Origin: Arthrobacter sp. SLBN-100
GTDB taxonomy: Bacteria > Actinomycetota > Actinomycetes > Actinomycetales > Micrococcaceae
NCBI RefSeq assembly: GCF_006715305.1
Contig: NZ_VFMY01000002.1
Span: 124,001 to 188,000 of the forward strand
DNA length: 64,000 nt
Reading direction: 5' to 3'
Position 1 is the stretch's first letter; every line of letters starts with the position of its first letter. Of the stretch, positions 1 through 64,000 are shown piece after piece. Under the pieces are notes generated by a model. That model was not told the origin of the DNA. It ran no database searches and saw only the letters and a program-made list of their open reading frames with translations. The position numbers and the translations under genes are program-made.

Positions 1-780
1 GCGGGGCGCCCCCACGCCGGCGGGCGTTCCGGTGAAGATGAGGTCGCCGGGGTAAAGCGTTACAACCTGGGACAGGTTGGCAATGGTCTTGGGCACGGAG
101 AAGATCATGTCGCGGGTGTTGCCGTCCTGGACCATCCACCCGCCGTCTCCTTTCCCTTCGGTCCCAGGGCCTTCGAGCACCGCCGAGATGGACAGGGCAT
201 CCGGGTCGGTCAGTTCATCGACCGTCGTGACTGCCGGCCCAAAGGGGGCGAAATTGGGGTACGACTTGCCCAGGCTGAACTGGGGTACAGGCCCGCGGCG
301 CTGTACGGTGCGTTCGCTGTAGTCCTGGCCGACGCAAAGCCCTGCGACGGCGTTCCACGCCTCTTCCTCGGTCGCTCGGTGGACCTGCTGACCCATCACC
401 ACAACCAGCTCCGTCTCGTAATCGACGTCATCACTAGGCAGTTCGACTGTTGCATGGGGGCCAGCCAGTGCGGAGCGGAACTTCGTGAATACGACCAAGT
501 CCTCCGGATAGGGCAGCTCTGCTTCGTCGGCATGGTCTGTGTAATTAAGTCCGATGGCAAAGATCTGTGCCGGGGCCGGAACGGGGGCCCCGAGTTCCTG
601 CACGTCAAACGGCTCGGCAGCGGCGTAGTCGGCGCTGCCGGCCCATTGCTGGAACTCCTGCCAGCGCGTGTAGACCGCCTGCGGGTCCGAACTGAACAGA
701 CCGCCCGATGCAGTCTCGATGTCAAGGGCGCGCCCGTCGTGCAGCAGGACTGCCCGGTTGCGGAGATTGGCGATGCGCAT
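1..780 (-). CDS. Fumarylacetoacetate hydrolase (FAH) family protein, 3' end outside window
   Basis: This is the first 260 codons of an FAH-family hydrolase, identical to the complete 285-residue copy at 27864-28721; the last 25 codons lie beyond the left edge. FAH-fold enzymes use a divalent metal to cleave a C-C bond in, or decarboxylate or hydrate, ring-fission products. Visible family features are the acidic metal-ligand stretch DYETELVVVMG, the segment VGQDYSERT and KSYPNFAPFGP. It is the last visible gene of a minus-strand run that starts at 6202 and directly follows the ring-cleavage dioxygenase, so it probably hydrolyses the ring-opened product. The exact substrate cannot be read from the sequence. 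Confidence 0.9.
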   Translation of the reverse strand, partial: MRIANLRNRAVLLHDGRALDIETASGGLFSSDPQAVYTRWQEFQQWAGSADYAAAEPFDVQELGAPVPAPAQIFAIGLNYTDHADEAELPYPEDLVVFTKFRSALAGPHATVELPSDDVDYETELVVVMGQQVHRATEEEAWNAVAGLCVGQDYSERTVQRRGPVPQFSLGKSYPNFAPFGPAVTTVDELTDPDALSISAVLEGPGTEGKGDGGWMVQDGNTRDMIFSVPKTIANLSQVVTLYPGDLIFTGTPAGVGAPR

Positions 781-866
781 AACTATGGTCCTTCTTGTTT
801 GTATTGGAAATCAATGAACGCGTAGCAACTCAGTGGCGTGGGGATATCCCACTGAAGCTCAGCGGA

Positions 867-1586
867 TCAGCGGTTGGCGGGCATGAGCGTTCCTGCACCT
901 TCGGGAAGGTGTTCTGCCCATTCGGGATGCTCGGCCAGGCGGGCAGGCCATACGTCGGGGAAGTTTGTCGGGCTTCCCGGGTTCGCAGGAAGGTAGTTAC
1001 CCGCATAGGCCCCGCGCTGGATGCTGTCAAAGTCCAGCCCGTCCCTGCGGGCTGCAAGGAGCTTTTCGGGATCGAATTGTGCCCCGATTTGGTCTGCGGC
1101 GAACTCCCGGGATGCCCACATCCATTCCGTTGACTTGTCCCAGGCACCGAATACGTCCACTTGGATCTCAACGCCGTTGCCGTCCGGATCCACGTAGTAC
1201 ATCGACATGGTCATGCCGTGGTGGAGGCAGATTTCGGGGAGGATGCCGGCGTCCCTCAACCGCTCGTAGTTATCAAGCCACTGATCGGAGCTGGCGTATT
1301 CGAAGGCCGTGTGGTGCAGTCCTACCGTATGAGGCTTGTCCACCGGGACTTTGGTTCCGGGCAGGCGCAGCAGCGCAATCCGATGGTTGGCCTCGTCGTT
1401 GGTCATCCACGCGGCATGTTCGGCGTAATAGACCGGCTGCAGGCCGCAGACCTGTTCGTACCAGTGGACCATTGCGTCCACATCGAGCGTCATGAACGTG
1501 GCATGGTGCAGCATCGGGACTTTGATCGGACGCGGCTTGCGTACGTTGGCGTAGATCGACTTTTCGGGCGTGGTTGCACTTGGCAT
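867..1586 (-). CDS. VOC-family extradiol (type I) ring-cleavage dioxygenase
   Basis: A 239-residue vicinal-oxygen-chelate protein. The His near residue 27 (MLHHATF), the His in GLHHTAFE and the Glu in GNGVEIQ form the expected 2-His-1-carboxylate iron site of type I extradiol dioxygenases, which split a catechol-type ring beside the hydroxyls. At this length it is shorter than classical two-domain BphC proteins (about 290-300 residues) and resembles the shorter biphenyl-diol dioxygenase-like group. It lies between a TfdB-like hydroxylase and an FAH hydrolase, the order expected for hydroxylation, ring cleavage and hydrolysis. An identical second copy is at 28808-29527. The aromatic substrate is unknown. 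Confidence 0.85.
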   Translation of the reverse strand: MPSATTPEKSIYANVRKPRPIKVPMLHHATFMTLDVDAMVHWYEQVCGLQPVYYAEHAAWMTNDEANHRIALLRLPGTKVPVDKPHTVGLHHTAFEYASSDQWLDNYERLRDAGILPEICLHHGMTMSMYYVDPDGNGVEIQVDVFGAWDKSTEWMWASREFAADQIGAQFDPEKLLAARRDGLDFDSIQRGAYAGNYLPANPGSPTNFPDVWPARLAEHPEWAEHLPEGAGTLMPANR

Positions 1587-1640
1587 GGTTGTTCCTAGCG
1601 TTGTTTGGCCGGAGATTTAGGTTGTCGGCTTGGATCCGCG

Positions 1641-3413
1641 TCAGACGCGGGCGGCGGGAATCAGCGCGTTGACTCGCAGTACTTGGGACAGGGCCACGCG
1701 AAGCGCGTCTGTAGGGTCGGCCGGCCGGTTCATGCTCCGCCAGGCGATATAGCGGTCAGGCCGAACGAGGAGGGCACCCTCATGTCCCACTTCCTTGACA
1801 TCGGCCCAGTCGTGGTAGGGATCGGCAATGTCGCTTCCGCCGATTTGTTGGACACGCACGTCGACGCCGAACTCGTCGGTGACGGTTGCTGCGGCGTCAC
1901 GCCATCCGGCGTCGTCGAGCCCCACGATGAGCGAGAAGCTTAGTCCGCTGACGAGGTCGAGACTTGAGATGGGCTGCCGATCCCGCTCGAGTCTTGCGTG
2001 CGGTAGTCGTGCGCCGGGGCGGGTGCTGGACTCGAACTCCAGGATGGGAAACATCGGAACCGAGTCCGTCTCCGGCTCGGGGACGAGGGCTCCGGCGACG
2101 TAGCGGTAGCCGAGTTCAAGGCCCAGGGCGTTAAGCTGGGAATCCGTTTTGGCGATCTGCTCCCGCAGGTTCTTTCGCAGTTCGTCACCTTCCGGCGAGG
2201 GCTCCCGTAGAAGGTTCAGCTGCTTCCAGCCTTCCTCTTCCGAGAGCCCGTCCTGCAGCCCCAGGGCCCGGTCCACTCCCTGGCTGTGCTCCAGGCTGGT
2301 GATGGCCTGCTGGACTCCAGCGGCGTCGACAGGCTGGCGCTCAAGGCTGTAGGTGTCGAGAAGTTCATCCCCGGCGCCCCCTTGGAGCACCAGAGCGAGC
2401 TTCCAAGCCAGGTTAAAGGCATCGGCGACGGACATGTTCAGCCCAAGTCCATTGGTCGGCGGATGACGGTGCACCGCATCCCCCATCATGAAAATCCCGT
2501 TGCTGCTGAACGAAGGGGCTGTCTGCGCGTTGACCTGCCAGCCGGAGATGTTGAGAATCTCGATGTCGTCCACTGGTTCACCGACGGCTTCCTCGATGTG
2601 CCGTCTGGCCTCGTCTTCGCTCATCGCCCGCAGGTCTGTGGTGTCCGGGTTGTAGAACTTGACGAGCAGGAACTCGGTGAAGGGCTCCATGCAGATGAAG
2701 GTTCCCAGCCCGAGGGGCGGCTGCGGACCCGGATAGACGTTCCAATACAGTGTGCCGGGTCGATGGGCGAAATACTTGCTCAGGTCGGCACGGAACCAGA
2801 TGTTAGCGGCATTCGCCAGGCCCGACGGACCTTCGACGGTCAAACCCGCCACGTCCAGGACCTTGCTCTTGGCCCCGTCCGCACCGATCACGAACCTGGC
2901 CCTGATCTTGTAGGACTCCTGAGTTTCCCGGTTCAGCACCGTGCCAAGCCACTGCCGTCCATCGGATTCCAGCGAGGTCAGTTCGTGGTTGAAGCGGACC
3001 TGAGAGCCGGCCTTTCCCAATGCGCCCACCAGCAGCGGCTCAAACCGGGTCTGCGGGCAGCTCAGCATCGGTTCTGGGCTTGCCTTCTGGTACTTGTGGT
3101 GCATATCCAATCCGGTGCCCCAGGATTCACGCCGCGCGATTTCGGGCTGGTTGAGCTTGGTGTACCAGACGCTGTTGCTCATCACTTCCCACGCGGTGGA
3201 TTCCCCCCGGAGCTCCCGGCTCAAACCCAGGTTCCGCAGGATCTCCGCAGTGTTCTGGTTGACGATATGGGCGCGCGGAGTGTGCGCCGGACCGGCTTGA
3301 CGCTCCAGAATTACGTGGTTCACGCCGTACTGCGCCAAAGCCAGCGATGACGTCAGCCCGGCGGGACCAGCCCCGACGATCAGGACATCCGTGTATTCCT
3401 CGATGACGCTCAT
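1641..3413 (-). CDS. TfdB/PheA-type FAD-dependent aromatic hydroxylase
   Basis: Group A flavoprotein monooxygenase of 590 residues. It has the FAD Rossmann motif GAGPAGL near the N terminus, the central GADGAKS (DG motif) and GDAVHRHPPTNGLGLN (GD motif), with the C-terminal thioredoxin-like region of the phenol hydroxylase / 2,4-dichlorophenol hydroxylase group; TfdB itself is about 598 residues. It would ortho-hydroxylate a phenol using NAD(P)H and oxygen. I take ATG 3413, preceded by AAGAAAGG. An in-frame GTG at 3443 overlapping the hydrolase stop is the alternative. The last 156 bases are part of the long direct repeat, so the 29.6 kb copy carries only this tail. Confidence 0.9.
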   Translation of the reverse strand: MSVIEEYTDVLIVGAGPAGLTSSLALAQYGVNHVILERQAGPAHTPRAHIVNQNTAEILRNLGLSRELRGESTAWEVMSNSVWYTKLNQPEIARRESWGTGLDMHHKYQKASPEPMLSCPQTRFEPLLVGALGKAGSQVRFNHELTSLESDGRQWLGTVLNRETQESYKIRARFVIGADGAKSKVLDVAGLTVEGPSGLANAANIWFRADLSKYFAHRPGTLYWNVYPGPQPPLGLGTFICMEPFTEFLLVKFYNPDTTDLRAMSEDEARRHIEEAVGEPVDDIEILNISGWQVNAQTAPSFSSNGIFMMGDAVHRHPPTNGLGLNMSVADAFNLAWKLALVLQGGAGDELLDTYSLERQPVDAAGVQQAITSLEHSQGVDRALGLQDGLSEEEGWKQLNLLREPSPEGDELRKNLREQIAKTDSQLNALGLELGYRYVAGALVPEPETDSVPMFPILEFESSTRPGARLPHARLERDRQPISSLDLVSGLSFSLIVGLDDAGWRDAAATVTDEFGVDVRVQQIGGSDIADPYHDWADVKEVGHEGALLVRPDRYIAWRSMNRPADPTDALRVALSQVLRVNALIPAARV

Positions 3414-3439
3414 TGGTGTTGCCTTTCTTGAAGTGTTCG

Positions 3440-4429
3440 TCACTGTGCGGTCTTTCGGAGGACAGCCGTCGACATCCGGCCATCAGCTTCGGAGCGCGCC
3501 CTGCCGCGAAGGTGGCTGGCCACAAGCTCGATCGCCTCAGAGCTGGCCGGAAGGACGTTCACCAATGAGAAGAACAGATGCATTTGACCCGGCCAGCGGT
3601 GGTACTGCACCGTCACGCCGTGGTCTGTCAGGCGGTGCGCATAGGCCTCGCCCTCGTCGCGGAGGACGTCGTGTTCAGCCGTGATGATGAGTGCATCCGG
3701 CAGCCCCTGCAGAGACTCTGCACGCAACGGAGAGACTTCGGGGAGTTTGCGGGCGTCCTCGTCCGGGGCATAGTGGTTCCAGAACCACCGCATGGTGTCC
3801 GCATCGATCACCACCTGGTTGGCCGGATCCAGGTAGGAAGACCTGGTCAAATCGGCGTCCGTTACCGGATAGATGAGGATTTGCCCCTCGAGATCCGGCC
3901 CGCCGAAGTCGCGGGCGCGCTGGGTCAGCACAGCCGCAAGGTTGCCCCCGGAACTGTCTCCCGCCACCCACAGCGGCACATTGTCTCCGGCGATGGCCAG
4001 CCTTTGCTCTGCAGCCCAACGCAGAGCGGTCCAGCTGTCCTCCACAGGTGTCGGAAACGGAAACTCAGGAGCCTTGCGGTATTCCACAAGGATGACTGCC
4101 GTGCCGGATCGCTCCGCCAGGGTCCGTCCGAGCGTGTCGTAGCCATCGATGTCTTCGAGCACCCATCCGCCACCGTGCAGATACACCAGCACCGCGGCGG
4201 GGGATTCTGAGGGAACCAGCACGCGAACACGGAAGGTCCCGCCGTCGAACGCGTCAAGTTCATGATTCTCAATTCGGTACATTTCGGGGCCGGCGCCGTA
4301 GAGGTCGCGAAGACCGGCTCCGGCTTCGCGGGCGTCGGCCGGCTGCATTTCCCATATTGGCCGGGCACTAGAGGGTCTCGCTTCTGCCATGTGCTGCAGG
4401 AATGCCGCGGTTTCGTTGTCGAGTGCCAT
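3440..4429 (-). CDS. Alpha/beta hydrolase, HSL (hormone-sensitive-lipase) type
   Basis: A 329-residue hydrolase with the oxyanion-hole motif HGGGW and the nucleophile elbow GDSSGG. The later Asp and His (AEHDVLRDEG and GQMHLFF) complete a plausible triad. This is the HSL/lipase-esterase type rather than the MhpC/BphD type usual for meta-cleavage products, so it more likely hydrolyses an ester or lactone, possibly one made by a Baeyer-Villiger step. ATG 4429 is chosen because GAAAGG precedes it; the longer frame to 4543 overlaps the upstream gene. It lies 10 bases after the flavin reductase. Confidence 0.87.
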   Translation of the reverse strand: MALDNETAAFLQHMAEARPSSARPIWEMQPADAREAGAGLRDLYGAGPEMYRIENHELDAFDGGTFRVRVLVPSESPAAVLVYLHGGGWVLEDIDGYDTLGRTLAERSGTAVILVEYRKAPEFPFPTPVEDSWTALRWAAEQRLAIAGDNVPLWVAGDSSGGNLAAVLTQRARDFGGPDLEGQILIYPVTDADLTRSSYLDPANQVVIDADTMRWFWNHYAPDEDARKLPEVSPLRAESLQGLPDALIITAEHDVLRDEGEAYAHRLTDHGVTVQYHRWPGQMHLFFSLVNVLPASSEAIELVASHLRGRARSEADGRMSTAVLRKTAQ

Positions 4430-4439
4430 GGTGGACCTT

Positions 4440-5000
4440 TCAGAAGTCAATTCGGGAGTGGTCGCCCAAGTGATGCCAGACGCGGCTGTGGTAAACGAGG
4501 GGGTTTCCGGGCTGTTCGTTGGCGTCAGGAATCTGGGCATCAACCACCTGAACGGCCACCACAGTGGACGAACCCGCCGTCATGCTTTCGACGATGTAGC
4601 CGCGCATCCACACCGGTGAGGCAGGGAGCACCGGTTCACCCGTGGGGAGCCGGGTCCACTTGACGTTGGCGAACCGATCGATGCCGCTTGTGGCGAAGGT
4701 GCGTGCCAGTTCGACCTGATCGGCGCCGAGGAGGTGGATCACTACGGTCCCGGCCTTGGATAAGGCCTGGGTTGCTCCGGAGGCAGAGGACAATGAAAAG
4801 ACGAGCAGAGGCGGCTCCGCCGACACGGAAATCACGGAGCTGACTGTCATTCCTGCCGGGCCGTCGGGGCCCTCGGCGGTGATCACGGCTACTCCGGCGG
4901 GGTGGTTCCGGAAGGCCGCCTTGAACTTCTCCGGAGACAGCATCCTCTCGAGGTTGAGATTTGTCACCCGACCGCTGGGTGTCAGGGGCTGGGCGCTCAC
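4440..5000 (-). CDS. Flavin reductase of two-component monooxygenase (HsaB/HpaC-like)
   Basis: A 186-residue FMN-binding flavin reductase-domain protein, containing FRNHPAGVAVITAEGPDG and MTVSSVISVSAEPPL, the usual opening of the HpaC/HsaB family. These enzymes reduce free flavin with NAD(P)H and hand it to a partner oxygenase. The start is inferred to be GTG 5000, overlapping the stop of the upstream monooxygenase gene (GTGA), which suggests translational coupling and a working pair with that enzyme. A longer open frame runs upstream to 5222 but lies inside the monooxygenase gene. Confidence 0.88.
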   Translation of the reverse strand: MSAQPLTPSGRVTNLNLERMLSPEKFKAAFRNHPAGVAVITAEGPDGPAGMTVSSVISVSAEPPLLVFSLSSASGATQALSKAGTVVIHLLGADQVELARTFATSGIDRFANVKWTRLPTGEPVLPASPVWMRGYIVESMTAGSSTVVAVQVVDAQIPDANEQPGNPLVYHSRVWHHLGDHSRIDF

Positions 5001-6202
5001 TTTCCGTCCTGCCTTTTCTCGACCAGGGAGAAGAACTGCCACTGGGACTCTGTGCCGAGTCCTGCCAATTTCTTGCCGCATCCTTGAAGGGCAAGGGGGC
5101 CGGAGGAGATGTGCTGGGTGCCGGCGTGCATGTCCCGGAAGAACCGCTGCAGTGCACCGTGGCGCAACGCCGCAGTGGCTGCCCACTTGTAGACCGTCAT
5201 GCAAACATCGTGAGCGGACCACGTGGCATTGTTCAGTGCCAGCCGTGTCAGCGTTTCCTGCTCATCCGTCAGGCCTGTACCTGAGGCGAGTGTGGCTTCG
5301 TTGTCCGCCCACACATCAAGTAGCCAGGCGCGGGCCGCCCGCAGCGTTGCCTCGGCCCGCGCGTAGTCAGCGTGGAACTGGTCAGTGTCCACTGCGGCGC
5401 CAGGTGTGCCTGACTTCTTCTGCGCCAGGGATTTCATCTCGTCGAGCAAACGACGGGCCACCCCAAGGGCCCAGCCCGCATGACCGAGCCCTGAAACATT
5501 CGCCAAGCCCATGTGGAAGATCGCCCCGCCGTAGACGGGCTTCGTCGCCGTAGGGGAATACGTGTATTCCTCTGGAACAAACAGGTCTGTGCAGTGGTAG
5601 TCGATGCTCCCGGTCGCCCGAAGCCCCATGACGTCCCAGTTGTCCACAACGGTCGCCTGCTCCTTGCGGAATGTAAATATCAGCGGCGCTCCGGTCTCTT
5701 CGACAAGTGCCGCGGTGTGGATGTAGCTGGCCAAAGGAAGCCCTGATGCGAACTGCCATGATCCCGTAAGGAGGTAGCCACCTTCGACTTTCTTTGCCGT
5801 ACCCAGGCGACTTCCCTGGCCGGCCATCAGTTCGTAGCGCCCGTCTCCGAACAGTTCATCGGTGGCAGCTTTTCCCTGGTAGGCAGCGGTGGTGCCCGTG
5901 ACCATCTGAACGGCCATTACCGCCCAGCCTGTGGATGCATCCGCATAGGACAGTTTCTCTATGACTTCGATGATCTGCCGGGGGGATGCTTCGTATCCGT
6001 CCAGCTCATGTGGTATTCCCAAACGGAAGACACCGGAGGCGTGGAGCGCTGCGACGACCTCGTCGGTGAGCGTCCCCCGCTCTTCGTTCTCGTCGCCCGC
6101 GGCCATCAGGAGCGGTGTTATCGCCTCCAGACGCTGAAGCAGCGCAGGCACTTCCTTACTGACATGCAAACGGGCCGGGGCCTCGAGCGTGGTCTGGGAC
6201 AT
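4997..6202 (-). CDS. Acyl-CoA dehydrogenase-fold flavin-dependent monooxygenase (HsaA-like)
   Basis: A 401-residue member of the acyl-CoA dehydrogenase-fold oxygenases (HsaA, HpaH/DszC relatives). It opens with an all-helical N-terminal domain, has WAVMAVQM and a central flavin-pocket region ending ASGLPLASYIHTAALV, and ends with the C-terminal helix bundle containing MHAGTQHISSGPLALQG. It lacks the acyl-CoA dehydrogenase catalytic pattern and is coupled by overlap to a flavin reductase, so it is the oxygenase of a two-component system that probably hydroxylates a phenolic or alicyclic substrate. It is the first gene of the minus-strand catabolic run, divergent from the AraC regulator. Confidence 0.88.
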   Translation of the reverse strand: MSQTTLEAPARLHVSKEVPALLQRLEAITPLLMAAGDENEERGTLTDEVVAALHASGVFRLGIPHELDGYEASPRQIIEVIEKLSYADASTGWAVMAVQMVTGTTAAYQGKAATDELFGDGRYELMAGQGSRLGTAKKVEGGYLLTGSWQFASGLPLASYIHTAALVEETGAPLIFTFRKEQATVVDNWDVMGLRATGSIDYHCTDLFVPEEYTYSPTATKPVYGGAIFHMGLANVSGLGHAGWALGVARRLLDEMKSLAQKKSGTPGAAVDTDQFHADYARAEATLRAARAWLLDVWADNEATLASGTGLTDEQETLTRLALNNATWSAHDVCMTVYKWAATAALRHGALQRFFRDMHAGTQHISSGPLALQGCGKKLAGLGTESQWQFFSLVEKRQDGK

Positions 6203-6380
6203 AGGTCATCCTCCAAAAGCGGGTAGGTGTGACTGGATCTGATGTCCACAAACCTAATTGTGATGCCGCGCACATTTGATATGCTGGCGTGCACTGTGCG
6301 TGCGGGAGAGTGCACCGTAATTCCCAACCGCCCGCGTCATGGTGAATGCATGCGCGGTACGACGTCAAGGAGGACGTTCC
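6203..6380. promoter_or_regulatory. Divergent promoter region with paired GTGCAC sites
   Basis: This 178-base gap separates the divergent monooxygenase operon and araC-type gene. Two copies of GTGCAC, at 6289-6294 and 6310-6315, lie 21 bp apart (contexts GCGTGCACTG and GAGTGCACCG), about two helical turns, the spacing often seen for AraC-family direct-repeat sites. Their role as binding sites is inference. A strong ribosome site, AAGGAGG, sits just before the regulator start at 6381. Confidence 0.5.
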
Positions 6381-7346
6381 ATGCAACCTGCGACACCATC
6401 CATTACTGCTATCGACAAATTCGAGGCAGAGGCGAGCTCGCCGACCATGTGGAGAGAAGTAATCTCTCAGAGCATCCTGAGACTTCACTTCGAGGCCATC
6501 GGCGACGAGGGTTTCTCCGGCGCAGTGCGCGCGAATGCGGAAGGCGGTGTTCACTTTGCCGAAATCCACGCCACAGCACACCTCGTAAGGCGCAGGCCGG
6601 CAGACATCAAGGACGGGCGGGGTGCATACGTGCTGTGCCAGTTGCGTGCCGGCCGTGCGGAGTTCACGCAAAACGGCAGAACTGCCCTCCTCAGCCCGGG
6701 GGAGTTCGTAGTTTACGACAGCACGCTGCCCCTGGAAATTATCGGCCGTGAGAGGAATTCATCTCGTTTCATCGCTTTCCCGCGGGAGATGGCCGGCATC
6801 GCGCCGGCGCAGATGCTCGACCTTACCTCCCGGGCAATCAAATCAGACTCATTTCTGGCGCCTGCGCTGTCCAGCACCTTGACCGAGGCCGCGTCCGTCC
6901 TAGGGAATCTGCGTCCGCAGAGCCGCCTTCGCGCTTTGGTGGGAATTGTTGGGTTGGCGACTGCCTTGTTTCTCGACGAGCTCGGAGGCGCCCCTGTCGA
7001 AGAGGGTTCGGGGCGTCTGACGTTTGCTGAGTTGGCCCAATTCATCGACCGGAACTTGGCCGACCCGGACTTGGGCCCACGGTCCTTGGCTGCGGCGCAC
7101 TTCGTTTCCATACGATTGATCCATCGGATCTTCGCGTCCGAAGGAGCGACGGTGGGCGGATGGGTGAGGGCGCGGCGGCTGGAGCGGTGTCGAGAAGACC
7201 TGGTACTCGCCGAATTCGGCAGGACTTCTGTTGCTGCGATAGCGGACCGATGGGGGATCCGCAGCCCATCTCATTTCAACCAGATTTTCCTGCAGGCCTA
7301 TGGCGAACTGCCTTCCCAGTACCGGAAGCGAGTGCTCCGTCAGTAG
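6381..7346 (+). CDS. AraC-family transcriptional regulator
   Basis: A 321-residue regulator with an N-terminal ligand-sensing domain of the AraC-binding-like type (contains LLSPGEFVVYDSTLP) and a C-terminal double helix-turn-helix AraC domain (RSLAAAHFVSIRLIHRIF, then IADRWGIRSPSHFNQIF). ATG 6381 is preferred because AAGGAGG lies 7 bases before it; the frame is open 14 codons further upstream. It is divergent from the 6202-to-1 catabolic operon and most likely activates that operon in response to its aromatic substrate (inference from position). Confidence 0.9.
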   Translation: MQPATPSITAIDKFEAEASSPTMWREVISQSILRLHFEAIGDEGFSGAVRANAEGGVHFAEIHATAHLVRRRPADIKDGRGAYVLCQLRAGRAEFTQNGRTALLSPGEFVVYDSTLPLEIIGRERNSSRFIAFPREMAGIAPAQMLDLTSRAIKSDSFLAPALSSTLTEAASVLGNLRPQSRLRALVGIVGLATALFLDELGGAPVEEGSGRLTFAELAQFIDRNLADPDLGPRSLAAAHFVSIRLIHRIFASEGATVGGWVRARRLERCREDLVLAEFGRTSVAAIADRWGIRSPSHFNQIFLQAYGELPSQYRKRVLRQ

Positions 7347-7413
7347 GCAAGCAACTCGCCCGGCACCCTCTTCTCAAAAAGATTCTTCACGCTGGGACTG
7401 GACAACGCCCAGA

Positions 7414-7431
7414 TAGTTGGACATCCTACTA
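7414..7431. promoter_or_regulatory. Single, degenerate copy of the TACTAGG-N4-CCTAGTA operator
   Basis: TAGTTGG-ACAT-CCTACTA matches the downstream half of the tandem operators at 12.4, 31.4, 34.6 and 37.5 kb; compare TACTTGG-ATGT-CCTACTA at 37520. A clear first palindrome 20 bp upstream is missing. It lies 160 bp before the thiolase-cofE-cofD run. This is a weak but specific match. Confidence 0.45.
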
Positions 7432-7590
7432 ATGGAAACCTTTCGGGAGCGTTTCCCGCAACTGCAGCCTGAGCCCTTTCTGGCGGCAACACGGCAAGAT
7501 CCGTCGCGATCGCTTGCCCCCCGTGCGCAGGGACGGCGCCATTTCGATGGCCGCGGGTGACCCATTCCATTAGATATCTGGAGGACTTTT

Positions 7591-8739
7591 ATGACCGAGG
7601 CATACATTATCGACGCCGTCCGCACTCCTGTCGGCCGAAGAGGCAAGGGACTCGCGGGTGTACATCCGCTCGACCTGGCTGCTGCGCCGCTTAGCGAGCT
7701 TGTATCCCGGCAGGGCATCGAGTCTGATCAATACGACGAAGTGATCTTGGGATGTATTGACCAGCTTGGGCCCAATGCCATGGACATTGCCCGCAACGCT
7801 TGGCTGGCAGCCGGGCTCTCTGAGGCCGTTCCAGGCACAACAATCGAGCGCCAATGCGGTTCCGGCCAACAGGCCATTTCATACGCTGCCCAGGCGGTAA
7901 TGAGTGGCACCAGCGATCTGATCGTCGCCGGAGGAGTCCAGTCGATGTCCAGCATTCCGCTGGCTCACGCCAACCGCGCCGGTGACCAGTTCGGCTTCCC
8001 TGACCCGTTCACTGGATCGGAGTCCTGGGCCCGCCGCTATGGCAACCAGGAGATCTCCCAGTTCCGGGGCGCGGAAATGATCGCAGGGAAGTGGGGATTC
8101 TCCCGCAGCGAACTGGAAGAACTGGCTCTTGAATCCCATGAACGCGCGCTTAATGCCCAACGGGACGGCCGCTTCGACCGTGAGATCCTGCCCCTCGCCG
8201 GCCTCACTATCGACGAGGGCCCCCGGAACCCGGACCCCGAGAAGCTCCGGTCCCTGTCGTCTATCACCGAGGGTGGTCTGCATACTGCGGCCACCGCCTC
8301 GCAGATGTCCGATGGTGCAGCTATGTTACTCATCGCGTCAAAGCGCGCCGTTGACAGGTACGGGCTGACACCGCGGGCGCGCATTCACCATGTTTCGGCA
8401 CGTGCGGATGACCCCGTCATGATGCTGTCCGCCCCCATTGCCGCGACCCGCCATGCACTGCACCGGTCCGGGATGACCCTAGACGAGATGGATCTGATCG
8501 AGATCAACGAGGCGTTTGCGGCGGTGGTTCTGGCCTGGCAGCGCGAGACCGGAGCTGACATGGCCAAGGTAAATGTCAATGGAGGCGCCATCGCGTTGGG
8601 TCATCCTATCGGGGCTACGGGGGCACGCCTGATGACCACAATGCTCCACGAGCTGGAACGCCGGGACGCCCGTTGGGGGCTACAGACTATGTGCGAGGGT
8701 GGGGGACAGGCCAACGTCACCATTATCGAACGGCTCTAG
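7591..8739 (+). CDS. Thiolase (acetyl-CoA acyltransferase/acetyltransferase family)
   Basis: A 382-residue thiolase with all catalytic parts: the acylated Cys in IERQCGSGQQAI near residue 90, NEAFAAV, the His in [15 protein letters not shown], and the second Cys in MCEGGGQ near the C terminus. It would cleave a 3-ketoacyl-CoA, possibly acetoacetyl-CoA, to acetyl-CoA. A TGGAGGA ribosome site precedes ATG 7591. It heads a plus-strand run with cofE and cofD. The second thiolase at 31.5 kb is broken, so this copy may carry the activity for both clusters. Confidence 0.92.
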   Translation: MTEAYIIDAVRTPVGRRGKGLAGVHPLDLAAAPLSELVSRQGIESDQYDEVILGCIDQLGPNAMDIARNAWLAAGLSEAVPGTTIERQCGSGQQAISYAAQAVMSGTSDLIVAGGVQSMSSIPLAHANRAGDQFGFPDPFTGSESWARRYGNQEISQFRGAEMIAGKWGFSRSELEELALESHERALNAQRDGRFDREILPLAGLTIDEGPRNPDPEKLRSLSSITEGGLHTAATASQMSDGAAMLLIASKRAVDRYGLTPRARIHHVSARADDPVMMLSAPIAATRHALHRSGMTLDEMDLIEINEAFAAVVLAWQRETGADMAKVNVNGGAIALGHPIGATGARLMTTMLHELERRDARWGLQTMCEGGGQANVTIIERL

Positions 8740-8795
8740 GACCCGATCTGATCAAGGTCGATAAGATAGCGGACTATGTCTGACGGGATTTTGGG

Positions 8796-9656
8796 ATGAA
8801 TCAAAGTAAGGTGGCTGGCTTTCGAGTGCGCGAGGCTGAAGAGGCGCCCCCGCAGTTTACAGTCGTTGGGATCAGTGGAATTGGTGAGGTCGCCGCCGGC
8901 GATGACCTCCTGGTGCTGATAGGGAACGCCGTCGAAGCGGAAATTTCCGCCGGGGACGTCGTCGTGGTGACAAGCAAAATAGTTTCTAAGGCCGAAGGAC
9001 GTTCTCTGCAGGCAGACAGCCGCGAAGATGCCATCACGGCCGAAACAGTGCGGCTGGTTGCCAGCAAACCACACCCCGGGGGTGTGACCCGGATCGTCCA
9101 GAACAGGTTGGGACTGGTGCTCGCCGCCGCGGGCGTCGACGCGAGCAATACCCCTGACGGCACGGTGCTGCTCCTGCCGGAGAACCCGGATGCGTCAGCT
9201 AGGGCCCTGTGCATGGGGTTGCGCCAGCGGTTCGGTTTCGACCTGGGGGTGATTATCACCGACACGCTGGGCCGCCCTTGGCGCCTGGGGCAGACCGATC
9301 TGGCTATCGGGGCCGCGGGAATGGCGGTAACCCATGATTTGCGCGGGACGCGGGATGATTTCGACAGGCGCATGGATGTCACCATCACAGCGGTGGCGGA
9401 TGAAATAGCAGGTGCGGCGAACCTTGTGCTGGGCAAGACCTCTCGCCGGCCGGTCGCCGTGGTCCACGGCATGGATCACCTGATTCGGCCCCTGGAGGAA
9501 CCCGGGGCGCGGACCCTGATCCGCCCTGCAGACGAGGACCTGTTCCGTCTCGGATCGGCAGAAGCGCATCTGGAAGGATTCCATGAAGGTTTCGCGGCAG
9601 GACAAAGGTCAACCGTTGAATCCGTAGTTACCGCAGAGGGCAGTGCTACCGCATGA
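8796..9656 (+). CDS. cofE: Coenzyme F420-0:L-glutamate ligase
   Basis: A 286-residue CofE (FbiB N-terminal type), which adds gamma-linked glutamates to F420-0 with GTP. Features are IGEVAAGDD and [17 protein letters not shown] near the N terminus and [17 protein letters not shown] in the middle. It is a stand-alone ligase without the nitroreductase-like domain that mycobacterial FbiB carries, so the dehydro-F420-0 reduction step is not visible here. The ribosome site before ATG 8796 is weak and an in-frame GTG at 8811 is possible. The stop overlaps cofD by 4 bases. A truncated second cofE lies at 18758-18907. Confidence 0.93.
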
Positions 9657-10669
9657 GGATAACCGTGCTGGCAGGTGGTGTGGGCGGGGCGCGTTTCCTG
9701 CGGGGGCTGCGCCACCATCTGCGTCGGGTGATGCCGGATGGTGCCGGCGGAACAACGGCCGAGATCACCGCCGTCGTCAACACGGGGGATGACATGTGGC
9801 TGACGGGCCTGCGGGTCTGCCCCGATCTGGACTCGGTGATGTATGCCCTCGCGGGCGTCAACGACGAATCGCGGGGCTGGGGCCGGGCCGGCGAAACGGA
9901 GCGCGTCAGCGCCGAACTGGCCGCCTACGGCGTTGGCTGGCCATGGTTCACCCTCGGTGATCTAGACCTGGGCACCCACATCACCCGCTCGCATCTGCTA
10001 CGCGCCGGGCTGCCGTTGAGCCAGGTCACCGGGCGGCTGGCGGCACGCTGGGACATAGGCGTGGAGCTACTGCCCATGAGCGACGAGGAAGTGGAAACCC
10101 ATGTGGCGCTGGAAGGTTCCACACCCGATGCACCCCAGGACATTGTGCACTTCGAGGAATGGTGGGTCCGGCACCGCGCCCGGCGCCCGGCCCGGGAGTT
10201 CATCCAGGCCGGACTCTCAGAGGCAGCCCCGGCGCCGGGGGTGCTGGCGGCGATTTTCGGTGCCGACGCCGTCATGTTGGCCCCGTCGAATCCGGTGGTG
10301 TCCATCGGCACGATTTTGAATGTCCCCGGCATACGGGAGGCCATCCAAGCGACACCGGCCCCGGTCGTGGGAATCTCCCCCATTATTTCCGGTGCTGCCG
10401 TCCGGGGCATGGCAGACGCCTGCCTGGCCGCGATCGGCGTCAGGACCGGCGCCGATGCGGTGGCCCTGCACTATGGTGCCCGTTCCGCGGGCGGGATCCT
10501 GGATGCCTGGTTGATTGACAGCGCCGATGCGGGGCTAGCCGATCTTATCGCCGGTGCAGGGGTCCGGCCGGTTGTTGTTCCGCTGTGGATGAACGACGTC
10601 CAGACCAGCGCGGAACTTGCCGCAACGGCCTTGGAAGCTGCTTCTGCAGTGGCAACGGCAGAGGCCTAG
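9653..10669 (+). CDS. cofD: 2-phospho-L-lactate (or PEP) transferase, F420 biosynthesis
   Basis: A 338-residue CofD/FbiA homologue starting with the typical [15 protein letters not shown] and containing [12 protein letters not shown] and [13 protein letters not shown]. It transfers the phospholactyl or phosphoenolpyruvyl group from the activated nucleotide made by CofC onto Fo. The length matches the family. ATGA overlap with cofE indicates one transcript and coupled translation. The 3' side faces remnants of cofC and fbiC on the other strand. Confidence 0.93.
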
Positions 10670-10675
10670 GTGTAC

Positions 10676-11298
10676 TAACCCGGCAGCCCCCTCAAAGCCC
10701 CGCAGGGCTGTACGCGTATCGCGGCCCAGACCCAGCTCCCCGGCCACGGCGAGGCCAGCCAGCGTGTCCACGTCACGGTGCAGGGTGGAGGCCGGGCTCA
10801 GATCGAGGGTTCTCATGCCGGCGGCGCGATGTCCGGCATGAGAACCCGGGCCGAAGTGCGGTTCCGGCTCGGTGACTGGACCGGCGGTCAGCATGATCGT
10901 GCCGCTGCCGCCGGCATCGGTCACCACTGCCGAACGGCACCGCCGGGCAGCTGTAACATCCGCGCTGTCCAGCGCCGGCAGATCGGCCACAGCACGGCAC
11001 GCCACCGCAAGGGAGGGCGGCGCGGACGCGCGGGAGGCCCTGACGGACGGCGCCATTCAGCCACGACCGGGTATCAGCCATTACGCTCGCACCCAGCCCG
11101 TCGAACAACACCTGGGCCTCCTAGTCCCCGTGATGACGCTGACCCCCGCCACGGCACTGCTGGCCAGGGCGGCCGTGACGGCATCAGTCCCAGCTCACGG
11201 CGCCGTGCGCCGTACGCGTTGTCCGGCAACAGCCGGGTCGTGGAGGCGGTGGTTCCGCGGACGGGCATAAGGACATGCCAGGCGGCTTCTTTGATCAC
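10676..11298 (-). pseudogene. cofC: Decayed cofC (2-phospho-L-lactate guanylyltransferase) remnant
   Basis: Minus-strand translation gives scattered pieces of CofC in different frames. The N-terminal WHVLMPVRGTTASTTRL resembles WTVVVPVKGTAAAKSRL of the intact gene at 18174-18761. A later frame contains VADLPALDSADV, DAGGSGTIML and HRDVDTLAGL, matching GDLPALASAEL, DAAGTGTTLI and RSDVDTWADL. Several frameshifts separate them and no full frame remains. It is convergent with cofD, whose stop is 10669. It does not derive directly from the 18 kb copy, since identity is limited to conserved motifs. Confidence 0.8.
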
Positions 11299-11311
11299 AG
11301 GTTAGGTCCGG

Positions 11312-12330
11312 TCATGACGGGCCGCCGGTCAGGTCGCCATGCGCAACAAGCGCAGGGTCTTGCATATCGGGCCGGCGCCGTTTGACCTCCCGGGCGAGGT
11401 CGAAATACGCGGTTCCGGGCAGGTCCGGGTGGATGCCGCCCAGGCAGATCTCCGTGGCACCGATGAACCAGGCCTCGTCCACCCGGTCCCCGACCTGCGG
11501 CATCGCGAGCGTCAAGGCATCCTCATCCGTGCCGCGCTGCGCGAAGGCGCAGAACTGGCAGCAGGTGTAGCAGACGTTGGTGATATTGATGTTGCGGTTC
11601 ACGACGTAGCCCACGGCGTCCCCGACGCTGTTTTTCCGGACCCGTTCGGCTTGCGCGGCGAGGGCGTCCAGATCGGTGCCCTCCGCGGAGAGCAGGCTCA
11701 GATAGTCCGCGTCCGGCAGACCCGCGGGATTCTCCTCGGCCCGGGAAAGGGCGGCCCGGACCTCCCGGCTCTGCCCCCACCGGCTGCACCGGCAATCCTG
11801 ACGCGCGGACTTCTGCACGCGAGGCCTCCCAGTCCGCATAGACCGCGTCGAAATCGCTGCGCCCGTCCCCGATGCGCCCCACAGTGTCGATCTCCGTGTG
11901 CAGATTCACCCGTCCGGGCCCGGCCGCCGCCCAGTCCGGATCCGGTTCCTGCCACGGCAGGCCGGACGGCGGCCGGCCCTCGACGGCCAGTCCGTCGGGC
12001 CCGGCGAGGGCACGGACCTGGGGAAGGACCCGCGGATCGAGCCAGGGTTCCTCGGCGCCGACGAAATGCGGGTGTGCAGTCAACTGTTCCCACAGGGCAA
12101 AGCCGGTGCCGGCGGTGAGCCGGGCCAGGCCCTCAACATGGGGCCAGGGGCGTTCGGGGTTGACATGATCCGGTGTCAGGGGCTGACGCCGGGCCAGTCA
12201 TCGATACCGGCCCGGACCAAAAGGGAGAGCTCGTTGGCTTCCGTGAGGTTGGGCGGGGCCTGCATCCGCGCCCGGGCCCCAGGACCAGGCGCACCACGGC
12301 GGCGGCGGCGGCCCTACTCGGTCACCGACT
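11312..12330 (-). pseudogene. fbiC: Truncated and frameshifted fbiC (Fo synthase) remnant, CofH cysteines retained
   Basis: The minus strand encodes roughly residues 310-600 of an FbiC: the end of the CofG half ([18 protein letters not shown]), the linker (LTAHPHFVGAEEPWLDPRVL, VNLHTEIDTVGRIGDG) and the start of the CofH half, with VVNRNINITN followed by the radical-SAM motif CYTCCQFC (CX3CX2C). The CofG radical-SAM part and the rest of CofH are gone, and frameshifts occur around 12190 and 11820. It is notable because it keeps exactly the cysteine motif that the full-length FbiC at 13780 lacks. Confidence 0.85.
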
Positions 12331-12364
12331 TTGATCGTCCCCGCTTAGTTATAAATCTATTAAA

Positions 12365-12402
12365 TACTAGGTACTCCTAGTATTTAATAGGAATACCTAG
12401 TA
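12365..12402. promoter_or_regulatory. Tandem palindromic operator upstream of the 70-aa gene and fno
   Basis: TACTAGG-TACT-CCTAGTA (12365-12382) is followed at 20-bp spacing by TAATAGG-AATA-CCTAGTA (12385-12402). The surrounding sequence is unusually AT-rich. It lies 109 bp before the small gene at 12511 and beside the 5' end of the decayed fbiC on the other strand. The right arm could overlap a -10 element. The arrangement is the same at 31386, 34597 and 37500. Confidence 0.75.
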
Positions 12403-12510
12403 AATTGAACAGAATCCGGACTTCTTAGCCGTGCCCCGGTGCGGCGGGCAGGCGGAGGGGACAGGAGATATAGGAGGCATTCAAGCCTTCTAAACGAGAA
12501 AAGAGGGGAC

Positions 12511-12723
12511 ATGGGCCCACGCTACGTTCTTCCCAAGAGCCTTGCACAGAAGACACCGGTCTCAAAGTCGCCGGATGCGGCTCTCTGTGCAGAGGAAGCA
12601 CCACCCCGGCAAACGATTAACATCGATGAACTTTGCGCATCCCCCTGGGTCGGTCTTCACTACCGGCAGGAGTTCCTGCTCCACCACAGGCACGAGCTGC
12701 TGATGTACCGTCTCATGGACTGA
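12511..12723 (+). CDS. Uncharacterised 70-residue protein, paralogue of 57315-57527
   Basis: I do not recognise this family. The 70-residue product has a basic, variable first half and a conserved second half: RQTINIDELCASPWVGLHYR, then QEFLLHHRHELL. The gene at 57315 encodes an equally long protein with RQAINIDEISASPWIGLHYR and HEFLLHHRHELL. AAGAGGGG precedes ATG 12511; the frame is open further upstream to 12439. No signal peptide or membrane segment is visible; the His/Arg-rich end could bind metal or nucleic acid, or the protein could be a modified peptide precursor (speculation). It is downstream of the tandem operator and 113 bases before fno. Confidence 0.7.
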   Translation: MGPRYVLPKSLAQKTPVSKSPDAALCAEEAPPRQTINIDELCASPWVGLHYRQEFLLHHRHELLMYRLMD

Positions 12724-12835
12724 TGCCCCTTTCGTTCCTGTGACCGCCGCCACCCGGCAGCCGCCCGAGTAGGGCCGTCTCCGGGTTGCATTTTCCATTC
12801 ACGTAAAACCCCTTAGTGACTTTGTTAGGAGCATC

Positions 12836-13513
12836 ATGGGCACGTTCAAGATTGCAGTAGTTGGCGGATCCGGGCCGCAGGGCAAGGCCTTGGCCTACCG
12901 CTTCGCCCACGCAGGGCACACCGTGGTGCTCGGATCCCGGGCAGCCGGGCGCGCCGAGGAGGCGGCGGCCGCCGTCAACGCTAAACTTCAGGGCGTTGGC
13001 GTTGGCGTTGGCGTCGTCGGAGCCGCGGAGAATAACGCTGCGCTGCAGGGCGCTGACGTCGTTCTTCTGGCCGTTCCTTACAAGGGCCACGCGGAGCTTG
13101 TCGCCTCACTCGCCGACAATCTCGCCGGCAAGGTCCTCATCAGCTGTGTCAATCCCTTGGGCTTCGATCAGCGGGGACCCTACGGGCTGGATGTTGCGGA
13201 AAGTGCAGCTGAGGAGGCAGCTCGTCTGGCGCCCAATGCAACTGTCGTAGGGGCCTTCCACCACCTGTCCGCGCCCAATCTGTGGGCGTCGGCTGACCTG
13301 CTTGATCATGAGGATGTCCTCGTCTGTGGCGATGACCCGGAGGCAAAAGCCGTCGCCATCGAGCTGGCGGCTGCCGTTACCGGACGCCCAGGTATCGATG
13401 CCGGCGACCTGCGGCTTGCCCGCCAGCTGGAACCGTTGACAGCTGTCCTGATCAGCATCAACAAACGGTACAAGATCCGCTCGGGCGTGCGTATCAGCGG
13501 CCTGACTGAATAA
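12836..13513 (+). CDS. npdG: F420-dependent NADP oxidoreductase (F420H2:NADP+ oxidoreductase, Fno/NpdG)
   Basis: A 225-residue Rossmann protein with the dinucleotide motif AVVGGSGPQG at residues 7-16, VPYKGHAEL and VNPLGFDQRGPYGLD, matching Fno/NpdG proteins. It moves hydride between NADPH and F420; in catabolic clusters such as picrate degradation it makes F420H2 for an F420-dependent reductase. The likely partner here is the LLM oxidoreductase at 22699-23583. A short GGCGTT tandem repeat near 12994-13015 encodes alternating Gly-Val (VGVGVGV) in a surface loop and may vary in length. TTAGGAGCATC precedes ATG 12836. Confidence 0.9.
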   Translation: MGTFKIAVVGGSGPQGKALAYRFAHAGHTVVLGSRAAGRAEEAAAAVNAKLQGVGVGVGVVGAAENNAALQGADVVLLAVPYKGHAELVASLADNLAGKVLISCVNPLGFDQRGPYGLDVAESAAEEAARLAPNATVVGAFHHLSAPNLWASADLLDHEDVLVCGDDPEAKAVAIELAAAVTGRPGIDAGDLRLARQLEPLTAVLISINKRYKIRSGVRISGLTE

Positions 13514-13779
13514 GGGTGAGGACATGGCAGCGACGGACATGCAAGCGGCAATGGTAATGCCCCGATCACGTGGACGGACGGTGTCCGAGGTGGAAGCGAT
13601 GACCCGGGCGATCGGCCGGACTCCGGTCCAGCCCACCACCGCCCATGGGGTAATGGCGTCCGAACGCGCCGCCCGGGCGGGCCAGTACGCGCAAAATGGT
13701 TTGAGCGCGGCAGGCAAGACCGGGCAATACGCGGGTACGTCGCGAGACCCGCGCCGCTATCGTTTTTTGAAGGACCTTC
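13514..13779. other. Intergenic spacer, no supported gene
   Basis: This 266-base stretch holds an 87-codon open frame (13524-13787) with a composition like random high-GC coding and no recognisable family, so I do not call it. The sequence style changes here from Arthrobacter-like to the CTC/GAC-rich style of the following fbiC-BVMO block, so a junction between two imported segments may lie in this spacer. Confidence 0.4.
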
Positions 13780-16158
13780 ATGTCTAAGCCGGCCGTTCTG
13801 AATCCTGCCCCCCTCACTCATGCTCTCGCTCGTCTTGAAGACACGGGTGAGACGGACCTTGCCGGAGCCACGGTGCTCTTCGGAGCTCGAGGCGACAACC
13901 TCGACCGGTTGCTGACCGTTGCGTCGCGACTCCGCGACGAGGGCCTTGCGCGCGCCTCTCGAGCGGGCATCATCACGTATTCGAAGAAGGTGTTCCTCCC
14001 CGTTACGCAGCTTTGCCAGGACCGCTGTCACTACTGCGTCTTCGTCGAGACGCCAGGCGGCCTGCTGAAAAAAGGGATCCCCACCTACCTGCCGCCGGAA
14101 GAGATCCTTCGCATCGCTCGCGAGGGGGCAGCGCTCGGCTGCAAGGAGGCGCTCTTCACACTCGGCGACCGCCCCGAGAACCGCTGGCCGGTCGCGCGGC
14201 AGTGGCTCCACGACCACGGCTACACCTCCACCCTCGACTACATCGGCGCGATGGCCGATCTAGTGCTCACGGAGACCGGCCTTCTGCCGCATCTCAACCC
14301 CGGCGTCATGTCGTTCGCCGAGCTGCAGCGCCTCCGCCCGGTCGCCGCGTCGATGGGCATGATGCTCGAGACCACGGCCACACGGCTCTGGAGCGAGCGC
14401 GAGGGAGTGCACTTCGGGTCCCCGGACAAGGATCCTGCTCTGCGGATGCGGGTGATCGACGACGCCGGCCGCTCCCGGATCCCATTCACCACCGGGGTCC
14501 TCCTCGGCATCGGCGAGAACGACGCTGAGCGCGCCGAGGCACTCTTCGCCATCCGGGCGTCGCACGAGCGATACGGCCAGGTGCAGGAGACCATCGTCCA
14601 GAACTTCCGTGCGAAGCCGGGCACCGCGATGCAGAACGAGACCGACCTCGCTCTCGAGGAGTATGTCGCCGCCGTCGCAGTCGCCCGGATTGTCATGGGG
14701 CCCGACCACACCATCCAGGCGCCGCCGAACCTCACCGACCTCACCGAACTCCTGCTGCTCGTGCGCGCAGGCATCGACGACTGGGGCGGCGTCAGCCCGC
14801 TCACCCCCGACCATGTTAACCCCGAACGGCCCTGGCCCGAGATCGAGACGCTCGCCAAGCTGACGGCGCACGCCGGCTTCACTCTGCGCGAACGACTCAC
14901 GGCGCACCCGGCCTACCTGACGGATCCAGAAACCTGGCTGGATCCCCGCGTCGCCCCCGCCGTCACCGCTCTGGCCGAGCCGGTGTCCCTACTCGCCGCC
15001 GAGAGCACACGCGTGAGGCCCGCGCCCCCGGCGGCGCGCGGGCCGCGTTGCCGGCCTGCCGACACTGTCGCTGCTGCTGCTGCCACCACCGTTCCTCCCG
15101 CCGACCGCGCCGTGGCCGCCGCACTCACCAAAGCTTCGACCGACCCGGCCGCTCTGACGGACGCTGAATATGTCTCCCTCCTTACCGCCCGCGGCGACGC
15201 CCTCGACGCGGTAACGGCACTGGCCGACGAGGTCCGGTCGGCAGCGGTCGGTGACACACTCACCTACGTCGTCAACCGCAACCTCGACTCGTCGCTCTAC
15301 AGCGAGGGCCTCACCGACGACATGGTCCGGCGACTCGTCGAGGAAGCCATCACCCTCGGTGCCACCGAAATCTGCGTCCAGGGCCCGATCGACCGGGCGC
15401 TGCGGGGCACGGCCTACCTCGACCTGGCTCGAGCCATCCGCACAGCCGGGCCCGACCTCTCACTCCACGCCTACCGCCCCACGGAGGTGCTCGACGGGGC
15501 ACATAGGATGGGCGTCAGCGTCGAGGTCTTCCTCGAAGGACTGCGGGAGGCAGGTGTGACGAGCGTTCCCGGTACCGGGGCGCGGATTTTGGACGACGGC
15601 GTGCGCGCGCTTCTGAGCGAGGGCACCGATCCGCCGGTCGACGAATGGATCCGGCCCATCAAGGCCGCTCACCGGGCAGGCCTTCGATCGACGGCGACGA
15701 TCGTCTACGGTCATGTCGAGACGCCCGCCCAGATCGTCGCGCACCTGCGCCGACTGACCCGGATCCAGGACGAAACCGGTGGCTTCTCGGAGTTCATCGC
15801 GATGCCGTACGTGCCGTTCGACGTACCCTCCGGGGTGCGGGCGGCGGCTGGTGAAGGGCCGAGCCTCGAAACCTCGCGGGCACTCCACGCAGTCGCGCGA
15901 CTGATGCTGCACAGCAGGATCGACCACGTGCAGGCGGCCTGGACAAAGCTAGGCTTCCACCGCGCCAGGGCCGTACTTGCCGGTGGAGCAGACGATTTCG
16001 GCGGTCTGCTACTCGACGGCGCCATCTGGCCAGAGGCCGGCGGCGAGGGATACCGCGAGGCAACGCCGGGAGACGTCCAGCGGATCGCGGCCGCTCTCGG
16101 CCGCGAGGCGCGGGAACGCACCACAAGCTACACACTGGTCAAGGGGGAATTTGTGTGA
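13780..16158 (+). CDS. fbiC: FbiC-like Fo synthase, CofH half lacks its Fe-S motif
   Basis: A 792-residue CofG-CofH fusion. The CofG half is intact in its key part: C79-X3-C83-X2-C86 in QLCQDRCHYC, ready to bind the radical-SAM cluster. The CofH half is recognisable (VGDTLTYVVNRN near residue 500, GATEICVQG, VPGTGARILDD, TIVYGHVETP), but the 19 or so residues that should carry NVCYxGCRFCAF are absent; the sequence runs from VVNRN straight to LDSSLYSEGL. The usual HHSSPVYL-like segment is also changed, to VPFDVPSGVR. The frame is otherwise open, so this half has diverged as a protein. Canonical CofH makes the tyrosine adduct that CofG closes to Fo. The stop overlaps the next gene (GTGA). Confidence 0.88.
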   Translation: MSKPAVLNPAPLTHALARLEDTGETDLAGATVLFGARGDNLDRLLTVASRLRDEGLARASRAGIITYSKKVFLPVTQLCQDRCHYCVFVETPGGLLKKGIPTYLPPEEILRIAREGAALGCKEALFTLGDRPENRWPVARQWLHDHGYTSTLDYIGAMADLVLTETGLLPHLNPGVMSFAELQRLRPVAASMGMMLETTATRLWSEREGVHFGSPDKDPALRMRVIDDAGRSRIPFTTGVLLGIGENDAERAEALFAIRASHERYGQVQETIVQNFRAKPGTAMQNETDLALEEYVAAVAVARIVMGPDHTIQAPPNLTDLTELLLLVRAGIDDWGGVSPLTPDHVNPERPWPEIETLAKLTAHAGFTLRERLTAHPAYLTDPETWLDPRVAPAVTALAEPVSLLAAESTRVRPAPPAARGPRCRPADTVAAAAATTVPPADRAVAAALTKASTDPAALTDAEYVSLLTARGDALDAVTALADEVRSAAVGDTLTYVVNRNLDSSLYSEGLTDDMVRRLVEEAITLGATEICVQGPIDRALRGTAYLDLARAIRTAGPDLSLHAYRPTEVLDGAHRMGVSVEVFLEGLREAGVTSVPGTGARILDDGVRALLSEGTDPPVDEWIRPIKAAHRAGLRSTATIVYGHVETPAQIVAHLRRLTRIQDETGGFSEFIAMPYVPFDVPSGVRAAAGEGPSLETSRALHAVARLMLHSRIDHVQAAWTKLGFHRARAVLAGGADDFGGLLLDGAIWPEAGGEGYREATPGDVQRIAAALGREARERTTSYTLVKGEFV

Positions 16159-16640
16159 CGCTCGCCCACGCCGAGACTCGCACCGGCCTGCGAGAGGTCA
16201 AAACGGGAGTCGCGCGTCTGCCCGGCAGGTCCCTCGAGCCGGTCGTGATCGCCGCCGACCCGGCCGGCCTGGATCCCACCCTCGTCGCTGCCCTGCCGCT
16301 GCTAACGCGGTGGCGGCAAGTATTCATAACGGGCGCGGACGTCTCACCGGACGAGCTGCCCGACCGCTTTGCGCTCCTCGTCGCGCCCGGCCGCGAGACC
16401 GCGGTCGCTGCTGAGATGCGTGTCTCAGCTCTTATCGTGCTGGGCCCGGTTGCGCCGGATGTCCGTTGCCCAGTCCTCGTCATCGCCCCGCCCGGGTCAG
16501 CAACGGTTGAGCTAATCACCGCCTATGTGTGCTTCGCCGAGGCTGGACATCCCGCCGAGCAGGCGCATCTCATCGACTCGTTCCTGCGCGATCCGCGGCG
16601 GTACCCAGCCGGCAGCACGATCCCGCGAGCCCGGCCGTGA
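16155..16640 (+). CDS. Uncharacterised 161-residue protein between fbiC variant and BVMO
   Basis: Not recognised. GTG 16155 overlaps the fbiC stop and its own TGA overlaps the next start (GTGA in both cases), so it is coupled to both neighbours and is very probably a real gene. The middle consists of short hydrophobic beta-like stretches (EPVVIAADPAGLDP, FALLVAPGRETAVAA, VSALIVLGP, CPVLVIAPPGSATVELI), suggesting a small alpha/beta domain. The C-terminal part (FAEAGHPAEQAHLIDSFLRD) looks helical. There are no cysteine pairs, signal peptide or membrane segments. Its position suggests a role with the FbiC variant or the monooxygenase. Confidence 0.7.
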   Translation: MTLAHAETRTGLREVKTGVARLPGRSLEPVVIAADPAGLDPTLVAALPLLTRWRQVFITGADVSPDELPDRFALLVAPGRETAVAAEMRVSALIVLGPVAPDVRCPVLVIAPPGSATVELITAYVCFAEAGHPAEQAHLIDSFLRDPRRYPAGSTIPRARP

Positions 16641-18193
16641 CGGAGGCCAACGACACCCAGGCTCTACCCGCCGACGCGTTATTCTCCCTGACCGCCCCCA
16701 CGAACACCGCCGACACGGGCGCCGCTCCCGCCCTCATCGACACGGTGATCATTGGTGCCGGCTTTGCCGGCCTCGGCGCCGCGATCCGGCTCGCCCGATC
16801 CGGTGACCGGTCGTTCGTCGTGGTGGAGCGCGGCGACGACGTCGGCGGAACCTGGCGCGACAATGTATACCCGGGCGTCGCCTGCGACATCCCGTCGCAG
16901 CTATACTCGTTCTCCTTCCGGCCGCGCGCCAACTGGAGCCGCTTCTTCGCCCCCGGCGCCGAGATACTCGACTACCTGCAGGAGGCCGCCCGCGAGGAGG
17001 GCATCCTCCCGCATCTCCGCTTCTCGTCCGACGTGCTAGCGCTCGACTGGGACGACACCACCGCGACCTGGACGGTCGTCACCACGCGCGACAGCTATCG
17101 CTGCCGCTGGGTGGTCGTGGCGACGGGCCGGCTCTCCGAGAAGCGCATGCCCGCAGTGCCGGGGCTCCGCTCGTTCGCGGGCATCTTGGTCCACTCGTCC
17201 GAATGGCCGCGCGATCTCGACCTGGCCGGCAAGCGTGTCGGGCTCGTCGGCAGCGGCGCGTCGGCCGTGCAGATCCTGCCGCGCATCGCCGCGGTCGCCG
17301 ACGAGGTCGTTCTCTTCCAGCGTAGCGCCCCGTATGTCGTTCCCCGTGAGGACCGAGCCTATACCGAGGTTGAGAAGACCGGCTGGCTAGACGACCCCGG
17401 GTCCCTGGCCGAGCTCCGCGCCCGGATGTTCTGGGACTTCGAGGCCGGTTTCGCAGCAAGGCTCGGTGCCACTGGCCACCTCACCGGGCTTCGTGACCGC
17501 GCGCGGCGGAACCTCGAGGCGCAGATCCCCGACCCCGCCCTCCGTCGGGCCCTCACGCCCGACTACGAGGTCGGGTGCAAGCGGGTCGTGCTCTCCGATG
17601 ACTACTATCCTGCCCTGTTGCGCGAGTCGGTGCGCCTCGAGCAGTCGGCTGTTGCTGGCGTCGAGGGGAGCCGGGTCGAGGCGGCCTCAGGAGCGGCCTA
17701 TGACCTCGACGTGCTCATCGTGGCGACCGGATTCCGCTCGGCCCGGCCGCCGATCGCGCGCAGGATTCGAGGCCGCGACGGCCGCACCCTCGACGCCGTC
17801 TGGTCGAAGGGGATGGCGGCGCACAACTCCACGACCGTCGCTGGCTTTCCGAACCTCTTCGTCATCGACGGACCCAACGCCAGCCTCGGCCACAACTCTG
17901 CTGTGCACATGATTGAGTCTCAGATTGCGTTCGTTCTCGAGGCCCTCGGGTATCTGCGCCGCCGGGGGGTAGCCGTTTTTCACGTCCGGGCGGAGCGACA
18001 GGCCGCCTACGTTGCCGAAATCGACCGCTTGGCGGAGGCCACCGTCTGGCTCACCGGTGGCTGTCGCAGCTGGTACGTCGATGAGCGGAGCCGCCGGCTG
18101 ACCCTGCTGTGGCCGGACACCGCCTCGGCGTTCCGCGAGCGGCTCGCACGGTTCGACCCGGCCGACTACCTGCTCAGCGCGCAGACTGCCTGA
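16637..18193 (+). CDS. FAD-containing Baeyer-Villiger monooxygenase (type I)
   Basis: A 518-residue class B flavoprotein monooxygenase. It has a FAD-binding GAGFAGLGAA at residues 40-49, GGTWRDNVYPGVACDIPSQL, the Baeyer-Villiger fingerprint FAGILVHSSEWP (FxGxxxHxxxWP) near residue 180, and a second Rossmann motif, VGLVGSGASAVQIL, for NADPH. Such enzymes turn ketones into esters or lactones. GTG 16637 overlaps the upstream stop; an ATG-started frame from 16529 lies wholly inside the upstream gene and is less likely. The 3' end overlaps convergent cofC by 20 bases. A ketone substrate, with an esterase such as the 3440-4429 hydrolase acting next, is plausible but unproven. Confidence 0.9.
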   Translation: MTEANDTQALPADALFSLTAPTNTADTGAAPALIDTVIIGAGFAGLGAAIRLARSGDRSFVVVERGDDVGGTWRDNVYPGVACDIPSQLYSFSFRPRANWSRFFAPGAEILDYLQEAAREEGILPHLRFSSDVLALDWDDTTATWTVVTTRDSYRCRWVVVATGRLSEKRMPAVPGLRSFAGILVHSSEWPRDLDLAGKRVGLVGSGASAVQILPRIAAVADEVVLFQRSAPYVVPREDRAYTEVEKTGWLDDPGSLAELRARMFWDFEAGFAARLGATGHLTGLRDRARRNLEAQIPDPALRRALTPDYEVGCKRVVLSDDYYPALLRESVRLEQSAVAGVEGSRVEAASGAAYDLDVLIVATGFRSARPPIARRIRGRDGRTLDAVWSKGMAAHNSTTVAGFPNLFVIDGPNASLGHNSAVHMIESQIAFVLEALGYLRRRGVAVFHVRAERQAAYVAEIDRLAEATVWLTGGCRSWYVDERSRRLTLLWPDTASAFRERLARFDPADYLLSAQTA

Positions 18194-18761
18194 GCGCCTC
18201 CGCCGTCCGCCGGCCCAGCCGCCCCTCGAGCCGCTCGAGATCGGCCCAGGTGTCGACGTCCGAGCGCAGCCCCGAGGTCTCGTCGAGATCGAGCTCGACG
18301 TAACCCGCGGCGCCGTGCGCAGCACGCGAACCCTCGCCAAACGCGGGGCGATGCCGCTCCGGGTCGATGGCGGTGATTAACGTCGTGCCGGTTCCGGCTG
18401 CGTCTGCGACGAACGCCAGCTCCGCGGCTGACGCGAGCCACAGGGCGACCTCGAGTTCAGCCGACGCGAGAGCCGGCAGGTCGCCCTGGAGCACGGCCAC
18501 CTGGCCAGGGCCCGCCGCTTTGATGCCGTGAAGGACGGCTGCGGACAGCCCCCGGCCTGGATCCTGCACGGTCTCGGCGCCGAGAGCGCGGAAATCGGCC
18601 GCAGCGGCGTCGGAGGTGACGACAACGACGCGTCCCACCGGCAGCGCTGCAGCCACCGTGTCGAGGGCGATCGTACGCGCCAAGCCGGGATCACCCCCGA
18701 GGCGGGACTTCGCGGCCGCGGTGCCCTTGACCGGCACGACGACGGTCCAGGCGTCAGTCAT
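18174..18761 (-). CDS. cofC: 2-phospho-L-lactate/PEP guanylyltransferase, F420 biosynthesis
   Basis: A 195-residue CofC/FbiD nucleotidyltransferase. It starts WTVVVPVKGTAAAKSRLGG, the GTP-binding signature region, and contains QDPGRGLSAAV, LQGDLPALAS and RSDVDTWADLERL. It activates phospholactate or PEP for CofD. ATG 18759-18761 overlaps the stop of a truncated cofE reading frame (ATGA). It is the only intact cofC in the window and complements the cofE/cofD pair at 8.8-10.7 kb, although its sequence style matches the fbiC-BVMO block. Confidence 0.92.
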   Translation of the reverse strand: MTDAWTVVVPVKGTAAAKSRLGGDPGLARTIALDTVAAALPVGRVVVVTSDAAAADFRALGAETVQDPGRGLSAAVLHGIKAAGPGQVAVLQGDLPALASAELEVALWLASAAELAFVADAAGTGTTLITAIDPERHRPAFGEGSRAAHGAAGYVELDLDETSGLRSDVDTWADLERLEGRLGRRTAEALRQSAR

Positions 18762-18907
18762 GCGCCGCCTCCCACAACCTTTGAGGTCGCAGCAAGGACG
18801 TCTCCCTCGCGCAAGGAGCCATTTGCAGAAGCGATCACCTCTGAGACCAGGTCGGTGCCGGGCGCTACCTCCCCAATGTCTGCGAGGGGGAAAATCTCTA
18901 TGCGCAC
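18758..18907 (-). pseudogene. cofE: Truncated cofE, N-terminal 49 codons only
   Basis: Starting at GTG 18907 the minus strand encodes RIEIFPLADIGEVAPGTDL, then REGDVLAATSKVV and GGGA before TGA. The intact CofE at 8796 has [10 protein letters not shown] and [18 protein letters not shown] at the equivalent place. The frame ends immediately after the conserved TSKVV and runs into cofC by ATGA overlap, so a deletion has removed about 80% of cofE. It may persist as the translational leader of cofC. The product cannot be a working ligase. Confidence 0.75.
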
Positions 18908-18934
18908 TTGGTCATTCCTTCGAGTTGGTTCGGG

Positions 18935-20062
18935 TCACACTTCACAATGCGAGAAGTTGGCGAATCGGGCGAGTGGCTGGGGATCGTCGATCGCTTCGGG
19001 GTTCACGACGTCGGTGAGGTCGGAGCCTTGGAGAACCAGTTTGACAGGCACTTCGAGCCTCTTTCCGGTCCGGGTGTGAGGCAGGGCTTCGACGATGATG
19101 ACGTCGTCCGGGACGTGCCGAGGGGTGACCTCCCAGCGTATGACCCTCTTGAGCTCGGTACCGAAGGAGTCCTCGTCCTCCAATTTCGCTGCTGCCGATC
19201 CGTACCCCCATACGGTTTATCGTGGCGTCCGAGCGTCCGTGGATCACCACGCCCCCGTGCTCGGTCATGGTGATCCCGTCCCCGTGTCGCCAGATCCCCG
19301 GATACCGGTCGAAGTATGCCTCGGCATATTCCGACGTGCCCGCGTCGTTCCAGAAACAGATCGGCATCGACGGCATCGGTCGGGTGACGACCATTTCTCG
19401 GGTCTGCCCGAGGACAGGGTCACCGTCCTCGTCCCCAGATTCGAGAGCCACACCGAGTAACGGACCCTGGATCGGGAAGATGAGGTCGTTCGTTCGACCG
19501 TCCTGCATGTCCTTCCCATTGATCGAGCACCCCACGCCGAGGTCGTCCCGGTCGGCGAACTCGTCCGGGGTGACGAGCCACGGGCCAATCGGGGTGAAGC
19601 CCGGAAAGGAATTGCCCAGACTGAACTGCGGGGCCGGGCCGATGCGTTGGCGGGTGCGCTCGGAGATGTCGTTGCCGACCGTCAAACCCGCCACGTGGTC
19701 CCAGGCGTCCGCCTCGGAGACACGGAAGGCCTCCTTGCCGATGACCACGACCAGTTCGGCCTCGAAGTCCACGGTTTCGGTCGGCAGGTCGAGCACCGTG
19801 TGTGCACCGGTCACCGAGCTCAGGAACTTGGTAAAGACGGCGGGTTCGGGGGCTCGTCGATACCGCTCTCGGCCGTGTGTGCCGCATAGTTCAGTCCGAC
19901 CGCGAAGATCTGACGGGGCTGAGGCGACGGCGCGCCCAGCGCACGGGGTCGACGGCCGCACCGTCGGAGACGTCGGGGAACCGCCCTGAGCTGGCGTCGC
20001 TGACGTAGACCGCGCGCCCCGTCGGTGATGGCCGCTGGTCCTTCGATGTTGGCGAACTTCAC
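18935..20062 (-). pseudogene. Broken FAH / acetoacetyl-CoA synthetase chimera
   Basis: An FAH gene starts at GTG 20062, overlapping the hydroxylase stop. After a frameshift near 19850 it continues with PAVFTKFLSSVTGAHTVLDL, DFEAELVVVIGKEA, VGNDISERT and FSLGNSFPGFTPIGP. After GRTNDLIFPI it passes, in the same frame, into the C-terminal third of an acetoacetyl-CoA synthetase (QGPLLGVALESG, MVVTRPMPSMPICFWND, GRSDATINRMGVRIGSSEI). A second frameshift near 19200 separates the final piece (RHVPDDVIIVEALPHTRTGK, VPVKLVLQG). A deletion must have joined FAH to AacS; the ancestral order, FAH then AacS, is still intact at 28721-25753. Confidence 0.88.
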
Positions 20063-21867
20063 AGCATGGCTGCTTCGCCATGGAAGGACAGGTCACTGGA
20101 CAGTAGGGCGCCGAGCGCCTCGGTCAGGGACTGCTTCGGGGAGTCGACGCCACCGATCGACCGATAACCCACGAAGCGATCTGGGCGCACCAGCACCGCG
20201 CCGCGCCGAGAGATCTCGCGCTTGCGGAGCCAGGCCAACCGGACATCGGCCAGCTCGGCGTCGTCGGCCCCCACCGTATAGGCCTCCAGCGGCAGACCGG
20301 TTTGGTCCGCGATCTGCCTGGCGGCCTCGACCCAGTCGTGTCCGTCCTCGCCGGCCAGAAGCACGAATCGGCAACCGTAGGTCAGATCGTGTAGGGGGAA
20401 GACCTCACCCCGTCGGGAGACGAAGGCGTGAGGCAGCGGATGGCCGGGCCTCGTACTGGGCTCGTACACACGTATTTCGTCGATCGGCTCGGGCGCGGCG
20501 CTTCCGTCTGCGACCACGGCGGCGGAATCGTAAGTGAAACCGTACTCCAGACCGTGGTGGCGGAACTCCCGCGACTTGGCGGCGAGCGCGTTGTTCACCT
20601 GGCGGTTGCGCTCCTCGAAATCCGGGTGCTCCGGGTCCCAGATGGCCTCGATCGCGGCCCAGTTGTCCTCGGGGGACTTCTCCGGGGACAGTCCCAAAAC
20701 GGCGTCCAGCGCGAACGAGTCCTCCGTACACCGGACCGAATTGGCGATGTTCTTCAAAACGACGGGCTTGCGCTCGGCTTCGTAGGTGTCCAGCAGTGTC
20801 TCACCGGCATGGCCGGAGAGGACCCGCGCGAGCTTCCAGCACAGGTTCTGGGCGTCGTGGACCGCGGAGTTCAGACCCAAGCCACTGGTCGGCGGGTGCT
20901 TGTGGGCGGCATCGCCGACCACAAACACCCGTCCTGAGCGGAAACGATCGGCGACGACCGCCTCCATCGTCCACACCGAGATGGTATGGATCTCCGGCTG
21001 CAGGTCGGGCATACCCAACAGGGTCTTCATCTGCTCGACGACCTTCTCCCGGTCGTTCGTATCGGGTGCCCCGTTCGGGTACCCGATGCTGAACACCCAC
21101 TCTGTGGATCTGGTGCCCCACAGGTCCGGGCCCATGGGATTGAGTACGCCTCCGGTGAAGGTGCCTCCGAAGTCCGGATTCGTCAGCCACCGCAGCATCA
21201 CAGATTCGTCACCCAGCACGCCGGAGAGGTCAGCGCTCATATGCACCGTCACCATGTCGAGGATGTTGCGTTGCCCGTCCAGCGTGATCCCGACCAGGCC
21301 CCCCACCGTCCTACCGCCGTCCGCGGCTATGACGTACCGGGAACGGACCTGGTACTCCTCCCCGGTCGCCTTGTCCAGGATGGTGCTGGTAACCCCGTCT
21401 TCGTCCTGCTCGATCGTGATCAACTCGTGGTTGAACAGCACACCCCCGGGGTTGAGCTCCTCCGCATGAGCCTTCAGGATCGGCTCGAGCCGAAGCTGCG
21501 GGAGGTTGGCCACCGCCCACGGGCTAGCGTCGATGTACTCCGGATCGGTGTAACCATTTCCCCAAAGCTGGAGCTTGCCGATCTCCCGACCAGAATTGGG
21601 ATTGGAACCCTGAACCCCGGCGTAAAAGCCGGTTGCTGCCATGTTCTCCAACGGGGTTCCCCGCCGGTAAACCTCCTCGGCAACGCCGACCTCTGTGAAA
21701 ATCTCCATCGTGCGCTGGCCGAGCACGTGCGCCTTCGGCAACGTCGACGTGGTAGGCAGGCCGCTCACCAAGAGCGACTCAACACCGTGTTTACTTAACA
21801 GGAGCGAGGACGACAGTCCCGCTCCGCCTCCTCCCACAATGAGGATTGGGACGTTCTTGGTGATCAT
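20059..21867 (-). CDS. TfdB/PheA-type FAD-dependent aromatic hydroxylase, second type
   Basis: A 602-residue group A flavoprotein monooxygenase: VPILIVGGGGAGLSSSLLL at the N terminus (FAD), YVIAADGGRTVGG (DG motif) and GDAAHKHPPTSGLGLNSAVH (GD motif), with the C-terminal thioredoxin-like domain. ATG 21867 is chosen because AGAAAGG lies before it; the frame stays open to 22020 without a ribosome site. It is clearly related to, but quite different from, the 1641-3413 enzyme, and close to the N-terminal fragment at 29738-29948. A broken FAH follows it by GTGA overlap. The substrate is unknown. Confidence 0.9.
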   Translation of the reverse strand: MITKNVPILIVGGGGAGLSSSLLLSKHGVESLLVSGLPTTSTLPKAHVLGQRTMEIFTEVGVAEEVYRRGTPLENMAATGFYAGVQGSNPNSGREIGKLQLWGNGYTDPEYIDASPWAVANLPQLRLEPILKAHAEELNPGGVLFNHELITIEQDEDGVTSTILDKATGEEYQVRSRYVIAADGGRTVGGLVGITLDGQRNILDMVTVHMSADLSGVLGDESVMLRWLTNPDFGGTFTGGVLNPMGPDLWGTRSTEWVFSIGYPNGAPDTNDREKVVEQMKTLLGMPDLQPEIHTISVWTMEAVVADRFRSGRVFVVGDAAHKHPPTSGLGLNSAVHDAQNLCWKLARVLSGHAGETLLDTYEAERKPVVLKNIANSVRCTEDSFALDAVLGLSPEKSPEDNWAAIEAIWDPEHPDFEERNRQVNNALAAKSREFRHHGLEYGFTYDSAAVVADGSAAPEPIDEIRVYEPSTRPGHPLPHAFVSRRGEVFPLHDLTYGCRFVLLAGEDGHDWVEAARQIADQTGLPLEAYTVGADDAELADVRLAWLRKREISRRGAVLVRPDRFVGYRSIGGVDSPKQSLTEALGALLSSDLSFHGEAAML

Positions 21868-22259
21868 GGCGGTGTGATGCCTTTCTGAATCGACTGCGCG
21901 AAAAGCGGGCGGAGTCTGAAACGATGGAGTGAGGGGAACTAAGACCGCGCCCTTCTCGACCCGGTCGAGCGGCAAGGGAAAATCGCCAGGATCCGCATTG
22001 TGCTGGAGGAGCGGAGACACAGAAGCCTCACCCTTTTCGGCTAAACGATCTCGACGGCGACCGCGGCGTTCACGTGGTCAAGCCGATTGGGGCGCAGTTG
22101 ACAGCAGTTGTGTGAGTCCGACATCGGTAAGTGCTGACCCGAACATCGAGTTGAGGCTCCGCTGTTTGTGGGGATGTGGGACATCGACCATCATGCACTC
22201 GCCCAATATGAAAACCTAAGCGCTGACTCCAGCCGCTGAGAGTCTATGGGACCGTGACC
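21868..22259. other. Intergenic region, no gene seen
   Basis: About 390 bases between the hydroxylase start and the end of the SnoaL-like gene. The hydroxylase frame remains open up to 22020, but no start signal supports it. GC falls toward 22.2 kb. It should contain the promoter for the hydroxylase; I see no clear operator or hairpin. Confidence 0.4.
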
Positions 22260-22658
22260 TCATTCGGTGGGCAGAGCTTCGATCAGAGGTGCGAGAGCGG
22301 AGCCATCGAGGTACTCGTCGATGCGAGCAATCAATCCTTCTTCAACCGTGACAATGAGCGCGCACCGCAGCACTATCTCGGACCCGGATTCTAGCTTGTA
22401 GGTGTTGGTCTGAGTCTGAACGAAGCCGACATCCGTGATAAGCCGCGAATGCACATCAATGGTGCACGACGACACCAATCCGATCGCAGACAGCAGGTTG
22501 TCGAGGTCATCGACCGACATCTCGATCGCGTCCGTGCAGTGCCAGATTACTGCGTCTTGTGTATAGATCTCGCGCATGGTCGCCATGTCGGCGGCAGAAA
22601 TAGCGGCGGTAAGACGATCAGCCAATGCATTGGGTGCGATCGTTGCAGTGGTGTACAT
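22260..22658 (-). CDS. SnoaL-like / NTF2-fold protein
   Basis: A 132-residue small protein with the NTF2-like pattern: N-terminal helices (DRLTAAISAADMATMREIY), then TQDAVIWHCTDAIEMS, and a beta-sheet with VGFVQTQTNTYKL and ALIVTVEEGLIARIDEYLDG. Members are isomerases, cyclases, hydratases or scaffolds for small hydrophobic ligands. GAGGAG precedes ATG 22658. It follows the LLM oxidoreductase on the same strand by 40 bases, so the two probably act on the same compound. No catalytic residues can be assigned safely. Confidence 0.75.
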   Translation of the reverse strand: MYTTATIAPNALADRLTAAISAADMATMREIYTQDAVIWHCTDAIEMSVDDLDNLLSAIGLVSSCTIDVHSRLITDVGFVQTQTNTYKLESGSEIVLRCALIVTVEEGLIARIDEYLDGSALAPLIEALPTE

Positions 22659-22698
22659 GTTGGGTCTCCTCAAAATAGTGGGTTGGCGATCAGGAAAA

Positions 22699-23583
22699 TC
22701 AGAAATGGGAAATTACTTCATCGGCGAACCGCTTGAGTGACTCGGTCTTTGCTGCTGTGGCCGATTCCATTCCAGAACCAGCGCTATCGGCGATGTCGTC
22801 GGCCATCCAGGGCATCACAACTGCATCGGTGATGCCCGCGTCCGCGAGACGCTTGTAGTCATCAGTCGTTCGTGCATCAATCGCGCCAGCATGCAGCTGG
22901 AACGTCGAGACGTCCCTGCCTGCTAGTTCCACCTGCGCCAGTACCTCCCGCGCAGTTGCCTCGATTTCGGACATCTCTTTAGGTACACCGCACCAGCCAT
23001 CAGCAATGGTCGCCGCAGTACGCAAGCTCCACGGCTTGTGACCACCCATTAGTATCGGGACCTGCTCCTTGACTCCCGGCGATTGCTGGAATGGTGGCAA
23101 ATCGAAAACGTCGCCGTGAAACTCGACTACCTCCCCAGATATGGCGAGCCGGATAATTTCGATCATCTCTACAAAGCGTTCGCGACGGCTATCCCAGTCG
23201 ATACCGCAGAACTCATACTCCTCACGCATCCAACTCATACCGACACCTAATGAAAACCTCCCATCGGCCATGAGGCTTGCGGTCTTGACCTGGTTCGCAA
23301 ACAGTAAGGGATCTCGCAACGACAGTTTCGTGACGAACGGATAGACTGTGAGGCTCGTTCGTGCCGCAATAGCCGGCAGAATGGTCATCGGCTCAAGATA
23401 TGGATTGTCGGTGGGCCAGAACCGTTTCCCGTCGGCACTAAACGGGTACTTGCTGTTGACGTCGATGGGCTGGAACACGGCTTCGTTCAAGCACATCGAT
23501 GACCATCCCGTCGCGTCGGCGGCCTCGGCGAGAGTGAAAAACTCGTCGACGTCGGCCCCGGTGTTCCAAAGTGTGAAACGCAT
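22699..23583 (-). CDS. LLM-class (luciferase-like) oxidoreductase, probably F420-dependent
   Basis: A 294-residue TIM-barrel luciferase-family protein beginning MRFTLWNTGADVDEFFTLA, with SLGVGMSWMREEYEF and PILMGGHKPWSLRTAATIADGW, typical of the F420-dependent TIGR-type subgroups. FMN use cannot be excluded by eye, but the window carries nearly a full set of F420 genes and an F420:NADP oxidoreductase, which makes F420 the better guess. AAAGGAGC before ATG 23583 decides the start over a longer frame to 23739. It is divergent from a GntR regulator and followed by a SnoaL-like protein. Lower GC than its neighbours suggests transfer from another actinobacterium. Confidence 0.85.
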   Translation of the reverse strand: MRFTLWNTGADVDEFFTLAEAADATGWSSMCLNEAVFQPIDVNSKYPFSADGKRFWPTDNPYLEPMTILPAIAARTSLTVYPFVTKLSLRDPLLFANQVKTASLMADGRFSLGVGMSWMREEYEFCGIDWDSRRERFVEMIEIIRLAISGEVVEFHGDVFDLPPFQQSPGVKEQVPILMGGHKPWSLRTAATIADGWCGVPKEMSEIEATAREVLAQVELAGRDVSTFQLHAGAIDARTTDDYKRLADAGITDAVVMPWMADDIADSAGSGMESATAAKTESLKRFADEVISHF

Positions 23584-23830
23584 TTCATTTGCTCCTTTGC
23601 AATCGATCACGTGCTTGAGGCCGACCGCTCCGGCGGCCGCCTTCCGGTATGGATGCAGGATTCCATTCGTCGGGTTAGGTGACAGGAAACTCAAATCATG
23701 GAGTTGGTCACTCTGCGTGTCTGCGCTACGGCGCACCATGTATCAGTGTGTCGCTCTTCATGGTAGTGCGAGGAAATGAGAAGTCAACCAAATCTCGCAA
23801 TTTCTCTCGATGTGCGATTTCTGTGGTAAA

Positions 23831-23855
23831 TTAACTCTATGGCAGGGCGAGTTAA
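23831..23855. promoter_or_regulatory. Inverted repeat TTAACTC-N11-GAGTTAA over the gntR start
   Basis: A perfect 7-bp inverted repeat (23831-23837 and 23849-23855) flanks the ATG of the GntR gene at 23839. A site at this place could let the regulator repress itself. It is the only clear symmetry in the divergent gntR/LLM region. Confidence 0.45.
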
Positions 23856-24528
23856 CACATCGCGGGTGGACGAGCTCTACAGGCAGCTCCGGAATGACAT
23901 CCTGAGCGGGCGTCATCTGCCGGGGACCAGGTTGAGTTCGGCCACCCTCTGCGAGGACTATGGCGTCAGTAGCGGGGTTCTCAGGGAGGCTCTCGCCCGG
24001 CTTGCCGGTGAGAGTCTGGCGATGTTTGAACCGCAGCGCGGGTACCGAGTGGCAGAGGTGTCGGTCGATGACTTGCGGCAACTAACTGAGACACGAATTC
24101 TCATCGAAGCGAAGACGTTGCGCCAGTCGATCCAACATGGCGACCTTCAGTTCGAGGCTAATCTGGCCGCCGCGCACCACACGCTAGCGAGGTCGGAACC
24201 TCTCTCCGCAGATGGCACGGTGAGCGAAAAGTGGCTTGACGCGCACTCCAATTTTCACCGAGCACTGTTGGCGGGCTCGCCGAATCTGCGGTTGCAGTCT
24301 ATCGCGAGCTCACTCAGAGATTCGACCGAGGTCTACCGCTGCTGGTCGGGTCGTTTAGGGGATGAGCCGGAACGCGACGTGCCTGCGGAGCACCTTCGAA
24401 TATTCGAAGCAACTATGACGCGAGATGTGGAACGCGCGGTAAGCGAATTGACTTGCCATATCGAACACACGACCGAAGTTCTGCTGCGTGTGGGAGCACA
24501 ATCGACGACAAGTGGGAAAGGATCCTAG
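23839..24528 (+). CDS. GntR-family (FCD/VanR-type) regulator
   Basis: A 229-residue regulator with an N-terminal winged helix (LRNDILSGRHLPGTRLSSA, SSGVLREALARLAGESLAMF) and a C-terminal all-helical FCD effector domain with the metal-binding-type pattern around FHRALLAGSPN and HLRIFEATM. It is divergent from the LLM/SnoaL genes and upstream of another SnoaL-like gene, so it probably controls this module. It is a clear paralogue of the regulator at 30075 (shared AAHH, LLAGS-N and SIASSLRD), which suggests that the two modules share ancestry. Confidence 0.88.
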   Translation: MAGRVNTSRVDELYRQLRNDILSGRHLPGTRLSSATLCEDYGVSSGVLREALARLAGESLAMFEPQRGYRVAEVSVDDLRQLTETRILIEAKTLRQSIQHGDLQFEANLAAAHHTLARSEPLSADGTVSEKWLDAHSNFHRALLAGSPNLRLQSIASSLRDSTEVYRCWSGRLGDEPERDVPAEHLRIFEATMTRDVERAVSELTCHIEHTTEVLLRVGAQSTTSGKGS

Positions 24529-24618
24529 GTGAAGTTAGCCGAATCACTACCGATCCACTGCGTCGAATCCGCGACTCCCTTACATGACATTGCTCAGTAA
24601 ATCGAAGGAAGGACTCTC

Positions 24619-25089
24619 ATGACACTCAAGACTAAGCCCACCTCTGGCGGTAAGCCGGATGGGGCCGGGATGCTAGACATAGTCGAGAAGTACTTCGTAT
24701 TCTCGGATGCAGGGAAACCAGAGACGCTGGACCTGTTCGACGACGACGTCGAAATCTACTTCCCAGTATTTGGTATAAGACGCGGAAAAGCCGCTTTCAA
24801 CGAGTTCGTTGAGGGATTTCTCAAGAAAGTTGGTGGGATTGCGCATAACATCCACGACTTCTCCTGCGTTGTGTCTGGCGACACCGTAGTCGTGGAGGGC
24901 ACCACACGGGGCGAAGCAGTCGACGGAAAGTCATGGTCTGGTGGCGAGACCCCGGGTGGCAGATTCTGCAGTGTGTTTGAAATCAAAGAATCACTTATTA
25001 CTCGAATGTACATCTACACTGACCCCGACTACACAAGCGAAAGCGCTCTCGGTTATGGGTGGGATTCCTCGCCCGACCGCGATTGGTAG
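24619..25089 (+). CDS. SnoaL-like / NTF2-fold protein
   Basis: A 156-residue protein with the NTF2-like arrangement: MLDIVEKYFVFSDAG, LFDDDVEIYFPVFGIRRGK, VEGTTRGEAVDGKSW and GRFCSVFEIKESLITRMYIY, as in SnoaL/limonene-epoxide-hydrolase-like families. GAAGGA precedes ATG 24619. It lies 90 bases after the GntR gene on the same strand. The role is unknown; a small-molecule isomerase or hydrolase in the LLM module is a guess. GC is low for this window, as in the neighbouring LLM gene. Confidence 0.75.
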   Translation: MTLKTKPTSGGKPDGAGMLDIVEKYFVFSDAGKPETLDLFDDDVEIYFPVFGIRRGKAAFNEFVEGFLKKVGGIAHNIHDFSCVVSGDTVVVEGTTRGEAVDGKSWSGGETPGGRFCSVFEIKESLITRMYIYTDPDYTSESALGYGWDSSPDRDW

Positions 25090-25752
25090 CCTCTTCGCTT
25101 GATCGAGGTAGTCTGTTCTCACGCCGTCCGAGCGCGCGGTGGGGGGGGGAACTGATGATGGTCTATGTGTCGCGAGGGAAGAGCACGCGGCTGATCCTGG
25201 ATCTATGACTATCCACAATTCCTGACGGCTCTGGTCATAGTGCCGATGCTTGAACGCCGCTGGGCACCAACGACAAGATGGTGTCCAGCGGCGTTCGTGT
25301 CCTGTCCTTGTTTGTGACCTTCTCAACCTGCCACCGGCGATCCCCGGAGCAAAGGCCTTGCCGGGATACGCCGGTGGCCCTGGATGCCCGGAGACATCAG
25401 CACCGCCGCTCGTCTGCGCCTCCGAGCGCGCGAACGCCGCCTCTAGCGGGCTGCCCGGACCCTCGGATACAGGGTCCGTGCTGCCAACCATTCGTCATCG
25501 GATCCTTCAGTGATCAACGATGGGGAGTTTGTAGACAGGGGTTTACGCTTTAGCTCAGGTTGTAGCTAAATTGTCCTGGCTCCTTAAAACGGCGTAGCCC
25601 GGTTCGGCGCCCCCTCCGGAAGCCACTCTGCTGCGTGGTTCTTGAAGGGTGCAACGAATCGGGCTACGCGGACGTTTTCTAGGTCAGCGCGGTGGCCTGA
25701 CCGGCGTGAGCCGCGACCTTATGTCGCGTCCACGGTGCCAGGCCGGAGAGCT
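25090..25752. other. 663-base intergenic region with four imperfect hairpins
   Basis: No convincing gene. Inverted repeats: 25252-25269 with 25279-25296 (18 bp, one mismatch, 9-base loop); 25330-25347 with 25361-25378; 25456-25463 with 25471-25478 (8 bp perfect); and 25593-25606 with 25655-25668 (14 bp, one mismatch). It separates the convergent SnoaL and AacS genes, so at least one hairpin may terminate transcription. The number of structures is more than a simple terminator needs; remnants of a mobile element are possible. A run of nine G occurs near 25141-25149. Confidence 0.6.
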
Positions 25753-27855
25753 TTATGCGTCTTGCCCCAAGAAGCTTCGGGCTTGTGCGATAAACCAGTC
25801 CACGGCGTCTGGGTTCATCAGTGACCCGCGATTGACGGCTGCATCGGGGTGGTGCCCTGAGAAGAGATTTTTAACCGGGATCTCGATCCTTTTTCCTGCG
25901 TGGGTGAGTGGGATGGCCGGAGCGGCAAGGATCTCATCAGGCACGTGCCTGGCGCTGGTTTGTTCCCGGATGGTGACATTGATCTTGTCCCGAAGTGTCG
26001 CGTCGAGCTCCGTGCCGTCGTCCAGCTGAATAAACAACGGCATGTAGTAGCCTCCGTCGGGACGATCAACACCGATGACCATGGATTCCCTGACTTCGGG
26101 AACGTGTTGGAGGGCGTTGTAAATGTCGGCCGAGCCTAGCCGTACCCCGGCTCGATTCAACGTGGCGTCGGAGCGACCGTGCACAACAAAAGCCCCGGCC
26201 TCAGTCTCGGTAATCCAGTCCCCATGGGTCCACACATCCGGAAACTTCTCGAAGTAGGACGACCTATACTTTGAGCCGTTAGTATCACCCCAGAACATGA
26301 GCGGCATCGACGGCATCGGCCGGGTGATCACCATTTCCCCGACTTGGTCGACCACGTGTTCCCCGGTTTCGGACCAGGCTTGGACAGCGACCCCGAGCGA
26401 GGGTCCCTGCAGCTCGCCCAGTTTTACCGGCTCGAGCGGATTGGAGCCAATGAACGCGGAACAGATGTCAGTGCCACCTGAATCCGAACCTAGATGCACA
26501 TCGTTCTTAACGCTGGTGTGGACCCAGGCCCACGTGGATTCGGGCAGCGGCGAGCCGGTGGAGAGGATCGAGCGCAGCCGGGACAGGTCCCAGTCCTGTG
26601 CAGGAACGAGCCCGGACTTCTCCATGGCAGAAAGATAGGCGGCTCCAGTGGCGAACATAGTCGTCTCTGTGGCCGCCAGAATCTGAAACTGGCGGTCCTT
26701 ACGGCCGAACGTCGGGGAGCCGGCATAGGTGACGATCGATGCTCCCACCATGAGGTTGTTGACCAGTGTGTTCCACACCATCCAAGAGGTGTTGGCCCCA
26801 ACGTAGTAAAGATCCCCGGGTCCCATGTCCTGATTCAGCCCCCAGCTCTTGAGTGCTTCGAGCGTCATACCCCCGTGGCTGTGGACGATACCTTTTGGAG
26901 CGCCTGTGGTGCCGGAAGAGAAAAGTATCCACAGTGGGTGCTCAAAGGTAACCCGCTCAAAGGCTGGGGTGGTGCCCGTACCGGGTAGCGGAACAGAAAC
27001 GTTCTGCATCGCTTTGGTGGCCACCGTGCGGAAGTCCACGCGGGCGCGGCCGTCTCGAGCGGCCCCGCCCTGCAGGGTGCCCAGATCTGCGGCCGGCTCC
27101 AACAGTCGTACGAGCAGGGTGTGCTGCAGGCTCGGCAAACCGGCTTCTATGATGGCCAGATTGTCCAGGCATCGCAGGGTTTTGCCGTTGAACCGGTACC
27201 CGTCCACGCCAATGAGGATCTTCGGGCGCAGCTGGACCAGCCGGTCCAGCGTCGCCTGCGGTGAGAGGTCAGGGGAGCTGATGGTCCACACAGCCCCGAG
27301 CGAGGCCGTTGCCAATAATCCGATGACCGCTTCAGGCAGGTTCGGTAGTACCGCGGCAACCCGGTCACCGGGCCTGACTCCCAATTCGCGTAAACTCTGC
27401 GCCAACGCTCCCACCTGGGACTCGAGCTGAACCCACGTGTGTTCAGTTCGAGTCCCGTCCTCTGCGATATCCACGATCGCGACAGTTTCCGCTGTTTGCG
27501 GTTCCCGGGCATACTTAAGAACATTTTCGGCGAAGTTCAGCCGGGCCTGCGGGTACCAGACCGCCCCGGGCATGCGTTCCGTGGCCAAAGCCGGACTGTG
27601 GAAGCCTTCACCGATTACACCGAAATACTCCCGCACCGCGTCCCAGAACCGGGATAGGTCCTGCACGGACCACTCCCATGCCTGCCGATAGGTGGATAAT
27701 GCCACCCCTCGATGAGCCTCAACCCAGCGGAGGAAGTGCGACAGGCGTGACCTCTCGATTTGTTCGGGTGTGGGCGACCACGTGGTGTCGCCGGCGCGGA
27801 GTTGTGTCATCGTGTGCGCCGGCGTCGTCGGCAGGGCTCGTTGGGTAAGGATCAT
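25753..27855 (-). CDS. aacS: Acetoacetate--CoA ligase (acetoacetyl-CoA synthetase)
   Basis: A 700-residue ANL-superfamily ligase. The P-loop-like AMP motif is LFSSGTTGAPKGIVHSHGG, followed by GSDSGGTDICSAFIGSN, WTHGDWITETEAGAFVVHGR and the C-terminal lysine region PLTHAGKRIEIPVKNLFSG. The N terminus (LSHFLRWVEAHRG, then VWYPQARLNFAENVL) is the typical acetoacetyl-CoA synthetase domain. It activates acetoacetate or another 3-oxo acid with ATP and CoA. It begins 8 bases after the FAH gene, so FAH may release the 3-oxo acid it uses and a thiolase would finish the job. A broken relative lies at 18.9-19.5 kb. Confidence 0.92.
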   Translation of the reverse strand: MILTQRALPTTPAHTMTQLRAGDTTWSPTPEQIERSRLSHFLRWVEAHRGVALSTYRQAWEWSVQDLSRFWDAVREYFGVIGEGFHSPALATERMPGAVWYPQARLNFAENVLKYAREPQTAETVAIVDIAEDGTRTEHTWVQLESQVGALAQSLRELGVRPGDRVAAVLPNLPEAVIGLLATASLGAVWTISSPDLSPQATLDRLVQLRPKILIGVDGYRFNGKTLRCLDNLAIIEAGLPSLQHTLLVRLLEPAADLGTLQGGAARDGRARVDFRTVATKAMQNVSVPLPGTGTTPAFERVTFEHPLWILFSSGTTGAPKGIVHSHGGMTLEALKSWGLNQDMGPGDLYYVGANTSWMVWNTLVNNLMVGASIVTYAGSPTFGRKDRQFQILAATETTMFATGAAYLSAMEKSGLVPAQDWDLSRLRSILSTGSPLPESTWAWVHTSVKNDVHLGSDSGGTDICSAFIGSNPLEPVKLGELQGPSLGVAVQAWSETGEHVVDQVGEMVITRPMPSMPLMFWGDTNGSKYRSSYFEKFPDVWTHGDWITETEAGAFVVHGRSDATLNRAGVRLGSADIYNALQHVPEVRESMVIGVDRPDGGYYMPLFIQLDDGTELDATLRDKINVTIREQTSARHVPDEILAAPAIPLTHAGKRIEIPVKNLFSGHHPDAAVNRGSLMNPDAVDWFIAQARSFLGQDA

Positions 27856-27863
27856 GGCGTGCC

Positions 27864-28721
27864 TCAGACGAATTCATTCCGGATCGACCCGATGCCCTCC
27901 ACAGTGCTGGTGAGCACATTTCCAGCGCGCATCAGCACGCCGCGGGGCGCCCCCACGCCGGCGGGCGTTCCGGTGAAGATGAGGTCGCCGGGGTAAAGCG
28001 TTACAACCTGGGACAGGTTGGCAATGGTCTTGGGCACGGAGAAGATCATGTCGCGGGTGTTGCCGTCCTGGACCATCCACCCGCCGTCTCCTTTCCCTTC
28101 GGTCCCAGGGCCTTCGAGCACCGCCGAGATGGACAGGGCATCCGGGTCGGTCAGTTCATCGACCGTCGTGACTGCCGGCCCAAAGGGGGCGAAATTGGGG
28201 TACGACTTGCCCAGGCTGAACTGGGGTACAGGCCCGCGGCGCTGTACGGTGCGTTCGCTGTAGTCCTGGCCGACGCAAAGCCCTGCGACGGCGTTCCACG
28301 CCTCTTCCTCGGTCGCTCGGTGGACCTGCTGACCCATCACCACAACCAGCTCCGTCTCGTAATCGACGTCATCACTAGGCAGTTCGACTGTTGCATGGGG
28401 GCCAGCCAGTGCGGAGCGGAACTTCGTGAATACGACCAAGTCCTCCGGATAGGGCAGCTCTGCTTCGTCGGCATGGTCTGTGTAATTAAGTCCGATGGCA
28501 AAGATCTGTGCCGGGGCCGGAACGGGGGCCCCGAGTTCCTGCACGTCAAACGGCTCGGCAGCGGCGTAGTCGGCGCTGCCGGCCCATTGCTGGAACTCCT
28601 GCCAGCGCGTGTAGACCGCCTGCGGGTCCGAACTGAACAGACCGCCCGATGCAGTCTCGATGTCAAGGGCGCGCCCGTCGTGCAGCAGGACTGCCCGGTT
28701 GCGGAGATTGGCGATGCGCAT
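27864..28721 (-). CDS. Fumarylacetoacetate hydrolase (FAH) family protein
   Basis: A complete 285-residue FAH-family protein. ANLRNRAVLLHDG opens it, IFAIGLNYTDHADEA follows near residue 75, then the acidic metal-site stretch DYETELVVVMGQ, VGQDYSERT and the end LYPGDLIFTGTPAGVGAPRG. It lies downstream of the extradiol dioxygenase and directly before acetoacetyl-CoA synthetase on the same strand, so a 3-oxo acid such as acetoacetate is a likely hydrolysis product. The first 780 bases are identical to 1-780. Confidence 0.92.
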   Translation of the reverse strand: MRIANLRNRAVLLHDGRALDIETASGGLFSSDPQAVYTRWQEFQQWAGSADYAAAEPFDVQELGAPVPAPAQIFAIGLNYTDHADEAELPYPEDLVVFTKFRSALAGPHATVELPSDDVDYETELVVVMGQQVHRATEEEAWNAVAGLCVGQDYSERTVQRRGPVPQFSLGKSYPNFAPFGPAVTTVDELTDPDALSISAVLEGPGTEGKGDGGWMVQDGNTRDMIFSVPKTIANLSQVVTLYPGDLIFTGTPAGVGAPRGVLMRAGNVLTSTVEGIGSIRNEFV

Positions 28722-29737
28722 AACTATGGTCCTTCTTGTTTGTATTGGAAATCAATGAACGCGTAGCAACTCAGTGGCGTGGGGATATCCCACTGAAGCT
28801 CAGCGGATCAGCGGTTGGCGGGCATGAGCGTTCCTGCACCTTCGGGAAGGTGTTCTGCCCATTCGGGATGCTCGGCCAGGCGGGCAGGCCATACGTCGGG
28901 GAAGTTTGTCGGGCTTCCCGGGTTCGCAGGAAGGTAGTTACCCGCATAGGCCCCGCGCTGGATGCTGTCAAAGTCCAGCCCGTCCCTGCGGGCTGCAAGG
29001 AGCTTTTCGGGATCGAATTGTGCCCCGATTTGGTCTGCGGCGAACTCCCGGGATGCCCACATCCATTCCGTTGACTTGTCCCAGGCACCGAATACGTCCA
29101 CTTGGATCTCAACGCCGTTGCCGTCCGGATCCACGTAGTACATCGACATGGTCATGCCGTGGTGGAGGCAGATTTCGGGGAGGATGCCGGCGTCCCTCAA
29201 CCGCTCGTAGTTATCAAGCCACTGATCGGAGCTGGCGTATTCGAAGGCCGTGTGGTGCAGTCCTACCGTATGAGGCTTGTCCACCGGGACTTTGGTTCCG
29301 GGCAGGCGCAGCAGCGCAATCCGATGGTTGGCCTCGTCGTTGGTCATCCACGCGGCATGTTCGGCGTAATAGACCGGCTGCAGGCCGCAGACCTGTTCGT
29401 ACCAGTGGACCATTGCGTCCACATCGAGCGTCATGAACGTGGCATGGTGCAGCATCGGGACTTTGATCGGACGCGGCTTGCGTACGTTGGCGTAGATCGA
29501 CTTTTCGGGCGTGGTTGCACTTGGCATGGTTGTTCCTAGCGTTGTTTGGCCGGAGATTTAGGTTGTCGGCTTGGATCCGCGTCAGACGCGGGCGGCGGGA
29601 ATCAGCGCGTTGACTCGCAGTACTTGGGACAGGGCCACGCGAAGCGCGTCTGTAGGGTCGGCCGGCCGGTTCATGCTCCGCCAGGCGATATAGCGGTCAG
29701 GCCGAACGAGGAGGGCACCCTCATGTCCCACTTCCTT
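27942..29737. repeat. Long exact direct repeat, copy 2
   Basis: Identical to 1-1796. Here the repeat lies inside an FAH gene at the left and ends at the right inside a monooxygenase remnant, where sequence after CACTTCCTT switches to TATACATCGC. Sequence left of 27942 continues smoothly through FAH into AacS. Homologous recombination between the two copies would excise or duplicate a 27.9-kb unit carrying the F420 genes and both hydroxylase modules. Confidence 0.97.
28808..29527 (-). CDS. VOC-family extradiol ring-cleavage dioxygenase, identical second copy
   Basis: Base for base the same as 867-1586: a 239-residue type I extradiol dioxygenase with the His, His and Glu iron ligands in MLHHATF, GLHHTAFE and GNGVEIQ. 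Here the upstream hydroxylase is broken, but FAH and AacS follow intact, so this copy would need hydroxylation by one of the other monooxygenases. The start at 29527 is preceded by a weak GGAAC ribosome site, as in copy 1. Confidence 0.87.
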   Translation of the reverse strand: MPSATTPEKSIYANVRKPRPIKVPMLHHATFMTLDVDAMVHWYEQVCGLQPVYYAEHAAWMTNDEANHRIALLRLPGTKVPVDKPHTVGLHHTAFEYASSDQWLDNYERLRDAGILPEICLHHGMTMSMYYVDPDGNGVEIQVDVFGAWDKSTEWMWASREFAADQIGAQFDPEKLLAARRDGLDFDSIQRGAYAGNYLPANPGSPTNFPDVWPARLAEHPEWAEHLPEGAGTLMPANR

Positions 29738-29948
29738 ATACATCGCGCGATAAATCTCCTACGATGCACCGACCTCGGTGTATATCTCCATGGTGCGCTG
29801 TCCCAGAACATCCGCCTTTGGAGAGTGGACGTGGTCGGAAGTGCGCTTACCAAGAGGACTCGAGCCCATAGGTGGACAGGATCATCGACGCTGACAACCC
29901 TGCCCCACCACCTCCCACGATCAAAACACGAACAGTGCTGTTGTTCAT
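29582..29948 (-). pseudogene. Chimeric remnant of TfdB-like hydroxylases
   Basis: The 5' part (29948 to 29738) encodes the N terminus of a hydroxylase like the 21867 gene: VRVLIVGGGGAGLSASMILS, then with frameshifts VSALPTTSTL and DVLGQRTMEIYTEVGAS, followed by a stop. The 3' part (29737 to 29582) is the C-terminal tail of the 1641-3413 hydroxylase (EVGHEGALLVRPDRYIAW, then RVNALIPAARV), contributed by the long repeat. The whole middle is missing, so recombination with the repeat probably destroyed the original gene. It is divergent from the GntR gene at 30075, as expected for the original promoter. Confidence 0.85.
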
Positions 29949-30074
29949 CGAAACTCAACCTCTCAGGCGTCGAACAATCGTGTAGGTCACAGACTTCCCT
30001 AGTCTTTTTGATATTTCAAGAGAATTTCAAAATTTTATCTCATTTGCGTCATGATCGGCGGGATGCCGTAGAAT

Positions 30075-30770
30075 GTGCAAGTGAGCACAGCAGCCAAGCA
30101 GACCAGCGCCGATGCCGTGTTCGAGGCCGTACGAGACGAGGTGTTGGCGGCCCGTGTTCCACCAGGGGCCAAAATGAAACTCGTTGAATACAGCGAGCGG
30201 TTCGGAGCGAGCCTCTCGGTAGTTCGAGAGGCTATGAGCCGACTCGCAGAACAGGGTCTCTTGCAGGCGTATCCGAATCGCGGCTTCAGTACGATGCCGC
30301 TAACACTTGAAGATCTCCTAAATCTAACCCGCGCGCGGATCGTGATAGAGACCGGAGCGCTACGCGAGTCCATTGCGCGGGGAAGCCTAGCCTGGGAGGC
30401 GAAAGTTGTCGCGGCCCATCATCAATTGGCAGCAACGCCTATGCACAGGAATCAGACCACTATCAACGCTGACTTCGCCGCTATGCACCGGGACTTTCAT
30501 GTGGCGCTCCTGGCTGGAAGCGGCAACAGTCATCTGGAATCGATAGCCGCATCCCTTCGGGACCGCTCCCAGCTCTACCAATACTGGTCCCAGCATGTGG
30601 GCAATGACCCCGGCCGGGACCTAGCCTGCGAACACCGCGTGCTCGCGGAACTCGCCGTAGCCCGCAAGACCGACGAAGCCTGCGATGCATTGGAACGGCA
30701 TATTCAGCGCACCACCGACGCCCTGCTCGAGTATGCGCAGAACCGGCAAGTAGGAGCAGCAGCGAAGTAA
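30075..30770 (+). CDS. GntR-family (FCD/VanR-type) regulator
   Basis: A 231-residue GntR regulator: winged helix with VRDEVLAARVPPGAKMKL and SLSVVREAMSRLAEQGLLQA, then an FCD domain with FHVALLAGSGNSHLESIA and HRVLAELAVA. GTG 30075 or GTG 30081 may be the start; no strong ribosome site separates them. It is a paralogue of the regulator at 23839. It is divergent from a broken hydroxylase, so it may still act on the VOC-FAH-AacS genes beyond it. Confidence 0.87.
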   Translation: MQVSTAAKQTSADAVFEAVRDEVLAARVPPGAKMKLVEYSERFGASLSVVREAMSRLAEQGLLQAYPNRGFSTMPLTLEDLLNLTRARIVIETGALRESIARGSLAWEAKVVAAHHQLAATPMHRNQTTINADFAAMHRDFHVALLAGSGNSHLESIAASLRDRSQLYQYWSQHVGNDPGRDLACEHRVLAELAVARKTDEACDALERHIQRTTDALLEYAQNRQVGAAAK

Positions 30771-30873
30771 GAGGTTGCGTGAGGACCGGCCCAAGGCCGT
30801 TGCCGCGCTAGTACGAAAGTAAGGTGGCTCAGGCTGCCCCCAGGGGTGTTGGGTGACGTTATAGCCGAGGGCA

Positions 30874-31326
30874 ATGAGGCTTTTGACGGCGTTGTCCCGG
30901 CTTTTTCAGGGTTTGCCTGAGGAAATTGGGGTGTTCGCCGAAACCTGCCACACGGACGAATCACCTGCAGTTGAGCCTGGTGGAATGCCGCAACTGGTCT
31001 TCGGCTCGGCCGAGGAGTTCCTACAGGAACAGCCCCTGCCCACCTACGTCCGCGACGTGGATGACCGCAGCGCAAAGTGGTTGGGATGGTACTTCCCTCC
31101 CGAGACCGTGTCCCGGGTGGAAGCTCTGTGGCGGACGTGGGAACACCTGCGTCTGAATGGCGCCATCGGCATCAGCGTGTGGTGGCGCGACCACGCCGAC
31201 CACCACATGCACGTCCGCTTCGACCCCCAAGGCCCCTTCTGCAACTGTGACAAAACCAGACACCGCGACCCCGACTACTTGGAGCCGAAGCGCGCATCCG
31301 CAGGCTGGTTCCCGGACACGCCCTAG
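30874..31326 (+). CDS. DUF4913-like plasmid-type protein
   Basis: A 150-residue protein whose second half matches the DUF4913 pattern: VFGSAEEFLQEQ, ALWRTWEHLRLNGAIGISVW, WRDHADHHMHVRFDPQGPF, and a Cys pair in CNCD. DUF4913 genes are common on actinobacterial plasmids and integrative elements; their function is unknown. The N-terminal 37 residues are not typical, so the start may be ATG 30985 or the gene may be a truncated form joined to other sequence. It stands alone between the GntR gene and the operator of the next cluster. Confidence 0.7.
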   Translation: MRLLTALSRLFQGLPEEIGVFAETCHTDESPAVEPGGMPQLVFGSAEEFLQEQPLPTYVRDVDDRSAKWLGWYFPPETVSRVEALWRTWEHLRLNGAIGISVWWRDHADHHMHVRFDPQGPFCNCDKTRHRDPDYLEPKRASAGWFPDTP

Positions 31327-31385
31327 CCTGCCTACTGGCGTGATGGGTCCGTGATTTTTTGAAGCGCAGCCCTGAACGAAGCAAT

Positions 31386-31423
31386 TACTAGGAAGCCCTA
31401 GTAATTGCTTGGGTTTCCTAGTA
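31386..31423. promoter_or_regulatory. Tandem palindromic operator upstream of broken thiolase
   Basis: TACTAGG-AAGC-CCTAGTA (31386-31403) and TGCTTGG-GTTT-CCTAGTA (31406-31423), 20 bp centre to centre. It lies 64 bp before the ATG at 31487. The same design occurs at 12365, 34597 and 37500. Confidence 0.75.
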
Positions 31424-31486
31424 ATTTGGCATAGCGGGGCACTTCAAAGTCTCATCCTGGCGCTAACGAAATTGGATCGGTGAACC

Positions 31487-32792
31487 ATGAGCAGCAACGA
31501 AAGGATCGTCCTTCTCGACGGGGCACGCACTCCAATTGGCAGCTTTGGCGGCGATTTCAAGGACGTGCCAGGGTTCGAGCTGGGCGCCATGGCCGTGAAG
31601 TCTGCCCTGCACCGGTCAGGGGTTGAGACCTCGGAGATTGACGAGGTCGTAATGGGATGCATCAGGCAGGTCGGCCCGAATGCCTACAATGCCCGCAGGG
31701 TGGCAATGGCCGCGGGATTGCCTGAAAGCGCCCCAGCCTACACCGTAATCCGCCTGTGTGGGTCCGGGCTGCAGGCGATCCGGTCCGCTGCCACGCAGAT
31801 GCGTTGGGGCGGGGTGGATTTCGCGGTGGCAGGCGGCAGCGAGCCTATGACCCGGATGCCGTTCTCCGACTTCGGTGCCAGGAATGGCCACAAGCTTGGC
31901 CACCGTGCGCTCGTCGATGGCACCGTGGCCATCCTGACGGATCCGTTCAGCGGAGCACATATGGGTGTGACCGCGGAAAACGTGGCCCGGCACTACAACG
32001 TGCCGCGCGAAGAACAGGACGAAATCGCTCTCGAGTCCCAGCGGCGGGCCGCCACCGGCGCCGCCCGCGCAGCCTTCGCCGAGGAAATCACACCGGGGCA
32101 TCGGCGGACGCAAACCACTGACTGTCGACACCGACGAACACCCCAAACCATTCATCACCCTGGAGACACTTGCCGGGCTGCGGCCGGCCTTCCAGGCCGG
32201 CAGTACTGTTACCGCCGGCAACGCCTCGGGCATCCACGACGGTGCCGCCGCCTTTGTCCTGGCCCGGGAGACCGTCGCCGCCGAGCGGGGCCTGGCAGGG
32301 CTGGTCACCTTGGAATCGGTAGCCACTGTGGCCATGACGCCGGAGCTGATGGGCTAAGCCCCTGTCCTGGCGCTGCGAAAGCTTTTCGAACAGACAGGCA
32401 CGACCCCGGTGGACATTGACACGATCGAGCTGAACGAGGCCTTCGCCTCAGGCTGTCGCCGATATCCGTGACGCCAAACTGGATCCCGGGAAAACAAATC
32501 CCTACCGGCGGGCGCCATCGCCCTCGGGCATCCCGTGGGCGCCACGGGAGCGATCCTGAGCCTGCGGGTCGCCAAGGACCTGGCTCGGCGGGACCTGGAA
32601 CTGGGCATCGTCACAACGTGCATCGGCGGCGGCCAGGCCCTCGCCGCCCTCTTCCGACCGGGTCTCCTTACGCTATGGCCGCCATTGATGAAGAGGGCTG
32701 CGCAGTCAGACGGCATCGTCTCCCTGATGATCGTTGATGCATTTCCCAAGGGCGCACGGCCGGTGGCGGCGGATTTGCCGAGCCGGTTTTAA
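31487..32792 (+). pseudogene. Broken thiolase (acetyl-CoA acetyltransferase type)
   Basis: Thiolase sequence runs normally from MSSNERIVLLDGARTPIGSF through the catalytic Cys (IRLCGSGLQAI) to AARAAFAEEITP near 32095, where the frame shifts. It continues in another frame as PLTVDTDEHPKPFITLETLA to TPELMG, meets a TAA near 32355, goes on with LRKLFEQTGTTPVDID and NEAFAS, shifts again near 32450, and ends with [16 protein letters not shown] and [13 protein letters not shown]. Three lesions make it non-functional as one protein, although all catalytic motifs survive. It still has an intact tandem operator. The thiolase at 7591 may replace it. The frame after the thiolase end is open to 32792. Confidence 0.88.
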
Positions 32793-32927
32793 TTCCCATT
32801 CTAAAAATCGAACCGACGACGTTTGACCTCAATTACAACCAATCCGCGGTTGGGTACCCTCAGCAGAAGCCGGCTGCGGTGCTGCCAGCAGGGCATCGCC
32901 TCGCCGTGGTCAGAAGAAGGAGTCATC

Positions 32928-33689
32928 ATGGACATTACCAATAAGACAGCTCTCGTGACTGGCGGGGCTTCGGGCCTGGGCCTGGCAACGGTACGGCATT
33001 TCGTACAGCAGGGCGGATCCGCGGTGATTGCGGATTTACCTTCATCCGATGGAGAGATCATCGCCAAGGATCTCGGAGAACGGGTGCGGTTTGTGCCAGC
33101 GGACGTCACCGACGAGGCTGATGTCCAGGCCGCCGTGGATGCGGCGTCGGGGCTCGGAGGCCTGCATGTGGTGGTGAACTGCGCCGGCATCGCCGGCGCA
33201 GTTCGGGTCGTCGGCAGGAAGGGCCCGCATCCGCTGGCCGGTTTCCGAAAGGTGATTGAGATCAATCTGATCGGGACGTTCAATGTCATCCGGCTGGCAG
33301 CAGCGCGGATGATAGAGGAACCCACAGATACCGAGGAGCGCGGCGTCATTATCAACACCGCCTCCGTGGCCGCCTTTGACGGCCAGGTCGGGCAGGCAGC
33401 ATACTCGGCGTCCAAGGCGGGCGTCGCCGGTATGACACTTCCGATCGCACGCGACCTAGCCCAACACAAAATCCGAGTCATGACCATTGCCCCGGGCTTG
33501 TTCCACACTCCGATGTTCGATTCTTTGCCGGCGGAGGCAATTTCTTCCCTGGGGTCCCAGACTCCCCATCCGTCACGGCTTGGAACACCGGAAGAATACG
33601 CCGCATTGGCAGTCCACATCATCGAGAATCCCATGCTCAACGGTGAAACGATCCGCCTCGACGGTGCAATCCGCATGGCGGCGCGCTAA
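32928..33689 (+). CDS. Short-chain dehydrogenase, 3-hydroxyacyl-CoA dehydrogenase type 2-like
   Basis: A 253-residue SDR with NAD-binding [12 protein letters not shown], the catalytic Ser region ([14 protein letters not shown]), YSASK, and the ending [14 protein letters not shown] seen in HSD10-like 3-hydroxy-2-methylbutyryl/3-hydroxyacyl-CoA dehydrogenases. It would oxidise a (branched) 3-hydroxyacyl-CoA to a 3-ketoacyl-CoA, the thiolase substrate. ATG 32928 has GAAGGAG before it; the frame extends upstream to 32823 without signal. It is followed by an enoyl-CoA hydratase, which gives a compact beta-oxidation set. Confidence 0.9.
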
Positions 33690-33716
33690 CCCCTTCACAG
33701 CACCGAAAGAGGACAA

Positions 33717-34499
33717 ATGAACTTCGAGAACATCAGGGTGCAGCGCGACGGTGCGCTCATGTGGCTCACATTGGACCGGCCGGACGAAGCCAATGCACTC
33801 AGCATCCCGCTGGCCGGGGAACTGGCAGCCGCGCTGGCCCTTGCCGAGTCCGAGCCGGATTGCCACGTCCTTATCCTGCAGGGTGCCGGCAGATACTTCT
33901 GCGCCGGCGGCGATGTGGCCGGGATGGCCGATTCTGAAGACAAGGGCGGGTACCTGCTGGATCTCGCCGGGGCAATGCATGAGGTGATCCTGGCAGTGGC
34001 CCGGTCCCGACTGGTGATAATCGCGGCAGTCCACGGACCTGCCGCAGGCGCAGGACTGGGGCTGGTGCTCAATGCCGACTTTGTCCTGGCAACTCCCGAA
34101 GCCATCTTCCTGAGCGCCTACGCCGGGGTGGGCCTGACACCGGACTGCGGGGTTTCGTACCTGCTCCCGCAGATGGTTGGCCCACGGCGTGCCGCCCAGA
34201 TGTGCCTGGGTGGCCGGGTGGCTACAGCCCGGGAAGCCGTCGAGTGGGGGCTGGCCGGCGAACTGGTCGAGACGTCCGAACTGCGCGAGCGGGCCCGGGA
34301 ACTGGGGGAGAGCCTGGCGGCCGGAGCGACGCAGACACTAGGCCCGACCAGACGGTTGCTGACCTCAGAACGCCTGTCGGCCTACGCAGACCATCTCGAG
34401 GACGAGCTGGGCACGATCTCCTCCCTCGGGTCCGACCCAGACACGATGCGGCGCATCGCCGCCTTCGCCGAACGAGGACGCGCCAAGAGCCGACTCTAG
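33717..34499 (+). CDS. Enoyl-CoA hydratase/isomerase family protein
   Basis: A 260-residue crotonase-fold protein with the oxyanion-hole motif YFCAGGDVAGMA and GPAAGAGLGLVLNADFVLAT. It would hydrate an enoyl-CoA upstream of the SDR or isomerise it. GAAAGAGG precedes ATG 33717, 27 bases after the SDR stop, so the two are co-transcribed. The active-site acids of classical hydratases are partly replaced (LSAYAGVGLTPDCGVSYLL keeps one candidate), so isomerase activity is possible. Confidence 0.88.
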   Translation: MNFENIRVQRDGALMWLTLDRPDEANALSIPLAGELAAALALAESEPDCHVLILQGAGRYFCAGGDVAGMADSEDKGGYLLDLAGAMHEVILAVARSRLVIIAAVHGPAAGAGLGLVLNADFVLATPEAIFLSAYAGVGLTPDCGVSYLLPQMVGPRRAAQMCLGGRVATAREAVEWGLAGELVETSELRERARELGESLAAGATQTLGPTRRLLTSERLSAYADHLEDELGTISSLGSDPDTMRRIAAFAERGRAKSRL

Positions 34500-34596
34500 A
34501 ACCGCCCGCATGGGCCGGGCTTCGCCCCGCACTGTGCTGGGCAACCGACGGGGCCGGCCCAAAATTTCCATGTGCCCGGGGATTAATTCGCGGAAG

Positions 34597-34634
34597 TACT
34601 AGGAGTCCCTAGTAATTACTAGGACTTCCTACTA
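34597..34634. promoter_or_regulatory. Tandem palindromic operator upstream of etfBA
   Basis: TACTAGG-AGTC-CCTAGTA (34597-34614) and TACTAGG-ACTT-CCTACTA (34617-34634), 20 bp apart, 52 bp before etfB. It is the closest to the consensus of the four tandem sites. Confidence 0.78.
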
Positions 34635-34685
34635 AAGTGGTCCTCGACGTTCCATTGAAAGTAGCCGCAGCAGGAGGAAAGTCCC

Positions 34686-35459
34686 GTGAAGATCATTGTT
34701 CTGGTGAAGCAGGTGCCCGACACCGAGGAAGAGCGCAAACTCGACGCCTCCACGGGCCGACTTGACCGCGCCGCGAGCGAGAGCGTTGCGGACGAGATTA
34801 ACGAGCGCGCCCTCGAGGTGGCGCTGCGCCATAAGGATTCGAACAAGGGCAGCGAGGTCGTAGTGCTGACCATGGGTCCTGCCTCCGCAACGCAGGCCCT
34901 GCGCAAGGCGCTGTCCATGGGGGCAGACTCGGCGGTGCACGTGGAGGATGACCGATTGGATGGCGCGGACATCGCTAGGACGGCGGCCGTCTTGGCCGCG
35001 GCCTTGCGGCGGACCGGCTTCGACCTGGTCGTGGCGGGTAACGAATCGACCGACGGGCGCGGCGGCGTGGTGCCAGCCATGGTGGCCGAGCACCTCGGGC
35101 TGCCGCTGCTTTCGTCGCTCAACTCCGTCGAGATCGGCCCGGCTTCCGTCACCGGCGAAGTCGGCATCGAGGACGGCTTGCTGGAGGTGAGCGCCGCGCT
35201 GCCGGCCATCGTGTCGGTGACCGAGCGGTCCGCCGAGGCCCGCTTCCCGAACTTCAAGGGCATCATGACCGCCAAGCGCAAGCCCCTGGCCAACCTGTCC
35301 CTAGCCGACCTGGACCTGGACCTGAGCGTGGCAGGCCGCACGTCAACCGTGCTCACTATATCCGAGCGACCGGCACGCACTGCCGGCAAGAAAATCGTCG
35401 ACGACGGAACCGCAGCCGGGGAGCTCGCCGAGTTCCTGGTCGCCGGCCGCCTGGTCTGA
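34686..35459 (+). CDS. etfB: Electron transfer flavoprotein beta subunit
   Basis: A 257-residue ETF beta with the opening KIIVLVKQVPDTEEERKLD, EINERALEVALR, TMGPASATQALRKALSMGAD and AGNESTDGRGGVVP. It binds AMP and, with EtfA, takes electrons from acyl-CoA dehydrogenases. AGGAGGAAAG before ATG 34686 is a strong ribosome site. It is the first gene after a tandem operator, followed by etfA and a membrane cytochrome b. The probable electron donor is the acyl-CoA dehydrogenase at 37575, under a sister operator. Confidence 0.94.
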   Translation: MKIIVLVKQVPDTEEERKLDASTGRLDRAASESVADEINERALEVALRHKDSNKGSEVVVLTMGPASATQALRKALSMGADSAVHVEDDRLDGADIARTAAVLAAALRRTGFDLVVAGNESTDGRGGVVPAMVAEHLGLPLLSSLNSVEIGPASVTGEVGIEDGLLEVSAALPAIVSVTERSAEARFPNFKGIMTAKRKPLANLSLADLDLDLSVAGRTSTVLTISERPARTAGKKIVDDGTAAGELAEFLVAGRLV

Positions 35460-35474
35460 TCCGAGGAGACTGAC

Positions 35475-36446
35475 ATGACCAACGTACTGGCACTGATTGA
35501 AATCTCGCCCGCTGGCGCCATTGCCACCAGCGCTCCGGCTCTGATTGCCGCGGCCGCGAAACTCGGCACCCCCGTGGCCGTCGTGGCCACACAGCCAGGC
35601 GAGGGCGCCGCCTTGGTGGAGCAGCTCGGGGCTCTCGGCGCGCAGCAGGTATATCTCGCGGAGAGTGCACAGGTGGGCCTGCTGCTGGCGGTAGCCCAGG
35701 TCGAGGCGCTCACGTCCGCGGCCCGGGCGCTGGAACCCTCCGCCGTCATCGTGGCGAACTCGGTCGAAAGCCGCGAAGCCGCGGCCCGGTTCGCGGTCCG
35801 CACCGGCGCCGGGCTGCTGGCCGACGTCCTGGACGTCCGCGCCGAGGACGGGACCGCAGTCGGCGTCCACTCGGTCTTCGGCGGCGCCTACACCGTTGAA
35901 GCGACGGTGCAGTCCGGCCCGGCAGTCATTACCCTGCGCCAGGGTGCCTTGGATGAGCGCGCCGCCGCGGCAACCCCGTCGGTCACGACGGTCGCGCTGG
36001 ACATTCAATCCGGCAACTCCGCCAGGATCAACACAATGCACCCCGCCGGTTCTGACTCGGGGCGCCCGGCGCTGCGCGGGGCGGTCACTGTGGTCTCCGG
36101 CGGACGCGGCCTGGGCTCCAAAGAGAACTTCGTCCTCGTCGAACAGCTCGCCGACGCGCTCGGCGCCGCCGTCGGCGCCTCCCGGGCCGCCGTGGACGCC
36201 GGCTACATCGAACAAAGCTCCCAGGTCGGGCAGACCGGCATCACCGTGTCCCCGCAACTGTACGTCGCGCTGGGGATCTCCGGGGCCATCCAGCACCGAG
36301 CCGGGATGCAGACCGCCAAGACCATTGTGGCCATTAATAAGGACGAGGACGCCCCCATCTTCGACGTTGCCGACTTCGGCATTGTGGGCGACGTGTTCAC
36401 CGTAGTTCCGCAGCTGATCGAAGCCATCCAGGCCCGCTCCAACTAG
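35475..36446 (+). CDS. etfA: Electron transfer flavoprotein alpha subunit
   Basis: A 323-residue ETF alpha. The C-terminal FAD domain is clear: [54 protein letters not shown] and [21 protein letters not shown]. The N-terminal domain is the usual beta-like fold. It forms the heterodimer with EtfB, 15 bases upstream, and passes electrons to a membrane quinone reductase. The following cytochrome b gene could be that acceptor or part of it. Confidence 0.95.
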
Positions 36447-36522
36447 CCGTTGCGGGCCGGTCTGCCCGTCGGCCGGGACAGCAGTTGGGGCCGCTTACCG
36501 CCTCAGGAAAGGACCGCTCGTC

Positions 36523-37458
36523 ATGTCGACGACTACAAGCAAGACGTCAATGCGTCCCGGGAACAAGTGGGCCCGGCTGGCCGTGGCGATCACCATAGCC
36601 GTCGTGGCGTTGGCTGTTGTCGTGCTCTTCGCCCAATGGATGCGAACACTCCCTGCCGTCCAGGACTTCCTGGCCACCTACCCGGGACAGGTCGAACTGC
36701 CCGAGACGGCGCCGGTGGGCCTGCCGGCCTGGCTGGGCTGGCAGCACTTCCTCAACGCCTTCTTCCTCGTGCTGATCATCCGTTCCGGGTGGTTGGTGCG
36801 CACCACTGCCAGGCCCAAGGAACACTGGACCCGGAACAACACCGGGCTGATCAAGACCAAGGGGAAGCCGGCCAAGATCAGCCTGAACCTCTGGTTCCAC
36901 CTAACCCTGGACGCTCTGTGGGTGCTCAACGGGATCATCTTTATCATCCTGCTGCTGGCCACCGGGCAGTGGATGCGGATCGCTCCGACCAGCTGGAACG
37001 TAGTACCCAACGCCCTGTCCGCGGCCCTCCAGTACGCCTCGCTGAACTGGCCCGCCGAAAACGGTTGGGTCAACTACAACTCGCTGCAGGTGCTGGCCTA
37101 CTTCTCCATCGTCTTCCTTGCCGCACCGCTGGCCCTGGCCACCGGCCTGCGGATGAGTGGGGCATGGCCGAAGAACGCCACAACGCTGAACCGGATCTAT
37201 CCGGTCGAGGCGGCCCGGGCAATTCACTTCCCGGTCATGCTGTATTTCGTAGGTTTCGTTGTTGTGCATGTGGTGCTCGTGTTCACCACCGGCGCACTGC
37301 ACAATCTAAACCACATGTATGCCTCCAGCGACGCCGGCGGTTGGGCAGGGTTCTGGATCTTTGCCGCGTCACTGGCAGTCATGGTCGCCGCCTGGTTCCT
37401 GGCCCGGCCCCTGTTCCTGCGGCCGCTGGCCTCCCTTACGGGCAAAGTCAGCAAGTAA
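36523..37458 (+). CDS. Cytochrome b561-like multi-pass membrane protein
   Basis: A 311-residue integral membrane protein with about six hydrophobic helices (around residues 18-40, 68-92, 122-150, 195-217, 240-264 and 282-303). Histidines lie in or near helices (WQHFLNAF, NLWFHLTLDALW, ARAIHFPVML, VVVHVVLVF), as needed for b-type haem in the cytochrome b561 / formate dehydrogenase gamma / Ni-hydrogenase cytochrome b group. AGGAAAGGA precedes ATG 36523. It directly follows etfBA, so it may carry electrons from ETF towards menaquinone (inference). No separate ETF:quinone oxidoreductase gene is visible. Confidence 0.8.
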   Translation: MSTTTSKTSMRPGNKWARLAVAITIAVVALAVVVLFAQWMRTLPAVQDFLATYPGQVELPETAPVGLPAWLGWQHFLNAFFLVLIIRSGWLVRTTARPKEHWTRNNTGLIKTKGKPAKISLNLWFHLTLDALWVLNGIIFIILLLATGQWMRIAPTSWNVVPNALSAALQYASLNWPAENGWVNYNSLQVLAYFSIVFLAAPLALATGLRMSGAWPKNATTLNRIYPVEAARAIHFPVMLYFVGFVVVHVVLVFTTGALHNLNHMYASSDAGGWAGFWIFAASLAVMVAAWFLARPLFLRPLASLTGKVSK

Positions 37459-37499
37459 CCACAGAAATGCGGCGGGTTCTTAGTATGACATCAAAAATA

Positions 37500-37537
37500 T
37501 ACTAGGGACCCCTAGTAATTACTTGGATGTCCTACTA
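37500..37537. promoter_or_regulatory. Tandem palindromic operator upstream of acyl-CoA dehydrogenase operon
   Basis: TACTAGG-GACC-CCTAGTA (37500-37517) and TACTTGG-ATGT-CCTACTA (37520-37537), 20 bp apart, only 38 bp before ATG 37575. TACTATATT at the right end could be a -10 element, so a bound repressor would block the promoter (inference). Confidence 0.77.
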
Positions 37538-37574
37538 TATTGAAGTTTAAATCCACATTTTCGACGGGACTGGA

Positions 37575-38711
37575 ATGTTTGAACTTAACGAGGACCAGCA
37601 GTTGCTGGTCCACATGGTGCGGGACTTTGCCAACGAGGCCTTGGCACCCAACGCCTCAAAGTGGGACGAGACCAAACACTTTCCGGTGGACGTGCTGGCC
37701 GAGGCCGGCGCCCTGGGCATGGGCGGCATTTACGTCCGGGAGGAGTTCGGCGGCTCCGGACTTACACGCAGTGATGCGGTGCTGATCTTTGAGGAGCTGG
37801 CCAAGGCGGATCCGACGATTGCCGCTTACATCTCCATCCACAACATGGTGGTGTGGATGATCGACTCGTTCGGCAACGATGAGCAGCGTGCACAGTGGGT
37901 CCCGCAGCTGGCCTCCATGGAGGCGCTGGGCAGCTACTGCCTCACGGAGCCGGGCGCCGGCTCCGACGCTGCTGCTTTGAGCACCAAGGCGGTGCGCGAC
38001 GGCGACGACTACGTGCTTAACGGTGTCAAACAGTTCATCTCCGGCGCCGGCTCGTCGAGCTACTACATCGTGATGGCCCGCACCGCCGATACCGGCAACC
38101 GCGGCATTACCGCCATCGTGGTCCCCGCCGATGCGCCTGGCCTGTCGTTCGGCGCGAACGAGAAAAAGATGGGGTGGAACGCACAGCCAACCCGGCAGGT
38201 GGTCCTCGAGAACGTGCGGGTCCCGGTGGCCAACCGTCTCGGTGAGGAAGGCAGCGGTTTTGGTATCGCGATGAAAGGACTCAATGGCGGCCGGATCAAC
38301 ATGGGGGCGTGCTCCCTGGGCGGCGGCCAGACCGCGCTGGATAAATCCGTGGCCTACCTCAAGGAACGCCGAGCCTTCGGCGGCCCACTGATCAACCAGC
38401 AATCACTGCTCTTCCAAATCGCTGACATGGAAACTGAGCTCGTGACCGCGCGGACGCTGCTCTGGCGGGCAGCGGACGCGCTGGACCGCGGGGCACCTGA
38501 TGCTGTGAAGCTTTGCGCCATGGCCAAGCAAGTTGCCACGGACGCGGGGTTCAATGTCGCCAACAGTGCCATTCAGCTCCACGGCGGCTACGGCTACCTG
38601 TCCGAATACGGGGTGGAGAAAATCGCCCGGGATTTGCGCGTCCATCAGATCCTCGAAGGCAGCAATGAGATCATGCGCATGGTCGTTGGCCGGATAGTGG
38701 CAGGGGCCTAG
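37575..38711 (+). CDS. Acyl-CoA dehydrogenase, isobutyryl-CoA dehydrogenase-like
   Basis: A 378-residue acyl-CoA dehydrogenase with CLTEPGAGSDAAAL (FAD/substrate), KQFISGAGSSSYYIVMA, QLHGGYGYLSEYGVEKIARD and the catalytic Glu in HQILEGSNEIMRM, the late position used by short/branched-chain enzymes. Neighbours encode HIB-CoA hydrolase and HIB dehydrogenase, which makes isobutyryl-CoA the best substrate guess. It is first in a run of seven closely spaced genes to 45173 behind the tandem operator. Electrons would go to the ETF encoded just upstream. Confidence 0.92.
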   Translation: MFELNEDQQLLVHMVRDFANEALAPNASKWDETKHFPVDVLAEAGALGMGGIYVREEFGGSGLTRSDAVLIFEELAKADPTIAAYISIHNMVVWMIDSFGNDEQRAQWVPQLASMEALGSYCLTEPGAGSDAAALSTKAVRDGDDYVLNGVKQFISGAGSSSYYIVMARTADTGNRGITAIVVPADAPGLSFGANEKKMGWNAQPTRQVVLENVRVPVANRLGEEGSGFGIAMKGLNGGRINMGACSLGGGQTALDKSVAYLKERRAFGGPLINQQSLLFQIADMETELVTARTLLWRAADALDRGAPDAVKLCAMAKQVATDAGFNVANSAIQLHGGYGYLSEYGVEKIARDLRVHQILEGSNEIMRMVVGRIVAGA

Positions 38712-38713
38712 GC

Positions 38714-39778
38714 ATGGACAACGACGAGGTTCTGCTGCGCCGGGACGGCCACCTGGGACACATCATCCTCAACCGGCCCCAGGCGATCAACGCCCTCACG
38801 CACGCCATGGTCACCCGAATTGCCGAAGCCCTGGACGAGTGGGAGCACAACGACAGTGTCGCCACGGTCCTGCTGACCGGCACGGGGGAGCGCGGGCTAT
38901 GCGCCGGCGGAGACATTGTGGCGATCCACCGGGACGCGGTGAACCACGGGACCGCCACCGAGCGGTTCTGGGCCGACGAATACAGGCTTAACGCCCGAAT
39001 CGCTAACTACCCTAAACCATATGTCGCCATGATGGATGGTTTGGTGCTCGGCGGCGGCGTCGGGGTCTCAGCCCACGGCTCGCTGCGCGTAGTGACCGAG
39101 CGGACCAAGGTAGGAATGCCGGAAACCGGGATCGGTTTCGTCCCCGACGTCGGCGGCACCCACCTGCTCTCTAGGGCACCGGGGGAACTGGGCACGCATG
39201 TGGCCCTGACGGCCGGCACATTCTCCGGCGCCGATGCCATCGCGATGGGTTTTGCCGACCATTTTGTGGACAGCAGCGCACTCCCTGATCTGACTAAGGC
39301 GTTGGCTTGGGAGGACGCTGCGGAAGCTGTCAGGTCTTTCGCCCGGGACTACTTCCCGCCGGCGGCCCTGGCTTCCGAGCGGTCCTGGATCGACGCTTGC
39401 TACGCCCTCGACACCGTCGAGGAGATCCTGTCAGCCCTGCAGGGCTCCAAGATTCCCGCTGCGCAGGCTGCCGCAGACAGCATTCTGGCGAAGTCACCCA
39501 CAGCGCTGAAGCTGACGCTCGAATCCCTTCGACGCGCCCGGACTTCGGGAAGCCTGGCGGGAACCCTGGAGCAGGAGTACCGGGTCTCGCTGCACTGTTT
39601 CGCCGCGCCCGATTTGGCCGAGGGAATCAGGGCCCAGGTGATCGGCAAGGACCGGCGCCCGCAATGGTCTCCGGCCACCCTGGAGGCCCTATCGGCCGCC
39701 GACGTCGCCCGCTACTTCGCCGACTTGGGACCCCGGGAACTGCGCCTTACCACCGCGGCTTCCGGCCAGACCCCCTAA
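38714..39778 (+). CDS. 3-hydroxyisobutyryl-CoA hydrolase (crotonase family)
   Basis: A 354-residue crotonase-fold protein, longer than ordinary hydratases (about 260) as expected of HIBCH. It has [36 protein letters not shown], the acid-containing [20 protein letters not shown] and a C-terminal extension with [16 protein letters not shown]. It releases 3-hydroxyisobutyrate from its CoA ester. It starts 2 bases after the acyl-CoA dehydrogenase and feeds the dehydrogenase encoded next. Confidence 0.9.
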
Positions 39779-39838
39779 ACGCCACCACACACGAGTCATA
39801 CCTGCGCAACGAAACCGCGCAACGAGAAGGAGCTTTTC

Positions 39839-40750
39839 ATGGGAAAGAAGATAGCTTTCATTGGCCTGGGCCACATGGGCGGCCCGATGGCGGCGAACCT
39901 GGTCAAAGCCGGGCACCAGGTGTCCGGATTCGACCTGGCACCCGAGGCTCTGGACCAGGCCCGCACCGCCGGCATCGAGGTCGCCGAATCTGCCGCCGCG
40001 GCCGCTGCCGGCGCCGACGTCGTCATCACCATGCTCCCGGCGGGACGCCACGTGCTTGGCGCCTACCAGGGCGAGGATGGACTGCTGGCCGTTGCCGCAC
40101 CGGGAACCATGTTCCTGGAATGCTCCACCATTGCGGTCGAGGACGCGCGCGCCGCCCACGAACTGGCGGTCGGGGCCGGGCACCGTGCCCTGGACGCCCC
40201 CGTGTCCGGCGGCGTGACCGGGGCCGTGAACGGCACGCTGACCTTCATGGTAGGAGGCAGGGCCGAAGACTTCGCGGAGGCCGAGCCGATCCTGGCCGCC
40301 ATGGGCCAACGGATCGTGCACTGCGGTGGACCCGGCGCCGGGCAAGCCGCGAAGGTCTGCAACAACATGATCCTCGGCGTGTCGATGATCGCAGTGTCGG
40401 AGGCCTTCGTCCTGGGCGAGAAGCTGGGCCTCTCCAACGAAGCCCTGTTCGACGTCGCCTCGGCCGCCTCAGGCCAATGCTGGGCCCTGACCACCAACTG
40501 CCCGGTCCCCGGACCGGTTCCGGCCAGTCCCGCGAACCGCGATTACCAGCCCGGCTTCGCCGGGGCGCTGATGGCCAAGGACCTGGGCCTGGCCGCGCAG
40601 GCCCTCGCATCAACAGGCGTCCAGGCCCGGCTCGGTTCCCTGGCCGAGGAGATCTACCGGCAATTCGCCGAGGGCGAGGGTGCGGTCCAGGACTTCTCCG
40701 CCATCATCAACGAAATCCGGGCCAACTCAAGCGTGGAGGCACTGGCATGA
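39839..40750 (+). CDS. mmsB: 3-hydroxyisobutyrate dehydrogenase
   Basis: A 303-residue beta-hydroxyacid dehydrogenase: [21 protein letters not shown] (20 residues of the NAD site and signature begin here), [16 protein letters not shown] as the substrate-binding motif, and the catalytic Lys in [13 protein letters not shown]. It oxidises 3-hydroxyisobutyrate to methylmalonate semialdehyde. GAGAAGGAG lies before ATG 39839. The stop overlaps the next start (ATGA). No typical methylmalonate-semialdehyde dehydrogenase is seen in the window. Confidence 0.93.
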
Positions 40751-41523
40751 GCGACTACCAGACCATCCTGGTCAAACAGCACGGACGCGTCGGCATCATC
40801 ACGCTCAACCGTCCCGAGGCGCTGAACGCCCTCAACGTCCAGCTCTGTAACGAGGTACTCGCCGCAGCCCGCGACTTCGATACGGACCCGGAGATCGGGG
40901 CCATCATCATCACCGGTTCTGACCGGGCCTTCGCCGCCGGCGCGGACATCAAGGAAATGGCACCCCGAAGCTACATGGACATGTACACCCAGAACTGGTT
41001 TGCCGGCTGGGATGACCTGGCCAGGGTCCGCACACCAATGATCGCCGCCGTCGCCGGCCATGCCCTCGGCGGAGGCTGCGAGCTGGCCATGATTTGTGAC
41101 TTCATCATCGCCGCGGACAACGCCAAATTCGGGCAGCCCGAAATCAAGCTCGGCGTGATCCCGGGCATGGGCGGCTCTCAGCGGCTGACCCGGGCCATCG
41201 GAAAGTCCAAGGCCATGGAAATGGTGCTCACGGGCCGGACCATGGGCGCAGATGAAGCAGAACGCGCCGGTCTGGTCGCCCGGGTCGTCCCCGCCGCCTC
41301 GCTGATGGAGGACGCACTCGCCACAGCTGCGACCATCGCGGGCATGTCCAAACCCATCGCCCTGCTGGCCAAGGAAGCCGTCAACGCCGCCCACGAAATG
41401 TCATTGGCCGACGGCGTGCAGTTCGAGCGCCGACTGAACCACTCCTGCTGGGCCACTGAGGACCAGAAGGAAGGCATGGCAGCATTCATCGAGAAGCGCG
41501 CCCCGGAATTCACCCACCGCTGA
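40747..41523 (+). CDS. Enoyl-CoA hydratase
   Basis: A 258-residue hydratase of the short-chain (crotonase) type: [42 protein letters not shown] with the first catalytic Glu, and [20 protein letters not shown] with the second. Both Glu are present, so true hydratase activity is expected, probably methacrylyl-CoA to 3-hydroxyisobutyryl-CoA in this operon. ATG 40747 overlaps the mmsB stop. A much longer open frame in the same register reaches back to 39307 but runs through two other genes and is not coding. Confidence 0.93.
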
Positions 41524-41590
41524 CCCCTGCCGCTGACACTCCGCACTCCGGCCCCGGTCGGCGGCCCACCATCCTGAAAGACGAGAAGCC

Positions 41591-43090
41591 ATGACCGAAG
41601 TAAGTGTTGACCCCCGGACCGGTGCCATCCTGGGCGGATTTGAACAACTGATGTGGATCGACGGCGAACGAACGGAGGCGCGCACTGGCGAGTGGCGCGA
41701 GGTGAAGAACCCCGCCGTCCGCGAACAGGTGATCGCCCGGGTGCCCTCCGCCGGAGCAGACGACGTCGACCGCGCCGTCGCCGCCGCACGGCGCGCCTTC
41801 CCGGGCTGGCGCTCAGTGCACTTCACCGAACGCGCCCGGGCGCTGGCGAAAATCGCGGACGACATCGAGGAACGGGCTGAGGACTTCGCCAGGCTGACCG
41901 CCCTGGACACGGGCAACGCCCTGCGCACCCAGGCCCGCCCCGAGGTCAACACCCTGGTGGCGCTGTTCCGCTACTTCGCCGGCGTCGCCGGCGAAGTCAA
42001 AGGCACCACGCTCCCGGCCGGGGACAACCAGCTGCAGTACACCCGGCTGGAACCGCTCGGCGTCGTCGCATGCATCCTGCCCTGGAACTCACCTTTGATG
42101 ATCGCCGGATTCAAGGTCCCTGCCGCGCTTGCCGCCGGCAACACCGTCATCCTCAAGGCCGCCGATGATGCGCCGCTGACCATCCTGCTGCTGGCCGAAA
42201 TCTGCAACCGCTATCTCCCCGCCGGCGTCCTGAACGTACTGACCGGCCGCGGCAGCGTGATCGGCCAGGCACTGTCCACCCACCCCGGAGTCGACAAAGT
42301 CTCCTTCACCGGCTCCACCGAAGTGGGCCGCGGCGTAGCGCGCCAGGCCAGTGAACGGCTGGCCCACGTGTCCCTCGAACTCGGTGGCAAGAACCCCTCC
42401 ATCGTGTTCCCCGACGCCGTGGATGACGACCTGATAGACGGGCTGCTGGCCGCGTCACGGTTCACCCGGCAGGGCCAGAGCTGCACCGCCGGATCCCGTT
42501 TGTTCCTGCACGAGGACATCTACGACGAAGTACTCGAACGCCTCGTCACCAAGCTCGGCGCGCTCAAAGTCGGCGACCCCCTCGATGAGGCCACCGACAT
42601 GGGCGCCATCATCAACGCCAACCAACACCGCCAGATCAGCGCCTACCTGGACGAAGGCAGGTCCAACAAGGACCTGACCATTGCCCTCGGCGGGCACGCC
42701 CCTACCGAAGGGCCGCTGACGGATGGCTACTACCACCTGCCGACCGTCTTTGGAGGTGTCCGGAACGACTTCCGGCTGGCGCAGGAAGAAATCTTCGGCC
42801 CGGTTCTGGCAGCCATCCGCTGGAAAGACGTCGACGAGGTCGTGGCCATGGCCAACGACTCGCACTTCGGTTTGGCCGCTTACGTGTGGAGCCGCAACCT
42901 GGACAACGCCCTGAACACTGCGCACCGCGTCGAAGCAGGCTGGGTCCAGGTGAACCAGGGCGGGGGCCAGCTGGTGGGCCAGTCCTATGGCGGGTACAAG
43001 CAAAGCGGCATTGGCCGCGAGGTCTCCCTGGAGGGCATGCTGGCCGGGTTTACCCAGACCAAGCAAATCAACGTCAAGCTGAGGGGCTGA
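41591..43090 (+). CDS. NAD(P)-dependent aldehyde dehydrogenase
   Basis: A 499-residue aldehyde dehydrogenase with ILPWNSPLMIAGFKV, FTGSTEVGRGVA, the general-base Glu in LELGGKNPS and the catalytic Cys in RQGQSCTAGSR. The presence of that Glu and the absence of the methylmalonate-semialdehyde dehydrogenase pattern argue against MmsA; the sequence is nearer the broad betaine-/aromatic-aldehyde type. It might oxidise an aldehyde cleaved from the substrate, or methylmalonate or isobutyr- aldehyde. A 67-base gap separates it from the hydratase. Confidence 0.9.
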   Translation: MTEVSVDPRTGAILGGFEQLMWIDGERTEARTGEWREVKNPAVREQVIARVPSAGADDVDRAVAAARRAFPGWRSVHFTERARALAKIADDIEERAEDFARLTALDTGNALRTQARPEVNTLVALFRYFAGVAGEVKGTTLPAGDNQLQYTRLEPLGVVACILPWNSPLMIAGFKVPAALAAGNTVILKAADDAPLTILLLAEICNRYLPAGVLNVLTGRGSVIGQALSTHPGVDKVSFTGSTEVGRGVARQASERLAHVSLELGGKNPSIVFPDAVDDDLIDGLLAASRFTRQGQSCTAGSRLFLHEDIYDEVLERLVTKLGALKVGDPLDEATDMGAIINANQHRQISAYLDEGRSNKDLTIALGGHAPTEGPLTDGYYHLPTVFGGVRNDFRLAQEEIFGPVLAAIRWKDVDEVVAMANDSHFGLAAYVWSRNLDNALNTAHRVEAGWVQVNQGGGQLVGQSYGGYKQSGIGREVSLEGMLAGFTQTKQINVKLRG

Positions 43091-43092
43091 CC

Positions 43093-44355
43093 ATGGCGAA
43101 AACGACAACGACCACGACCACGACCACAACAACGACGACGGCAGGCCCGCTGGCAGGCGTCACCGTGCTGGACCTCAGTCGTGCCCTCGCCGGTCCGTAC
43201 GCCACGGCGCTGCTCGCGGACATGGGGGCGACCGTAATCAAGGTTGAATCGATCAAGGGCGGCGATTCGTCCCGGTCCTGGCCTCCGTTCGAGAACGAGC
43301 ACAGCCTCTACTTCGACTCGATCAACCGCGGCAAATCCTCCGTCGCCGTCGACTTCTACACCCCCGAAGGCAAAGATCTGCTGCGGAAGTTGGCACTGGA
43401 AGCGGACGTACTCATCGAGAACTTCCGACCCGGAGTCCTGACGACCCTGGGTCTGGACCCCGAGGAGCTGCGGGCGGCCAACCCCGGACTGATCATCGCC
43501 TCGGTGACCGGGTTCGGCACCACCGGACCGCTGGCCCTTACCGCAGGCTTGGACCAGGTCGCCCAGGGCATGTCCGGGCTCATGTCCGTGACCGGCCAGG
43601 ACGCGGACCACATGGTCCGCTTCGGAGTGCCGATCGTGGACATGTGCACGGGGATCTTCGCCGCTTACGGCATCGCCGCAGCTCTCGCAGGCCGAGCCCA
43701 CACCCGGGCGGGGCTGGACATCTCCACCTCGCTGCTGGAATCCGCACTCGCCCTGTCCGCATTCCAAGGGCAGCGCTATCTCAGCAACGGCGAGGTCCCG
43801 GTGCCCCAGGGCAACGACCACCCGGTCCTGGCACCCTACGGGGTCTTCAAAACCGCAGACATCCCCGTCATCATTTCCGTCGGCAACGACAAACAATGGC
43901 TCCAACTCTGCGTTATTGTCGGCGATCCCGCCCTGGCCCATGACCCGGACTACACAACGGGACGGGACCGCTCAACCAACCGCGCCGCCCTGGCCGTCCG
44001 GCTCGAGGAACTCCTCACCGCCCATCCGGGGCTGGAATGGCTCGATGCCTTCCGAGCCGCGAAAATCCCCTGCGGCCCGATCTACAACTACGCAGAAGCC
44101 TTCGCCGACCCCCAGGTCGAAGCCGTGGATATGGTCAGAACCGTGAACCGCTACGACGGCACCGAACTGCCACTGCTCCGCGGCCCACTGTCCGTCAACC
44201 GCGAACCCACCCCGGTCCGGAAGGCGCCTCCCGCCTTGGGTGAAGACACCCGAAAGGTCCTCGAAAACATGGCACTGACCCCGGAACAGATTAACAAGCT
44301 CATTGCCTCCGGCATTGTGCGCGAAACACCCGCCCTCGCAGAGGTACGGGCATGA
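43093..44355 (+). CDS. CaiB/BaiF family CoA transferase with poly-Thr N terminus
   Basis: A 420-residue family III CoA transferase: GVTVLDLSRALAGPYATALL, ADMGATVIKVE, LIENFRPGVLTTLGL, GFGTTGPLA and the catalytic Asp in GVPIVDMCTG. It would move CoA between acids, perhaps loading the acid released by ring cleavage. GAGGGG precedes ATG 43093. Directly after MAK there are 13 consecutive Thr codons (ACG, ACA and ACC mixed, 43102-43140), an odd low-complexity tail outside the conserved domain. The register is open upstream to 42886, but that is inside the aldehyde dehydrogenase gene. Confidence 0.91.
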   Translation: MAKTTTTTTTTTTTTTAGPLAGVTVLDLSRALAGPYATALLADMGATVIKVESIKGGDSSRSWPPFENEHSLYFDSINRGKSSVAVDFYTPEGKDLLRKLALEADVLIENFRPGVLTTLGLDPEELRAANPGLIIASVTGFGTTGPLALTAGLDQVAQGMSGLMSVTGQDADHMVRFGVPIVDMCTGIFAAYGIAAALAGRAHTRAGLDISTSLLESALALSAFQGQRYLSNGEVPVPQGNDHPVLAPYGVFKTADIPVIISVGNDKQWLQLCVIVGDPALAHDPDYTTGRDRSTNRAALAVRLEELLTAHPGLEWLDAFRAAKIPCGPIYNYAEAFADPQVEAVDMVRTVNRYDGTELPLLRGPLSVNREPTPVRKAPPALGEDTRKVLENMALTPEQINKLIASGIVRETPALAEVRA

Positions 44356-44375
44356 CCAGCACAGCGGAGGAAACC

Positions 44376-45173
44376 ATGACAGCTTCCCTGCGGGTCGAAC
44401 AATCCGGTGCGGTAGCGACTATCGTGATCGACAATCCTCGGCGCCGCAACGCGCTGAACCAGGACATGTGGCAGCAGTTCGCACCCGTGCTGGAACGCCT
44501 CGGCGCGGACGCGTCCGTCAAGGTGGTCGTGGTTCGCGGGGCCGGCGGGAACTTCTCCGCCGGCGCCGACATCAGCGACCTGAAGGCCATCCTGCGCGAT
44601 CCGGAGAGCGGGGCACACGACGGCGGCCATGTCACCGCCGGTGAGAATGCGCTGGCCAGCTTCCCCAAACCCACCATCGCGGCGATCGAGGGCTACTGCA
44701 TCGGCGGCGCCTGGCAGATCGCCGGGGCCTGCGATATCCGTATCGCGGCGAACAGCGCGACCTTTGGCATCACCCCGGCCAAGGTCGGCATCGTCTACCC
44801 ACTCTCCGGCATCGAACGCCTCGTTCGTCTAGCCGGCCCCGCCACAGCGAAATACCTGCTGCTGACGGGGGATTTCATCACCGCCCGCGAAGCACATGAT
44901 CTTGGCCTGCTCGGCAGGGTGGTCCCCGCGAAGGGGTTCTGGAATGAGATCAAGCAATTCGCCGACCGGATCGCCAACCGTTCCCAGCTCTCCACCCAGG
45001 CCATGAAACAGATAGTCGACGCTATCGCCGTTAGCGATCCCGCACTCCCGCGGATCAGTAACTACTGGCAGGACCAGATGGCTGCCAGTGGGGAACCAGA
45101 AATCGGGATCCGCGCCTTCTTGGCGAAGGAGACCCCCGCATTCAAGTGGACTCAGCCCCAGACGTTGGACTAG
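44376..45173 (+). CDS. Enoyl-CoA hydratase/isomerase family protein
   Basis: A 265-residue crotonase-fold protein with VIDNPRRRNALNQDMW, FSAGADISDLKAI, GYCIGGAWQIAGACDIRIA and FGITPAKVGIVYPLSGIERL. Both usual Glu positions are replaced, so it is probably not a classical hydratase; a hydrolase or ring-opening role is possible. AGCGGAGG before ATG 44376 decides this start over ATG 44352, which overlaps the CoA-transferase stop. It ends the seven-gene run. A frameshifted copy lies at 47455-48285 after a CoA-transferase fragment in the same order. Confidence 0.88.
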   Translation: MTASLRVEQSGAVATIVIDNPRRRNALNQDMWQQFAPVLERLGADASVKVVVVRGAGGNFSAGADISDLKAILRDPESGAHDGGHVTAGENALASFPKPTIAAIEGYCIGGAWQIAGACDIRIAANSATFGITPAKVGIVYPLSGIERLVRLAGPATAKYLLLTGDFITAREAHDLGLLGRVVPAKGFWNEIKQFADRIANRSQLSTQAMKQIVDAIAVSDPALPRISNYWQDQMAASGEPEIGIRAFLAKETPAFKWTQPQTLD

Positions 45174-45503
45174 ATCGGGAAACGCGTCTCCACGAAGTCG
45201 CCCGCGTCATAGCGGAACCTGCCCAGCGGGGATTTGCGCATCACAGGCCGCTGGACCAGAGGTCGAGCCCGATCCGCGAAGGCTAGCCGGAAGCTACCAG
45301 AATCACAAGCAACGGAACGCCTCCCGCGGGGCAGCAAGGGCGTACCTTCGGGACACGCTTAGCGACCCCGCGAAGACCTACGCCGAGCCCGTGCGCTCCG
45401 GGCAGTTCCCCGTCCCGAACACTCCACCATCCAGGAAGCTACTGGGTTGACCGAAGTGACCTACCTACAAAGTACCGACAATCAGAAGAGGAAGAAGGCC
45501 ACC
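45174..45503. other. Intergenic with a possible gene fragment
   Basis: No intact gene. A plus-strand frame ending at 45450 (ARAYLRDTLSDPAKTYAEPV, then RSGQFPVPNT) resembles the C-terminal tail of ketopantoate hydroxymethyltransferase (PanB), whose proteins often end with a VRSGRFP-like motif. The match covers only about 35 residues, so this is a weak suggestion of a remnant. Confidence 0.3.
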
Positions 45504-45815
45504 ATGGAGTCTGAGATTGTCAGTCGCGCCAGCATGCACCGCACGGACCAATGGCAGTCCCTCGTCGGCAAGATTGTCCAGGTCCGGCTCGTCGGAGAGT
45601 TCTATCGCCAAGGGTTGGTTGAGGACGCCATGCCCGACGCATCCGGCTTATGGATTGCTCCAGAGGGGGCATTTGAGCGGGAATTCATCGATGCCGCTTC
45701 CGGGTTTGAGGTTTGGACCAGCCTCTATCCGCGTTCGAGGTGGGACCGAACGGCCGCCTCCGAGATGGTGGCAAAGAAAGCCGAAGTCCGTGAACAGATC
45801 GCGCCAAGGGCGTGA
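45504..45815 (+). CDS. Uncharacterised 103-residue protein, paralogue of 49070-49327
   Basis: Function unknown. The core WQSLVGKIVQVRLVGEFYRQ, GLVEDAMPDASGLWIAPEG and DAASGFEVWTSLYP can be aligned with WQRALGQQVEIWKNGKFVRE, GTVEAVMPDSSILWIS and ECDGYQLFAHFLP of the 85-residue protein on the opposite strand at 49 kb. The pattern suggests a small beta-barrel (SH3-like) fold. GGAAGAAGG precedes ATG 45504; the frame extends to 45447 without a good signal. It stands alone between the CoA-transferase operon and the MBL gene. Confidence 0.65.
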   Translation: MESEIVSRASMHRTDQWQSLVGKIVQVRLVGEFYRQGLVEDAMPDASGLWIAPEGAFEREFIDAASGFEVWTSLYPRSRWDRTAASEMVAKKAEVREQIAPRA

Positions 45816-46068
45816 GATGTCGCGTGACGTCTGTGCCGCTTTTCCTCGTGCGTGTTCGCATGCACTCGGACGAAGAAAAGATGCAATCATCACCGACCGA
45901 CACGGAAACGATCACGACGGGCCTGCCCTGATGACCATACAGGCCCTACGGGTCCGGCCTCGGGTACGGGCCGTCTGAGCCTGCGTGCATGCCAGAATGA
46001 ACGGACAGCATCCGGGATGCGCCGGGGTCCGTCCGCACCCATGTTTTTACTGTCCTTGAGAGGAACTG

Positions 46069-47121
46069 ATGACCCTGCCCCCGATTACCCTCACCGGCCA
46101 CGCCCAGAAGGAAGCATGGGGGAACAAGGTGCTGCCGCCCGTTGAGCAGCTCAGTGCGGACGTTTGGTCCATCCCCGTCCCGTTCCCCGACAATCCCATG
46201 CGATACACCCTCAGCTACCTGCTCCTAGGCGACGGGGACGCCGTCCTAATCGATCCAGGCTGGGACAGTGAGGCCGGCTTGGACTACCTGAATGCCGGAC
46301 TGCGGCAGGCCAACCTTGGCTTGACCGACCTGACAGGAATTGTCGCCACCCACTTCCACTCGGACCATCTGGGCATGGCCTCCCGCCTTCGGACGGCCAC
46401 AGGAGCCTGGGTGGCTTTGGGTGACCGGGAAGTGCGCCGGCTTACCGCCGGTGAGGACCCTGACGTTGTTCTGAACAACGACCGCGAGGAGCTGACGCTC
46501 TGGGGCGTGCCGGCGGACCGGCTGGCCGAAGCGGCCCTGGACCGCCCCCACCTCACCCATCTGCAGAACCTCGCCGATCCGGACCTGCGGCTCACCGACG
46601 GCAGCCTCGTGCCTGCCCAGGGACTCAACCTGCAGGTGGTCACCACCCCCGGGCACTCACCCGGTCATATCTGCCTGGTTGATGAGCCCCACGGCCTGAT
46701 CTTCAGCGGGGACCACGTCCTGCCGCGCATCTCCCCGCACATCGCCCTGGAACTGCCCGGGCCGGCAAACCCACTGGCTGACTACTACAAATCCCTGGAC
46801 CTAATCGCGTTCGAGGACCAGATGGAGGTCTGCCCGGCCCACGAGTACCGGTTCCGCGGCATGCAGCGCAGGGTCGCACAGCTGGTCGAACACAACCGCG
46901 AACGTTCCGCCGAGGTCCTCCGGGTCCTGGAGGCGCACCGGCCCGAAACAGTTTGGGACATCGCCCGGCACCTGACCTGGTCCCGCGGCTGGGAATCCCT
47001 GCAGACCTTCTCGCTGCGCCTGGCGGTCTCCGAAACAGCCAGCCACCTCGTGTACCTGCGATCCCAAGGCCACGACATCGACGTGCCAATAACAGAATCA
47101 CGCCCGGCTGTATCCCGGTGA
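46069..47121 (+). CDS. Metallo-beta-lactamase-fold hydrolase
   Basis: A 350-residue MBL-fold protein: ATHFHSDHLGMASRL gives the HxHxDH zinc motif, with GHSPGHICLVDEP, FSGDHVLP and CPAHEYRF providing the other ligands. A C-terminal helical part (VWDIARHLTWSRGWESLQ) resembles the winged-helix tail of LACTB2-like thioesterase or hydrolase relatives. GAGAGGAACTG precedes ATG 46069. Between CoA-ester genes it may act as a thioesterase, but the substrate is unknown. Confidence 0.88.
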   Translation: MTLPPITLTGHAQKEAWGNKVLPPVEQLSADVWSIPVPFPDNPMRYTLSYLLLGDGDAVLIDPGWDSEAGLDYLNAGLRQANLGLTDLTGIVATHFHSDHLGMASRLRTATGAWVALGDREVRRLTAGEDPDVVLNNDREELTLWGVPADRLAEAALDRPHLTHLQNLADPDLRLTDGSLVPAQGLNLQVVTTPGHSPGHICLVDEPHGLIFSGDHVLPRISPHIALELPGPANPLADYYKSLDLIAFEDQMEVCPAHEYRFRGMQRRVAQLVEHNRERSAEVLRVLEAHRPETVWDIARHLTWSRGWESLQTFSLRLAVSETASHLVYLRSQGHDIDVPITESRPAVSR

Positions 47122-47189
47122 CGGAAGCCTGCCAGCAAGCTCAGGACCGGGGCGGCCAGCCGCCGGATGAGGTGGTATACGGCCGACCG

Positions 47190-47458
47190 GACGCATTTAT
47201 AACTACGGGGAAGTTTTCCAGGATGCGCAAGTCCAGGCTTTGGACATGGTCCGGCATCTTACGCGGCGTGACGGGTCATCCCTGCCGCTGTTGCGCGGAC
47301 CGTTGTCCGTCAACGGCGAAGGCACGCCTATCCGCAAGGCACCGCCGACGCCCGACGCGTGTTGGAGGGTCTGGGGGCTCAGCGAGGAGCAGATAGCGGG
47401 GCTCCTTGAGGCCGGCGTGGTGAGGGAAGCTCTTGTTCCGGAGGTGGCGAGCCGATGA
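47190..47458 (+). pseudogene. C-terminal fragment of CaiB-type CoA transferase
   Basis: Only the last 85-90 codons remain: RIYNYGEVFQDAQVQALDMV, then LPLLRGPLSVNGEGTPIRKA and EEQIAGLLEAGVVREA. These align with IYNYAEAFADPQVEAVDMV and LPLLRGPLSVNREPTPVRKA of the intact gene at 43093. Sequence differences show it is an older paralogue and not a recent copy. It is followed by a broken hydratase in the same order as at 43-45 kb, so a former CoA-transferase/hydratase pair has decayed here. Confidence 0.82.
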
Positions 47459-48285
47459 AAACCACAAGGGAGGATACTGCGACCGGGACGCTTCGGGTCG
47501 AATACGACGGTCCGGTTGCGACGATCGTGCTGGACAACGAGCGCCGACGCAATGCGATGACGAAAAACATGTGGCAGCAGTTCGAGCCAATACTGGACCG
47601 TCTGGCCGCCGATGCATCGGTCAAGGTGTTGGTGGTCCGCGGGGCTGGGGAGAATTTCTCCGCCGGGGCAGAGATCAGCGACCTCAAAGACATCCATGCA
47701 TCATCCAGGTAACGGCCGGCACGACGGCGGCCATGTCACCGTCGGCGAAAATGCTTGGCCAGTTTCCACAAACCCACCATTGCCGCGATTGACGGATACT
47801 GCATCGGGGGTGGATGGCAAATCGCAGGTGCCTGCGACATCCGGATGGCTTCCGACAGGTCTACCTTCGGGATCACACCGGCAAAGATCGGCATCGTCTA
47901 TCCCTTGTCCGGCATCGAACGGCCGGTCAGGCTGGCCGGGCCAGCCACGGCAAAATACCTTCTCTTCAGCGGCGACTTCATAGACGCAGCGGAAGCCATG
48001 GGCTTAGGCCTGCTGGCCAGGGTGGTACCTCAGGCAAGCTTCTGGCCGGAAATCATCGTATTCGCTGGGCGTCTGGCCGCCCGTTCGCAGCTGTCAATCC
48101 AGGCTATGAAGGACATCGTGGACGTCATTGCGGCCGGAGGTTACCGCTCGAGGGAGACAAACGCCGAGTGGCAACGTGAGATGGCCGTGAGCGGCGAGCC
48201 CGAGATAGGCATCGAGGCCTTCCTCTCAAAGCAGGCGCATGAATTTAAGTGGACGGGACGCGATTCTAAACTGCTTGATCTTTAG
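47455..48285 (+). pseudogene. Frameshifted enoyl-CoA hydratase-family gene
   Basis: The first frame encodes LDNERRRNAMTKNMWQQFEP to FSAGAEISDLKDI and stops at 47712. The homology continues in another frame with ASFHKPTIAAIDGYCIGGGW, IAGACDIRMA, FGITPAKIGIVYPLSGIERP to HEFKWTG, ending at 48285. It parallels the intact 44376-45173 gene throughout, so one frameshift near 47700-47755 broke it. It overlaps the CoA-transferase fragment stop by ATGA, as in the intact pair. Confidence 0.87.
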
Positions 48286-48324
48286 GAGCGTCCCGGTACT
48301 GTCCAGGAGCTGCCTGCCGGGAAG

Positions 48325-48858
48325 TCAGTACTCGTCCCGGCGGCTATTTTCGTCGAAGTCGCCCGCCTGGCGACGGAAGCGACCAAGGGTTTCGATCAGA
48401 ACGTCAACCTCGTTACCGGTAAATCCGGTCCGGGTGAAAACCTCCGCGTTCAGGTCCTGTGTTGCTGCGTTTACGACTTCCCGGCCTTTGGCGGAAATCT
48501 GCACCAGGGTAGCTCGGCCGTCCGTTGGATGAGCTACCCTGCGCACCAAACCTGCACGTTCCAAGCGGTTCACCGCGCTTGTCACGCTCGTGGGGTGAAC
48601 CTGCAAACGTGCACTTGCCTTGGCCATGGGCAGCGACCCGCTCCTAGTGAAGCTAAGTAACGCCAGCAGTTCGTAACGGGCAAACGACAACCCATGCGGT
48701 TTGAGAACGGCTTCGATACGGGCGAGCAGGATCTGCTGTGCCCGCATCAGAGCAGTCACAGCAGCCATACCGTCTGCGGCATCGCCCCAACCATGCTCCT
48801 GCCAGTGACGCCGTGCCTCAGCTATCGGATCCTTGAGCAGCGGTAGGGAACTCGACAC
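48325..48858 (-). CDS. MarR-family transcriptional regulator
   Basis: A 177-residue winged-helix regulator with the MarR pattern: LSFARYELLALLSFTRSG, ASARLQVHPTSVTSAVNRLE, RAGLVRRVAHPTDGRATLVQ. The start is GTG 48858 with AAAGGAG before it. MarR dimers bind short palindromes and often respond to aromatic acids or aryl/acyl-CoA. It is the only regulator near the acyl-CoA cluster and therefore a candidate for the TACTAGG-N4-CCTAGTA sites, though none is seen before its own gene. It is convergent with the broken hydratase. Confidence 0.88.
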   Translation of the reverse strand: MSSSLPLLKDPIAEARRHWQEHGWGDAADGMAAVTALMRAQQILLARIEAVLKPHGLSFARYELLALLSFTRSGSLPMAKASARLQVHPTSVTSAVNRLERAGLVRRVAHPTDGRATLVQISAKGREVVNAATQDLNAEVFTRTGFTGNEVDVLIETLGRFRRQAGDFDENSRRDEY

Positions 48859-49069
48859 ACCATCTCCTTTGTTCGAGCAATATATGGGAGCGTAGTCCTT
48901 CGAAAGATTCTCTCATTCCCTACAGCCCTGCTAGAGACGGACCACATCCAAGCGGTCAAGCGGATGTAGTTCGGATCGCCCGCCACGTAGTAGCGGAAAT
49001 ACAATCGGAACACACTGCTGGGCCGACGACCTGATCCAAATATAACTCCTTGATGAACGCCGGCAGAGG

Positions 49070-49327
49070 TCAAGGCAAGGCGTCCGGTTCGATTTCCTGA
49101 GGCACTCGAGTCGCTTCCGCTGGGGGCAAGAAATGCGCAAAAAGCTGGTATCCGTCACACTCGAAAAACATCTGCCTTGGAGAGTTTGCGTCGAGAGAAA
49201 TCCACAGGATCGAGCTATCGGGCATTACCGCCTCAACAGTTCCTTCGCGGACGAACTTTCCGTTTTTCCATATTTCTACCTGTTGACCGAGAGCGCGTTG
49301 CCAATCTGACTGAAGATGAAGGTCCAT
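49070..49327 (-). CDS. Uncharacterised 85-residue protein
   Basis: Function unknown. It is related to the protein at 45504-45815 by WQRALGQQVEIW, EGTVEAVMPDSSILWIS and FFECDGYQLF. GC is lower than around it. The ATG at 49327 is preceded by GGAGCAAGCA. It lies alone between the MarR gene and prpC. The paralogous pair brackets the decayed part of the acyl-CoA cluster. Confidence 0.62.
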   Translation of the reverse strand: MDLHLQSDWQRALGQQVEIWKNGKFVREGTVEAVMPDSSILWISLDANSPRQMFFECDGYQLFAHFLPPAEATRVPQEIEPDALP

Positions 49328-49445
49328 TGCTTGCTCCTATATACGCTCGGCAGCCCGCGGTGAGGTGTCGCAAGCGTTGCGATAGTTGATGATCCCGGTG
49401 ATCATCCGACACCTCACCGCAGGAATTGGGGCCGTTTCCCGCCGG

Positions 49446-50582
49446 TTAGAGGGAGCGCTGGTCTGGACCTTTGTAAGCGCTGAGCGGTCGGATCAGGGAG
49501 TTGGATGCCAGCTGTTCCATGATGTGTGCGGTCCAGCCGGTGATGCGGCTGGCGACGAAAATCGGGGTGAAGGTTGGGGTGTCAAAGCCCATGAGGTGGT
49601 AGGTGGGTCCGGCTGGATAGTCGAGGTTGGGCTTAATCGCCTTGGCTTCGTCCATGGCCTGCTCGAGCCCGTTGTACAGCCCGAGGAGTTCGGGCCGACC
49701 GTAATGGGCGATCATTTTGTCCAGGGCGGCCTTCATGGTGGGAACGCGGGAGTCGCCGTGCTTGTAGACGCGGTGCCCAAAGCCCATGATCTTCTTCTTT
49801 TGCGCCAGTGCGTCTTCCATCCACGCTTTAGCGCGGGTGGCTGCTTCCTCCAGGGATTCCTCGGGCCGGATGCCGATCTCGTCAAAGGTGTGCATGACGG
49901 CTTCGTTCGCGCCGCCGTGTAGGGGGCCTTTAAGCGCGCCGATGGCTGCCGTCACTGCCGAGTGCAGGTCAGAGAGGGTAGAGGTGACCACCCGGGCGGT
50001 GAAGGTCGAGGCGTTAAAGGAGTGTTCCGCGTACAGGATCATCGAGACATTGAAGGCCGCCACGACCTCGTCCACAGGTTCTTCTCCGAAGGTCATCCAG
50101 AGGAAGTTGGCCGAATACCCCAGATCACCGCGGGGCGCCACGAGGTCCTGGCCGTGCCGGCGGCGCTGGTCGTACGCCACGACTGCCGGCATCGCCGCCC
50201 ATAGGTCAATGGCCTTGCTCATGTTGGTCTCGGGTGAAGAGTCCTCGGCCAATGGGTGGCGGGCGCCCATCACGGAGGCGGCTGTGCGGCAGACGTCCAT
50301 GGGGTGGGCGTCGGTGGGCAGTGTGTCGATGACTGCCTTGAGTGCAGGGTCGAGTGTTCGGCCAGCCCTTTCGCGGGCGGTGAACCCGGCAAGTTGCTCC
50401 GGCGTAGGCAGTTGGCCCTTCCAGAGCAGGTATGCCACTTCCTCGAAGCTGCATTTGGCGGCGAGTTCCTGGACCGGGTACCCGCGGTAGAGCAGCGAGT
50501 TGGTTTCCGCGTTGACTTTGGAGACGGCGGTGTAGTCCACCACAACGCCTGCGAGCCCTTTTTTGATTTCTGTGTCAGCCAT
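49446..50582 (-). CDS. prpC: 2-methylcitrate synthase (citrate synthase family)
   Basis: A 378-residue citrate-synthase-family protein with the catalytic His residues in GPLHGGANEAVM and MGFGHRVYKHGD and the Asp in FDTPTFTPIF. Length and context fit methylcitrate synthase, which joins propionyl-CoA and oxaloacetate. It is the last gene of the minus-strand run gntR-prpD-prpB-prpC. It would take propionyl-CoA from branched-chain breakdown in the 31-45 kb cluster. Confidence 0.94.
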   Translation of the reverse strand: MADTEIKKGLAGVVVDYTAVSKVNAETNSLLYRGYPVQELAAKCSFEEVAYLLWKGQLPTPEQLAGFTARERAGRTLDPALKAVIDTLPTDAHPMDVCRTAASVMGARHPLAEDSSPETNMSKAIDLWAAMPAVVAYDQRRRHGQDLVAPRGDLGYSANFLWMTFGEEPVDEVVAAFNVSMILYAEHSFNASTFTARVVTSTLSDLHSAVTAAIGALKGPLHGGANEAVMHTFDEIGIRPEESLEEAATRAKAWMEDALAQKKKIMGFGHRVYKHGDSRVPTMKAALDKMIAHYGRPELLGLYNGLEQAMDEAKAIKPNLDYPAGPTYHLMGFDTPTFTPIFVASRITGWTAHIMEQLASNSLIRPLSAYKGPDQRSL

Positions 50583-50609
50583 GCTGAACTCCTTCGTTGC
50601 AGTTCCGGA

Positions 50610-51515
50610 CTAGCGAATGTGGGGGATCTGGAAGTTGAAGATGCCGGAATCGAACTTGTTGTAAGCCTCGTAGTCCACGAGGTCATAGAGACGAGAGCGG
50701 GTGAGCATCTCAGGAACGCGCACTTCTTGGGTTCCCAAGCTCTTAAGCGTGTCCAAGACCCGTTCAGCTGCCCCCATGGCACTACGAAGCAGGGTGACAG
50801 GGTAAATGACCATGTTGACCCCGACCGCCTGCAGTTCTCTCGTGGAGAAGAGGTCGCTTTTACCGAACTCGGTCATGTTGGCCAGGATGGGTACGTCGAC
50901 AGCATCGCGGATGGCCTGGAATTCGGCGAGGTCGCGCATGGCTTCAGGGAAGATCGCGTCTGCCCCGGCATCTACCAGGGCTTTGGCGCGGTCTTTGGCG
51001 GCCAGGAGACCGTCAACGGCGCGGATGTCCGTCCGGGCCATGATAAGGAAGTTGGGGTCGCGGCGGGCGTCCGCCGCGGCGCGGATGCGTTTGGTGGCGG
51101 TGTCCAGGTCCACGACGTTTTTGCCGTCGAGGTGGCCGCAGCGTTTGGGGTTGAACTGGTCCTCTATGTGCAGTCCCGCCAGGCCCGCGTTCTCGATCTC
51201 CTGGACGATGCGGGCCACGTTCATGGGTTCGCCGAAGCCGGTGTCGGCGTCCACGATCGCGGGCAAGTCCGTCATCCGTGCTATCTGCCCGGCCCGGGTG
51301 GAGACCTCGGTGAGGGTGGTCAAGCCTATGTCCGGCAGGCCGAGATCGTTGGCCAGGACCGCGCCGGAGATATAGACCCCGGCGAAGCCCTTCTCCTGGA
51401 TCAGCCTTGCCGACAGCGGATTGAACGCGCCGGGGAACTGGGCGATAGTGCCCGAAGCAAGCAGGTTGTGGAAATCGATGCGCTTCTGCTCGGGCGTGAC
51501 CTTCGAGTACAGCAT
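50610..51515 (-). CDS. prpB: 2-methylisocitrate lyase
   Basis: A 301-residue PEP mutase/isocitrate lyase-superfamily enzyme: QFPGAFNPLSARLIQEKGF, VDADTGFGEP, HIEDQFNPKRCGHLDGK with the active-site Cys in KRCGH. It splits 2-methylisocitrate into pyruvate and succinate. Its start overlaps the prpD stop by one base (TAATG), so translation is coupled. 27 bases separate it from prpC. Confidence 0.95.
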   Translation of the reverse strand: MLYSKVTPEQKRIDFHNLLASGTIAQFPGAFNPLSARLIQEKGFAGVYISGAVLANDLGLPDIGLTTLTEVSTRAGQIARMTDLPAIVDADTGFGEPMNVARIVQEIENAGLAGLHIEDQFNPKRCGHLDGKNVVDLDTATKRIRAAADARRDPNFLIMARTDIRAVDGLLAAKDRAKALVDAGADAIFPEAMRDLAEFQAIRDAVDVPILANMTEFGKSDLFSTRELQAVGVNMVIYPVTLLRSAMGAAERVLDTLKSLGTQEVRVPEMLTRSRLYDLVDYEAYNKFDSGIFNFQIPHIR

Positions 51516-53035
51516 TAGAAGAGTCCCTTGGGTGCGGCGTCCAGGTCGATGACGCCGGGGGCGGCGGTGATGTTCAGCTGGTCCAGCTCGCCCGCGGCGA
51601 GTTCGGGGAGGCGTTCGACGGCGGCGAGGAACCTTTCGATTTCGGCCTCCTCGACGAGGCCGGCGGCGAGGGTCCGGAACTTGTTGATGTATTCAGCGCG
51701 TCCGAAGGGGCGGGCACCGAGGGGGTGGGCGTCAGCGACGGCGATCTCATCCGTGATCACGGTGTCGTCGGTGAGGGTGATTTCCACGGAACCGCCGAAG
51801 GCCTTCTCACTGATGTCCAGTGAGTGGTAGCGGCGGGTCCATTCCGGGTCTTCCTCGGTGGTGACTTTCTGCCACAGCTCCACGGTGGCCGGTCGCGCGG
51901 CGCGGGCGGGGGAGTAGGAGTCCACGTGGTGCCAGGCCCCGTCCTGCAGGGCGACAGTGAAGATGTAGGGGATGGAGTGGTCAAGGGTTTCCCGGGAGGC
52001 GGTGGGGCTGTACTTCTGCGGATCGTTGGCGCCGGAACCGATCACGTTGTGTGTGTGGTGGCTGGTCTTGATCAGCACGGACTTCACGTTGCCCGGGTCG
52101 GTAGCTTCGGGGTGCTCACGGTTGAGTTTCCGGGCGAGGTCGATCCAGGCCTGGGCCTGGTACTCGGCGGAGTGTTCTTTGGTGTAGGTGTCCAGGATGG
52201 CGCGCTTGGCCTCACCGGGCAGGGGCAGCGGCACCTCGTAGGAGGCGTCCGGGCCGTCCAGCAGCCAGGCAATCACGCCGTCCTCGCCTTCATAGATCGG
52301 CACCGGGGAAGTCTGGCCGCGCATCGCCCGGTCCGCGGCCTCCACCGCCATCTTTCCGGCAAACGCCGGGGCGTGCGCCTTCCAGGTGGAGATCTCACCC
52401 TTACGGGACTGACGGGTTGCGGTGGTGGTGTGCAGTGCCTGGCCGACGGACTGGAAAATTGTTTCCACTTCGAGGCCCAGCAGTGTGCCGATGCCGGCAG
52501 CGGCGGATGGTCCGAGGTGGGCGACGTGGTCGATCTTGTGCTTGTGTAGGCAGATCGCCTTGACCAGGTTGACCTGGATCTCGTAGCCCGTGGCAATGCC
52601 GCGGATCAGGTCTCTGCCGCTGGCCCCGGTGTGCTGGGCGACGGCCAGGATGGGCGGGATGTTGTCCCCGGGATGAGAATAGTCCGCTGCCAGGAACGTG
52701 TCGTGGTAATCGAGTTCACGAACGGCCACGCCGTTGGCCCAGGCCGCCCACTCAGGGGAGACCCGTTCGCCAATCCCGAAGACCTTCGCGCCCTTTCCGC
52801 CAGTGGAAGGCCCATGGGTGAGGGCCTGGGCACGGGCGGCGACGATCGGTGCCCGGTTCAGCGATGCGATGGCCACCGAGGCGTTGTCGATGATCCGGTT
52901 GATCACCATCTCCGTCACCTCCGGCGCCACGTCAACCGGGTCGGCGGCCACCACGGCGATCTTGTGCGCCAACTGGTCCTCGCGGGGAAGGTTTTCCTCG
53001 CTCTTGTACACACGAACGTGATGTTCCTTAACCAT
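51515..53035 (-). CDS. prpD: 2-methylcitrate dehydratase
   Basis: A 506-residue MmgE/PrpD protein with [20 protein letters not shown] opening (residues 5-18 are [14 protein letters not shown]), [39 protein letters not shown] and [18 protein letters not shown]. It dehydrates 2-methylcitrate. GAAGGAG precedes ATG 53035; the frame runs upstream to 53140 inside the regulator gene. It overlaps the gntR stop by 8 bases. Confidence 0.94.
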
Positions 53036-53687
53036 GGTGCTCCTTCGAAAGTGAGGGGTGAGTAGCTTTGATATGAGCAAGACTGCGGTGCAAGTGGAGT
53101 GTGGTGGCCGCTTCGGCCAGTCGTGGCTTCCCATCGGCAATGGCCTCGGCTATGGCTGCGTGCTCTGCCGCTGCGGCCGTGAGTCGATCGGCGTCTTCCG
53201 CAGCCAGCCGTCGGATCCGCACGAGGTGCACACGGAGGCTCCGCATTGCCTGGCCAAGGTAGGAGTTGGAGATGGAGGAGTCGATGGCCTCATCCAACCG
53301 GGTAACCAGGGCGTAATACGTGTGGCGGGCAGGGTCAGCTGCGGTGAGGAGCGTTGGAGCATCCAGAAGTTCCCGATGGAGTGAAACAAAGACACTGGGG
53401 TTGCCCCGTTGGGCAGCCAAAGCAGCCGCCCTGCACTCCAGGATTTCGCGCAGCTCGAAAAGTTCAGCGACGTCGTCCAACGAGATGTCAGTAACGACCA
53501 CACCTCGACCCCCCGCAGCCTGGGTGAGACCCTCAGCGCTTAGTCGGCCAAGGGCCTCCCTTAACGGTGTTCGGGAAACGCCAAGCCGTTCCGATTGTTC
53601 GACTTCAGCCAGAACTGTTCCAGGCAAAAGACGCCATTCAACAATGTCTTCACGAAGAACTTGGTAAGCCCGTTCACTAGCACGCAT
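53028..53687 (-). CDS. GntR-family regulator of the methylcitrate operon
   Basis: A 219-residue GntR/FCD regulator: [40 protein letters not shown], then a helical FCD domain ([28 protein letters not shown]). ATG 53687 is chosen; the frame extends six codons to 53705, where the start would lie inside the TGTATACA site. Its stop overlaps prpD, making it the first gene of gntR-prpDBC. TGTATACA palindromes at 53697 and 53741, just upstream, suggest autoregulation. Confidence 0.9.
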
Positions 53688-53696
53688 AGGAACCAG

Positions 53697-53748
53697 TGTA
53701 TACAAAACCGCTCAAGCGCTGGCAATGGCATGGCTTGCTATGTATACA
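53697..53748. promoter_or_regulatory. Two TGTATACA operators upstream of gntR-prpDBC
   Basis: Perfect palindromes TGTATACA at 53697-53704 and 53741-53748 (the second extended to ATGTATACAT) lie immediately upstream of the GntR start. A T-N-GTATAC-N-A core is common for FCD-type GntR proteins, so binding by the neighbouring regulator is likely but inferred. Confidence 0.65.
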
Positions 53749-53881
53749 TTTGAATTGCTGAGGGTACTGATGGGATGGCGAAGATCTGGTCGTCTAGGGG
53801 CGCTCGTTTAGCGATTTTCGCTTTGCCTGGCTACGGGCGGGTGTCAGCAAATGGTCGTAAGCAGGATTACGCGCAGCATAA

Positions 53882-53944
53882 CGTATACACCGGAGGGACC
53901 TTTCAATGAAGGTCTATGGACGAGCCTTGGCCTCTATGTATACA
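53882..53944. promoter_or_regulatory. Second pair of TGTATACA-like sites upstream of pntA
   Basis: CGTATACA at 53882-53889 and TGTATACA at 53937-53944 repeat the same core about 140-190 bp from the gntR-side pair and about 230 bp before pntA. The rest of the 486-base gap 53688-54173 shows no convincing gene. The arrangement suggests that the prp regulator also controls pntAB. Confidence 0.55.
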
Positions 53945-54173
53945 CTCTTATCAATCACTCTACTGTCCTGGATTCACGACAGATGAGCGTGCAGCCGTGC
54001 CGGGTAACGGAGAGGCTCCACGGTCCGGCTTGGGCCCAATGGCATTCCACAACATTGGGGGAGGGTCAGTGAGACGTCAAGCCTTGCTGACGATCCCTAA
54101 AAGAGAAATCAATCGATACCGCGCCGCGGGCAATAAACTTCTGCTTGCCGCGGCTGGATGAAAGAGAGTTAGC

Positions 54174-55727
54174 GTGGCACGTATTGGCGTTGTGGCCGAG
54201 TTGGGTCGCGAGAACCGGGTGGCGGCGACGCCCACCACCGTGAAGCAGTTGTTGGGGTTGGGTTACGAGGTCGTGGTCGAGAAGGGCGCGGGCGAGTCCG
54301 CATCGTTCCGTGATGAAGCCTATGCCGAGGCTGGCGCCACAATCGTGGGGGCGGATGAGGCGTGGGGGTCTGAGGTGGTGTTGCGGATCAACCCGCCCAC
54401 GGAGGATGAGATCGGCCGTTTGGCCGTGGGGGCGACGCTGATCGGGTCGTTGAGCCCGGGCCTTCGCCCGGACCTGGTGGAGGCACTGGCTGCCCGTCCC
54501 ATCACGGCTTTGGCGCTGGATGCTGTGCCGCGGATCTCGCGGGCGCAGTCCATGGACGTCCTGAGTTCGATGGCGAACATCGCCGGGTACCGAGCTGTCA
54601 TCGAGGCCGCGCATGAGTTCGGCAGGTTCTTCACCGGCCAGGTCACGGCGGCGGGCAAGGTCCCGCCGGCGAAGGTCCTGGTCGCCGGCGCCGGAGTTGC
54701 CGGGCTGGCGGCGATCGGTGCCGCGTCCAGTCTGGGCGCAATCGTGCGCGCGACGGATCCCCGGCCTGAGGTGGCGGATCAGGTGAAGTCGATCGGTGGT
54801 ACTTACCTCAAGGTTGAGGTGGAGGAGGAGATGAAGTCCTCCGACGGGTATGCGAAGGCCACGTCCGAGGCGTATAACGCCCGGGCTGCTGAGATTTATT
54901 CGGAGCAGGCAGCGGATGTGGACATTATCATCACTACGGCCCTGATCCCGGGGCGTCCGGCGCCGAAGCTGCTCACGGCCGAGGACGTGGCCGCGATGAA
55001 GTCCGGCAGCGTGATCGTTGACATGGCCGCGGGTCAGGGCGGGAACGTCGAAGGCTCCGTCGCCGGGGAACGCGTGGTCAGTGACAACGGTGTGGTGATT
55101 CTGGGCTATACGGATTTGCCGGCCCGTTTGCCGGCGCAGGCTTCCCAGCTGTACGGGACGAACATGGTGAACCTGCTCAAGCTCCTGACCCCGGACAAGG
55201 ACGGGCAGCTGCGGATCGACTTTGATGACGTGGTGCAGCGCTCCGTGACGGTGGTCCGGGAGGGGGAGAAGACCTGGCCGCCGCCCCCGGTCCAGGTCTC
55301 AGCCGCACCCGCAGCCACTACTCAGGCCCCGGCCGCCGCAAGCACGGCGCCGAAGCAGAAGGAAGGCCTCAGCGCGGGCGGTAAGGCCGGGCTTTTCGCC
55401 GCGGGAATCGCTGCTTTGTTTGTGGTTAACGCGGTCGCTCCGGCGCCGCTGCCGCAGCACTTCACGGTGCTGATGCTCTCCATCGTGGTCGGCTTTTACG
55501 TCATCGGGAAGGTCCATCACGCCCTGCACACCCCGCTGATGTCCGTCACGAACGCGATCTCGGGGATCATCGTCGTCGGCGCTCTGCTGCAGGTCACCTC
55601 CGAAAACATTGTGATGCAGGTCCTCGCCGCCGTCGCGGTGCTGCTGGCCAGCATTAACATTTTCGGCGGCTTCGCTGTCACCCGGCGCATGCTTGCCATG
55701 TTCTCGGCCGGGAAGGCGCGTTCATGA
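54174..55727 (+). CDS. pntA: Proton-translocating NAD(P) transhydrogenase subunit alpha
   Basis: A 517-residue fused alpha subunit. The N-terminal domain I binds NAD(H) ([64 protein letters not shown]). The C-terminal part has about four membrane helices ([33 protein letters not shown] and two more). The start is GTG 54174 after GAAAGAG. With PntB it uses the proton gradient to reduce NADP+ with NADH, giving NADPH for hydroxylases and for F420 reduction through Fno. Confidence 0.95.
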
Positions 55728-55771
55728 GCGCCGCCACCGGAACAGCAGTAACACTGACGAGGAGCTCTACC

Positions 55772-57196
55772 ATGACTGACGCCGTCTCCGGTCCGTTGAC
55801 CGCCGACTCCATTGCAGGGGCGGCCTACATCGTCGCTGCCCTGCTGTTCATCCTCAGCCTCGCCGGGCTGAGCAAGCACGAGAAGGCCCGCGCCGGGGTG
55901 GTCTACGGCATCACCGGCATGGTCATCGCCCTCGCCGCGACCATCTGGTTGACCCTCCAGGACGCTTGGGGCATCGGCGCGGGCCTGACCGGCCTGGTCC
56001 TGCTCCTGGCCGCAGTCCTGGTTGGCGGGGCCATTGGGCTCTGGCGGGCCAGGGTCGTGGAAATGACCGGCATGCCCGAGCTCATCGCCTTGCTGCACAG
56101 CTTCGTGGGCCTCGCCGCGGTCCTTGTCGGCTGGAACGGGCACCTTGAAGCTCCGGACCTGTCCCCGGACCTGATGGCGATCCACCACGCGGAGGTGTTC
56201 ATCGGCGTGTTCATCGGCGCAGTGACCTTCACCGGCTCGATCGTGGCGTTCCTGAAACTGTCCGCCCGGATGAAGTCCTCGCCGCTGATGCTGCCGGGCA
56301 AGAACGCGATCAACCTCGGCGCCCTGGCCGCGTTCATCGCCTTGACCGTCTGGTACGTCAACGACTCCCAGCTCTGGCTTCTTATCGTCGTCACCCTCCT
56401 GGCTCTGGGACTGGGCTGGCACCTGGTGGCCTCCATCGGTGGCGGCGACATGCCCGTGGTCGTGTCCATGCTCAACAGCTACTCGGGCTGGGCCGCCGCT
56501 GCAGCGGGTTTCCTGCTGAACAATGACCTGCTGATCATCACCGGCGCCCTGGTCGGCTCCTCGGGCGCGTACTTGTCCTACATCATGTGCAAGGCCATGA
56601 ACCGATCCTTCATCTCCGTGATCGCCGGCGGCTTCGGCATCGCCGCCCCCACCGGCGCGGACAAAGAGTACGGCGAGCACCGCGAAATCACCGCCCAGGC
56701 CACCGCGGAAATGCTGACCAACGCCTCCAGCGTGGTCATCACCCCCGGCTACGGCCTGGCCGTCGCCCAGGCCCAATACCCCGTCGCCGAACTCGCCCAC
56801 CAACTCCGTGAACGCGGCGTGAACGTCAGGTTCGGCATCCACCCCGTCGCCGGCCGCCTGCCCGGGCACATGAACGTCCTCCTCGCCGAAGCCAAAGTCC
56901 CATACGACATCGTCCTGGAAATGGACGAAATCAACGAAGACCTCGGCGACACCTCCGTCGTCCTCGTCATCGGCGCGAACGACACCGTCAACCCCGCCGC
57001 CGCCGAAGACCCCGGCAGCCCCATCGCCGGAATGCCCGTCCTCCGCGTCTGGGAAGCAGACAACGTCATCGTGTTCAAACGCTCCATGGCAGCCGGCTAC
57101 GCCGGTGTCCAAAACCCCCTGTTCTACCGGGACAATTCCCAAATGCTCTTCGGCGACGCCAAGCAACGCGTCGAAGACATCCTCAAAGCGTTCTAA
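55772..57196 (+). CDS. pntB: Proton-translocating NAD(P) transhydrogenase subunit beta
   Basis: A 474-residue membrane protein: about eight N-terminal helices (from [18 protein letters not shown]), then the NADP-binding domain III with [52 protein letters not shown] and [21 protein letters not shown] 55772 is preferred for its GAGGAG site and normal family length; an in-frame ATG at 55724 overlaps the pntA stop. It is followed by the 70-residue gene at 57315. Confidence 0.95.
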
Positions 57197-57314
57197 CCGA
57201 TAGCGCCCGCGTGGCCTTGCTGGCCAATAAAACACCCAGGTGGCGCTGGTCCGAGTTACACAACCAAACCCGTTTACCGAGGCAGACGACAGAAGAGAGA
57301 AAAGAGACGAAACC

Positions 57315-57527
57315 ATGCCCAGACGCCGGGTTCCTCGTAAGTACGCTCTTCAGAAGACCTTCCGGTACTGTGTGCCGGACCGGACTCCGCCCAGAAGAAA
57401 CACCAGTACCCGGCAGGCCATCAACATCGATGAAATCAGTGCATCCCCCTGGATTGGTCTTCACTACAGGCACGAATTCTTGCTCCATCACAGGCACGAG
57501 TTATTGGAGCAGCATCCGAAGGATTAG
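57315..57527 (+). CDS. Uncharacterised 70-residue protein, paralogue of 12511-12723
   Basis: The same length as the 12.5 kb gene. The C-terminal half is conserved (RQAINIDEISASPWIGLHYR, HEFLLHHRHELL), and the N-terminal half is basic and variable (MPRRRVPRKYALQ). AGAGAAAAGAG lies upstream of ATG 57315; the frame is open further to 57240. Conservation of protein and length while the DNA differs supports coding. It follows pntB by 118 bases and may share its transcript. Both copies stand beside genes for NADPH or F420 hydride transfer, which may be chance. Confidence 0.68.
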   Translation: MPRRRVPRKYALQKTFRYCVPDRTPPRRNTSTRQAINIDEISASPWIGLHYRHEFLLHHRHELLEQHPKD

Positions 57528-57796
57528 CCAGATGTTTCGGATCGAGAGAGACAAGTTAAGTGCGCCAGACAAGCAGGTCAGAGGCTGCGGTAATTGCTAC
57601 TGAATCGCATAGGTGTCCGGTCATTTCAAGTCGTGGCATAGTCGCTATTCCCGGCCGGAAACCGCCATTCTGCAGTCACTCCCCCGCCCATTTCAAAGAG
57701 CCGATAACCGGCCTTTCGTCAAGCTGGAGGCAGCTACCGGGGGAGAGGCCACTCTGTCTTATTGGTAGGTACGTCACACCTGTAAAAATGGGTGGC

Positions 57797-58438
57797 ATGG
57801 ACAAACTTGAAGCCGTGACCGGCGTTGGACAGGACTCGATCCTGGAGGTTCGGGTGAAGCTGGTCGACAGCGAGCCTGAGATTTGGCGTCGATTCGAGCT
57901 CCGGGGCTCGCTGGCTTTGAGTCAGGTACATCAGGTCCTGCAGGCAGCTTTTGGCTGGGAGGACGCGCACCTCCATAGGTTTGTAACCAGCGACCCGTTC
58001 GCGCCGCTGCGGCCCGTCGACGGCGAAATTCCGGAAGTCCCGCAGTGGCTTCCACAGCAGGGGTGTGAAGAACCAGGCGACAAGCCTGAGGAGGATTGCT
58101 CCCTGGATCAGCTACTCGCGCTGGGCCACGGAGAAGCGTTCTACGAATATGACTTCGGTGACAGCTGGCTTCACCGGCTCGAGCTGGTGTCCCGACGGTC
58201 CGTGGAGGAAGGCACGTCGCCGGCCCGCTTGATCGACGGCGCCCGACGGGGCCCGCTCGAGGATTCTGGAGGGTTGCCCGGTTACGAGGAGATCATGGAC
58301 GCCCTGGACGACCCAGGCCATCCTGACCACGCCGAACACGCTACCTGGGTGGCCGATATGACTGGCTCCGATGAGCCTTTTGACCCTGCGTTCTTGGACA
58401 TCGCTGATGTGAACCGGACGCTGGCTCAGCTGTTGTGA
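57797..58438 (+). CDS. Plasmid pRiA4b ORF-3 family protein
   Basis: A 213-residue protein of the pRiA4b ORF-3-like family: LEVRVKLVDSEPEIWRRFEL, QVHQVLQAAFGWEDAHLHRF, EAFYEYDFGDSWLHRLEL and GPLEDSGGLPGYEEIMDAL. The family is common on plasmids and near insertion sequences; its role is unknown. ATG 57797 is chosen by comparison with the truncated copy; ATG 57788 is also in frame. The upstream sequence CTCCCCCGCCCATTT...GAGCCGATAA is repeated before the copy at 58617. Confidence 0.87.
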   Translation: MDKLEAVTGVGQDSILEVRVKLVDSEPEIWRRFELRGSLALSQVHQVLQAAFGWEDAHLHRFVTSDPFAPLRPVDGEIPEVPQWLPQQGCEEPGDKPEEDCSLDQLLALGHGEAFYEYDFGDSWLHRLELVSRRSVEEGTSPARLIDGARRGPLEDSGGLPGYEEIMDALDDPGHPDHAEHATWVADMTGSDEPFDPAFLDIADVNRTLAQLL

Positions 58439-58616
58439 CTTACCGGACTTCGAGAAAAAAATGCTCCGAGCGACAGCAGGAATCAGCCCCTTTTGCGGGT
58501 ACTCCCCCGCCCATTTTGAAGAGCCGATAATTTGATTCTGTAAAGCTAGAGTTTCGATGGGGGGAGAGGCTCAAGTCTCCGAGCACGAGTGTGGCGCCTG
58601 AAAGAATGGGGCCTGC

Positions 58617-58944
58617 ATGGAGAGCGCTTCTGGCGGAGGAGGCGGGAAACTAGAGTCCGTGCTGGAGGTTCGCACGGAACTGGTCGAAACCGAGCCAAAG
58701 ATCTGGCGTCAGTCGGAGGTCCGCAACTCCCTGACCCTGGACCAGGTCCACCAGGCCCTGCAGGCTGCCTTTGGCTGGGATCACATGCACCTGCACCGGT
58801 TTACAGCCGATGACCCCTGCGCGCCGCTGCGGTCGGCGGTTGGTGACATTCCGGAGACTATCCAATGGCTTCGAACCTTTTGACCCCGCGTTCTTGGACA
58901 CCCCGGCCTTGAACCGAATCACCCAAGTCCAAGCACTCGATTAG
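58617..58944 (+). pseudogene. Internally deleted pRiA4b ORF-3 family copy
   Basis: The first 85 codons resemble the intact neighbour (LEVRTELVETEPKIWRQSEV, QVHQALQAAFGWDHMHLHRF, DIPETIQWL). Then about 110 residues are missing and the tail, EPFDPAFLDTPALN, follows in another frame to a TAG at 58944. The first frame itself stops at 58883. It is a diverged tandem duplicate that has decayed. Confidence 0.85.
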
Positions 58945-59116
58945 CGACCGAAGAGCCCTCACCGTTATGCCGCAATGCGGCATCCTTGGGGGCATCCCAG
59001 GCAGTACCAAAGCCCGCTTGGCAGCAAACAGATGCGCGTTTCTTTCATCTAGTGACCTCGCAGATCGAAGGCCGATAACCGGCGTCCAGTCAGGTGGAGT
59101 ATCGCGGCTATAGGAG

Positions 59117-59707
59117 CTATGTGGTTGGAAGGGGTTTTGGATTTACTCCGTTTGCGAGCCGAATGTATTGGTAAACCGTTTCTCGGCTGATTCCGTAATC
59201 GCGGGCGAGGACGACTTTCGGGACTCCGCTGCCGGCGCGCTTGACCAGTTCGGCAGCCCGTTCCGGAGTGAGGGTCTTCTTGCGCCCCTTGTAGGCGCCC
59301 CGTTGCCGGGCAAGGGCAATGCCTTCGCGCTGGCGTTCTCTGATGAGGGCGCGTTCGAATTCTGCGAAGGCGCCCATGACGGAGAGCATGAGGTTGGCCA
59401 TGGGCGAGTCCTCGCCGGTGAAGACCAGGTTTTCTTTGACGAACTCCACTCGCACGCCTCTGCCTGTCAGGCATTGGACCAGCGCGCGCAGGTCATCGAG
59501 GTTGCGGGCGAGCCGGTCCATGCTGTGCACGACCACGGCATCCCCGTCGCGGGCGAACCTCAGAAGCTCTGCGAGTTGTGGTCTTGCCGTGTCCCTGCCC
59601 GAGGCTTTGTCCGTGTAGACACGGTCGAGAACTTGGCCCTCGAGTTGTCGTTTCTCGTTTTGGTCTAGTGTGCTCACGCGGACGTATCCAATGCGCTGAC
59701 CGACCAT
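59117..59707 (-). CDS. Serine site-specific recombinase (resolvase/invertase)
   Basis: A 196-residue Tn3-type resolvase or DNA invertase. The N-terminal catalytic domain has IGYVRVSTLDQN with the nucleophilic Ser, VVHSMDRLARNLDDLRALV and MGAFAEFERALIRERQREGI. The C-terminal helix-turn-helix is VVLARDYGISRETVYQYI. The full family length makes it probably active. It lies next to a tandemly duplicated plasmid gene and an HTH/nucleotidyltransferase pair, but no transposase or clear terminal repeats are seen, so it may serve plasmid multimer resolution. Confidence 0.92.
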   Translation of the reverse strand: MVGQRIGYVRVSTLDQNEKRQLEGQVLDRVYTDKASGRDTARPQLAELLRFARDGDAVVVHSMDRLARNLDDLRALVQCLTGRGVRVEFVKENLVFTGEDSPMANLMLSVMGAFAEFERALIRERQREGIALARQRGAYKGRKKTLTPERAAELVKRAGSGVPKVVLARDYGISRETVYQYIRLANGVNPKPLPTT

Positions 59708-59788
59708 GGTGCCTCCCGACTCTTCGCACGTCAGATTTAGAGCTTCAGGCCTGCCCGGTAAAGCGTCAAGAGGTCGGCGGTCATGTCA

Positions 59789-60337
59789 TCATCGAAAACT
59801 GTCCAGGGCCTCCTGGGCGACGAGAAGCAGATCGTCCCGGTCACTGAGCTGCATTGAATCCTCGCCGTACAGCTCGATCGCTACGTCGACGGCGGCTTCG
59901 GCGGTCTTGATGTTCAGCGTCCGACAGAGCACTGCAATATCCGGGATGTCCCGGTCACGGCCGGCTGCCAGCTTCATGGCCAGCAGGAACCTCGGTGATG
60001 CGACGCGCAACATGAGGTTGTCGGCGATTGCCACTTCCGCTGCCTCTGAGTCCTCGCCGTCAGGTATGTACGCCCGTGCGGCGTTGTTCAGCCACCGCGG
60101 ATCAAGGCCGACGTCGGAAGCCATTTCCGTGGCGATCTCCTGCACTGTCTGCTCCGGCAAGTACACCGCGTCGATGTCTGTGGTGGAGCGTCGGGAGTCG
60201 AACTCGACAGCGATGGCGGCTCCGCCGACGAGATAGATATCAGCGGCCCCACCCCAGGCCTGAAGCCGGCGGGACAGCTCCAACAGCAGCTCTCGAATGT
60301 CGTCTGGTCCGTAGGATGCCCGGCGGCCCGGTCTCAT
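59789..60337 (-). CDS. Nucleotidyltransferase-fold protein (DUF6036-like), possible toxin
   Basis: A 182-residue protein with the nucleotidyltransferase signature YLVGGAAIAVEFDSRRSTTD followed by ID, i.e. GG near the N terminus and the paired acids of the active site, then a helical part (RFLLAMKLAAGRDRDIPDIA). It overlaps the upstream HTH gene by ATGA. An HTH protein paired with a nucleotidyltransferase is a known toxin-antitoxin layout (AbiE/MenT-like). Toxicity here is an inference from arrangement. Confidence 0.75.
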   Translation of the reverse strand: MRPGRRASYGPDDIRELLLELSRRLQAWGGAADIYLVGGAAIAVEFDSRRSTTDIDAVYLPEQTVQEIATEMASDVGLDPRWLNNAARAYIPDGEDSEAAEVAIADNLMLRVASPRFLLAMKLAAGRDRDIPDIAVLCRTLNIKTAEAAVDVAIELYGEDSMQLSDRDDLLLVAQEALDSFR

Positions 60338-60948
60338 GCCGCGGCCAGGTTGGCTGGATCGAAGACGATGTTTGCTTCGGCGAATTCAACGGGCGTCCGC
60401 TGCGCCATGCGTAGCTTCCAGGCATGGGAAGCATGCTTGCGTGGGGTCGCATACCATTTCGACTCCAAGGGCGGCGTGCTGGTCCAGTCCGGCTCTTCCA
60501 TCCCGTGCTGGTGGCACTTGTACGCGAAGGTCCTGGCCAGCAGGGCATCCCACCGCTTGCGGCCCGTGGACGAAGGCCGCAGACTCAGGAATTGCCTGCG
60601 GCCGTCCGGTGTCAGATCGTCAAAGTAGTTGGCCGCCATGGAAAGCACCCGCATGGCAAAGTCCGGATCGCCGTTCCGCAGTTCCCGTCTAATTTCACGG
60701 GCCGCCGATTCCGCAGTCCAGTACAGGTCCGCTTCCGGAAGGGTCCCCGGGATGCTTAGACCGGTACCCAGTTGCGAAAGGACCTTCAGCGCGGTGCTGA
60801 TGGAGACATTCCGGCCCTGTTCAAGATCAATGATGGTTGAACGGCTGACTCCTGTAGTGCGGGCCAGAGCCTCCTGGGACAGGCCGGCATGGACGCGATG
60901 GCGTTTAACCTGCTCGCCGAGTTCCCGCGCATCCTGAATCGACTTCAT
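60334..60948 (-). CDS. XRE-family HTH protein, possible antitoxin
   Basis: A 204-residue protein with an N-terminal XRE helix-turn-helix (LGEQVKRHRVHAGLSQEALA, TGVSRSTIIDLEQGRNVSIS) and a C-terminal domain of unknown type (TPDGRRQFLSLRPSSTGRKR, WYATPRKHASHAWKLRMAQR). It precedes and overlaps the nucleotidyltransferase gene, so the two are one unit. It is likely to act as antitoxin and repressor of the pair. Confidence 0.78.
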   Translation of the reverse strand: MKSIQDARELGEQVKRHRVHAGLSQEALARTTGVSRSTIIDLEQGRNVSISTALKVLSQLGTGLSIPGTLPEADLYWTAESAAREIRRELRNGDPDFAMRVLSMAANYFDDLTPDGRRQFLSLRPSSTGRKRWDALLARTFAYKCHQHGMEEPDWTSTPPLESKWYATPRKHASHAWKLRMAQRTPVEFAEANIVFDPANLAAA

Positions 60949-62031
60949 GTCACTGCGCCCTTCTGTCGGATATATCCATCATAGTGTGCGGATGGGTTCG
61001 TGCGAGGAGGGGGCCAAAGGCAGACCACTGCCCGGGTGACCGCTACGTATACGAGGTGTTCCGGATGGACCGTTCAGTGACTGGAACGAGGTTTGGTGAA
61101 GCAACGGCTGTGAGGGTCGCCGCCCATCCAACCCGGATAAAATAGGGCATGGCCGCCAAACACACCGATCCCCACGACGGGCGGAACCACACAGCTCAAA
61201 CTCGGGACCGGCAGCAAGGCGATGGAGATCCTCGCCGCAGGGACTCCACAGCATCGCGCCGTCAAGTGGTCAACGAGGGTCTGGACTTCGTGCTATGCCA
61301 CGATGCTGAACTACTGCTCCGCCTAGCGGACGCTTGACTTACTCCTCGGATAACCCTCTTGCTGATTCTCTGGGATAGTCAACAGGTTCCGGAACCCGTG
61401 CTGCCCAGGCGAGAACATCCGGGAACTGTCTGACTCTCATCACTCGAACAGCAGCCGCCGCTTTCGTCCGCCGGCGTCAGAATAGTGCGAAGTTCCATTT
61501 TATTGACAGGGCCTCATGATGTTCTCAGCTCCCACCCTTACAGTCGGAGGGACGGAAACCGGGGGTGGGGAAGCTCGAGAGCAGTCGAAAAATACTCCAA
61601 AAAATCTGGACTCGACGAAGTTCCCTTGAGGCAATGGGTGGACTGTCACATGTTGCGACTGAATCAGGCGTCGGAGAGCAAATGGAGCTCCGCTCCACAG
61701 GCCAAGTCCTCCCTTATCAGGAGGTTTTGACGTCAGGTTTGGGTGTGCCCCAACTGGACGAACTGCGCCTGTTAGCCAGACTCTCCGGACTTTCTGAGTC
61801 TAGGTCCCCGGTCACACACGTCCCCTGACTTGGAGCAGGCCCGCTCCAACAGCGGTGTTCAAAAGGCACGAATAGTTCGAAATGGTAGGCGTGCTTAGAC
61901 GTGCGCCTTATGAATTAGCAACAGGATTTGCAAACACTTCGGCTCGAAGCTCGCACTGATCAGGTCGCATTCGCGCTCACCCGAAGGAACGACTGCCGCC
62001 TCAGCTGTTAAGCCGCTCGGCCTGAGGGACC
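60949..62031. other. 1.08-kb region without a supported gene
   Basis: Several open frames of 60-90 codons exist (for example 61149-61337 and 61565-61828 on the plus strand), but none has a recognisable family, a good ribosome site or a paralogue here. GC drops between 61.4 and 62.0 kb. I see no tRNA, clear hairpin terminator or long repeat. It separates the plasmid-type genes from the ABC transporter, which is read away from it. Confidence 0.45.
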
Positions 62032-62832
62032 TCAGCGTCGAGATTTCATTTCATCGCTGGAAGCACGGATCATTCGGGCTACCTCGCCGCGGGTGGATAC
62101 GAATTCGGGACGTTCCTTCGTTGATATCTGGTCACGAGGCCACGGGAGGGCGACTGGGAGGTTCGCGATTACGCTGGCCGGGTTCGATGACAGGACGAGG
62201 ACTCGGTCCGAGAGATACACGCTTTCGTCCACGTCGTGAGTGACGAACAGGATTGTCATTCCAAGATCGGTTTTGAGCTTCAGGACGAGATCTTCGAGAT
62301 CTGAACGGGTTTGAGCGTCCACGGAGGCAAAGGGCTCATCCATTAGAAGAACTTCAGGCTGGTAGGCCAAAGCCCGGGCGATGGCGACGCGTTGCTGCAT
62401 GCCTCCTGAAAGCTGCCACGGGTAACGGTCTGCGAATCCCTTGAGTCCCACCTGGGTCAGGCTCTTTTCCACCCTCGATTCGCGCTCCGCTTTGTCCAGC
62501 TTCAGCTCTTTGAGCGGAAACATAACGTTCTTGGCTACTGACATCCAGGGGTAGAGTGACCGGCTGTAGTCTTGGAACACGATCGCCAGTTCCTTAGGAA
62601 CTGAGGTCACGACTTTACCGAGCATCTTCACCTGGCCTTCAGTCGAAGGCATAAGTCCGGACACTGCCTTAAGCAATGTCGTTTTTCCCGCTCCTGAAGG
62701 ACCCACAATGGCCACAAGTTCGCCGCGGGCAATCGAAAAGTTCATATTCTTCAAGGCGACGTGCGCTGTCGGACCAGAGCCGTACGTGTGGCCGAGATCA
62801 TTGACTTCTAGAAGGGCGGTCGTGTCTGTCAT
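62032..62832 (-). CDS. ABC transporter ATP-binding protein (SsuB/TauB/NrtD type)
   Basis: A 266-residue ATPase: Walker A GPSGAGKTTLL, signature LSGGMQQRVAIARAL, Walker B EVLLMDEPFASVD and the switch His in ILFVTHDVDES. The sequence is of the nitrate/sulfonate/taurine import class, which also includes importers of aromatic acids. ATG 62832 follows AAGGAC; the frame extends to ATG 62895 overlapping the permease. It works with the two permeases upstream. The substrate-binding protein is not in the window. Confidence 0.93.
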   Translation of the reverse strand: MTDTTALLEVNDLGHTYGSGPTAHVALKNMNFSIARGELVAIVGPSGAGKTTLLKAVSGLMPSTEGQVKMLGKVVTSVPKELAIVFQDYSRSLYPWMSVAKNVMFPLKELKLDKAERESRVEKSLTQVGLKGFADRYPWQLSGGMQQRVAIARALAYQPEVLLMDEPFASVDAQTRSDLEDLVLKLKTDLGMTILFVTHDVDESVYLSDRVLVLSSNPASVIANLPVALPWPRDQISTKERPEFVSTRGEVARMIRASSDEMKSRR

Positions 62833-62887
62833 GACGGGTCCTTGGTTGGATTTGGGGGTGTTTCGTTGATTCGGTCGAAGCAGGGGA

Positions 62888-63739
62888 TTAGCCATTGTTT
62901 CTTGCTCCTCTGTGCCAGCGTAGTGCGCGGTGTTCTATGAGTTGCACGATCTGGTTGAGTAGGAAGCCGAGCACGCTCAACACGATGATGCCTGACCACA
63001 TGTCAACAATTCTGAAGGTGCGCTGGCCCTTGAGAATTTCAAAACCGATGCCATTTGTAGCTGCAACCATTTCTGATATCACCATCAATATGAGGGCCAG
63101 GGAGAGGCTTATCCTCAGCGCAGCGAAAATCTTGGGTAGCGCTGACGGAAGGATGATGTGTGACAGCACCCGACTGCGTCGTATGCCGTATGAGCGCGCC
63201 GTTGAGAGCTGGGTCTGATCTACTGATTGGACGCCGTCAATAGTGTTCAGCAGGATCGGCCAGACGACGGTAGAGGAGATGAAGATGATCTTCATCGAAT
63301 CTCCGACCCCCAGGATCAGAAGGAAAACCGGGATCAGCGCAGTCGGCGGGAGGTTCCTGACGAAGGTCATCGGCGGCTCCACATACCGCGCGAAACGCGG
63401 CAGCAGACCGATTGCAAAACCGACCGCAATACCGACGATGACCGCGATTGCCCAGCCGGCAAGGAGCCGCTCGATGCTGGGAAGCAATTGGGTTGCGGCG
63501 TTGGGTCCGACCCAGAGCATGTACCACGGCCCGTCGAACCATCGGGAGACGGCATTTGCGATGATCCTAGAAGGCGGCGGGAAGTAGGGGAACCGCACGG
63601 CAGTAGTTACGAGTTGCCAGGCAAGGATGAAGAGCAGCACCGCAGCAATCCCGATGAGTGTTTCTGAACTTTTGAAGCTGCCGCGTTTGCGGTTGTTCGA
63701 CCCGCCTTTGCGGCCAATTTTTGTAGAGATGAGCGTCAT
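62888..63739 (-). CDS. ABC transporter permease (SsuC/TauC type)
   Basis: A 283-residue membrane protein with about six helices (first: TLIGIAAVLLFILAWQLVTT) and the permease EAA-type loop around ARSYGIRRSRVLSHIILPSA, followed by LPKIFAALRISLSLALILM. It overlaps the next upstream permease gene by 4 bases (63736-63739), so two permeases probably form the channel as a heterodimer. Confidence 0.93.
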   Translation of the reverse strand: MTLISTKIGRKGGSNNRKRGSFKSSETLIGIAAVLLFILAWQLVTTAVRFPYFPPPSRIIANAVSRWFDGPWYMLWVGPNAATQLLPSIERLLAGWAIAVIVGIAVGFAIGLLPRFARYVEPPMTFVRNLPPTALIPVFLLILGVGDSMKIIFISSTVVWPILLNTIDGVQSVDQTQLSTARSYGIRRSRVLSHIILPSALPKIFAALRISLSLALILMVISEMVAATNGIGFEILKGQRTFRIVDMWSGIIVLSVLGFLLNQIVQLIEHRALRWHRGARNNG

Positions 63740-64000
63740 TTGTTCTTCTCCTGCATGAGATGGTGCCAGGGAAACAGCCGTCGCTCGACTAAGGCGAGCA
63801 GTCCGTTAAGTGCCAGGCCCATTAGTCCGGCTATGGTGATGCCTGCAAAAATAAGGCCGGTCTCGCCACTGACGGAACTTACCTTGAGCATCCAGGAGCC
63901 TAAACCGCCGCTGCCTCCGGCAAGGAACTCTGCGCTGATGGCGAGCACCAGGGCGATTGCCGCGGAGACACGGACTCCGGTGGCGATGAACGGTGCAGCG
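63736..64000 (-). CDS. ABC transporter permease, C-terminal part (5' end outside window)
   Basis: The last 87 codons of a second permease. The frame stays open to the right edge and reads ATGVRVSAAIALVLAISAEF, then GLIFAGITIAGLMGLALNGL and ERRLFPWHH, the usual end of SsuC/TauC permeases. It would partner the 62888-63739 permease. A methionine-equivalent GTG at 63948 is internal. Confidence 0.88.
   Translation of the reverse strand, partial: AAPFIATGVRVSAAIALVLAISAEFLAGGSGGLGSWMLKVSSVSGETGLIFAGITIAGLMGLALNGLLALVERRLFPWHHLMQEKNK

Follow-up and report, generated by a model that had tools for sequence, protein, structure and literature searches.

A cluster-less CofH and an adjoining Baeyer-Villiger monooxygenase as a putative replacement for radical-SAM CofH in F420 synthesis

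Passages of a published account (PMC8498797) state that all producers studied so far make Fo with two radical-SAM domains. As these passages describe the reaction, radical CofH splits tyrosine, the resulting p-hydroxybenzyl radical is added to ribityldiaminouracil, and CofG then receives the product by diffusion. A different type of chemistry is known from phenylacetone monooxygenase, which, in the relevant part of its description (PMC3404926), converts phenylacetone to benzyl acetate. Here we describe a locus in Arthrobacter sp. SLBN-100 where the gene for a CofH without its cluster motif lies near that of a Baeyer-Villiger monooxygenase (BVMO). The locus is part of a 64,000-nucleotide stretch of contig NZ_VFMY01000002.1, the whole of which is called the window below; all coordinates refer to it unless stated otherwise. 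Comparisons with related loci suggest that in many actinobacteria F420 is made along a previously unreported variant of the pathway, which employs a cluster-less CofH and an oxygen-using flavin enzyme. Neither a cluster-less CofH nor a BVMO acting in F420 synthesis was found in open-licence PMC papers, the scope of our literature search, and these papers yielded no report of F420 or Fo production in the cluster-less species.

An FbiC variant with a cluster-less CofH half

The fbiC variant (13780..16158, + strand) joins a radical-SAM CofG half and a cluster-less CofH half in one protein. The sequence-only reading from which this work started described the frame as open over 792 codons, and it is indeed uninterrupted from its ATG, with no internal stop. 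The same reading placed a CX3CX2C motif at C79, C83 and C86 of the CofG half, where CQDRCHYC occupies residues 79-86 (14014..14037, +). This is the only CX3CX2C in the whole protein, and the second motif, that of the CofH half, is absent. At the corresponding site (15268..15375, +; residues 497-532, VVNRN...GATEIC), the protein reads VVNRN (497-501) LDSSLYSEGLTDDMVRRLVEEAITLGATEIC (532), such that VVNRN runs straight into LDSSLYSEGL. This segment measures 36 residues and its counterpart in FbiC of the canonical locus L060 has 54; the net loss of 18 residues (hand count) agrees with the approximately 19 residues, cluster cysteines among them, that had been reported missing. The CofG half passes the NCBIfam model TIGR03550 (462 bits, cut-off 213), the CofH half fails TIGR03551 (332.4 bits, cut-off 374.1) and the whole protein fails the CofGH model NF006687 (982.6 bits, cut-off 1018).

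A search with residues 480-792 produced 608 homologues, and the best 120 of these were examined for motifs (two of the 120 are fragments that do not include the CofG part). Apart from the CofG motif, no CX3CX2C occurs in any of the best 120 of 608, and the absence of the second motif is therefore due neither to chance nor to a local sequencing error. The source names among these 120 include Arthrobacter, Pseudarthrobacter, Agreia, Rathayibacter, Frondihabitans, Conyzicola, Cryobacterium, Amnibacterium, Gryllotalpicola and Nocardioides. For 15 pairs of close relatives, dN/dS is 0.11-0.34 in the cluster-less CofH half and 0.04-0.15 in the CofG half of the cluster-less proteins, whereas four pairs of canonical CofH halves give 0.06-0.11. 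These ratios, about twice as high for the cluster-less half as for its canonical counterpart, argue clearly for purifying selection, although somewhat weaker than that acting on canonical CofH.

Structure prediction, which had been suggested as a check, yielded a confident AlphaFold2 model of the fbiC variant (57 sequences; mean pLDDT 89.8). Averaged in blocks of ten residues, pLDDT lies at 83-98 from residue 441 to residue 780, and MqnE is the top fold match. When 52 cluster-less rows were compared with 36 canonical rows, 77 columns proved to be at least 90% conserved with the same residue in both groups, and 17 columns were fixed in the cluster-less rows only. The block means, the MqnE match and the 77 columns together indicate a CofH-type barrel fold with a common conserved core. 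The earlier remark that other substrate-side segments had changed therefore holds for the 17 columns, but not for the 77 that both groups retain.

Three of the changed residues probably belong to the SAM site, as judged from the family. Canonical G536 is lost in the cluster-less rows (the commonest replacement is A, at 35%, and the window has P536), canonical S566 is R in all of them, and canonical E602 is R in 85%, including R602 in the window. The working radical-SAM relative MqnE has G at the position that aligns with 536 and E at the one that aligns with 602. The missing cysteines and the changes at G536, S566 and E602 support the previous suggestion that this half cannot act as a radical-SAM enzyme. 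The resulting picture is of a barrel that seems to have dropped its cluster and SAM site while keeping much of its core.

A monooxygenase as the constant neighbour

A gene for a 518-aa type I BVMO with a GTG start (16637..18193, +) follows the fbiC variant. We compared its occurrence in 81 loci that were chosen by FbiC alone, consisting of the best 80 of 89 confirmed loci and the window. These were first sorted as 38 fused cluster-less, 34 canonical and nine other loci. Broken or partial frames occur in L039, L056, L086 and L096, which were confirmed as cluster-less. The nine others comprise two split cluster-less loci (L098 and L099), two canonical ones (L089 and L090; CTFKCRFC) and L091-L095, on whose examined DNA no CofH was seen and which were left unclassified, giving final classes of 40 cluster-less, 36 canonical and five unclassified loci. 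A BVMO gene lies beside FbiC/CofH in 40/40 cluster-less loci (window included) versus 0/36 canonical loci, where the latter include two, L079 and L084, whose contigs stop right after fbiC.

The same association was seen in two genome samples, which may share species with the FbiC-gathered loci. An order-wide sample of 149 genomes contained 42 with an FbiC/CofGH match; the BVMO adjoins CofH on the same strand in 17/17 cluster-less genomes (window included) and in 0/24 canonical genomes, and the one partial case (G244) is canonical by similarity, with its motif off the contig. Within these 17 genomes, cofG is separate and on the opposite strand in 12, on another contig in two, and fused in three (our own genome, G294 and G307). 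Cluster-less cofH, with the BVMO gene downstream of it, thus keeps this partner in the 12 + 2 split loci as well. A family draw of 197 genomes gave a BVMO within 1.5 kb flanks in 3/3 cluster-less loci versus 0/4 canonical loci. By these comparisons of gene order, the BVMO was always found beside cluster-less CofH in the examined loci, whether or not CofH is fused to CofG, and it can be considered a putatively obligate neighbour.

The reverse search, conducted with the BVMO in the order sample, gave matches of at least 445 bits in 17 genomes. Sixteen of them are cluster-less, and the remaining one, G340 (47% identity), lacks any match to FbiC. The BVMO family is therefore not strictly exclusive to cluster-less CofH. 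The seventeenth cluster-less genome, G294, has a BVMO that scores 325 bits on a partial alignment, and 10 more genomes of the sample hold only more distant BVMOs (39-42%). A crude gene caller applied to 40 cluster-less and 34 canonical loci recovered FbiC in 39 and 34 of them, respectively, and the BVMO in 32 and 0. The eight misses result from the caller's choice of frame, because BLAST finds the BVMO in 40/40. No third neighbour family was called by this means in more than 13 of the 40 cluster-less loci.

All 40 of these BVMOs carry the type I fingerprint FxGxxxHxxxW between two Rossmann motifs. Positions G6-G8-G11, D50, F146, G148, H152, W156, G171, G173, K281 and R282 are near-invariant among the 40 rows, 18 of which have untrimmed starts. 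FbiC and BVMO distances are correlated across 34 loci (Mantel r 0.90, with 0/2000 permutations as high). The structures of phenylacetone monooxygenase (PAMO; 1w4x) and of steroid monooxygenase (4ap3) are the nearest solved ones by sequence, at E about 1e-67. GVACDIPS and GCKR of the window BVMO align with GARCDIES and GTKR of PAMO, whose catalytic residues D66 and R337 we take to be the Asp and Arg of type I BVMOs.

Between fbiC and the BVMO gene lies a gene for a 161-aa protein (16155..16640, +), a degenerate relative of alpha/beta hydrolases. Its GTG (16155) overlaps the fbiC stop and its own stop overlaps the BVMO GTG (16637). In several other loci, such as L037, L043 and L045, no gene lies in between, and the start of the BVMO gene itself overlaps the stop of fbiC. 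Homology to hydrolases is deduced from alignment with intact neighbours, as the 161-aa protein has no GxSxG serine elbow at the aligned place and no Pfam hydrolase match, and its model resembles alpha/beta hydrolases weakly (best Foldseek E 0.012). Intact alpha/beta hydrolases take its place in L027, L032 and L067 (over Pfam cut-offs) and in L073 (by reading; GYSLG), and in five Agreia loci a degenerate domain of about 180 extra aa is fused N-terminally to the BVMO. A hydrolase beside the BVMO would fit an ester product. However, most loci have either no hydrolase or a degenerate one, and it is therefore not essential. Likewise, we rejected the 161-aa protein as an essential partner, since it is limited to the window, L025, L026 and L039 (69-73% identity) and L056 (41%), with the four intact hydrolases and five fused Agreia domains elsewhere. 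The sequence-only reading had envisaged a clade situated next to the same 161-aa gene and BVMO; the clade and the BVMO are found, but only near this lineage has the 161-aa gene been retained.

Phylogenetic trees, all obtained by quick searches and with branch support from SH-aLRT alone, separate the histories of the two FbiC halves. A CofH-half tree calculated without the loop (127 rows) divides 60 canonical from 67 cluster-less rows by one branch with support of 100. In the final CofG tree of 130 rows, from which L152 was dropped due to its very long branch and in which five CofG-only rows stand outside the count, four changes are required to place the 66 partners of cluster-less CofH among the 59 canonical rows, and a topology that forces these partners into one clade is rejected (AU p 0.00012). 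In the smaller tree that preceded the order sample, the fused cluster-less rows taken by themselves formed one clade (support 99). CofG of Actinomycetospora (L098/L099) falls among canonical rows. An independent second origin in Actinomycetospora was not accepted, as the first tree did not reject its union with the cluster-less rows in a single clade (AU p 0.133); a single clade of CofG partners was rejected once the order sample had been added. One CofH clade accompanied by several CofG partner lineages implies that cluster-less CofH and the BVMO behave as one unit, to which CofG of several lineages has been joined.

F420 genes and a candidate route to Fo

The window contains the other genes expected of an F420 biosynthesis cluster, with CofC, CofD and CofE each over its cut-off. 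These are cofE, for F420-0:L-glutamate ligase (8796..9656, +; TIGR01916, 211 bits, cut-off 180.65), cofD, for 2-phospho-L-lactate transferase (9653..10669, +; TIGR01819, 332.1 bits, cut-off 257.45), and cofC, of the 2-phospho-L-lactate guanylyltransferase family (18174..18761, -; TIGR03552, 116.8 bits, cut-off 105). A gene for NADPH-dependent F420 reductase is also present (12836..13513, +; TIGR01915, 194 bits, cut-off 149.8). Of 34 genomes (33 from cluster-less relatives and our own), 32 hold CofD above the cut-off (G199 has none and G225 a partial match only), which indicates that the rest of the F420 pathway is generally present. Furthermore, the gene upstream of fbiC in L025 encodes an F420-dependent glucose-6-phosphate dehydrogenase (579 bits, cut-off 420), with relatives in L026 (99%), L039 (95%) and L051 (58%).

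It had been proposed that a normal CofH might be supplied from elsewhere in the genome. A search of our own genome with the CofH family (cut-off 374.1 bits) returned the cluster-less half at 276.6 bits, a fragment at C2:135360-135713 at 124.8 bits, which belongs to the broken canonical-type fbiC described below, and two further matches that are either under 29 bits or the CofG half. Eight radical-SAM matches on C1 were scanned (a ninth, C1:3110614, was left out) and none is a normal CofH; seven are MoaA, MiaB, HemW, BioB, two LipA and an Rv2578c-family protein, and the eighth, L005, has no match at E 1e-60. With only sub-cut-off matches in our own genome, and with CofH over the NCBI cut-off in 0/33 genomes of cluster-less relatives, the supply of a normal CofH from elsewhere finds no support. 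About 1.5 kb upstream of the fbiC variant, an internal, frameshifted fragment of a canonical-type fbiC that is truncated at both ends (about 11312..12271, -) retains a visible CYTCCQFC and 48% identity to L060 over residues 317-616, as if the variant had taken over the job of the decayed gene.

Given the loss of the cluster and SAM site, the purifying selection, the lack of a backup CofH and the ever-adjoining BVMO, we consider it probable (roughly three chances in four) that cluster-less CofH and the BVMO together replace radical-SAM CofH in Fo/F420 synthesis. In the chemistry that we propose, the BVMO would use NADPH, O2 and FAD to convert a tyrosine-derived arylmethyl carbonyl, either 4-hydroxyphenylpyruvate or 4-hydroxyphenylacetaldehyde, to a 4-hydroxybenzyl ester, by analogy with the formation of benzyl acetate by phenylacetone monooxygenase. 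We know of no BVMO that acts on 4-hydroxyphenylpyruvate. The ester would collapse to p-quinone methide, which could then alkylate 5-amino-6-ribitylaminouracil at C5 while the cluster-less barrel holds this pyrimidine. The product would be the same intermediate that radical CofH makes, from which the intact radical-SAM CofG half would close the ring to give Fo. Because the intermediate is reported to be free between the halves of FbiC, CofG could accept the compound from a different maker. The use of another precursor, as suggested beforehand, fits this proposal and forms part of it, and the real donor may not be derived from tyrosine.

These particular ester and quinone-methide steps are offered tentatively. 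Equally speculative is the broader notion that the deazaflavin core has a second biosynthetic route, dependent on O2, in which a former radical-SAM barrel would serve as a polar alkylation catalyst fed by the BVMO and two-electron flavin chemistry would take the place of radical C-C bond formation. A two-protein, O2-dependent replacement of CofH is in our judgement probably the best overall explanation of the locus.

Other explanations must be weighed against this one. The pair might join the pyrimidine to an aromatic donor of another kind, producing a modified deazaflavin and thus a non-standard F420 analogue, in line with another suggestion of the sequence-only reading. A pocket altered at the 17 columns fixed only in the cluster-less group, next to a BVMO that could process a non-tyrosine donor, would be compatible with such a product. 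However, CofC, CofD, CofE and the F420 reductase in the window are of ordinary families, the CofG half is over its cut-off, and this explanation must also accommodate CofD in 32/34 genomes and the F420-dependent dehydrogenase beside L025 fbiC, with its relatives in three loci. From the operon setting, CofD and this dehydrogenase, ordinary Fo is judged the likeliest product of the cluster-less pathway, and a modified deazaflavin seems unlikely.

Alternatively, the cluster-less half might only bind or channel the pyrimidine, with coupling carried out by the BVMO or an unlinked enzyme, and the BVMO might act on the tyrosine nitrogen or a late intermediate and not in a Baeyer-Villiger reaction. 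FMO-like enzymes can hydroxylate amines, and Pfam FMO-like also matches the window BVMO. We regard this scheme as quite improbable in view of the retained type I fingerprint and GCKR arginine, and of the conserved barrel residues common to cluster-less and canonical CofH. That the fbiC variant is decaying or non-functional beside an incidental BVMO could be argued from the broken canonical-type fragment upstream and from the broken fbiC frames in the deposited L039 and L056 sequences, yet it is already contradicted by dN/dS of 0.11-0.34, the confident AlphaFold2 model, the wide clade of cluster-less relatives and BVMO linkage in 40/40 and 17/17 cases, and is scarcely credible.

If replacement of CofH by the cluster-less pair is correct, then a radical reaction has been swapped for an O2-dependent two-electron one in the core cofactor pathway of a lineage, and a type I BVMO gains a role in primary cofactor synthesis. 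F420 production could then need one oxygen-sensitive domain only, which would be relevant to heterologous F420 supply, and annotation of such proteins as ‘CofG’ or ‘FO synthase’ would mask a different enzyme.

Relation to known systems

The variant resembles canonical FbiC, or CofG plus CofH, in its two-barrel CofGH architecture, its intact CofG half, the company of CofC, CofD and CofE, and the 77 shared CofH columns. It differs in having no cluster cysteines in the CofH half, in the changes at G536, S566 and E602, and in the BVMO that always adjoins it. The only solved sequence relative of the variant is the aminofutalosine synthase MqnE (6xi9; residues 528-787, E 1.9e-22), a radical-SAM enzyme in which E and G are the counterparts of R602 and P536 of the window. 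Phenylacetone and steroid monooxygenases are the nearest solved relatives of the BVMO and share with it the type I fingerprint, whereas the BVMO described here constitutes a separate subfamily that is linked to F420 genes and that includes the Agreia form with its extra N-terminal domain. A parallel is provided by 3PG-F420 and other precursor variants, which likewise represent a lineage-specific change of one F420-pathway step. As portrayed in passages of PMC8498797, variants of the 3PG-F420 type alter the substrate choice of CofC/CofD, whereas here the deazaflavin-forming step itself would switch enzyme class. The locus is best regarded as a variant of the known F420 pathway in which the chemistry of one step is possibly of a new kind.

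Hydrolase genes between cluster-less fbiC and the BVMO gene

The interval between cluster-less fbiC (whose CofH half lacks the CX3CX2C motif) and the gene for a type I Baeyer-Villiger monooxygenase (BVMO) contains an alpha/beta hydrolase gene at four relatives' loci, namely L027 (12364-13041), L032 (12406-13302), L067 (5960-6547) and L073 (12175-12762). The counterpart of this hydrolase is degenerate and fused at the Agreia loci, and in the window's lineage it is reduced to 161 aa. A BVMO of 46-47% identity is also encoded at locus L176 (G340:C1:1150000-1166000), approximately 0.8 kb from a gene that reads as a putative TetR-type regulator, and the genome carrying it (G340) yielded no FbiC match.

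Variant, split and partial FbiC genes

A CofC domain precedes cluster-less FbiC in a single frame both in P0059 (1022 aa, Arthrobacter wenxiniae) and at locus L013, and two distinct cluster-less FbiCs (P0006 and P0057) occur in Micrococcaceae bacterium Sec5.1, both entered under an identical longest contig of 5,426,886 bases. The sequence records for Arthrobacter nitrophenolicus SJCon (L039) and Frondihabitans sucicola (L056) show fbiC fragmented over several frames, which could reflect either sequencing error or real decay. Three Actinoplanes loci (L092, L094 and L095) carry CofG-only genes, with frames of 421-492 aa adjoining cofD and cofE, and no CofH was found there within the approximately 21 kb of locus DNA.

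Origin of the F420 genes

The window itself retains a frameshifted and truncated canonical-type fbiC fragment on the minus strand (11312-12271), located between cofD and an F420 reductase gene, in which CYTCCQFC is still visible. The F420 genes of this Arthrobacter genome are carried on its second, smaller contig (C2; the window is C2:124001-188000). An FbiC match is absent from all 11 same-genus genomes listed in the family draw, so the F420 cluster looks to have been acquired.
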